Shown here: positions 1 through 37,225 of the stretch, one piece after another | Position numbering within the stretch: the first letter of the stretch is position 1 | Layout: every line of letters starts with the position of its first letter | Origin: Pseudomonadota bacterium | Lineage (GTDB): Bacteria; Pseudomonadota; Gammaproteobacteria; Steroidobacterales; Steroidobacteraceae | DNA: 37,225 bases | Direction of reading: 5' to 3' | NCBI GenBank assembly: GCA_025351005.1 | Contig: JANXWS010000032.1 | Location: forward strand, 1 to 37,225 | Notes under the pieces: model-generated | Told to the model about the DNA's origin: nothing | Seen by the model: the letters and a program-made list of their open reading frames with translations, nothing else | The model's database searches: none | Program-made: the position numbers and the translations under genes

Positions 1-2
1 CA

Positions 3-37
3 CGCATCGGCGGGCCGCCGGGCCGGGCGCCGATGCG
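3..37. repeat. 10-bp inverted repeat upstream of pilA
   Basis: CGCATCGGCG at 3-12 is the exact reverse complement of CGCCGATGCG at 28-37, separated by a 15-nt GC-only loop. In RNA this would be a strong hairpin about 30 nt before the pilin start codon. No T-run follows, so it is not a canonical intrinsic terminator. It may be the 3' end of an upstream gene lying outside the window, or a leader hairpin of the pilin mRNA. Confidence 0.5.
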
Positions 38-67
38 CCCATGACCGCCACGATCGAGGAGCTGTTG

Positions 68-580
68 ATGCGCAATCACGTGCAGCGTGGGTTCACGCTG
101 ATCGAACTGATGATCGTGGTCGCGATCATCGGCATCCTTGCCGCCATCGCGATCCCGGCCTACCAGGAGTACACCATTCGTGCGCAGGTCACCGAGGGCC
201 TGACCCTCGCCAGCATGGCCAAGACGGCGGTCGCCGAGAGCTATGCGTCGTCTGGCAATTTTCCCGCGAACAACGCCGGGGCGGGCCTGCCGACCAACGC
301 AACCGACATCAGCGGGAAGTATGTCACCGGGGTCGCGGTGGCCGCGGGTGGCCAGATCACGATCACCTACGGCGGCCAGGCGAACACCGCAATCAGCGCG
401 ACGACGCTGCAGCTCACGCCGTACTCGAGCGCGAACCGGGACGTCGCCTGGCAGTGCGGCGACCACGCGATGACCGGCACCTCGGGCCTGACGCTCGCCT
501 CCGGTGCGACCGCCCCGTCCGGTAGCCCCGGCGGCGGCACGCTGCTCGAGAAGTACCGGCCGGCCAGTTGCCGCCCCTGA
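68..580 (+). CDS. pilA: type IVa major pilin (prepilin PilA)
   Basis: Structural subunit of the type IV pilus, made as a prepilin, cleaved and N-methylated by PilD, and polymerised by PilB/PilC. The product is 170 aa. It has a 7-residue basic leader (MRNHVQRG) followed by the class III signal [20 protein letters not shown]; cleavage falls between Gly and Phe, and Glu+5 is present. The hydrophobic N-terminal helix ends at [13 protein letters not shown], as in PilA/PilE pilins. Cys near residue 130 (WQCGD) and the C-terminal Cys (ASCRP) would form the disulfide-bonded D-region loop. I chose ATG 68 rather than the in-frame ATG at 41 because GAGGAG lies 6 nt upstream of 68 and this gives a normal short leader. 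The promoter must lie mostly outside the window. Only one pilin gene is visible here, directly before pilB. Confidence 0.93.
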
Positions 581-615
581 GAGAGCCTCCGGCCGGCCGG
601 CGGGGCTTGGACCGG

Positions 616-660
616 GCCCGGCTCCCCCTCGCATCTCCCGGGGCGGGCTTTCGTCGTTTC
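616..660 (+). terminator. possible intrinsic terminator after pilA
   Basis: GCCCG (616-620) pairs with CGGGC (644-648) and CCCC (624-627) with GGGG (640-643), leaving a short bulge. A T-rich stretch, TTTCGTCGTTT, follows. It lies about 40 nt after the pilA stop, in the 230-nt pilA-pilB gap. The stem is imperfect and the T tract is interrupted, so termination may be partial. That would allow high pilA and low pilB expression from one promoter. Confidence 0.4.
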
Positions 661-810
661 GCGCTGGCCCGGTCGGGGCCGGCCCGGGGGCTGTGATTGC
701 CGTCACGCGCCAACCGGCCCGAATATGCGACGATTGCGTAGATTTTGACAATTGCCTGACGGCCGCCGTCGGGTACTATGGTCATTCCGCGGGGCAGGTC
801 GCGTAAGTCC

Positions 811-2556
811 ATGAACGATAACGCAATGTCGGTCACTGGTGCAGCGACGCGCGGCGCGAATATCGGCCTGCCCGAGAAGCTCGTCCAGGACGGATTGCTG
901 GACGAGGCGCAGATGGCCGACGCCCAGCGCGCGGCCAAGGAATCGCGCCAGAACCTGGTCTCCTACCTCGTTACCAAGAACATGGTCGACGCCCGCGAAA
1001 TCGCGATCACGGCGTCGCAACTGTTTGGCGTACCCCTGCTGGACCTCGACGCGGTACAGGTGGACCTGGACGTGGTGCGGATCGTCAGCGACAAGCTGCT
1101 GCAGAAACATCGCGTCATGCCGCTGATGAAGCGCGGCCGGCGCCTGTTCCTCGCGATCTCGGATCCCACCAACCTGCACGGAATGGACGAGATCCGCTTC
1201 TCGACGTCGCTGAACGTCGAGCCGGTCGTTGTCGAGGAAGACAAGCTCCAGAAGATCCTGGCGAAGGCGATCGAGCAGGTCGACACGGCGATGCCGTCGC
1301 TCGCCGACGACGACTTCGACCTGGAGAACCTGGAGGTTACCGGCGGCGAGGACGAGGTCGACCAGGGCTCGGCGACCCGCGACGACGTCGAGGACGCGCC
1401 GATCGTGCGCTTCGTCAACAAGGTCATGCTCGACGCGATCAAGCGCGGCGCGTCCGACATCCATTTCGAGCCGTACGAGAAGACCTACCGCGTGCGCAAC
1501 CGCGTCGACGGCGTGCTGAGGGAAGTCGCGGTGCCGCCGGTGCAGCTGGCGCAGAAGCTCTCGGCGCGCATCAAGGTGATGGCACGGCTGGACATCGCGG
1601 AGCGCCGCGTGCCGCAGGACGGCCGCATCAAGATGCGGCTCTCCAAGAACCGCTCGATCGATTTCCGCGTCAGCTCCTGCCCGACGCTGTTCGGCGAAAA
1701 AGTCGTCATGCGCATCCTCGACGCCGGCAGCGCGATGCTCGGCATCGACGCGCTCGGCTACGAGCCGTTCCAGAAGGACATCTACCTCCGCTATTTGAAG
1801 AAACCGCAGGGCATGATCCTGGTCACCGGGCCGACCGGCTCCGGCAAGACGGTGTCGCTGTACACCGGTCTCAACATCCTCAATGTCGAGGACACGAACA
1901 TCTCCACTGCCGAGGATCCGGCCGAAATCATACTGCCCGGCGTCAACCAGGTGAACGTCAACCCGAAGGTCGGCCTCACCTTCGCCGCCGCGCTGCGCGC
2001 GTTCCTGCGCCAGGACCCGGACGTCGTGATGGTCGGCGAAATCCGCGACCTGGAGACGGCCGAGATCGCGATCAAAGCCGCCCAGACCGGGCATCTGGTG
2101 CTCTCGACGCTGCACACCAACGACGCGCCGCAGACGCTGACGCGGCTCGTCGACATGGGCGTGAAGCCCTACGCGATCGCCACCTCGGTCAGCCTGATCA
2201 TCGCGCAGCGCCTGGCGCGGCGGCTGTGCACGCACTGCAAGGTGCCGCTCGAGATCCCGGCCGACGCGCTGCTGAAGGAGGGCTTCCGCGAGGACGACGT
2301 CAGCGCGGGCCTGCGGATCTACGGCCCGAAGGGCTGCGGCGCCTGCAACGACGGCTACAAGGGCCGCGTCGGCATCTACCAGGTCATGCCGGTCACCGAG
2401 ACCATCGGCCGCATCATCATGGAGGGCGGCAACGCGATCCTGATCAACGACCAGGCCAAGAAGGACCAGGTCTGGGACCTGCGTACCGCCGGGCTCAACA
2501 AGGTCCGCGAGGGCCTGACGAGCCTCGAGGAAGTCAACAGCACGACGATCGAATGA
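811..2556 (+). CDS. pilB: type IV pilus assembly ATPase PilB
   Basis: Cytoplasmic hexameric ATPase that powers pilus extension. The product is 581 aa from ATG 811. An in-frame ATG at 778 would add 11 basic residues with no homologous look, so 811 is preferred, although its ribosome binding site is weak. The N-terminal type II secretion E-type domain (about 18-160) contains FGVPLLDLDAV. The ATPase core has the Walker A GPTGSGKT (about 340-347), the Asp box ISTAEDPAEI, Walker B DPDVVMVGEIRD and the His box TGHLVLSTLHTNDA. A tetracysteine zinc site follows (CTHC and CGAC). Length and order fit the PilB/GspE family, and pilC and pilD follow. PilB is preferred over the retraction ATPase PilT because of its length, the N-terminal domain and the Cys4 motif. 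Confidence 0.97.
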   Translation: MNDNAMSVTGAATRGANIGLPEKLVQDGLLDEAQMADAQRAAKESRQNLVSYLVTKNMVDAREIAITASQLFGVPLLDLDAVQVDLDVVRIVSDKLLQKHRVMPLMKRGRRLFLAISDPTNLHGMDEIRFSTSLNVEPVVVEEDKLQKILAKAIEQVDTAMPSLADDDFDLENLEVTGGEDEVDQGSATRDDVEDAPIVRFVNKVMLDAIKRGASDIHFEPYEKTYRVRNRVDGVLREVAVPPVQLAQKLSARIKVMARLDIAERRVPQDGRIKMRLSKNRSIDFRVSSCPTLFGEKVVMRILDAGSAMLGIDALGYEPFQKDIYLRYLKKPQGMILVTGPTGSGKTVSLYTGLNILNVEDTNISTAEDPAEIILPGVNQVNVNPKVGLTFAAALRAFLRQDPDVVMVGEIRDLETAEIAIKAAQTGHLVLSTLHTNDAPQTLTRLVDMGVKPYAIATSVSLIIAQRLARRLCTHCKVPLEIPADALLKEGFREDDVSAGLRIYGPKGCGACNDGYKGRVGIYQVMPVTETIGRIIMEGGNAILINDQAKKDQVWDLRTAGLNKVREGLTSLEEVNSTTIE

Positions 2557-2592
2557 GTGCGATCACCCTTTTGATCCACGGAGCCGCGTGAA

Positions 2593-3813
2593 ATGGCACA
2601 GACCGCGACAGTCACCAAGGACACGCCGTTCGTCTGGGAGGGCAAGGACAAGCGTGGCCAGCGTGTCTCCGGCAAGGCGCTCGCGGTCAACGAGCTCTCG
2701 CTGCGCGCCGACCTGCGCCGCCAGGGCGTGGTCCCGACGCGCATCAAGAAGCAGCGCGCCGCCTTCCGCTCGGGCAAGAAGCCGTCACCCGAGGACATCG
2801 CGATCTTCTTCCGCCAGCTGGCCACGATGCTGACCGCCGGCATCCCGCTGGTGCAGTCCTTCGAGATCGTCGGCGTCGGCCACGAAAAGCCGACGATGCA
2901 GAAGCTGATCCTCGACATCAAGGGCCAGATCGAGGGCGGCCTGACGCTGCACGAATCGCTCGCCAAGCATCCGCTGTACTTCGACAACCTCGCGGTCAAC
3001 CTGGTCGAGGCGGGCGAACAGGCCGGCGCGCTCGAGACCCTGCTCGACAAGATCGCGACGTACAAGGAAAAGACCGAGGCCGTCAAGAAGAAGATCAAGA
3101 AGGCGCTGTTCTACCCGACCGCCGTGCTGGCGGTGGCCGTGATCGTCACGGTCATCCTGCTGATATTCGTGATCCCGCAGTTCGAGAGCCTGTTCAAGGG
3201 CTTCGGCGCCGACCTGCCGGCCTTCACGCAGATGGTCATCGACATGTCGCGCTTCCTGCAGGCAAAGGGCTGGCTGCTCGCGATCATCGTCGGCGGCGCC
3301 GGCTACGGGTTCTTCTACCTCAAGAAGCGCTCGCAGCCGATGCGCGAGGCGATCGACCGGATAATGCTCAAGTTCCCGATCGTCGGCCCGATCCTGGTGA
3401 AGGCGGCGATTGCGCGCTATGCGCGCACGCTGTCGACCACCTTTTCGGCGGGCGTGCCGCTGGTCGAGGCGTTGAGCTCGGTGGCCGGCGCCACCGGCAA
3501 CATCGTTTACGAGCGCGCCGTACTCAGGATGAAGGACGAGGTCGCGACCGGCCAGCGCCTGCAGCGCGCGATGGAGAACACCGGGCTGTTCCCGAACATG
3601 GTCAACCAGATGATCGCAGTCGGCGAGGAGTCGGGCTCGCTGGACCAGATGGCCGCCAAGGTCGCCGACTTCTACGAGCTCGAGGTCGACTCCGCCGTCG
3701 ACTCCATGTCGAGCCTGCTCGAGCCGCTGATCATGGCGATCCTGGGCGTGCTGGTCGGCGGCCTGGTGATCGCGATGTACCTGCCGATATTCAAGCTCGG
3801 CTCGGTCGTCTGA
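2593..3813 (+). CDS. pilC: type IV pilus inner-membrane platform protein PilC
   Basis: Inner-membrane platform of the pilus machine that couples PilB ATP hydrolysis to pilin insertion. The product is 406 aa, normal for PilC. It has two type II secretion F-type domains, seen as the repeated pattern FFRQLATMLTAGIPLVQSF (about 74-92) and YARTLSTTFSAGVPLVEAL (about 276-294). Membrane segments lie near 170-195 (AVLAVAVIVTVILLIFVIP), 225-245 and at the C terminus (LIMAILGVLVGGLVIAMYLP). Conserved NMVNQMIAVGEESGSLDQM precedes the last segment. ATG 2593 has GGAG 9 nt upstream. The gene starts 36 nt after pilB and is probably co-transcribed with it. Confidence 0.96.
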   Translation: MAQTATVTKDTPFVWEGKDKRGQRVSGKALAVNELSLRADLRRQGVVPTRIKKQRAAFRSGKKPSPEDIAIFFRQLATMLTAGIPLVQSFEIVGVGHEKPTMQKLILDIKGQIEGGLTLHESLAKHPLYFDNLAVNLVEAGEQAGALETLLDKIATYKEKTEAVKKKIKKALFYPTAVLAVAVIVTVILLIFVIPQFESLFKGFGADLPAFTQMVIDMSRFLQAKGWLLAIIVGGAGYGFFYLKKRSQPMREAIDRIMLKFPIVGPILVKAAIARYARTLSTTFSAGVPLVEALSSVAGATGNIVYERAVLRMKDEVATGQRLQRAMENTGLFPNMVNQMIAVGEESGSLDQMAAKVADFYELEVDSAVDSMSSLLEPLIMAILGVLVGGLVIAMYLPIFKLGSVV

Positions 3814-3852
3814 AGACCGCCAGCCGCGCCTAGCGCGAGCAGGCGTCGCGGC

Positions 3853-4746
3853 ATGGAACTCATCGAGCTGTTGCGGAACTCGCCGGCGCTGTTCAGCGCC
3901 GCGGCGGGCATCGTCGGCCTCGTCGTTGGCAGCTTCCTCAACGTCGTGATTCACCGGCTGCCACGCATGATGGACGCCGAGTGGCGCGCGGAGTGCGCCC
4001 GGTACGCGACCGCCGGCGACGGCGCACCGGCCGCGGCCGCCCCGGCCTACAACCTCGTGACTCCGCGCTCGGCCTGCCCCGCCTGCGGCGGACCGATCGG
4101 GGCGCTCGAGAACATTCCGGTCATCAGCTGGCTCGTGCTGCGCGGCCGCTGCTCGCGCTGCGACGCGCCGATCTCGGTGCGCTATCCGATCGTCGAACTC
4201 GCCACGGCCCTGTCGTCGGCGCTGGTGGCGTGGCATTTCGGCTTCGGTGCCGAGGGCGGCTGCGGGCTGCTCGTGACGTGGGTGCTGATCGCGCTGACCG
4301 GCATCGACCTCGATACGCAGCTGCTGCCCGACAGCCTGACGCAGCCGCTGATGTGGGCCGGCCTGCTGGCGGCGGCCTACCTCGGGCGCGGCCCTTCGAC
4401 CATCCCGGTCGACCTGCACAGCGCGGTGCTGGGTGCCGCATTCGGCTACCTGAGCCTGTGGTCGGTCTACCACCTGTTCCGCCTCGTCACCGGCAAGGAG
4501 GGGATGGGCTACGGCGATTTCAAGCTGCTCGCGGCGCTCGGCGCCTGGCTCGGCTGGCCGATGCTGCTGCCGGTCCTGCTGCTGTCGGCGGCGAGCGGCG
4601 CACTGGTCGGCATCACGCTGATCCTGCTCCGCCGCCACCGCCGCGAAGTGCCGATCCCCTTCGGCCCGTACCTGGCCGCCGCCGGCTGGCTCGTGATGAT
4701 GTGGGCGCCGGAGATCGTGGCGCCATGGTGGTCGGTGGGGGGCTGA
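3853..4746 (+). CDS. pilD: prepilin leader peptidase / N-methyltransferase PilD
   Basis: Integral-membrane aspartic protease that removes the pilin leader and methylates the new N-terminal Phe. The product is 297 aa. It shows the N-terminal GSFLNVVIHRLPRMM motif and the cytoplasmic zinc-type tetracysteine CPAC-x(n)-CSRC (residues about 75-103). The two catalytic aspartates lie in GIDLDTQLLPDSL and in GYGDFKLLAALGAWLG. The remaining sequence is a series of hydrophobic segments. The gene is 39 nt downstream of pilC and only 6 nt before coaE, as in many gammaproteobacteria. Family membership is certain; it may also process other type IV-like pilins or type II secretion pseudopilins if those exist in the genome. 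Confidence 0.97.
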   Translation: MELIELLRNSPALFSAAAGIVGLVVGSFLNVVIHRLPRMMDAEWRAECARYATAGDGAPAAAAPAYNLVTPRSACPACGGPIGALENIPVISWLVLRGRCSRCDAPISVRYPIVELATALSSALVAWHFGFGAEGGCGLLVTWVLIALTGIDLDTQLLPDSLTQPLMWAGLLAAAYLGRGPSTIPVDLHSAVLGAAFGYLSLWSVYHLFRLVTGKEGMGYGDFKLLAALGAWLGWPMLLPVLLLSAASGALVGITLILLRRHRREVPIPFGPYLAAAGWLVMMWAPEIVAPWWSVGG

Positions 4747-4752
4747 GCAGAG

Positions 4753-5376
4753 ATGGGCGCGCCGCTTCGGATCGGGCTCACCGGCGGTATCGCGAGCGGC
4801 AAGAGCGCGGTCACCGCGGCTTTCGCGAGGCTCGCGGTCCCGGTCGTCGACGCCGACCGGGTCGCCCGCGAGGTCGTGGAGCCCGGCCGGCCCGCGCTCG
4901 CGGCCGTCGTCGCCGAGTTCGGGCCGGACGTCGTCGGCCCCGACGGCCGCCTCGACCGCGCGCAGCTGCGCCGCATCGTCTTCGCCGACCCGGAGCGGCG
5001 CCGCAACCTCGAGGCGGTCTTGCACCCGGCGATCCGCGCCACGATGGCCGCCGAGGTTGCGGCGCTCACGACGCCTTATGTCGTCATCGCGATCCCGCTG
5101 CTGGTCGAGACCGGCCAGCGGCACGCCGTCGACCGGGTCCTCGTCGTCGACTGCCCGCCCGAGCTCCAGCTCGCGAGACTGATGGCGCGCGACGGCGAGG
5201 GCGAGGACCGCGCCCTCGCGATGATCGCCGCCCAGGCCGGCCGCGCCGAGCGGCTGGCGGTGGCCGATGACGTCCTGGAAAACAGCGGCACGCTCGAGGC
5301 GCTCGCCGCTGCGGTCGCTGACCTGCACGCGGGCTACCTGGCCCGCGCCGCCGGCCGGGCCACGAGCCGGCGCTGA
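4753..5376 (+). CDS. coaE: dephospho-CoA kinase
   Basis: Last step of coenzyme A biosynthesis: ATP-dependent phosphorylation of the 3'-hydroxyl of dephospho-CoA. The product is 207 aa, the usual length. The P-loop GLTGGIASGKSAV is at residues 8-20. The substrate-binding stretch VVDADRVAREVVEPG follows, then RRIVFADPERRRNLEAVLHP and a typical AIPLLVETG. It ends with the LID/C-terminal helices (QAGRAERLAVADDVLENSG). ATG 4753 lies 6 nt after the pilD stop, preceded by GCAGAG. It is likely the fourth gene of the pil transcription unit, an arrangement conserved with pilD and zapD in this lineage. Confidence 0.96.
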   Translation: MGAPLRIGLTGGIASGKSAVTAAFARLAVPVVDADRVAREVVEPGRPALAAVVAEFGPDVVGPDGRLDRAQLRRIVFADPERRRNLEAVLHPAIRATMAAEVAALTTPYVVIAIPLLVETGQRHAVDRVLVVDCPPELQLARLMARDGEGEDRALAMIAAQAGRAERLAVADDVLENSGTLEALAAAVADLHAGYLARAAGRATSRR

Positions 5377-5446
5377 GTGGGCGCCGGGCGACCGATTGCC
5401 GTGCAGCGGGTTTACGGGCTCCGCCGACGGCGCGCAGAATAGCCCG

Positions 5447-6250
5447 ATGCAGCCGATGGCCCCCGAGCCAGACACTCTCGCGGCCCGCCGCACGGTCGTC
5501 TTCGAGCAGCCGCTCAACGAGCGGATGCGCACGTTGCTGCGGCTCGAGTTTCTGTACCAGCAGGCGATCTATCACAACGACACGGCGACGGCGTGGTCGA
5601 GCCGTGCAGCCGTCTCGAGCCTGCTCGAGATCCTCGCGATCACGGCCCGCGGCGATCCCCGCAGCGACGTGCTCCAGGACCTCGAGCGGCACATCGCGCA
5701 GCTCAGGGACTTCCAGAACCGGTCCGGCGTCGACGCGGCGCGGCTGCGGGCGGTGCTCGCGCGCCTCGCCGAGCGCCGCGACGAGCTGCAGGCGTCGAGC
5801 GCGGCAGCGACGGCGCGGCTGCGCGACAGCGACTTCCTCGCGGCGATCAAGCACCGCAGCGCGATCCCCGGCGGCACCTGCGAGTTCGACCTGCCGGACT
5901 ATTATCACTGGCTGAACCGTCCAGGCGAGGTCCGGCAGGCGGACTTCAACAATTGGCTGCGCGCGCTGCGGCCGCTGTGCGAGAGTGTCACCGACCTGCT
6001 GTGGATCACGCGCGAGAACGCGCGGCCGCGGCGCGAGACCGCGGTCGGCGGGACCTATCAGCTGGTGTTCGAGCGGGACACGCAGATCCAGCTGCTGCGC
6101 ATCACCCTGCCCGGCGACAGCGACCTGTTTCCCGAAATCAGCGCCAGCCGCCATCGCTGCAGTATCTGCTTCCTGAGCTGGGTCGACGCCGCCAGCCGCC
6201 CGCCGCAGGCGACCAGCGACGTGCCGTTCGTGCTGACCTGCTGTATCTGA
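5447..6250 (+). CDS. zapD: cell division protein ZapD
   Basis: FtsZ-associated protein that bundles FtsZ filaments through the FtsZ C-terminal tail (family formerly YacF/DUF1342). The product is about 267 aa. Recognisable family blocks are VVFEQPLNERMRTLLRLEF at the N terminus, an alpha-helical first half (LLEILAITARGDPRSDVLQ), DYYHWLNRP, and the beta-rich C-terminal half (YQLVFERDTQIQLLRITL, then CSICFLSW) ending VPFVLTCC. ATG 5447 was chosen because similarity begins a few residues later. ATG 5456 is an alternative, and neither has a strong ribosome site. It follows coaE by 70 nt and precedes yacG by 9 nt, the classic coaE-zapD-yacG order. The FtsZ target is encoded in this same window with an intact C-terminal tail. 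Confidence 0.93.
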   Translation: MQPMAPEPDTLAARRTVVFEQPLNERMRTLLRLEFLYQQAIYHNDTATAWSSRAAVSSLLEILAITARGDPRSDVLQDLERHIAQLRDFQNRSGVDAARLRAVLARLAERRDELQASSAAATARLRDSDFLAAIKHRSAIPGGTCEFDLPDYYHWLNRPGEVRQADFNNWLRALRPLCESVTDLLWITRENARPRRETAVGGTYQLVFERDTQIQLLRITLPGDSDLFPEISASRHRCSICFLSWVDAASRPPQATSDVPFVLTCCI

Positions 6251-6259
6251 GCGCCGCTC

Positions 6260-6460
6260 GTGCCCTCGCCCGCGCGCAAGTGCCCGAACTGCGGGCGCAC
6301 GTACAGGCCGGCGCCGGGCAGCGCGTGGCGGCCGTTCTGCAGCGAGCGCTGCCAGCTCGTCGATCTCGGCGGCTGGCTCACGGAGCGTCACGCGATCGCC
6401 GGGGAGAAGGCGGCGCCGGAGTCCGAACCCGACACCGACCGCGGCGAGCCCCCGCGGTGA
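6260..6460 (+). CDS. yacG: DNA gyrase inhibitor YacG (zinc-binding)
   Basis: Small zinc protein that binds GyrB and inhibits gyrase in E. coli. The product is 66 aa from a GTG start 9 nt after zapD. The Cys4 zinc site is CPNC near residues 9-12 and CSERC near 27-31. Conserved RPFCSERCQLVDLGGW follows, and the tail is acidic and disordered. Length and position after zapD match the family. Its TGA overlaps the GTG start of the next gene (GTGA). Confidence 0.93.
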   Translation: MPSPARKCPNCGRTYRPAPGSAWRPFCSERCQLVDLGGWLTERHAIAGEKAAPESEPDTDRGEPPR

Positions 6461-7065
6461 AGCTCTACACGAACCGTTTCGCGCCGAGCCCGCGGCGGGT
6501 GCGCATGTATGCGGCCGAAAAGGGGCTCGCGCTCGAACTCGTCGAGGTCGACATCGCCGCCGGCGAGACGCGGACTGCGGCTTACCTTGCGGTCAATGCG
6601 CTGGCGGAGGTTCCGACGCTCGAACTCGACGACGGCACGCGCCTCACCGAGTCGCTCGCGATCTGCCGCTGGCTAGAAGAGCTGCACCCGGAACCGGACC
6701 TGTTCGGCCGGCAGCCCCGCGAACGCGCGGCGATCAACAGCTGGATCGACCGGCTGATGTTCCGCCTGTACCTGCCGACGACGCAGGTGTTCCGCAACAC
6801 GCACGCGTTCTGGGCGACGCGCCTGAAGCAGGTCCCGGAGTGGGGCGGGTTGCAGCGCCAGGCGGTGGAGGCCGAGTACGACGCGCTCGATGCAGCGTTT
6901 GCCGACGGCGAGTACCTGGCGCGCGGCTCGTTCAGCATGGCGGACATCGTGGCCTTCACGGCGGTGGAATTCGGCAAGCCGTCCGGGATCCGGGTCGGCG
7001 ACAGCCGGCCGGCGCTGCGGCGCTGGTACGAGGCGGTCGGCGCCCGGCCGAGCGCCCGCGCCTGA
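6457..7065 (+). CDS. glutathione S-transferase family protein
   Basis: The product is 202 aa from GTG 6457, which overlaps the yacG stop codon as GTGA, so translation is probably coupled. The N-terminal thioredoxin-like domain shows KLYTNRFAPSPRRVRMYAAE, the cis-proline EVPTLELDDG and the glutathione gamma-glutamyl binding Glu-Ser in LTESLAICRWLEE. The C-terminal helical domain includes the N-capping motif SMADIVAFTAVEF, followed by a typical end PALRRWYEAV. A Ser within the FAPSPRR segment is the likely catalytic or activating residue, though this is inferred. The substrate is unknown: family members conjugate or reduce electrophiles, or act as stress proteins. It is the last gene of the pil-coaE-zapD-yacG run. 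Confidence 0.9.
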   Translation: MKLYTNRFAPSPRRVRMYAAEKGLALELVEVDIAAGETRTAAYLAVNALAEVPTLELDDGTRLTESLAICRWLEELHPEPDLFGRQPRERAAINSWIDRLMFRLYLPTTQVFRNTHAFWATRLKQVPEWGGLQRQAVEAEYDALDAAFADGEYLARGSFSMADIVAFTAVEFGKPSGIRVGDSRPALRRWYEAVGARPSARA

Positions 7066-7100
7066 GCCGCGCGGGATCCTGCCGGCCCGGAACCGTCTGC

Positions 7101-7106
7101 TAGAAT
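7101..7106 (+). promoter_or_regulatory. weak candidate -10 element
   Basis: TAGAAT stands out in an otherwise GC-rich 137-nt gap between the glutathione S-transferase gene and the winged-helix gene. The matching -35 position (CCTGCC, 17 nt upstream) is poor. If real, it would start a leader of about 90 nt for the gene at 7203. Confidence 0.25.
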
Positions 7107-7202
7107 CCCGGTCTCCGCGGGGGTCGATGTGGCTCGCGTGACGGCCGGCCGGCGCGGCGCACGGCCGCTGACGCCGCACGGCGATCGCAGCCTCCCAGGA
7201 CC

Positions 7203-9416
7203 ATGAAGCGCCCTACCTACCTCGAGCTTGGCCGCCGGCAGCGCTTCGGCCGTCCGGCCCAGAAGCGCCCGGGCCCGCTGCCGCCGCCGCCGGATCCCGC
7301 GACAGTCGCCGACTTCGACCTCGGGACCTGGCGCGTGCGTCCGGCGCTCGCGCGCCTGACGCGCGCCGACCGCATCCTGGTGCTCGAGGACGCGACCTTG
7401 AAGATCCTGCTGCTGCTCGCCGAGCGGCCGCCGGGTGGCGTCAACCGCGACGAGCTCGCGGCGCGCGTGTTCGGGCCGGGCGGCATCGAGGCCAACGAGG
7501 ACAAATTCAAGCGCTGCCTCAGCTTCCTGCGCCGGACGTTCTCCGAGGACGGCGCCGTGCGCATCGTCAACGCGCCCGGCGACTGTTACGTACTCGAGAT
7601 CGGTGAGCCCGTCCCCGGTCGAAGGCTGCGCGTGTCGGCGACCGACGCGCTGCTCGAGCAGCCGGCCGCCATCGAGGCCTGGCTGCACCGCGGCCGGCGC
7701 CGCGCACTCTCGATCGCGCTGGCCGGCGTCGTGGTGGTCGCGATCACCGTGGCGCTGATCTCGATCATCGACCGCGGCCACGTCGTGCTGTTCGGCAAGG
7801 TCACTGCGGTCACCGCCCTCGCGGCCGAACCGGGCGCCAAGCGCAGCCCGAGCTTCTCGCCGGACGGGCGCCAGCTGGTGTACGCGTGGCAGCGACCCGA
7901 CGGCAGCGAGAGCCTCTACGTGCGCGCCGTCACCGGCGGCGGCGCGCGAGCGCTGACGAGCGGCGCGGGACGAGACTCGCATCCGGTCTGGTCGCCGAGC
8001 GGCGCGCTGATCGCGTTCCAGCGGCGGTCTGAGACCGGCTGCACGGTGGAGGTCGTTTCGCCCGACGGCGGTGTGCCGCGGCGCCTGACGGACTGCGACT
8101 TCGGTGGTGGCGGTGCGATGACCTGGATGCGCGACGGCGGCGCGCTGATTTTCACGCACCGCACCGCCGCCTACCTGTCGACGCAGCTGGTGTCCGTGGC
8201 CATCGCCGATGGCCACCTGACCGGCGTCACCAACCCGGTCAGCGGCATGCCCGGCGACTCGGGCCCGTCACTGGCGCCGACCGGGCGCCGGCTCGCGTTC
8301 CTGCGCACGCGCTCGCCGGGCGCCGAGGACCTGATGCTGCTCGAACTCGGTGGCACGACCCCCGAGCGGATTACGCGCGACGGCCTGCCGCTCGCGGGCA
8401 CCGCCTGGGAGCCGGCGGGCCTGTCGGTGATCTATGCCTCGCCGCGCGCCGGTCAGGATGCGCTCTGGCGGACGCGGCTCGGCGGCGGCCCGCCGGAGCT
8501 CGTACTCGCGCGCGGCGAACCACTGCGCTCGCCCGCGCTCACCAACGACGGCCGGGCGCTCGCCTTCGAGCGCTGGCGGACGCCGACCCGGCTCGCGCGG
8601 CTCGGGCTCGACCCGGCCGCGCCCGACCTGCCGCCGTGGCGGTCCGCCGGCGCGCTCGAGCGTGGCGCGAAGGTCTCGGCCGATCGCTCGAGGGTTGTGT
8701 TCGTCTCGAACCGCGGCGGCCGCGACCGCCTGTGGCTCGCGGACGCGGCCGGCGGCGCGGAGGCCGCGCTGACGCAGGGCGAGTTCGACTACCTCGAGAC
8801 ACCGCGCTGGTCGCCGGACGGCCGCTTCATCGCCTTCGCGGCGGTGAAAAACCGCCGCTTCGACGTCTGGACCGTAGACGTCGCGACCGGCGCCGAGCAG
8901 CGCCAGACCGACGACGGATCAAGTCGTGCGCCGAGCTACTCGCGCGACGGCCACTGGCTGTACTTCGGCTCCGCCCAGACGGGCCACTGGCAGCTGTACC
9001 GGCGGCCGTGGCCAGGGCCGGGCCCGAACGAGGTGCTGACCACGCAAGGCGGGCTCGCGGCGATCGAGTCGCGCGACGGCGACTTGCTCTACTACGTGCG
9101 TCCCGACCGCAACGGGCTGTGGGAGCGCAATCGCGAGCCGGGCGGTGACGACCGGCTCGTGACGCCCGAGCTGACACCGATCGACTGGCGCAACTGGGAG
9201 GTCGCCGGCGACTCGATCTGGTTCGTGACCCGGCCCCGGGGAGCGGAGCCGACGATCGCCCGCTACGCGCTCGCCGACGGCCGCGTGACGTACCGCCAGG
9301 TCGTCCCGGGAATCCTCGCCGACTCGGGACTCGCCCTCGCACCCGACGGGGCATCGCTGCTGGCGGCCCTGCCGGGCGAGGCGCAGGTCGACATCGAGAT
9401 CGCGACGCTCGAATAG
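7203..9416 (+). CDS. membrane-anchored winged-helix regulator with PD40/TolB-like beta-propeller
   Basis: The product is 737 aa. Residues about 36-132 look like an OmpR/PhoB-type winged helix (LEDATLKILLLLAERPPGGV, NRDELAARVFG, then a helix ending LSFLRRTF), as in CadC/ToxR-type regulators. One transmembrane segment follows at about 169-189 (SIALAGVVVVAITVALISII). The remainder repeats the PD40/WD40-like pattern (SPSFSPDGRQLVYAW, HPVWSPSGALIAFQR, TPRWSPDGRFIAFAA, APSYSRDGHWLYFGS), forming a probable periplasmic propeller. The inferred role is a one-component signal-transducing regulator that binds DNA in the cytoplasm and senses a periplasmic ligand or protein. Its target is unknown. The usual GRGYRL wing hairpin is replaced by GDCYVLE, so DNA contact may differ. 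It stands alone on the plus strand and converges on the Nudix gene 11 nt away. Confidence 0.82.
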   Translation: MKRPTYLELGRRQRFGRPAQKRPGPLPPPPDPATVADFDLGTWRVRPALARLTRADRILVLEDATLKILLLLAERPPGGVNRDELAARVFGPGGIEANEDKFKRCLSFLRRTFSEDGAVRIVNAPGDCYVLEIGEPVPGRRLRVSATDALLEQPAAIEAWLHRGRRRALSIALAGVVVVAITVALISIIDRGHVVLFGKVTAVTALAAEPGAKRSPSFSPDGRQLVYAWQRPDGSESLYVRAVTGGGARALTSGAGRDSHPVWSPSGALIAFQRRSETGCTVEVVSPDGGVPRRLTDCDFGGGGAMTWMRDGGALIFTHRTAAYLSTQLVSVAIADGHLTGVTNPVSGMPGDSGPSLAPTGRRLAFLRTRSPGAEDLMLLELGGTTPERITRDGLPLAGTAWEPAGLSVIYASPRAGQDALWRTRLGGGPPELVLARGEPLRSPALTNDGRALAFERWRTPTRLARLGLDPAAPDLPPWRSAGALERGAKVSADRSRVVFVSNRGGRDRLWLADAAGGAEAALTQGEFDYLETPRWSPDGRFIAFAAVKNRRFDVWTVDVATGAEQRQTDDGSSRAPSYSRDGHWLYFGSAQTGHWQLYRRPWPGPGPNEVLTTQGGLAAIESRDGDLLYYVRPDRNGLWERNREPGGDDRLVTPELTPIDWRNWEVAGDSIWFVTRPRGAEPTIARYALADGRVTYRQVVPGILADSGLALAPDGASLLAALPGEAQVDIEIATLE

Positions 9417-9427
9417 CGAGCGCGGAA

Positions 9428-10282
9428 TCAGCGATCGCCGGGGTGCGCCGCGCCCGGCCACTGCAGCGTGCCGGTCGCAGCGGCCCGCGCCGCCGCGGCG
9501 GCATTCACGTACCACGGCAGGCCCGCCGCCGCGATCCCGGCAAGCTCGGCGACAGCGAGGCTTTCGTCCGGCACGAGCAGGAAATCGGCGCCGAGCCTGG
9601 CCGCCGCCGCCGCCTGAGCGGCGCCCGCGACGACGAGCCCGACGAGCGCGTGACGGTCGGCCGCCGGCACGAAACGGTCGGCGCGCGTATAGACCGAACA
9701 GTGCCCCGCGGGCGTCGCCGGATCGACGACGCAGACCAGGTCGCCGTCGGCAGCGACCGCCGGAGCGTCGTCGGCGGCCAGCCACGCGACCGGCCCGCGC
9801 GGCAGGGCGCGGCCCCGGGGCGCTCCGGTGGCCGGCGCGAAATGCGCCGGCAGCCGGAGCGCGGTGACGATCGGCCGGTCGGCCTCGAGCAGGTCCGCAT
9901 CGGCAAGGGCCGCGGGCAGGCACCAGCGGAGCTGCTGGCCGTCGAGTCCCGCGGGCACGCCGCGCCATGCCCGCACCCGCCAGCAATCGATGCAGACCGC
10001 CGCGGCGGCGCCCGGGTAGCGGTGCGTCAGGGCGAGCAGCGGTTCGGCCCGCTCCACCGAGATCCCGAGTTCCTCGGCGAGCTCGCGGTCGAGCGCAGCG
10101 CGGGCGGTCTCGCCGGCGCGGACCTTGCCGCCCGGGAACTCCCAGCGGCCCGCGAACGACCGGCCGGCCGGGCGCTCGGCGATCAGCACGCGTCCGTCGG
10201 CAGCGACCAGTGCTCCCGCGACGACCAGCACGGGCGGGGCGCCGGTCGCTGCTGCTGCGCTCACTCGGCGGCGTCGTGACAT
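9428..10282 (-). CDS. mutT: Nudix hydrolase (MutT-like) with degenerate thiamine-phosphate-synthase-like C-terminal domain
   Basis: The product is 284 aa. The N-terminal half is a MutT-type Nudix domain: VVAGALVAADGRVLIAERP, then an exact Nudix box GX5EX7REUXEEXGU starting GGKVRAGETARAALDRELAE (about 51-74). This family clears 8-oxo-dGTP from the nucleotide pool. The C-terminal half (about 150-284) resembles the TenI/ThiE-like tail found on MutT in many gammaproteobacteria. It retains LGADFLLVPD and AAGLPWYVN, but the conserved GxSCH segment seems replaced by GLVVAGAAQ, so catalysis by this half is doubtful. ATG 10282 lacks a clear ribosome site, and GTG 10264 is an alternative. The mutT-near-secA/coaE location agrees with the conserved gene order. 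Confidence 0.85.
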   Translation of the reverse strand: MSRRRRVSAAAATGAPPVLVVAGALVAADGRVLIAERPAGRSFAGRWEFPGGKVRAGETARAALDRELAEELGISVERAEPLLALTHRYPGAAAAVCIDCWRVRAWRGVPAGLDGQQLRWCLPAALADADLLEADRPIVTALRLPAHFAPATGAPRGRALPRGPVAWLAADDAPAVAADGDLVCVVDPATPAGHCSVYTRADRFVPAADRHALVGLVVAGAAQAAAAARLGADFLLVPDESLAVAELAGIAAAGLPWYVNAAAAARAAATGTLQWPGAAHPGDR

Positions 10283-10320
10283 GCGTAACTTATTGTTTTA
10301 TAAAAGTTTATAATTTGGTC
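10283..10320. promoter_or_regulatory. AT-rich divergent promoter region with TTATAAA-AG-TTTATAA palindrome
   Basis: An AT-rich stretch of about 35 nt sits directly upstream of the mutT start, in a window that is otherwise very GC-rich. TTATAAA (10298-10304) and TTTATAA (10307-10313) form a perfect 7-bp inverted repeat with a 2-nt spacer. A perfect TATAAT lies at 10309-10314 on the plus strand, and TATAAA-like hexamers occur on the minus strand. No good -35 is seen on either strand. It probably contains the mutT promoter and possibly an operator. The remaining 215 nt up to the exporter gene hold nothing else I can recognise. Confidence 0.45.
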
Positions 10321-10535
10321 GGCCGTCATCGGCGCGTTGCATCGCGACTCCAGCAGCGGGACCCGATCAACTGGCCGCGGGCCGGCGGCGCCGCGCGCCG
10401 GTGGCCGGCTTGCCGTGCAGCCGCGGTCGATTATGCTGACTTCGCTGCGGCGCCGGGCATCATGCGGAAAGCGGGCCTTGCCGAACGGAAGTCCCTTTTC
10501 TTTCGCGATCGTAACGACCATCACGACGTCACACC

Positions 10536-11513
10536 ATGAGTTCTCCGCAGCAAGAGACGATGCTGGCCCGCGGCACGAGCCTGCGCTTCGCGACGACCGT
10601 CGGCAGCGCGGCGATCCTCATGTGGGCGACACTTGCGCCGCTCACGACGATGAGCGGGGGCATTCCGCCGATAGAACTGGTGGCCCTGACGTTTGGCACT
10701 GCGTTTCTCTCCGGACTTTGCTGGTTGCTGCTGTCCGGCGGCGCCGCGCGACTGCGCGTGTTTCGGCAACCGCTCCGCTACTGGTTGCTGGCCGTGGGCG
10801 CGCTCTACTGCTACCACGCGTTGTATTTTCTCGCGCTCGCCACCGCACCTCCGGCCCAGGCGAGCCTGATCGCGTACTTGTGGCCGCTGCTCATCGTTGT
10901 CTTCTCCGCGTTCGCCGCAGGCGAACGCCTGCGCGTGGCCCATGTGACCGGCACGATCCTGGGTCTGGTCGGAACGGCGGTGCTGGTCCTGACGAGACAG
11001 CCGGGGGCGGAGACCGCCAGCAATCCCGCATTGGGGCTGTGCGCCGCCTTTGCCTGCGCGCTGATCTGGTCCGGCTATTCCGTCGCCAATCGCCGATTCA
11101 GCGCGATTCCCAGCGACGTCATGGTGGGTGTGTGCGGCGTCGTCGCCCTGCTCGGGCTGCTGACGCACCTCGCCGTCGAACGGCACAGCGTCTGGCCGTC
11201 CGGTCAGCAATGGCCCGCGGTGATCGGCCTCGGCTTCGGACCGGTGGGCCTCGCATTCCTAGCCTGGGACTACGGCACGAAGCACGGTAACGTCCCGCTG
11301 CTGGGTACACTCTCCTACGCCGCACCGGTGATTTCGACGGTGCTGCTGGTCGTCCTCGGTCGGGCACCCGCGACACTGTCACTGTTGTTTGCGTGTGTGC
11401 TGGTCGTGGGCGGAGCATGGATCGCGACCCGTCCGGGCCGCGACGACCGGACCGACGCCGCGGCCGCGGCTGCCACTACCCTCGAGGGGCGGGATCATGA
11501 CGTCGAGCGGTGA
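10536..11513 (+). CDS. DMT-superfamily (EamA) exporter, YddG-like
   Basis: The product is 325 aa with about ten hydrophobic segments, the drug/metabolite transporter fold of two EamA repeats. Blocks resembling the aromatic amino acid exporter YddG are [17 protein letters not shown] in the first half, and [19 protein letters not shown] with [17 protein letters not shown] in the second. Efflux of aromatic amino acids or related metabolites is inferred; the substrate cannot be read from sequence. ATG 10536 has no clear ribosome site, and ATG 10560 is an alternative. The end overlaps the next gene by 17 nt, suggesting coupled expression. By eye its codon use seems slightly less GC-rich than that of its neighbours, which would fit acquisition together with the following cassette. 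Confidence 0.88.
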
Positions 11514-11844
11514 AGCGGCGAGCTGGGCGGACTTCGAACGGATCGGCCTGCGCGTGGGCACGGTCCGCAGGGTGGAGCCGTTTCCGGAGGCCCGCAAGCC
11601 CGCGTACAAGTTGTGGATCGACCTGGGGCCGCTCGGCATCAAGCAGTCGAGCGCCCAGCTGACCGCCCTCTATCCCGCGGAGTCACTGCTCGGACGCCAG
11701 GTGATCTGCGTGACCGGCCTCGGGCACAAGAAGATCGCGGGCTTCCGGTCGGAAGTACTGACGACGGGATTCTATCGCGAGGACGGCGCGGTGGTGCTGG
11801 CCGCGGTCGAGCAGCACGTCGCCGATGGCACGCCGTTGGCGTAA
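11497..11844 (+). CDS. csaA: CsaA-type tRNA-binding domain protein
   Basis: The product is 115 aa. It has the OB-fold tRNA-binding domain typical of CsaA and of the C-terminal domain of methionyl-tRNA synthetase. Visible blocks are [60 protein letters not shown] and [18 protein letters not shown]. CsaA dimers bind tRNA and have been reported to have chaperone or secretion-related activity in Bacillus. ATG 11497 was chosen because GAGGGGCGGGA lies just upstream and the family begins here. It overlaps the exporter gene by 17 nt. The 111 nt that follow, to 11955, show no recognisable element. Confidence 0.9.
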
Positions 11845-11955
11845 GACCATGGCCTCGACCCGGGTGAACATGCCGTCAATCGTCCGACCCGCCGGCGCGA
11901 CTGACCGCGTCCACGCGGGCGGCGCGACGTGCGACGAGCGCCTGCCGGCCCGCTG

Positions 11956-13137
11956 ATGCCCGACGCCGCGACGCAGACGGTCAAGCTGACAGCCGTCATG
12001 CCGTGCCTCAACGAGGAACGGACCGTCGGCCGCTGCATCGAGAAGGTGACGGCGGCCTTCGGGGCCATGGGCATCGCAGGCGAGGTGCTGGTCGCCGACA
12101 ACGGCTCGACTGACCGCTCGGTCGAGATCGCGACCGCGGCGGGCGCCCGCGTGGTCCGCGTGGCGACGCCGGGCTATGGGGCCGCGCTGATCGCCGGCAT
12201 CGCGGCCGCCCGCGGCGACTACATCGTCATGGCGGACTCGGACGACTCCTACGACTGGTCCAACGTCGCACCGTTCGTCGCGAAGCTCGACGAGGGCTAC
12301 GATCTCGTCGTCGGCAACCGGTTCCTCGGTGGCATCGACGCCGGAGCCATGCCCGCCCTGCACCGCTATCTCGGCAACCCGGTCCTGTCGTGGCTCGCAC
12401 GCACCGTTCACCACGCGCCGATCCGGGACTTCCACTGCGGCATGCGGGCCTTCCGGCGCGGTGCCTTCGCGCGCATGGACGTGCGCACCACCGGCATGGA
12501 GTTCGCGACCGAGATGATCGTCAACTCGGCCAAGGCGGGCCTGCGCATCGGGGAGGTCCCGACGCGCCTGCAGCGCGACGGCCGCGACCGGCCGCCACAC
12601 CTGCGCCCGTTCCGCGACGGCTGGCGCCACCTGCGCTTCATCCTGGCCTACGGCCCTAACCACCTCTACCTCGCCCCCGGCGGGCTTATGCTGCTCGCCG
12701 GCCTCGTGACGGTCGCGACACTCGCACGCGGCCCGGTGGTGATCGCCGGTCACTACCTCGGAATCCACTTCCTCGCACTCGGCTGCCTGCTCGCGATGGT
12801 CGGCTTCAACGTCATCAACCTCGGCGTGCTCGCGAAGGTGATCGCGCTGCGCCGGCACCCTCAGCTCGACTCGCGCATCACGCGCTGGGTGCTGCGCGAG
12901 TTCACGCTCGAGGCGGGCCTGCTGGCGGGCGCGCTCCTCTGCGCGCTCGGCGCCGGTATCGACGTCGTGCTGCTGCTGCGCTGGCTGGCGCATCCGGGCC
13001 TCGCGATGGCATCCACCGAGCACCTCGGCTTCGTGGCGACGCTGGCGTTCGTGCTCGGCGTCAACCTGATGTTCGATGCGTTCCTGCTCGACCTGCTGGC
13101 GCAGGAGCACCGCGACGCGCCCGGCGGACGCCGTTGA
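11956..13137 (+). CDS. family 2 glycosyltransferase, polyprenyl-phosphate sugar synthase (DPM/GtrB-like)
   Basis: The product is 393 aa. The N-terminal GT-A domain (about 8-240) shows AVMPCLNEERTVGRCIEK, VADNGSTDRSVEIA, GYGAALIAGIAAARGDY, the DxD-type MADSDDSYDW, and GNRFLGG followed by RDFHCGMRAFRR. This pattern is that of dolichol/undecaprenyl-phosphate mannosyl- or glucosyltransferases. About four C-terminal membrane segments follow (for example LGIHFLALGCLLAMVGFNVI). It would transfer a sugar from a nucleotide donor to undecaprenyl phosphate on the cytoplasmic face. ATG 11956 is used; GTG 11929 would add nine residues. The gtrA-like and GT-C genes nearby suggest a three-part Gtr-type system. 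The sugar is unknown. Confidence 0.85.
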   Translation: MPDAATQTVKLTAVMPCLNEERTVGRCIEKVTAAFGAMGIAGEVLVADNGSTDRSVEIATAAGARVVRVATPGYGAALIAGIAAARGDYIVMADSDDSYDWSNVAPFVAKLDEGYDLVVGNRFLGGIDAGAMPALHRYLGNPVLSWLARTVHHAPIRDFHCGMRAFRRGAFARMDVRTTGMEFATEMIVNSAKAGLRIGEVPTRLQRDGRDRPPHLRPFRDGWRHLRFILAYGPNHLYLAPGGLMLLAGLVTVATLARGPVVIAGHYLGIHFLALGCLLAMVGFNVINLGVLAKVIALRRHPQLDSRITRWVLREFTLEAGLLAGALLCALGAGIDVVLLLRWLAHPGLAMASTEHLGFVATLAFVLGVNLMFDAFLLDLLAQEHRDAPGGRR

Positions 13138-13175
13138 ACGGCGTGTCGGGCGCCGCCACCGCAGGCCGCAGCTCC

Positions 13176-14900
13176 ATGGCGCACGACTTCACCGTGATCG
13201 TGCCGGTGCGAAACGGCGGACCGCGCTGGATCGCCGCGGCGAAGGCACTGGCCGCGGCGGTGCCATCGCCGGCCCGGGTAGTCGTTATCGACTCCGAATC
13301 GAGCGACGGCAGCGACGTGGCGGCCGCGCAGCTCGGGTTCACGGTCGAGCGGATCACGGCCGCGAGCTTCAGCCACGGCGGTACGCGCGAGGCGGCGGTC
13401 GAGCGCCACGGCCGGGACCGGCCGTTCGTCGTCTTGCTGACCCACGACGCGGTGCTGGACGACTCGGGCGCGATCGAGGTCCTGCTCGAGTCGTTCAGCG
13501 ACCCGCAGGTCGGCTGCGCCTTCGGCCGGCAGCTGCCACACGCCGACGCCGACCCGTTCGCGCGACACTTCGTGGCATTCAACTACCCGCCAGTCAGCGC
13601 CACCCGCTCACTCGCGGACGCCGCGACTCTTGGCATCAAAGCGGCCTATTTCTCCAATTCCTTCGCTGCCTACCGGGTCAGCGACCTGCGTGCGGCGGGC
13701 GGCTTCCCGGCGCACCTGATCGTCGGCGAGGATGCGCACGTCGCGATGCGCGTGCTGCTCGCGGGCCGCAAGGTGCGCTACTGCGCCGCTGCCCGCGTCC
13801 GGCACTCGCACAACTACCGCTGGCTGGACGACATGCGACGCTATTTCGACTTCGGCGTGATGCACTCTCAGATCCCGGAGCTGCTCACCCGCTTCGGCAA
13901 TCCGGAGGGCGAGGGATTGCGCCTGGTAGCGTCGGAACTTGCGTTCCTCGCACGGCAACACCCGCTCCTGGCGGCCACGGTGCCGTGGCGCGAGGGCATG
14001 AAGTATCTGGGCTACCGGCTCGGGCGGGCGCACGCGTCGCTGCCGCGCGCGCTCAAGACGAGGCTCAGCATGACGCGGGGATTCTGGCGCGCACCCAGCG
14101 CTGCTCCTTCGCTGCCGCCCCGCAGGCTCTCGTCCGCAGGCTCGTCGCCCGGGCCGGCCGCCGGTGCGCTCGTGCCGGCTGCCGCATTGCGCGACAGTCC
14201 GGCCCGCGACCGGACCCCGTCGCCCGCGTCACGCGCGGAGGGTGCCTGGAGCATCGGACCATTCATTCGCCGGATGCTGGGACCGCGGCTGTTTCCTGCG
14301 GTCGGCGCGCGTTACCGTGCCCTGTTCGTGCACCTCGGCAAGGTCGTCGACCACCTGCCGGAGCTGCGGGACGTCCGCCACGTGCTCGACATCGGCGGCG
14401 GCGACGGCGCGGTACTCGACGTCATCCTCGGGCGCCAGCGCACCGTGCGGGCGACCTTGCTCGACGTCGCGGCCAACGTCGGCTGGGCGATCCGCCCGGA
14501 ATTGCTGCCACGCGTGACGCTGCTGCCGGCAACGACCTTGCGGGCCTACATCGACAGCGACCGCGAGCTACCGGACCTGGTCGTCGTCAGCGACGTCCTG
14601 CACCACATCCCGGCCGTTCAGCGACTGGCGTTTCTGCGGGACGTGGGCCGAGTCCTGAATGGACATCCGGCCACCATCGCCATCAAGGACGTCGAGCAGG
14701 GCCACTGGCGCGCCACGCTCGGCTACTGGTCGGACCGCTACGTAACGGGCGACCGCAATGTCCGCCTGATCGGCGTCGAGGAGCTGCTCGGTCTCGCGGC
14801 CGAAGCATTTCCCGGAGCGGTGATCGAGCGCACCGGCCTGGGTCAGGCCGACCCTCCGAACTACAGCATTCTGGTACGGGTCCCCGCCGCGCCGCCCTGA
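13176..14900 (+). CDS. rhamnosyltransferase-like GT2 fused to SAM-dependent methyltransferase
   Basis: The product is 574 aa in two parts. Residues about 4-300 are a family 2 glycosyltransferase: FTVIVPVRNGG, VIDSESSDGS, SFSHGGTREAA (characteristic of rhamnosyltransferases), LTHDAVLDD and GEDAHVAMRVLLAG. An Ala/Pro/Ser-rich linker of about 55 residues follows. The C-terminal part (about 358-574) is a class I methyltransferase with motif I VLDIGGGDGAVLDV, then DLVVVSDVLHHIPAVQR and NYSILVRV. A bifunctional enzyme that adds and then O-methylates a sugar is inferred. ATG 13176 is used. A TTG at 13134 would overlap the previous gene and add 14 poorly conserved residues. No stop or frameshift interrupts the join. 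Confidence 0.82.
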   Translation: MAHDFTVIVPVRNGGPRWIAAAKALAAAVPSPARVVVIDSESSDGSDVAAAQLGFTVERITAASFSHGGTREAAVERHGRDRPFVVLLTHDAVLDDSGAIEVLLESFSDPQVGCAFGRQLPHADADPFARHFVAFNYPPVSATRSLADAATLGIKAAYFSNSFAAYRVSDLRAAGGFPAHLIVGEDAHVAMRVLLAGRKVRYCAAARVRHSHNYRWLDDMRRYFDFGVMHSQIPELLTRFGNPEGEGLRLVASELAFLARQHPLLAATVPWREGMKYLGYRLGRAHASLPRALKTRLSMTRGFWRAPSAAPSLPPRRLSSAGSSPGPAAGALVPAAALRDSPARDRTPSPASRAEGAWSIGPFIRRMLGPRLFPAVGARYRALFVHLGKVVDHLPELRDVRHVLDIGGGDGAVLDVILGRQRTVRATLLDVAANVGWAIRPELLPRVTLLPATTLRAYIDSDRELPDLVVVSDVLHHIPAVQRLAFLRDVGRVLNGHPATIAIKDVEQGHWRATLGYWSDRYVTGDRNVRLIGVEELLGLAAEAFPGAVIERTGLGQADPPNYSILVRVPAAPP

Positions 14901-14950
14901 ACGGGCGACGACCCCGGCGACTGCGCCAGGTGCGCGGCCCATCCGCGCGC

Positions 14951-15352
14951 TCAGCTTCCTCGCCTGAAGATCAGCTTGCGACCCACGAGATAATTGAACG
15001 CGAACAGTAGCGCCGTGATGAGCACGTTGGCGGCGAGATAGTGGACGTGGAGCAGGCCGACGGCCACGTAGAACATCGCGAGGCTCGCAAGCAGCGATCC
15101 CGCCATCGCCAGGTAGTAGCCGAGCCACTTGTCGGCCCGGTCGGCAACCTGCACGCGGAACGTGAACAGGCCGTTCAGCACGAAACCAACCGCGTTGACG
15201 ACGACGAAACACGCCAGCAGCGACAGCAGGTAGTGGACGTGCAGCCACTCGGTGCCGACGTAGAGGGCGACGGTATTGAGGATGAAGCAGAGACCGCCGA
15301 CGAGCAGGAATCGGGGCAGCTCGCGGCGGACGGAATGAGGACGCGTGACCAC
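14951..15352 (-). CDS. gtrA: GtrA-family membrane protein (putative polyprenyl-linked sugar flippase)
   Basis: The product is 133 aa with four transmembrane segments, the GtrA/DPMS-flippase fold: RFLLVGGLCFILNTVALYVG, LLACFVVVNAVGFVLNGLFT, YLAMAGSLLASLAMFYVAVG and VLITALLFAFNYLVGRKLIF. The last block, FNYLVGRKLIF, is a strong family signature. These proteins are thought to move undecaprenyl-phosphate-linked sugars across the inner membrane. The frame is open to 15481, but GTG 15352 was chosen because similarity starts at RRELPRFLLVGG and the upstream gene ends at 15450. The 97 nt between that gene and this start show nothing distinctive. Its end faces the fusion gene across a 50-nt convergent gap. 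Confidence 0.87.
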   Translation of the reverse strand: MVTRPHSVRRELPRFLLVGGLCFILNTVALYVGTEWLHVHYLLSLLACFVVVNAVGFVLNGLFTFRVQVADRADKWLGYYLAMAGSLLASLAMFYVAVGLLHVHYLAANVLITALLFAFNYLVGRKLIFRRGS

Positions 15353-15449
15353 GGGCCCTGTCGCTACTGTCGCGTGGCCACGGCGGCGCGCCGCGAACGG
15401 AGAGCGTGCGGATCTGCCGCCGGCGGCGCCGCGTCCGGGGGCGAGCGGC

Positions 15450-17120
15450 TCACGGCCGCCGCCACAGGCTGCCGCGGGCATCGGCCTGCGCCAGTGTCGC
15501 GCCGGGAAAGTACCCGACGACGAGGCGCGCGTCCGCCTCGGCCGACTCGCTCATCAGCGTGATGACGCGGTCGCGGCCCGGGAAATTCTGGATCGCGTCC
15601 CAGCTGTAGAGCCCCCGCTGCGCCGTCACGAATACCACCCACTGACCGTCGGCCGGCGCCGGCGGAATCTGTGCGAGATGCTCCTGCTGGATCGCCTGAG
15701 CCTGCCAGAAGCGCAAGCCGGTCGCGAGCACGAGGCTCGCGACCGCCATGCCGCCCGCCCAGTCTCGCCACGCCCGGTCGCCGGCGCTGTCCGAGCCATG
15801 GCGCGCGATCATCGCCGCGGCGAGCAGCGGCAATGCAGCCCAGGCCGAGTGCAGGTAACGGTAACCCCATCCGTGGCCCTGGTCGAGCGGCACGAACCAA
15901 TAGAGGACGTAGGTCAGCAGCGCGGAAGCTGCGAACAGTGCGAGCGGTCCGCGCGCGCCGCGCAGGCCGCCGAACGACAGCAGCAGCAGCCCCGGCACGT
16001 TCCAGAGCCAGAGCTTCCAGGTCCCGGTCAGCCTGGCGAGCACGGTCTGGTACTGCGGCCACTCGAATATGTTGCTCAAGCGAGCGACCAGCAGGCCCCG
16101 AATGGCAACCGGCTGTGCATGGCCGGTGGCGGGCTGGATGTGCGCGACGAACGCCGGCCAGCCGGCACCGACCAGCAGGCCGATCGGCAGGTAGCCCGCC
16201 AGCAACGCCGCCACGGCCGGCCAGCGGGCGCGCTTAAGCAGCAGCCAGACGATCCAGGGTGCCGCGAACAGCAGGTGCGGCACCGGGTTGTGCAGCACCA
16301 GTGCGAGACCACCGACCAGCCCGGCCGCGAAGGCGCGCGCCGGCCGCGGATCGAGCAGCAGCAGCGCATACAGCAGGTTGGCCGCGAGGTGCGCCGGCAT
16401 CGAGTAGAACGACATGCCGTTGACCGCGAACACCGGTGAGCCAAGCGTGAACAGCAGCGCCCAGCCGGCGGCCTCGCACGTGCCGATGATCCGGACCGCG
16501 AGCGCGTGCACCAGCAGCACCGACGCCGCCGCCAGCAGCGGGTTCAACAGCCACGGCACTCCGGCCCACGCGAACGGCGTCAGCAGCAGGGCGAACCCCG
16601 GCCAGTACATCGACGCCGTCTCACCGGTCAGCGGATCGAGGGCCAGGAAATACCCCCGGAACGGCACCGGGATCATCCGGTCGAGCAGCTCGGGCTGCAG
16701 GAACCACGACAGCCGGCCCTGCGCGAACGCGTAGGCCTGGGCGAGCGGCGCAGACTCGTCCATCGCGAGCGCATGCGCGTGGTAGACGAAGCGTGCGCCG
16801 ATCGCCAGCACCAGAAACGTGCCGAGTGCCGTCGCGCCCGGTCGCTCGCCCAGCCACCGCGCCAGCCGGCCGCCCGACCGCCGCAGCCCCGGGCTGCACC
16901 AGACGAGCGCCACGATCGCCACGGCGAGCGCCGCGCCCCAGTTGTCGTAGAACGCGAACAGCCGGTCGAACATCGGGTGCGCGAGGCGGTCGCGGTGCGG
17001 CCAGCGCGCGAACCAGGTGGCAAGCCATGCGGCGGCGCTGATGGCGAGCGTCGCGAGCGCAAACAGGCTCGCCGGCCGCAGGCGCCGCGCGCTCCAGCGC
17101 CGCTCAGCATCGGAGTTCAT
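15450..17120 (-). CDS. GT-C-like integral-membrane glycosyltransferase
   Basis: The product is 556 aa with about ten or more hydrophobic segments. After the first segment an external loop contains HALAMDESAPLAQAYAF, where the Asp-Glu pair is typical of the first loop of GT-C enzymes (ArnT, PMT, GtrC-like) that use polyprenyl-phosphate sugars. MYWPGFALLLTPFAWAG and LHNPVPHLLFAAPW are further membrane blocks. A soluble C-terminal part (about 490-556) begins near GQWVVFVTAQRGLYSWDA. Transfer of a sugar from undecaprenyl phosphate to a periplasmic acceptor is inferred; acceptor and sugar are unknown. It begins 12 nt after secA on the same strand and precedes gtrA, so the three may share a transcript. 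Confidence 0.72.
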   Translation of the reverse strand: MNSDAERRWSARRLRPASLFALATLAISAAAWLATWFARWPHRDRLAHPMFDRLFAFYDNWGAALAVAIVALVWCSPGLRRSGGRLARWLGERPGATALGTFLVLAIGARFVYHAHALAMDESAPLAQAYAFAQGRLSWFLQPELLDRMIPVPFRGYFLALDPLTGETASMYWPGFALLLTPFAWAGVPWLLNPLLAAASVLLVHALAVRIIGTCEAAGWALLFTLGSPVFAVNGMSFYSMPAHLAANLLYALLLLDPRPARAFAAGLVGGLALVLHNPVPHLLFAAPWIVWLLLKRARWPAVAALLAGYLPIGLLVGAGWPAFVAHIQPATGHAQPVAIRGLLVARLSNIFEWPQYQTVLARLTGTWKLWLWNVPGLLLLSFGGLRGARGPLALFAASALLTYVLYWFVPLDQGHGWGYRYLHSAWAALPLLAAAMIARHGSDSAGDRAWRDWAGGMAVASLVLATGLRFWQAQAIQQEHLAQIPPAPADGQWVVFVTAQRGLYSWDAIQNFPGRDRVITLMSESAEADARLVVGYFPGATLAQADARGSLWRRP

Positions 17121-17132
17121 CGCGGTCCCGTC

Positions 17133-20321
<3,189 letters not shown>

Positions 20322-20374
20322 GGGTCAGGGTCCTTCGCGGGCCGGGGGTAACGGCTGCGCGGGAAAAGTCGCGC

Positions 20375-20380
20375 ATTGTA
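20375..20380 (-). promoter_or_regulatory. candidate -10 for secA
   Basis: TACAAT on the minus strand lies 54 nt before the secA start codon, within the 152-nt gap after the M23 gene. The upstream -35 region is not convincing. A GCGCG/CGCGC inverted repeat lies in the leader between it and secA. No terminator with a T-run separates the M23 gene from secA, so read-through is also possible. Confidence 0.3.
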
Positions 20381-20473
20381 CTAAGGAGCGCCCGCCATTA
20401 CCCGTGGCCCGGGCAGGCGTGTCCGGGAGGCCGGGGGGTGCCGGCCGGCAGGCTGTCGGTGGGGGTCCGGCCG

Positions 20474-21427
20474 CTAGCGCGCAGCGGTGAGCGGCGGCGG
20501 CGCGTTCCTGGTGATAAACGCCATCGGGTCGACCGGGGTACCGTCGCGGAGCACTTCGAAATGAACGTGCGGGCCGGTGGAGTGCCCGGTACTGCCGATC
20601 AGCGCCAGCGCCTGCCCCTTCTGCACGGTGTCACCGGTCTTCACGAGCACCTTCGAATTGTGGGCATAGCGGGTCACGTAGCCGTTGCTGTGGTCGACCT
20701 CGACCAGGTTGCCGTAGCCGAAGCGCTCGCCCGCCCAGGTCACGATGCCGGTCGCCACCGACAGCACGTCACCGCCGGCCTCGCCCGCGAAGTCGACGCC
20801 CGAGTGAAAGGTCGTGTAGCCGGTGAAGGGGTCGACGCGCTCGCCGAAGAACGACGAGATGAAGCCGGACGACACCGGCCGGCCCTGCGGGTGGACGTCG
20901 CGACGCAGCTCGCGCGTCAGGATCAAGTTCTCGAGGGCACCCAGCTGCCGCTCCCGGTCCGCCAGCTGGCCGGACAGGCGGTCGAGCATGTCGGTCAGCA
21001 CCGGCATGCTGGCGGGGATCCCGGTCGCGGCCGAGACGCCGGTGCCGCCGACGGGCGGCGTGACCGAGAAATTGAACTCGCCCTTGGTCAGGCCGGCCAT
21101 CTCGGTGAGGCGCCGGCCGAGCGCGTCGAGGCGAATCACGTGGGCATTCATCTGGCCCACCCGCATCGCCAGCGCGTCGACGTTTTCCTGCAGCGAATGC
21201 CGCGCGGCCTCGACGTCCTGGCGCTGGTGGACCAGCTCCGCCGTCCACCGCTCGAGCTGGGCGCCCGGCTGAGCTTCCGCCCAATGGGCACCGAGCAGCG
21301 ACCCGGCCGCGAACACGCCGCCGAGCAGCAGCAGCAGCACCGACAGGGCCGCCGTCAGGAACAGCGGCGAGCGCAGATCGAACTGCCGCGCCCGGCCCTG
21401 CTGGCGGCTGAAGACGATGATGTTCAA
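20474..21427 (-). CDS. M23-family (LytM-type) metalloendopeptidase, membrane-anchored
   Basis: The product is 317 aa and is a probable peptidoglycan endopeptidase, or an EnvC/NlpD-like amidase activator. It starts at TTG 21427 (MNIIVFSRQQGRARQFDL), where GGAG lies about 10 nt upstream; upstream in-frame sequence looks non-coding. One transmembrane segment (about 21-44, LFLTAALSVLLLLLGGVFAA) is followed by a helical, probably coiled-coil stretch (RWTAELVHQRQDVEAARHSL to ADRERQLGALENLI). The M23 domain (about 195-300) has zinc ligands in HSGVDFAGEAGGDVL (HxxxD) and HVHFEVLRDG (HxH), with GYGNLVEVDHSNGYVTRYAH between. The zinc ligands are complete, so it is probably catalytic rather than a degenerate activator. 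Its leader of more than 250 nt carries a c-di-GMP riboswitch, so expression probably responds to this second messenger. Confidence 0.93.
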   Translation of the reverse strand: MNIIVFSRQQGRARQFDLRSPLFLTAALSVLLLLLGGVFAAGSLLGAHWAEAQPGAQLERWTAELVHQRQDVEAARHSLQENVDALAMRVGQMNAHVIRLDALGRRLTEMAGLTKGEFNFSVTPPVGGTGVSAATGIPASMPVLTDMLDRLSGQLADRERQLGALENLILTRELRRDVHPQGRPVSSGFISSFFGERVDPFTGYTTFHSGVDFAGEAGGDVLSVATGIVTWAGERFGYGNLVEVDHSNGYVTRYAHNSKVLVKTGDTVQKGQALALIGSTGHSTGPHVHFEVLRDGTPVDPMAFITRNAPPPLTAAR

Positions 21428-21663
21428 GCCCGTCGCTCCACGCCGACCTCGATCCGGCCCACAGGGGCTCCGACTGACCGGCCGCCCGTACGGTACGGCC
21501 TGCGATCCCAACGACTTTGTCGGGAATGGAATGCCGGGGGCCCGGCGCCGTCCGCGGCCGCTGCGCCCGCTGCAATTGTTACCAGCGCCACCGTGGGCAC
21601 CCACCCGTCGTCCGGGCGGTCCATCGCGCCGGTATTTTCATCCGGCACCCGTCCGCCTCTCGT

Positions 21664-21681
21664 ACAGACAGTCGTGTCTGT
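21664..21681 (-). other. hairpin just 3' of the riboswitch aptamer
   Basis: ACAGACA (21664-21670) and TGTCTGT (21675-21681) form a perfect 7-bp stem with a 4-nt loop, three nucleotides beyond the aptamer in the minus-strand transcript. No T-run follows on the minus strand, so it is not a simple terminator. It overlaps the first codons of a possible small ORF starting at ATG 21684. It is a good candidate for part of the expression platform. Confidence 0.5.
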
Positions 21682-21684
21682 CAT

Positions 21685-21768
21685 GACTGGCAACCCCGCT
21701 GTCCTAGCTCGCGCCTTAGACCGGTGGCTTTGCGTCCCCGCCTTTCGACGGGTTTGCCCTTGTGCAGC
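21685..21768 (-). ncRNA. cyclic di-GMP-I riboswitch (GEMM-I class)
   Basis: Read on the minus strand, this segment matches the GEMM-I aptamer block by block. GGGCAAACC is at 21759-21751. The GAAA tetraloop lies in GTCGAAAGGC, and GGACGCAAAGCC follows. ACCGGTCTAAGG carries the tetraloop receptor CTAA, and GCTAGGACAGCGGGGTTGCC forms the second hairpin. The Vibrio cholerae Vc2 aptamer has the same blocks in the same order and spacing. It binds c-di-GMP and switches expression of the downstream gene, here the M23 endopeptidase starting about 257 nt later on the same strand. Whether it turns expression on or off cannot be read directly. Confidence 0.94.
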
Positions 21769-21775
21769 GCTTGGG

Positions 21776-21805
21776 ACTATGCAACAAAAACCCCCGACCG
21801 AACAA
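21776..21805 (-). promoter_or_regulatory. candidate promoter of the riboswitch-M23 transcript
   Basis: On the minus strand TTGTTC (21805-21800) and CATAGT (21781-21776) are separated by 18 nt. Transcription would start about 7 nt later, just before the aptamer. The -35 is only half consensus, but the position fits the 5' end expected for a riboswitch transcript. Confidence 0.4.
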
Positions 21806-21818
21806 CCACTCTCGGTCG
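21786..21818 (-). terminator. possible intrinsic terminator on the minus strand
   Basis: CGACCGA and TCGGTCG (plus positions 21795-21801 and 21812-21818) form a 7-bp stem with a 10-nt loop. On the minus strand this is followed by a G-run and TTTTT. It could end transcripts coming through from lpxC before the riboswitch transcript starts. It overlaps the promoter proposed for that transcript. The G-run between stem and T-run weakens the case. Confidence 0.35.
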
Positions 21819-21846
21819 ATTCTGCGACGTCCGTTCGGGTGCACAA

Positions 21847-22149
21847 ATGAGAAAACCAATTTCGGTCAGCGAGTTACTGGCCCAAGGCCGGTCGAAGCTC
21901 AAGCGCCTGCAAGAGGGCGCCGATACCGCCGGACGGACTCTTGCTGCACTGCAGCGCGCACTTCCGGCCGACCAGGCCGGGCACGTCTTCGGGGCGTCAG
22001 TCGACGAGGGGGGCGTGCTCACGGTGGTGGTCGACAGCGGTGCGTGCGCGACCAGGCTTCGTTACACGGTGCCGGAGGTCGTCGCGGCGCTGTCGGGCGA
22101 ACTTGGCGTCGTCATCACCCGCACGGTCGTACGGGTGCGCTCCCGCTAG
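21847..22149 (+). CDS. dciA: DciA-family protein (DUF721), putative replicative helicase loader
   Basis: The product is 100 aa. DUF721/DciA proteins interact with the replicative helicase DnaB and help to load it in bacteria lacking DnaC. The sequence has a basic N-terminal helix ([18 protein letters not shown]), a second helix ([20 protein letters not shown]) and the family strand-helix block [20 protein letters not shown], ending in a basic beta-strand ([11 protein letters not shown]). ATG 21847 was chosen because the family begins here and the upstream open frame runs antisense to the riboswitch. It sits between lpxC and the M23-secA genes, as known for Pseudomonas. Its stop codon overlaps the lpxC stop (CTAG) in convergent orientation. 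Confidence 0.82.
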
Positions 22150-23060
22150 TGCCCGACGGCGGCCGCCGGGACATAGGAGATAGGCGCCTCGGCGCGGTCC
22201 CGGAAGGTCACCTCCTCCCAGGCCGATACGTCCGCTATCAGCGCCCGCAGCAGCCGGTTGTTGAGCGCGTGGCCCGATTTGTAGCCGCTGAACTCGCCGA
22301 TAAGGCTGTGGCCGAGCAGGTACAGGTCGCCGATGGCGTCCAGGATCTTGTGCTTGACGAACTCATCCTCGTACCGCAAGCCATCCTCGTTCAGCACCTT
22401 GAAGTCGTCGAGCACGATCGCATTGTCGAGCGTGCCGCCGAGGGCGAGATTCCGGGCGCGCAGCGTTTCCAGATCGCGCATGAAGCCGAACGTGCGTGCG
22501 CGGCTCACTTCACGCAGGAACGACGTCGTCGAGAAATCCATCGACGCGCGCTGCGAGTGGCGGCGAAAGATCGGGTGGTCGAACTCGATCTCGAAGTTGA
22601 CCTTGAAGCCGTTGAACGGATTGAAACGCGCCCATTTGTCGCCGTCGCGGACTTCAACCGGCTTGCGGATGCGGACGAACCGCTTCGCCACGTTCTGTTC
22701 CTCGATGCCCGCCGACTGCAGCAGGAACACGAACGGTGCGGCGCTGCCGTCCATGATCGGCACCTCGCCGGCGCTGACCTCGACGAAGGCGTTGTCGACG
22801 CCGAGCCCGGCGAACGCGGACAGCAGGTGCTCGACCGTCGACACCTTGACGTCACCGTTGACGAGCGTCGTGCCGAGCTGGGTGTCGCCGACATGCTCGG
22901 CGCGGGCCTCGATGTCGACCGGTTCGGGGAGGTCGACGCGGCGAAAGACGATGCCGGTGTTCGGGGCCGCCGGACGCAGCGTCATGTACACCTTCTGTCC
23001 GGAGTGCAGGCCGACGCCGGTCGCGCGGATCGTGTTCTTCAGGGTGCGCTGGTTCAGCAT
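22146..23060 (-). CDS. lpxC: UDP-3-O-acyl-N-acetylglucosamine deacetylase
   Basis: Zinc amidase for the committed step of lipid A synthesis. The product is 304 aa from ATG 23060 ([20 protein letters not shown]), against 305 in E. coli. Zinc ligands are His78 in [12 protein letters not shown], plus His237 and Asp241 in [14 protein letters not shown]. Catalytic Glu77 and His264 ([13 protein letters not shown]) are present, and [14 protein letters not shown] and [17 protein letters not shown] are conserved blocks. The frame is open 20 codons further upstream, but that part runs across a terminator-like hairpin and is non-coding. The gene follows ftsZ, as in the standard dcw order. No strong ribosome site precedes the ATG. 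The C terminus is short, which may matter for FtsH-type degradation. Confidence 0.97.
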
Positions 23061-23081
23061 TCGGTTATCGGCCGCAGTAAC

Positions 23082-23105
23082 GAAAAAGGCGGAGGCGAGC
23101 CTCCG
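23082..23105 (-). terminator. intrinsic terminator / attenuator in front of lpxC
   Basis: On the minus strand CGGAGG-CTCG-CCTCCG is followed by CCTTTTTCG, a compact stem with a 4-nt loop (up to 7 bp if the loop shrinks) and a T-run. It ends only about 22 nt before the lpxC ATG. It could end the dcw transcript after ftsZ, or act as an attenuator in the lpxC leader, because no room remains for a complete promoter between it and lpxC. Confidence 0.68.
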
Positions 23106-23118
23106 GCAGGGTCGGCGC

Positions 23119-23148
23119 ACCCTAGCACAGGCCGCAAAATCGCCACAA
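23119..23148 (-). promoter_or_regulatory. candidate lpxC promoter with extended -10
   Basis: On the minus strand TTGTGG (23148-23143) lies 18 nt from TAGGGT (23124-23119), which is preceded by TGC, giving an extended -10 pattern. Transcription would begin near 23112, directly before the terminator hairpin at 23082-23105. Confidence 0.4.
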
Positions 23149-23308
23149 GCCGCGCGGTCGTCAGATCCTGACGACAGGCAGGGCCGGGCCCCACCTCGTC
23201 CGGGGCCGGGCTCGTGCCCGGGCGTGCGGCGGCGCTGCGCTGCGCGCGCAGCCGGCCGCGTGCAAGCGCGTTAGATCGCCGCTCACCGCGCATCGGCCGC
23301 TCCCGCCC

Positions 23309-23333
23309 GCCCCGGGCGCGACCGCGCCGGGGC
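23309..23333 (-). other. GC-rich hairpin 17 nt after ftsZ
   Basis: GCCCCGGGCGCG and CGCGCCGGGGC (plus positions 23309-23320 and 23323-23333) pair over 11 bp with one bulged base and a 2-nt loop. No T-run follows on the minus strand. It could stabilise the 3' end of the ftsZ mRNA or cause pausing. The rest of the 289-nt ftsZ-lpxC gap, apart from the terminator and promoter listed, shows nothing clear. Confidence 0.4.
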
Positions 23334-23349
23334 CGACGCCGCCACCGGG

Positions 23350-24534
23350 TCAGTCCGCCTGGCGCCGCAGGAACGCCGGGATGTCGAGCATCTCGTCGCT
23401 GTCCGAGTCCGGGCGCAGGCCGTCGCCGACCGCTGATTTGCGCTGGATCGCCGGCCGCTCGAGCTCGCGATAGTCCGGTGCGGCCGCTGCACCGCTCGCC
23501 GCCCCGCGCCGCACCAGCTGCGGCCGGCCCGCGTCGCCGCGGTGCACGACCGGCGCCGCCACCATGACCCGTGGCGCGGACCGTCCGAGGCCGGTAGCAA
23601 CCACGGTGACGCGCAGTTCCTCCTGCATCTCCGGCTCGATCACGGTGCCGACGACGACGGTCGCGTCCTCGCTCGCAAACTGCTTGACCGTGTTGCCGAC
23701 TTCCTCGAACTCGCCGATCGACAGGTCCATGCCGGCCGTGACGTTGACGAGGATGCCCTGCGCTCCGGCCAGGTTGATGTCCTCGAGCAGCGGGCTCGAC
23801 ACGGCCATCTCGGCCGCCAGCCGGGCGCGCTCCTCGCCGGTCGCGCTGCCGGTCCCCATCATCGCCATGCCGGTCTCACTCATCACGGTGCGGACGTCGG
23901 CAAAGTCGACGTTGATCAGGCCCGGCCGCGTGATCAGCTCGGCGATGCCCTGCACCGCTCCCTGCAGCACGCCGTTTGCCGAGGTGAAGGCGTCCAGCAG
24001 TCGCGTCTTCGGCCCGAGCACCGACAGCAACTTCTGGTTCGGAATCGTGATCAGCGAATCGACGAACTTGGACAGCTCGCCGATGCCCTGCTCCGCGACC
24101 GCCATGCGCTTCGAGCCTTCCATCGTGAACGGCTTGGTGACGACCGCCACGGTCAGAATGCCGAGCTCCTTGGCGACCTGCGCGACCACCGGTGCCGCGC
24201 CGGTGCCGGTGCCGCCGCCCATGCCGGCGGTGATGAACAGCATGTCGCAGCCCTCGATCAGCTCGATGACCCGGTCGCGGTCCTCCATCGCCGCCTGCCG
24301 GCCGACCTCCGGATCGGAGCCTGCGCCGAGGCCCTTGGTGATGTTGGTGCCGATCTGCAGCGTCGTCTTCGCCTTCGACCTCTTCAGGACCTGCGAGTCG
24401 GTGTTGATGCAGACGAAGTCCACGCCTTCGATGCCGGCCTGCAGCATGTGGTCGACTGCGTTGCAGCCCGCGCCGCCTACGCCGAGCACCTTGATGACGG
24501 CGCTCTCGCTGTAGGCATCCATTAGTTCGAACAT
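23350..24534 (-). CDS. ftsZ: cell division GTPase FtsZ
   Basis: Tubulin-like GTPase forming the Z ring. The product is 394 aa. The N-terminal block IKVLGVGGAGCNAVDHM is intact, the tubulin signature GGGTGTGAAP is at 107-116, and the T7-loop region NVDFADVRTVMSETGMAMMG supplies the catalytic aspartate region. A variable linker (about 320-380) is followed by the conserved C-terminal peptide LDIPAFLRRQAD, which binds FtsA and ZapD. ATG 24534 has AAGGAG about 8 nt upstream, the best ribosome site in the cluster, fitting high FtsZ demand. It lies 22 nt after ftsA, whereas most other dcw junctions overlap. Confidence 0.98.
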   Translation of the reverse strand: MFELMDAYSESAVIKVLGVGGAGCNAVDHMLQAGIEGVDFVCINTDSQVLKRSKAKTTLQIGTNITKGLGAGSDPEVGRQAAMEDRDRVIELIEGCDMLFITAGMGGGTGTGAAPVVAQVAKELGILTVAVVTKPFTMEGSKRMAVAEQGIGELSKFVDSLITIPNQKLLSVLGPKTRLLDAFTSANGVLQGAVQGIAELITRPGLINVDFADVRTVMSETGMAMMGTGSATGEERARLAAEMAVSSPLLEDINLAGAQGILVNVTAGMDLSIGEFEEVGNTVKQFASEDATVVVGTVIEPEMQEELRVTVVATGLGRSAPRVMVAAPVVHRGDAGRPQLVRRGAASGAAAAPDYRELERPAIQRKSAVGDGLRPDSDSDEMLDIPAFLRRQAD

Positions 24535-24556
24535 GTTGCTCTCCTTGACGGGTGAA

Positions 24557-25792
24557 TCAGAAATAACCCTGGAACCACGATTTCATCCGCTCGACGACGT
24601 TCTGGACGTTGGCGCCGATCGGCCCGGCATCGGCCGCCAGCGGGGACTGGGCGCGCGCGTACAGCAGGAGCCCGACGCCGGTCGCCTGGATGGGATTGCG
24701 GACGACGTCGCCGAGCCCGCTGACGCCGTGCGGCATGCCAAGCCGGACCGGCATGTGGAAGACTTCCTCGGCCAGTTCGACCGCGCCCTCCATCTTGCTG
24801 CTGCCACCGGTGATGACGAGACCGGCGGCGATGGCTTCCTCGAACCCGGAGCGCCTGAGCTCGTCGCGAATCAGGTTGTAGAGTTCCTCGTAGCGCGGCT
24901 CGACGATCTCGGCGAGCGTCTGTCGGGCAAGGCGCCGCGGCGGCCGGTCGCCGACGCTCGGCACCTCGATCGTCTCGTCCGGGTTGGCGAGCTGCGATAG
25001 CGCGCAGGCGTAGCGGACCTTGATGTCCTCCGCGTACTGCGTCGGCGTGCGCATCGAGACCGCGATGTCGTTCGTGACCTGGTCGCCGGCGATCGGGATC
25101 ACGGCCGTGTGTCGGAGCGCGCCGCCGGAGAAGACGGCCAGGTCGGTCGTGCCGCCGCCGATGTCGACCAGGCACACGCCGAGGTCCTTCTCGTCGTCCG
25201 TCAGCACCGCATAGCTCGACGCCCACTGCTCGAGCACGATGTCCTCGACCTCGAGGCCGCAGCGCTGCACGCACTTGATGATGTTCTGCGCGGCGCTCTC
25301 GGCGCCCGTGACGATGTGCACGCGCGCCTCGAGCCGCACGCCGGACATGCCGATCGGGTCGCGAATCCCCTCCTGGTTGTCGATGATGAATTCCTGCGGG
25401 ATCACGTGCAGGATCCGCTGGTCGGCCGGCAGCGCAACCGCCTGCGCTGCGTCCATGACGCGCGCGATATCGCCGTTGGTGACTTCCTTGTCCTTGATCG
25501 CGACGATGCCGTGCGAATTGATGCTGCGGACGTGACTGCCGGCGATGCCGGTGTAGACGGCGTTGATCTCCACGCCCGCCATCAGTTCGGCCTGCTCGAC
25601 CGCGCGCTGTATCGACTGCACCGTCGAATCGATGTTGACGACCACGCCGCGCTTCAGTCCGCGCGACGGGTGTGAGCCGACGCCGATGATCTCGAGCTCG
25701 CCGTCCGGTTTCAGCTCGCCGACCAGCGCGACCACCTTGGACGTGCCGATGTCGAGGCCGACGATGAGGTGGCGATCCGTACGCTTAGACAT
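24557..25792 (-). CDS. ftsA: cell division protein FtsA
   Basis: Actin-like ATPase that tethers FtsZ to the membrane and recruits later divisome proteins. The product is 411 aa. Phosphate-1 motif LIVGLDIGTSKVVALVGE is at 9-26, phosphate-2 region VCLVDIGGGTTDLAVFSGG, and adenosine motif GLVITGGSSKMEGAVELA. The C-terminal amphipathic membrane-targeting helix is NVVERMKSWFQGYF. ATG 25792 overlaps the ftsQ stop by 8 nt. Length and all motifs are normal. Confidence 0.97.
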   Translation of the reverse strand: MSKRTDRHLIVGLDIGTSKVVALVGELKPDGELEIIGVGSHPSRGLKRGVVVNIDSTVQSIQRAVEQAELMAGVEINAVYTGIAGSHVRSINSHGIVAIKDKEVTNGDIARVMDAAQAVALPADQRILHVIPQEFIIDNQEGIRDPIGMSGVRLEARVHIVTGAESAAQNIIKCVQRCGLEVEDIVLEQWASSYAVLTDDEKDLGVCLVDIGGGTTDLAVFSGGALRHTAVIPIAGDQVTNDIAVSMRTPTQYAEDIKVRYACALSQLANPDETIEVPSVGDRPPRRLARQTLAEIVEPRYEELYNLIRDELRRSGFEEAIAAGLVITGGSSKMEGAVELAEEVFHMPVRLGMPHGVSGLGDVVRNPIQATGVGLLLYARAQSPLAADAGPIGANVQNVVERMKSWFQGYF

Positions 25793-26621
25793 CTTGATCC
25801 CGCTTCTGAGTCACCAGGGTCTCCTCGCCGGTGGCCGGGCGCGCCTGCGGCGCCGCCGGTGTCCGCCAGCCGACGGTGAAGCCGTTCGAATAGCGCAGAT
25901 CCAGGAACGAGATGTCGCCCGGGCGACTGACGACGAGCGGCGCACCCACCTTGAGGAAGCGCTCGAGCCGCTCCTGCAGCTGCCGCCGCCCGAAGCGCAC
26001 CGTCACGCCGTTCGCGAGATCGAGCTCCCAGGCGCCGCGCGCGTCGAGCCGGAGCGCGGTGATGCGCAGTCCCGACTCGAGGAGGCGCGGCTGTGCCTCG
26101 AAGAACAGCTGCGACACCTGCCGCTCAGACCCCTCCGGGCCGTCGAGTTGCGGCAGCTCGGTCGGCACGTGGTGCGCAACCCGGACGAACAGCTCGCCGC
26201 GGGCGTTCAAGAGCCCGGTCGCACCCCAGCGTGCGCTCGCGGTCTGCTCCGTGACCTGCACCGCCAGGGCGTCCGGCCAGCGGCGCTGCACGCGCGCATG
26301 GTCGACCCACGGCAGCGCCTCGATCGCGCGCTGCAGGCCCTCGAGATTGGAGCTGACGAAGCCGCCCTGCAGCCGGCTGCGGACGACCTGCTCGACGTCG
26401 AGGGGCGAGACGCGCTGGAACGCACCGGCGACGTCGATGTGGCGAATCGGGCGATCGAGCGCGAACACGATTGCCGCCGCAAGCGACGCGACCGCGAGCG
26501 TCCCGAGCGCGGCCGGCGCGAGTCGCTTCCAGTTCACGGCCGGCAGCCGCAGGCGGCGGCGCTTGTCGACGCGCGCGCGATTTCGCGCGCGGCGCGGCCA
26601 GAGGCCCGCGAGCGCCGTCAC
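25785..26621 (-). CDS. ftsQ: cell division protein FtsQ
   Basis: Bitopic inner-membrane divisome protein that links early and late components through FtsB/FtsL. The product is 278 aa from GTG 26621, which overlaps the ddl stop as GTGA; E. coli FtsQ has 276. It has a basic cytoplasmic tail ([18 protein letters not shown]), one transmembrane segment (about 33-52, [20 protein letters not shown]) and a POTRA domain starting [20 protein letters not shown] with [20 protein letters not shown] beta domain follows ([34 protein letters not shown]). The frame is open further upstream, antisense-like within ddl, but is not FtsQ-like there. Confidence 0.94.
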
Positions 26622-27562
26622 GGCTTGGCTCCGGCCAGCGCAGTGCCGCTGGTCGCGAGGATCCGCCAGACGAGTTCGTCGAACTCGATGCCGACCGCGC
26701 GCGCGGCCTTCGGCACCAGCGAGTGGCTGGTCATGCCGGGCGTGGTGTTGACCTCGAGCAGCCAGCTGGCGCCGGCGCCGTCGCGCATCAGGTCGACCCG
26801 GCCCCAGCCGGTCGCGCCGGCCGCATTGAACGCTGCGAGGGCCAGCGCGCGCATCTCGGCTTCCGCCTTGCCCTCGAGGCCCGGGCACAGGTACTGGGTA
26901 TTCTCGGCGACGTATTTGGCGTGATAGTCGTAGTAGTCGCCGGCAGGCACGATGCGGATCGTCGGCAAGGCCTCACCCGCGAGGATGCCGACCGTGAACT
27001 CGCCTCCCTCGATCAGGCTCTCCATCAGCAATTCGCCGCCATAGCGCTGCGCGAGGGCGACCGCCGCCGGCAGCTCGGCTGCATCGAAGACGCGGCTGAC
27101 GCCGACGCTCGAGCCTTCGAGCGACGGCTTGACGATCAGCGGCAGGCCGAGCCGGGCCGCGGCGGCAGCGACGTCGCTGCCGGGGGCAAGCCTCTGGTAG
27201 CGCGGCGTCGGCAGCCCGACCGCAACCCAGACCTGCTTGGTGCGGATCTTGTCGAGCGTCAGAGCGGCGCCGAGCACGCGCGAGCCCGTGTACGGAACGC
27301 CGCTGGCCTCGAGCAGGCCCTGCACGACGCCGTTCTCGCCGGCGCCGCCGTGCATGATGTTGAAGACGCGGTCGACGCGGCCTGCGGCGAGCGCCGCGAC
27401 CAGCGCCGGCACGCCGTCGATGCCGGCCGCGTCGACGCCGCGACGCCGCAGCGCCTCGAGCACGTTGCGCCCGGAGTCGAGCGAGACATCGCGCTCGGCG
27501 CTGTCGCCGCCGTAGAGCACGGCGACCCGGCCGAAGCGTGCGGGTGCGAGCGTCGCGTTCAA
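26618..27562 (-). CDS. ddl: D-alanine--D-alanine ligase
   Basis: ATP-grasp ligase producing the D-Ala-D-Ala used by MurF. The product is 314 aa. Signatures are [20 protein letters not shown] (N-terminal), [34 protein letters not shown] (ATP-binding), [16 protein letters not shown] (metal-binding) and [20 protein letters not shown]. It is ddlB-type by position in the dcw cluster. ATG 27562 overlaps the murB stop as ATGA. The active-site YxEK-like region reads [12 protein letters not shown], as in normal DdlB; no vancomycin-type substitution is evident. Confidence 0.97.
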
Positions 27563-28467
27563 GCGGGGTCTCCCATGATCCGCACCTCGGGCACGAGCCG
27601 GACGCCGTGACGGCGCTCGACCTCGGCCTGCACGTGCGCGATCAGGCGCTCGAGATCGGCCGCGGTCGCGTCACCCTCGTTGATCAGGAAGTTGGCGTGC
27701 TTGCTCGAGACCATCGCGCCGCCGATGCGGTAACCCTTGAGCCCGGCGTGCTCGATCAGCCGCGCGGCATGGTCACCGCCCGGGTTCGTGAAGGTCGAGC
27801 CGCCGCTCCAGGCGCCGATCGGCTGCGTCCCGCGCCGCTGCTCGAGCAGGTCCTTGATCGTCTCGGTGCGCGCGTCCGGCTGCGGCGCGAACTCGAAGCG
27901 TGCCGCGATGAACCACTCGCCCGTCACCGGCGGCCGCACTTCGCGGTAGCCGTAGCGGTACTCGGCGGCCGGGCGGGTGCGCGTCGCGCCGTCGCGGTCG
28001 ATCACGTCGACCTCGACGACGTGCGGCCAGGTCTCGCCGCCCCAGGCGCCGGCGTTCATCGCCAGCGCGCCGCCGACGGTGCCCGGGATGCCGGCGAAGA
28101 ACTCGGCCGGTCCCAGCAGCCACCGGACGCACTGGCGTGCGACGCGCGCGCACGGCACGCCGGCGTCGGCGTGGACGCGGGTGGCGCCCAGCCGCTCGAG
28201 CCGGTCGAGTCCGAGGTGCAGCGACACGACCACGCCGCGCAGGCCCCCGTCCCGCACCAGCACGTTGCTGCCGAGCCCGAGCCAGTGGACCGGCACCGTG
28301 CGCGGCAGCGAGGCGAGGAAGCGCGCCAGCTCGTCGACGCTCTTCGGCGTGAAGTACGCGTCCGCCGGCCCGCCGACGTGCCAGGACGTGTGCCGGGCGA
28401 GCGGCTCGTCAAAGCGCACGTGCGGCAGGAAGCCCGGACTGATCAGGTCGCGCAGCGCCGGCGTCAT
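27559..28467 (-). CDS. murB: UDP-N-acetylenolpyruvoylglucosamine reductase
   Basis: FAD/NADPH-dependent enzyme making UDP-MurNAc. The product is 302 aa, matching the shorter type IIa MurB (about 300) rather than the longer E. coli form (342). FAD-binding blocks are NTSWHVGG-like [32 protein letters not shown] and [20 protein letters not shown]. The catalytic serine lies in [18 protein letters not shown] and the catalytic Glu in [12 protein letters not shown] 28467 overlaps the murC stop as ATGA. Confidence 0.96.
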
Positions 28468-29876
28468 GCGCCTCCCCGGGCACCGAGCCGCGCCGGCAGC
28501 TCGTGCGCGATGGCACCGATGTGGCCCGCGCCCATCGTGACCAGCAGGTCCCCGTCGCGCAGCAGGCGGGCGATGCCGGAGTGCAGGTCCTCGGGCTTGG
28601 TGACGAACACCGGTTCCACCCGGCCGCGGGTCCGGACCGCGCGACAGACCGCGCGCCCGTCGGCGCCACGGATCGGCGCCTCGCCGGCGGCGTAGACCTC
28701 GGTCACGACCAGCGCATCGACCGTCGATAGCACTTCCGCGAAGTCGTCGAGCAGGTCGCGGGTGCGCGTGTAGCGGTGCGGCTGGAACGCCAGCACCAGC
28801 CGCCGCCCGGGCCAGCCCTGGCGGATCGCTTCGATCGTCGCCGCGATCTCGGTCGGGTGATGGCCGTAGTCGTCGATCAGGGTCACGTGCCCGACCGGCA
28901 GCGTCATCTCGGCGACCAGCTGCAGGCGGCGGTCGATTCCCTGGAACTGCGAGAGCGCACGCTGGATCGCTGCATCCGGCACGCCGAGCTCGGTCGCGAC
29001 GGCGATCGCCGCGAGTGCGTTGAGTACGTTGTGGCGGCCGGGCACGTTGAGCGTCACGGCGAGCAGCCCGGCCCGGTCGGCACGGCTGACGTTGAAGGTC
29101 GAGCGCTGCCCCTGGCGCTCGATCGCGGTCGCGCGGACGTCTGCCGGCGCGTCGATCGCGTACGTCACGATCGGCCGGCCGACGCGTGCCAGGATGGTGG
29201 CCACCTCGCGGTCGTCGAGGCAGAGCACCGCGAGCCCGTAGAACGGCAGGTTGTGGAGAAAGTCGACGAAGCTCTGTTTCAGGCGCTCGAAGTCACCGCC
29301 GTGCGTGCCGAGGTGATCGTTGTCGATGTTGGTGATGATCGCGATCATCGGCTGCAAGTGCAGGAACGAGGCGTCGCTTTCGTCGGCCTCCGCCACCAGA
29401 TAGCGGCCGGTGCCGAGCCGGGCGTTGCTGGCCGCGCTCTTCAGCCGTCCGCCGATCACGAAGGTGGGGTCCTCGCCGCCCTCGGCAAGGATGCTGGCGA
29501 CCAGGCTCGTCGTGGTCGTCTTGCCGTGGGTGCCGGCGACCGCGATGCCCATCCGGAAACGCATCAGCTCGGCCAGCATCTCGGCGCGTTGCACCACGGG
29601 GATCCGCGCCGCGAGCGCCGTCATCACTTCGGGGTTGTCGGCGGGCACGGCGCTGGAGGCGACGACGACGTTGGCGCCGGCGACATGCTCGGCGGCGTGA
29701 CCGAACGAGATCGAGGCGCCAAGTGCGGCGAGGCGTTCGGTGACCGCGTTGGGCTTGAGGTCGGAGCCTTGCACGGTGTAGCCGAGGTTCAACAGCACCT
29801 CGGCGATGCCGCCCATGCCGCTGCCGCCGATGCCGACGAAGTGGATGCGCTGAATGCGGCGCATGCGTGCGTTCAT
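28464..29876 (-). CDS. murC: UDP-N-acetylmuramate--L-alanine ligase
   Basis: First Mur ligase, adding L-Ala to UDP-MurNAc. The product is 470 aa. N-terminal Rossmann-type [21 protein letters not shown]-loop [39 protein letters not shown], and the Mur-ligase [17 protein letters not shown] followed by [18 protein letters not shown] are all present. ATG 29876 overlaps the murG stop as ATGA; an internal ATG at 29864 is possible. The open frame continues upstream inside murG, but that part is not protein-like. Confidence 0.97.
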
Positions 29877-30955
29877 GCGCTCGCTCCGGCCGCCCGCAGG
29901 CACAGGTCGGCGAGGCGCTCCGCCGCGCCCGGCGAGGCGGCGCGGCTGGCCGCCGTGCCCATCGCGGCGAGGCGGCGCCCGTCCGCGTTCACAAGAGTGG
30001 CGAGTTCGCTCGCCAACCGCTCGGGCGTCACGGCGTGCTCGGCCAGCAGCACGGCGGCCCCGCGGTCGGTCAGGAAGCGGGCATTGGCGGTCTGGTGGTC
30101 GTCTGCCGCCGCCGCAAACGGCACCAGCAGCGCCGGCACTCCGGCCGTCGCCAGTTCGGCCACGGTGAGCGCGCCGCTGCGGGAGATCGCGAGGTCCGCC
30201 CAACGGTAGGCGGCGGCCATGTCGACGATGAAGTCGCGCACGTCGGCCGTCATGCCGCGGCTGGCGTAGTCCGCCGCAACCGCGTCGCGCCGGCCCTGGC
30301 CGGTCTGGTGCAGCACCACGGGCCGGACCGCCGGCGGCAACAGCGCGAGTGCCGCCGGCACGAGGCGATTCAGCAGCGCCGCACCCTGGCTGCCACCGAA
30401 CACCAGCAGCTGGCGCGGCGAGCGCGGCGGCCGCGCGGCGGAAACGCCCGCCAGCGCCTCGATCTCGCGGCGCACAGGGTTGCCGACCACGATCGCGCCA
30501 ACGCCGGTGCTGAAGCTGCCGGGAATGGCCTCGGCGACGGTGCCGGCGATTCGCGCCAGGATCCGGTTGGTGGTGCCGGCGATCGCATTCTGTTCGTGCA
30601 CGACGAGCGGCCGGCCGAGCAGCCGCGCGGCGACCCCGCCCGGACCGGCGACGAAGCCACCGAGGCCGAGCACGACGTCGGGGCGAGTGCGGCGGATCGC
30701 GGCGAGCGAGTCGGCGAGCGCGCGCGCGAGCCTGAGCGGCGCGGCGAGCCAGCTGCCGAGTCCCTTGCCGCGCAGGCCGGTCACCCGCACCCATTCGACC
30801 GTGATGCCGGCAGCCGGCACCAGGCGCGCCTCGATGCCGCGCTCGGTGCCCAGCCAGACGACCCGGCAGGCCCGCGCGCGGAGCACCGCGGCCACCGCGA
30901 GCGCCGGGAAAACGTGCCCGCCGGTGCCGCCGGCCATGATCAGCACGGTGGTCAT
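29873..30955 (-). CDS. murG: UDP-GlcNAc:undecaprenyl-PP-MurNAc-pentapeptide transferase
   Basis: GT-B family glycosyltransferase that makes lipid II from lipid I on the cytoplasmic membrane face. The product is 360 aa. Signatures are [75 protein letters not shown] and the donor-binding [18 protein letters not shown] with [14 protein letters not shown] 30955 overlaps the ftsW stop as ATGA. Length and motifs are normal. Confidence 0.97.
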
Positions 30956-32121
30956 CGCGGCGCCCCGCGCGGCGCCACGGCGCGGCTGTTCTCGGTCTCG
31001 TGGTGAACCCGCAGCAGGATGCCGATCCACGCCAGCGTGACGACCAGACTCGAGCGGCCGTACGACAAGAGCGGCAGCGTCAGCCCCTTGGTCGGCAGCA
31101 GACCCATGTTGACGCCCATGTTGATGAACGCCTGCATGCCGAACCAGATGCCGAAGGCCGCGGCCAGATACGCCTGGAACTTGAGTCCCGCCTCGGCCGC
31201 ATTGCGTGCGATCACCAGTGCCCGGTAGACGAGCGCGAGCACCAGCGCGACAACGAGCGTGATGCCGGCGAAGCCGAGTTCCTCGGCCAGCACCGCGAAC
31301 ACGAAGTCCGTGTGCGCCTCGGGCAGGTAGAAGAGCTTCTGCACGGAGGCACCGAGGCCGACGCCGAACCACTCGCCGCGGCCGATCGCGATCAGTGACT
31401 GGGTCAGCTGGAACCCGGAATTGAACGGGTCCGCCCACGGGTCGAGGAACGCCGTGAGGCGCTTGATGCGGTAGGCGCTGGACATCGCCACCAGCCCGAA
31501 CAGCACGGGAGCCGTGGCCACCAGCGCGAGAAAGTGGCGCAACCGGACGCCGGCGAGGAACAGCACGCCGATGCCGGTCGTCAACAGCACGACGCCGGAA
31601 CCAAAGTCCGGCTCGACCAGCAGCAGCAGCGCCGCGAAGCCGAGCACGCCGAGCGGCTTCAGGAAGCCGACTACGCTGGTCCGCCTCTCCTCCTCGCGAC
31701 GCACCAGGTAGCTGCACAGGTAGATCAGCAGCAGCACGCGCGCTGCCTCCGACGCCTGGAAGTTGAAGCCAAGCAGCCGCAGCCAGCGCCGGCTGCCGTT
31801 GACCGAGTGACCGACCCCGGGCACCAGCACGAGCACCAGCAGCACGATCGACACGATCAGCAGCACGAGGCTGAGCCGGTCCCAGACCTGCGTCGGCAAC
31901 CGAACGGCGAGCGCCGCGCAAGCAATGCCGACCAGCGCGAACAGGAACTGGCGCTCGACGAAAAAGAACGGATCGCCGTCGCGTGCGGCCAGCGTCACCG
32001 ACGCCGACGTGACCATGACGAGCCCGAGCAGCAGCAGCGCCGAGGTCACCCCGATCACGAACGGGTCCAGTTGCAGCCGTCCGCGACCCGGTACGCGCAG
32101 CGCGCCCGCGACGGCGTTCAT
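30952..32121 (-). CDS. ftsW: SEDS-family septal peptidoglycan glycosyltransferase FtsW
   Basis: Membrane polymerase of septal lipid II, working with FtsI. The product is 389 aa with about ten transmembrane segments. Typical SEDS blocks are [59 protein letters not shown], the acidic-loop region [20 protein letters not shown], and [20 protein letters not shown] with [11 protein letters not shown] 32121 overlaps the murD stop as ATGA. The location between murD and murG identifies it as FtsW rather than RodA. It lacks an obviously long N-terminal tail. Confidence 0.96.
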
Positions 32122-33443
32122 GAGTCGAGCCCGCGCGCGGCAGCCGCGAACGCGTCGCCACGCGCGGCGTAATCGCGGAACATGTCGAGGCTGGCGCAGG
32201 CGGGCGACAGCAGCACCAGGTCGCCGGGCCGGGCCGCGCGCGCGGCGGCCGCCACGGCCGCATCCATGTCCGGCGCGAACTCGGTCGTGCAGGCGCCGGC
32301 CAGCGCAGCCTGCAGCAGCGCGCGGTCGCGGCCGATCAGCACGGCGTGGCGCACCTTGCCGCGAAAGGCGGTCGCGAGCGGCCTGAAATCCTGGCCCTTG
32401 CCGTCGCCGCCGGCGATCAGCACCAGCGGCTCGCTGAGACCCGCGACCGCGGCCAGAGTCGCACCGACATTGGTGCCCTTCGAGTCGTCGATGAAGCGCA
32501 CGCCGTGGCGTTCGGCCACGCACTCGGTGCGATGCGGCAGGCCGCTGAAGCTTCGCAGCGTCGCCTGCATCGGCTCGAGCCCGAGGCCGAGCTGCTCGCC
32601 GAGCGCGAGCGCCGCGAGGGCGTTGGCGGCGTTGTGCAGGCCAGGCAGCTTGATTTCGGCGAGCGCCAGCAGCGGCTGGCCGCGCCGCGCGAGCCACGTA
32701 CCGGACCGCGTCGCGACAAGGCCGAAGTCGGCGTCGGCGCGCCTGATGCTGAAGCCGACCGGCCGCTGGTCGGGCCGCGGCATGCGGCTGACGGTCGCGT
32801 CGTCGAGGTTGATGACCGCGACCGCGGCGTGGGCGAAGATCCGCGCCTTGGCGGCGGCGTAAACGTCGAGCGTCGGGTAGCGGTCGAGGTGGTCCGGCGT
32901 AACGTTGAGCACGGCAGCGGCGGCGAGCTCTAGCGAGTCGGTCGACTCGAGCTGGAAGCTCGACAGCTCCAGCACGTACAGCTCCGGCACCGGCCGGGCC
33001 AGCAGATCGAGTGCCGGTTCCCCGAGGTTGCCGCCCGCCAGCACGCGGCGTCCCGCCCGCTCTGCCATCGCGGCGACCAGCATGGTCGCGGTGCTCTTGC
33101 CGTTGGTGCCGGTGATGGCCACCGCCGGTGCGCGTTTGGCCCGCGCGAACAGCTCGATGTCGCCTACGACCGGCACGCCACGCGACAGCGCCTCGCGCAC
33201 GATCGGCTCCGCGCGCGACACGCCGGGCGACAACACGATGCGCCCGGCCCCGTCCAAGAGCGTCGAATCGAAGCCGCCGAGGCGAGTCTCGATCGCGCCG
33301 CCGAGCGCCCGCAACCCGTCGAGCCCCGGGGGTGCCGCGCGCGAATCGGTGACGACGACCGGCTCGCCGCGCGTGGCCAGCCAGCGCGCGACCGAGAGGC
33401 CGGTCTTGCCGAGCCCGACCACGACGTTGTGGCGCGGCTCCAT
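32118..33443 (-). CDS. murD: UDP-N-acetylmuramoylalanine--D-glutamate ligase
   Basis: Second Mur ligase, adding D-Glu. The product is 441 aa (E. coli 438). N-terminal VVVGLGKTGLSVARWLATRG, P-loop VAITGTNGKSTATMLVAAMA, NVTPDHLDRYPTLDVYAAAK, HNAANALAALALGEQLGLG and the C-terminal FIDDSKGTNVGATLAAV with LLSPACASLDMFRDYAARGD are all standard. ATG 33443 shares one base with the mraY stop (TGATG). The catalytic lysine region (AAKARIFA) is present. Confidence 0.97.
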   Translation of the reverse strand: MEPRHNVVVGLGKTGLSVARWLATRGEPVVVTDSRAAPPGLDGLRALGGAIETRLGGFDSTLLDGAGRIVLSPGVSRAEPIVREALSRGVPVVGDIELFARAKRAPAVAITGTNGKSTATMLVAAMAERAGRRVLAGGNLGEPALDLLARPVPELYVLELSSFQLESTDSLELAAAAVLNVTPDHLDRYPTLDVYAAAKARIFAHAAVAVINLDDATVSRMPRPDQRPVGFSIRRADADFGLVATRSGTWLARRGQPLLALAEIKLPGLHNAANALAALALGEQLGLGLEPMQATLRSFSGLPHRTECVAERHGVRFIDDSKGTNVGATLAAVAGLSEPLVLIAGGDGKGQDFRPLATAFRGKVRHAVLIGRDRALLQAALAGACTTEFAPDMDAAVAAAARAARPGDLVLLSPACASLDMFRDYAARGDAFAAAARGLDS

Positions 33444-34528
33444 CACCTCACCTTCAGCGTCGCGAGGCCCGCGAGCACGAGCACGACGGTGATGATCCAG
33501 AAGCGCACGATCACCTTGGGCTCGGCCAGGCCCTTCAGTTCGTAGTGATGGTGGATCGGCGCCATGCGGAAGATGCGCTTGCCGGTCAGCTTGAACGAGG
33601 CAACCTGCAGCATCACGGACACCGTCTCGAGCACGAACACGCCGCCCATCACGAACAGCACGATCTCCTGGCGCACGATGACCGCGACGACGCCAAGCGC
33701 TGCGCCGATCGCCAGCGCACCGATGTCGCCCATGAACACCTGCGCCGGGTAGGTGTTGAACCACAGGAAGCCGAGGCCGGCGCCGACCAGCGTGGCGCAG
33801 AAGATCAGGACCTCGCCGACGCCCGGCACGTGCGGGATCAGCAAGTAGGCGGCGAAGATCGCGTTGCCAGAGGCATAGGCGAACACGCCGAGCGCGCCCG
33901 CGACCATCACCGCCGGCAGGATTGCGAGGCCATCGAGGCCGTCGGTCAGGTTGACGGCGTTGCTGGTGCCGACGATGACGAAGTACGTGACCACGACGAA
34001 GCCGACCGGCCCGAGCGGCACGACGATGTCCTTGAAGAACGGCAGGTGGAGCGCAGTCGCACCTGGCGTCGGCGCCGCGTAGCTGAGCGCGACCGCGGCG
34101 CCGACGCCCGCGACCGACTGCAGCAGGAACTTCCAGCGCGCCGCGAGGCCGCGCGAGTTGCCGACGACCAGCTTCAGGTAGTCGTCGTAGAAGCCGATCA
34201 GTCCGAACGCGCTCGTCACGCCGATGACGATCCACACGTAGCGGTTCGTCAGGTCGGCCCACAGCAGCGTCGCGGCCAGCATCGCGACCAGGATCAGGGC
34301 GCCACCCATGGTCGGCGTGCCCTGCTTCGCGAGGTGCGACTGCGGCCCGACGTTGCGGACGTTCTGGCCGATCTGGTGCTCGGTCAGCCGCGCGATCATC
34401 CACGGGCCGACCAGCAGTGCAATCAGCAGCGCCGTCAGCGCCGCCAGAATGCCGCGCAACGTCAGGTACGAGAACACCCGGAAGCCGGAGTAGTGCTGGG
34501 CGAGCAGTTCGGCGAGGCGGTACAGCAT
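33443..34528 (-). CDS. mraY: phospho-N-acetylmuramoyl-pentapeptide transferase
   Basis: Polytopic membrane enzyme that transfers phospho-MurNAc-pentapeptide to undecaprenyl phosphate, forming lipid I. The product is 361 aa, close to the E. coli length (360), with about ten transmembrane segments. Active-site motifs are [20 protein letters not shown], the DDxxK-type [40 protein letters not shown] and the C-terminal [23 protein letters not shown] 34528 lies 9 nt after the murF stop, one of the few non-overlapping junctions. Confidence 0.98.
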
Positions 34529-34537
34529 GGTGGCCGG

Positions 34538-35920
34538 TCAGTGTCCTTCTCTGCGTTGCGGGGTTGCGGGAGCCATCACCAGCGCCTCGACGACGCGCTC
34601 CAGTCGGTTGAGGCGTGATCCCTTGACGAGCACCGTTACCGCGGGCGTGAGCAGTGGCAGCACCCGCGCCGCGAGCGCGACGGTGTCCGGAAACCATTCG
34701 GCGCCGACGCCGAATTCGGTGACGGCGTCGCCGGTCTCGGCGCCTACCGCGAACATGCGCGTGACGCCGGCGGCCCGCGCGCCGCGCCCGGCGGCCACGT
34801 GCGCGCCGCGCGTCTCGGGCCCGAGCTCAGCCATGTCGCCGAGCACTAGCCAGCGCTCGCCCGGCCGCGAGCCGAGCACCGCGAGTCCGGCGTTCAGGCT
34901 GCTGGGGTTGGCGTTGTAGGAGTCGTCGATCAGCCAGGCGCCGCCGGCGGCCGCCTTGAGCTCGAGCCGGCCCTGGACCGGCCGCATGCGGGCGAGTCCC
35001 GCGGCGATCTGCGCCAGGTCGACGCCGCTGGCCGCGGCGGCAGCAGCCGCGGCCAGCGCGTTCTGCACGTTGTGGCGCCCGGCGAGGTCGAGTCGGATCC
35101 GCGTGCGGCCGGCGGGCGCCACCAGCTCGAATTCCTGCGCGAGCCCGGCGGTGCCGGTGCGGCGCACCTCGCCCGCCACTCGAAAGTCCGCGTCCGGCGC
35201 GAAGCCGAAGCGCAGGCGACGCGTCGCAGCGTTCATCGCCTGCCAGAGCTCGGCGTAGACGTCGTCGGCGTTGATGATCGCGGTCGCGCCCGGTTCGAGC
35301 CCGGCGAACAGCTCGCCCTCGGCGTAGGCGACGCCGTCGAGCGTGCCGAAGCCCTCGAGGTGCTCGGCGCCGGCATTGGTCACGAGCCCCACGGTCGGCC
35401 GCACCAGCGGAACCAGCTGTGCGACCTCGCCTGGATGGTTGGCACCGATCTCGACCACGGCCGCCGCGTGGCGGGCCTCGAGCCCGAGCAGCGTCAGCGG
35501 CACGCCGATGTGGTTGTTGAGCGTGCCCCGCGTCGCGTGACAGCTGCCGCGTGCGGCGAGCACGGTCGCGATCATCTCCTTCGTCGTGGTCTTGCCGTTG
35601 CTGCCCGCGACGGCCACGATCGGGATCGAGAATTGCGAACGCCACGCCTCGGCGGCGCGCTGCAGGGCGCGCAGCGTGTCGTCGACCACGATCTGAGGGA
35701 TCGTCACCGGCAGCCGCCGCGCCACCACCGCCCCCGCGGCGCCGCGTTCGGCGGCGGCGGCGACGAAATCGTGGCCGTCGAATCGGGGACCGGCGAGCGC
35801 GACGAACAGCTCGCCGCGGTTGAGCGCCCGAGAGTCGGTCGATACCGCGCCGAACGCGGCGTCCGTGCCGTCCAGCTGGCCGCGCATCGCACCCGCGAAG
35901 TGCCCGAGCGAGCGCCTCAA
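34538..35920 (-). CDS. murF: UDP-N-acetylmuramoyl-tripeptide--D-alanyl-D-alanine ligase
   Basis: Last cytoplasmic Mur ligase, adding D-Ala-D-Ala supplied by the Ddl encoded nearby. The product is 460 aa. It starts at TTG 35920, which overlaps the murE stop as TTGA; GAGGAGG lies about 5 nt upstream and decides this start. Signatures are VSTDSRALNRGELFVALAGP, P-loop VAVAGSNGKTTTKEMIATV, RGTLNNHIGVPLTLLGLEA, EIGANHPGEVAQLVPLVRP and LIDDSYNANPSSLNAGLAVL. All are normal for MurF. Confidence 0.96.
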   Translation of the reverse strand: MRRSLGHFAGAMRGQLDGTDAAFGAVSTDSRALNRGELFVALAGPRFDGHDFVAAAAERGAAGAVVARRLPVTIPQIVVDDTLRALQRAAEAWRSQFSIPIVAVAGSNGKTTTKEMIATVLAARGSCHATRGTLNNHIGVPLTLLGLEARHAAAVVEIGANHPGEVAQLVPLVRPTVGLVTNAGAEHLEGFGTLDGVAYAEGELFAGLEPGATAIINADDVYAELWQAMNAATRRLRFGFAPDADFRVAGEVRRTGTAGLAQEFELVAPAGRTRIRLDLAGRHNVQNALAAAAAAAASGVDLAQIAAGLARMRPVQGRLELKAAAGGAWLIDDSYNANPSSLNAGLAVLGSRPGERWLVLGDMAELGPETRGAHVAAGRGARAAGVTRMFAVGAETGDAVTEFGVGAEWFPDTVALAARVLPLLTPAVTVLVKGSRLNRLERVVEALVMAPATPQRREGH

Positions 35921-37225
35921 CGGGCCTCCTCGGCGAGCGCGCGGGCGACCGCGCGGTCGCTGTAGGCACGGCGCTCGCTGCCGTAGATCTGGTAGTCCTC
36001 GTGCCCCTTGCCGGCGATCAGGATCACGTCGCCCGGGCGCGCCGCGGCCGTCGCGCCGCGGATCGCCGCCTCGCGATCGCGCTCGACGTGCGCCGGCACG
36101 CGCCCACTGAGCGCCGCCGTGACCATCGCGATGATGCGATCGGGATCCTCGCCGCGCGGGTTGTCATCTGTGACCACCAGCCGGTCGGCGCCCGCCTCGG
36201 CGGCCGCGGCCATCAGCGGCCGCTTGCCGGAGTCGCGTTCACCGCCGCAGCCAAACACGCACCACAGGCTGCCCCGCACGTGGCCACGCACTGCGGCGAG
36301 CGCCTTCGCGAGCGCGTCCGGCGTGTGCGCATAGTCGACCACCAGCGTCGGTCCGCCGGCGCCGAGCCGGAAGCTCTCCAGCCGGCCCGGGGGCGGCGGC
36401 GCCGACTCGAGCGCGGCAACGGCATCGTCCTGCGGCATATCGGTGGCCAGCAGCAGCCCGAGCACCAGCAGCAGGTTCTCGGCATTGAACGTACCGACCA
36501 GCGGCGAGTGCAGCCGGAACGGACCCTGGTGCGTGACGCCCTCGACATCGAGGCCACCGGCGCCGCGCCCGACCCGCGTCGCGACGACGTGGCGTCCACC
36601 GTGCGCCTGCGACCCTTGCGCCGCGACCCGCGTCAGTTCCACGCCGCGCGGCAGCCGGGTCGCGAGCTCCGCTCCGAACGGGTCGCCGACGTTGATGACC
36701 GCGTGCTCGACGCCGCGGACGTGCAGCAGTCGTTCCTTGGCGGCGCCGTAGGCCGCCATCGTGCCGTGGTAGTCCAGGTGGTCGCGCGTCAGGTTCGTGA
36801 ACGCGGCGAGCGGCACGCGCGCGCCCGCGATGCGCTGCTGGTCGAGCGCGTGCGAGGAGACCTCGAGCGCGATGCGGCGCGCGCCGCCGTCGACGAGCTG
36901 GCGCAACGCGCGGTGCAGTGCGATGCAGTCCGGCGTCGTGTACGTCGCGGCCGCGAGCGCCGGCGGCCGGCCCTGCCCGAGCGTGCCGAGGTAGCCACCG
37001 CGCGCGCCGTAGCACTGCGCGAGCAGCCAGGCGCAGGTCGTCTTGCCGTTCGTGCCGGTAATGCCGGCGAGCGCGGCGTCGCTGGAGGGCTCGCCGTAGA
37101 AGCGGTCGGCGAGGTCGCCGAGCTCGGCCTTGAGCCCCGGCACCGCGACCCCGGTCACGGCCGGCGGCAGCGGCGGCAGTGCGCGGCCCTCGCCCGGGTC
37201 CCACAGCACGGCGAGCGCGCCGCGC
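35917..37225 (-). CDS. murE: UDP-MurNAc-tripeptide synthetase MurE (5' end outside window)
   Basis: Third Mur ligase, adding the residue-3 diamino acid. The gene is truncated by the window edge: about 435 codons are visible, and the usual protein is about 490-500, so roughly 60-70 N-terminal residues are missing. The frame stays open to base 37225 (reading GALAVLWDPGEG at the edge). P-loop AGITGTNGKTTCAWLLAQ, YTTPDCIALHRALRQL, NLTRDHLDYHGTMAAYGAAK, NAENLLLVLGLLLATDMPQ and VVDYAHTPDALAKALAAVRG are present. The DNPR motif in VVTDDNPRGEDPDRIIAMV marks specificity for meso-diaminopimelate, so the peptidoglycan is the Gram-negative A1-gamma type. Confidence 0.96.
   Translation of the reverse strand, partial: RGALAVLWDPGEGRALPPLPPAVTGVAVPGLKAELGDLADRFYGEPSSDAALAGITGTNGKTTCAWLLAQCYGARGGYLGTLGQGRPPALAAATYTTPDCIALHRALRQLVDGGARRIALEVSSHALDQQRIAGARVPLAAFTNLTRDHLDYHGTMAAYGAAKERLLHVRGVEHAVINVGDPFGAELATRLPRGVELTRVAAQGSQAHGGRHVVATRVGRGAGGLDVEGVTHQGPFRLHSPLVGTFNAENLLLVLGLLLATDMPQDDAVAALESAPPPPGRLESFRLGAGGPTLVVDYAHTPDALAKALAAVRGHVRGSLWCVFGCGGERDSGKRPLMAAAAEAGADRLVVTDDNPRGEDPDRIIAMVTAALSGRVPAHVERDREAAIRGATAAARPGDVILIAGKGHEDYQIYGSERRAYSDRAVARALAEEAR

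Follow-up and report, generated by a model that had tools for sequence, protein, structure and literature searches.

A c-di-GMP-I riboswitch aptamer and a putative coupled leader ORF upstream of an M23 peptidase gene between lpxC and secA

Genes and RNA elements between lpxC and secA

The window, that is, the whole stretch of 37,225 nucleotides analysed, belongs to a 2.7-Mb draft genome (86% complete) of an uncultured gammaproteobacterium. Its sole Rfam match at gathering level is a c-di-GMP-I (GEMM-I) riboswitch aptamer, downstream of which lie a gene for an M23 peptidase (PF01551) and then secA. The features of the locus are as follows.

22146..23120, minus strand: lpxC (PF03331), the neighbour on the upstream side, overlapping the 3' end of dciA
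21847..22149, plus strand: dciA (PF05258), divergent neighbour, ends taken from the list of ORFs
21776..21805, minus strand: predicted promoter, TTGTTC and CATAGT 18 nt apart (motif TTG-N18..22-GCATA(G/T)T)
21686..21768, minus strand: c-di-GMP-I (GEMM-I) riboswitch aptamer (RF01051, 80.9 bits)
21424..21684, minus strand: leader ORF of 86 codons, from ATG at 21684 to TGA at 21426-21424, the stop overlapping the M23 start (TTGA)
21664..21681, minus strand: 7-bp hairpin right after the leader start codon (codons 2-7), from sequence and fold
20474..21427, minus strand: M23 (LytM-type) peptidase gene, 317 aa, with a hydrophobic N-terminal segment (PF01551, 114.6 bits, scanned on a longer ORF from 21604)
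20375..20381, minus strand: GTACAAT, probably the -10 element of secA's own promoter (motif in 58 of 94 loci)
17133..20321, minus strand: secA, 1062 aa; only read-through could carry the riboswitch transcript into it

Further upstream, past lpxC, are genes for FtsZ, FtsA, FtsQ, D-Ala ligase, MurB and a Mur ligase. Of the GT-C and gtrA genes that the earlier note names after secA, the analysis covered one ORF (15450-17120), which had no Pfam match. An earlier note on this DNA had placed the M23 gene between lpxC and secA with dcw genes near, and the Pfam scans agree with the neighbours it described. In E. coli, the lpxC-secA interval is occupied by secM. Since dciA is divergent, lying on the plus strand and pointing away from the aptamer, the aptamer would open its own transcript rather than sit inside the lpxC message.

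The aptamer was found by cmscan over the whole window (21768 to 21686, E 1.4e-14, model positions 1-87 of 87), and its score lies above the RF01051 gathering cut-off of 35 bits. The earlier note had called a full GEMM-I aptamer on the minus strand and proposed this covariance search; its coordinates were right to within one base, and the match is full length. Our own model R1, built from 25 GEMM-I sequences that include loci of the M23 gene, scores the window aptamer at 95.3 bits, the window having been in its training set. The blocks GGCAAAC, CGCAAAG and GCC agree with the consensus and place G, A and C at the ligand-contact positions, which we take to correspond to G20, A47 and C92 in Vc2 numbering. 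RF01051 has no other match in the draft genome and none in 14 control genomes. By its covariance score the riboswitch is genuine, and it presumably binds c-di-GMP.

The promoter motif recurs in relatives. Here f1 denotes the window's own family, and f7 and f15 two other families of the same order; the labels are arbitrary. Within the 60 nt on the 5' side of the aptamer, 39 of 41 f1, 18 of 24 f15 and 30 of 30 f7 loci carry the motif, where mononucleotide shuffles give expectations of 0.01, 0.02 and 0.04, respectively. It usually ends 2-7 nt 5' of the aptamer and therefore points to an RNA start at the aptamer's 5' edge. The transcript very likely begins at the aptamer, near 21770, so that the aptamer heads the M23 message; to this extent the earlier note's interpretation is supported. 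Of the f1 loci that have no aptamer, 55 extend 150 nt or more upstream, and in 33 of these the motif stands before M23 too. A generic promoter scan found no promoter before the aptamer. A terminator-like hairpin at 21819-21794 was taken as chance: shuffles would yield 0.9 such sites where this single one was found, its position coincides in part with that of the promoter, and its stem, judged by eye, is not kept in relatives. A sigma-54 promoter, considered by eye, was also rejected because its GG spacing is not kept in relatives.

The M23 gene starts at TTG 21427, 258 nt past the aptamer. Its orthologues share this start (MN...), nearly always as ATG, and a ribosome-binding site of its own, GGAG, can be read at 21439-21436. 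Residues H208, D212, H256 and H289 are invariant in seven aligned M23 proteins, and the window protein has both the HxxxD and the HxH motif, whose residues presumably serve in zinc binding and catalysis. Its best solved relative is TagE (5j1l, E 3.9e-24, covering residues 180-308 only). The product is likely a periplasmic wall-cutting peptidase.

The first His of HxH is kept in the four f1 proteins and the one Rheinheimera protein aligned. It is replaced by Asn in one f7 protein (L241, GPNLHFEV) and one f15 protein (L211, GSNLHFEV), so enzyme activity may differ there.

Distribution of the aptamer-M23 pairing

Among 100 genomes of the window's own family, 87 have an M23 relative, and 87 loci from 86 genomes were searched (G318 is absent and G323 has two loci). 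By R1, a strong aptamer precedes the orthologous M23 gene in 28 of these loci, and two more have a degenerate one (30.2 and 23.6 bits). The 59 loci lacking a strong aptamer include four that are cut within 150 nt upstream. Among 14 loci beyond these 87, from the window's own genus and genus g3, 11 have the aptamer. Taking all loci together, it is present in 8 of 11 loci of the window's own genus with upstream DNA, being absent in G102, G130 and G267, and in all 13 of g3. In the two other families, for which the 30 loci most similar to the query were taken each, a clear aptamer occurs in 24 of 30 (f15, M23 matches in 38 of 40 genomes) and 30 of 30 (f7, M23 matches in 69 of 81). Named contigs contribute 8 aptamers among 46 with an M23 relative; all eight are metagenome-assembled, and some are of the same species as other loci. 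In all 38 loci tabulated (30 from f1 and these 8, some of the same species), the aptamer lies on the M23 strand. The Rheinheimera records with an M23 relative yielded no aptamer.

Outside the order, where 125 genomes have an M23 match, the aptamer was found in none of 69 loci from other orders of the class (best E-value 0.39), all with at least 350 nt of upstream DNA. These loci have lpxC in 65 of 69 cases; for 29 of them the downstream side was covered too, and 28 of those have secA. The lpxC-M23-secA order without an aptamer there means that the gene order is wider than the aptamer. Within the order, lpxC and secA both flank the gene in 74 of 87 f1, 25 of 30 f15 and 20 of 30 f7 stretches, a count that includes stretches truncated at the end of a contig. 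The survey of related genomes that the earlier note had suggested thus finds the aptamer kept before M23 in several families, and by sequence comparison at least three families of the order preserve the pairing.

Degenerate aptamer remnants stand behind a conserved promoter in L155, L171, L146, L157 and L160, two recognised by model score and three by eye. Such remnants in several aptamer-less f1 loci suggest repeated loss, and the aptamer seems to have been lost repeatedly in this family. In some loci of genera g4, g5 and g12 of f1, the aptamer lies only 27-54 nt from M23, a distance at which it may act on the gene directly.

Other GEMM-I aptamers of the order precede, as judged by eye from translations, genes for surface-like or lipoprotein-like, SPOR-like and PilM-like proteins. 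M23 genes were also recognised by eye after such aptamers in f15 (L008, L016, L029), f7 (L024) and another family, f2 (L107). Tandem GEMM-I aptamers about 200-250 nt apart occur in other families (L002, L003, L010, L013, L014, L020, L095), several of them before lipoprotein-like genes.

The presence of the aptamer follows the number of c-di-GMP enzymes as a loose trend only. The median number of GGDEF matches is 20 in the 28 f1 genomes with a strong M23 aptamer versus 15 in 54 uncut genomes without one (p 0.0014, uncorrected for relatedness or genome size). The aptamer is found at M23 in none of the 13 f1 genomes with at most 10 GGDEF matches and uncut upstream DNA. In one f1 genus, g7 (G073, G187 and G203; 94-100% complete), neither GGDEF at E 1e-10 nor RF01051 was detected, and this genus may have dropped c-di-GMP signalling.

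The neighbouring SecA protein has a PDZ-like insert of ~107 residues (about 253-359) in its preprotein cross-linking region. Against PF13180 the insert scores 26.9 bits for the stretch alone, where the cut-off is 27, and 22.8 bits in the whole protein. Its occurrence is patchy: 22 loci, some of them duplicates, match in g1, g5, g12, g18 and named MAGs, and most others have 0-9 residues there. No paper on a PDZ-like insert in SecA was found by title in the open-licence literature.

The leader ORF and the mode of control

The earlier note overlooked the leader ORF at 21684-21424, which is a candidate route for action across the 258 nt between aptamer and gene. It begins immediately 3' of the aptamer, and its stop codon shares bases with the start of M23, an architecture of the ppe2 type. 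It is found in 7 of the 8 aptamer loci of the window's own genus, the window included, with ATG and once GTG as start codon. In seven of the eight genomes the aptamer-M23 spacers are 258, 264, 264, 264, 270, 270 and 270 nt, all multiples of three because the ORF, which starts one base past the model end, closes with a TGA that shares bases with the M23 start. In the eighth locus, L204 (G209), neither the leader ATG nor the frame survives, while the aptamer (61.4 bits) and the hairpin are retained. A short GAC...GTC hairpin, varying in register and sequence, was read by eye in the eight aligned loci. The folding energy of the whole leader is unremarkable (z -1.0).

The leader feature recurs elsewhere in the order. 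In f7, a start codon lies at -1 to +4 of the aptamer end in 30 of 30 loci, and the ORF ends at +4 (28 loci) or +1 (2 loci) of the M23 start, where 0.66 is expected, a value that, like the others given here, treats related genomes as independent and is a guide only. The f7 leader frame has no stop in 1131 codons, versus 44 and 69 in the other frames. In f15, such a start is present in 10 of 24 loci (6.1 expected), and nine ORFs end at +1 or +4 (0.76 expected). In f1, of 32 leaders 20 end at +4, against 6.3 expected, and 26 close somewhere from -35 to +4, against 9.6 expected; this set takes in loci with a start codon and 90 nt or more between aptamer and M23, TTG inside the aptamer being accepted where there was no other, and leaves out 8 of 40 loci. 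One locus, L145, was excluded from the count beforehand because of its uncertain M23 start. Most of these M23 genes begin with ATGA, so that a frame staying open in that register inevitably closes at +4; because the M23 start was left intact in the shuffles, the expected values allow for this.

An ORF starting at the aptamer edge is also present in the g14 locus, both g16 loci and all 13 g3 loci. The g3 leaders close at +4 in seven loci, at -4 in one and at -19 in two; the remaining three stop 39-93 nt before M23, so that 5 of 13 fall 19-93 nt short of the gene. In the fourth family, f2, L107 has a leader ORF of 25 codons before M23 that ends at +4. Among 44 GEMM-I aptamers of the order that do not precede M23, a start codon lies at -1 to +4 in nine, and seven are open there for at least 25 codons; in the same control set, such a start occurs in 3 of 9 M23 loci, most of which are from f15. 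The leader feature is thus strongest in f7, the window's own genus and g3, and by these comparisons it is not a property of the aptamer class.

The leader does not look like an ordinary conserved small protein, a reading that was rejected: there is no coding-type G+C periodicity (0.74/0.67/0.69 in the window), and the window's ORF has no Pfam match. Since this composition is lacking and the peptide is poorly conserved, the argument for the leader depends on where the frame ends and on its staying open. An open frame is only indirect evidence of translation.

In the mechanism that we favour, the conserved 3' G-tract of the aptamer, GCGGGG, 9 nt before the leader ATG, would serve as the ribosome-binding site of the leader. 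Binding of c-di-GMP would lock the aptamer and hold the G-tract in base pairs, so that the leader is not translated. At low c-di-GMP, ribosomes would translate the leader, terminate at the TGA overlapping the M23 start, restart there and keep the M23 site open. High c-di-GMP would then lower production of the periplasmic wall peptidase. We consider such an OFF switch, in which c-di-GMP hides the leader ribosome site and M23 translation follows by coupling, to be reasonably probable. The aptamer, its promoter, its pairing with M23 and the leader ORF are read from sequence and comparison among genomes; ligand binding, the role of the G-tract, the coupling and the OFF direction are what we infer from them.

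Some features bear on how strong such a switch could be. Mean anti-Shine-Dalgarno duplex energies of the leader site are -5.5 (f7), -6.3 (own genus) and -6.1 kcal/mol (g3). In the window's own genus, the M23 ribosome site has a similar strength (-5.7 versus -6.3 kcal/mol), so coupling need not be obligatory. Predicted ensembles place most of the G-tract in base pairs (unpaired 0.11-0.19), in favour of the model, but they do so even when no ligand is bound, which may limit how clear-cut the switching amplitude is. A wider proposal is that the leader ORF acts as a relay with two inputs, second messenger and translation state, that the G-tract of the aptamer doubles as ribosome site, and that the arrangement is an ancient platform of one order. 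We regard this extension as doubtful, if worth keeping in mind.

The opposite direction, an ON switch in which the ligand exposes the leader or M23 site and c-di-GMP raises the peptidase, appears unlikely. Both directions are known for this aptamer type, Cd1 being OFF and the cGAMP-sensing pilM switch ON (excerpts of PMC9262584). Reduced c-di-GMP leads to less Vc1-dependent expression (excerpts of PMC4744006), and an Erwinia endopeptidase of the MepM/ShyB type contributes to c-di-GMP-dependent aggregation (excerpts of PMC7705223). The 3' strand of P1 in the window can also pair downstream instead, with a probability of 0.51, but this alternative was examined in that single sequence. The sole plausible leader ribosome site, moreover, lies inside the aptamer, which favours OFF.

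A riboswitch without a functional leader is rather improbable. It would act through transcription, for example by Rho-dependent termination in the spacer, or through message stability, and the open frame would be a by-product. The non-coding composition of the leader fits this, as does L204 with its aptamer and hairpin but no leader ORF, and no intrinsic terminator was found in the long aptamer-M23 spacer. However, the stop-free f7 frame and the 30 of 30 f7 leader ends that overlap the M23 start are hard to explain without translation.

It is very unlikely that the riboswitch mainly controls secA by read-through, as a form of secretion control at the place of E. coli secM. The gene order is conserved, and no terminator-like site was found in the M23-secA interval, so read-through is possible. 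However, 58 of 94 loci have GTACAAT within the 170 nt ahead of secA, 33-97 nt from the gene, where mononucleotide shuffles would give 0.32; the share is 35 of 37 among aptamer-bearing loci and 23 of 57 among the others. This conserved promoter motif makes a strong dependence of secA on the riboswitch unlikely. The earlier note was right that no clear terminator follows M23; its suggestion that secA and the genes beyond could be affected finds no support in that form.

That the aptamer has decayed here and lost its response is also very unlikely. The draft has no second RF01051 match, five genomes of the same genus having four and five none, and relatives have degenerate copies, but the full-length match of 80.9 bits has an intact core and the genome has 14 GGDEF matches.

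Comparison with known systems

The M23/LytM peptidases of the TagE and MepM/ShyA type share the domain and the zinc-site residues with the window protein. In the open-licence literature, the titles and abstract starts among the matches listed contained neither an aptamer-M23 pairing nor a c-di-GMP riboswitch with a coupled leader ORF; supplementary target tables may hold such a case.

The family c-di-GMP-I-GGC (RF03167) belongs to the same clan as RF01051 and is the match kept in 5 of 8 named relatives, RF01051 being kept for the window. As a label for a separate ligand class in some relatives it was rejected as not useful because RF03167 and RF01051 each match 235 of 296 genomes of the order and their aligned cores are alike. 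GEMM-Ib riboswitches of the cGAMP type carry A in place of G20; the window differs from these in having G at this position.

The nearest parallel to the leader is the B12 riboswitch of Mycobacterium tuberculosis ppe2, which controls an out-of-frame leader ORF, uPPE2, whose UGA overlaps the ppe2 AUG, with termination-reinitiation between them (excerpts of PMC11260477). In both cases a short leader ORF whose stop overlaps the start of the next gene would be under riboswitch control. The ligand, the RNA class, the target and the bacterium are different, and what was established by experiment for ppe2 is deduced from sequence here. In addition, ppe2 is described as having no obvious ribosome site (excerpts of PMC11260477), whereas M23 in the window has GGAG. 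With this site before M23 and a duplex energy similar to that of the leader, the window is not filed as an exact member of the ppe2 type.

By covariance model, the aptamer belongs to the same class as Vc1 (before gbpA) and Vc2 (before VC1722) of Vibrio cholerae and Cd1. The ligand-contact residues of Vc2 are G20, A47 and C92 (excerpts of PMC4744006). Vc2 is a translational OFF switch (excerpts of PMC9262584), its mechanism having earlier been given as unknown (excerpts of PMC4744006). What sets the locus apart from those GEMM-I switches is its target, the M23 peptidase gene located between lpxC and secA, together with the leader ORF that follows the aptamer and overlaps M23. With this locus, the likely direct RNA targets of c-di-GMP come to include a cell-wall peptidase encoded next to division and secretion genes, and its leader ORF offers a testable route by which a c-di-GMP aptamer could act on a gene more than 250 nt away.
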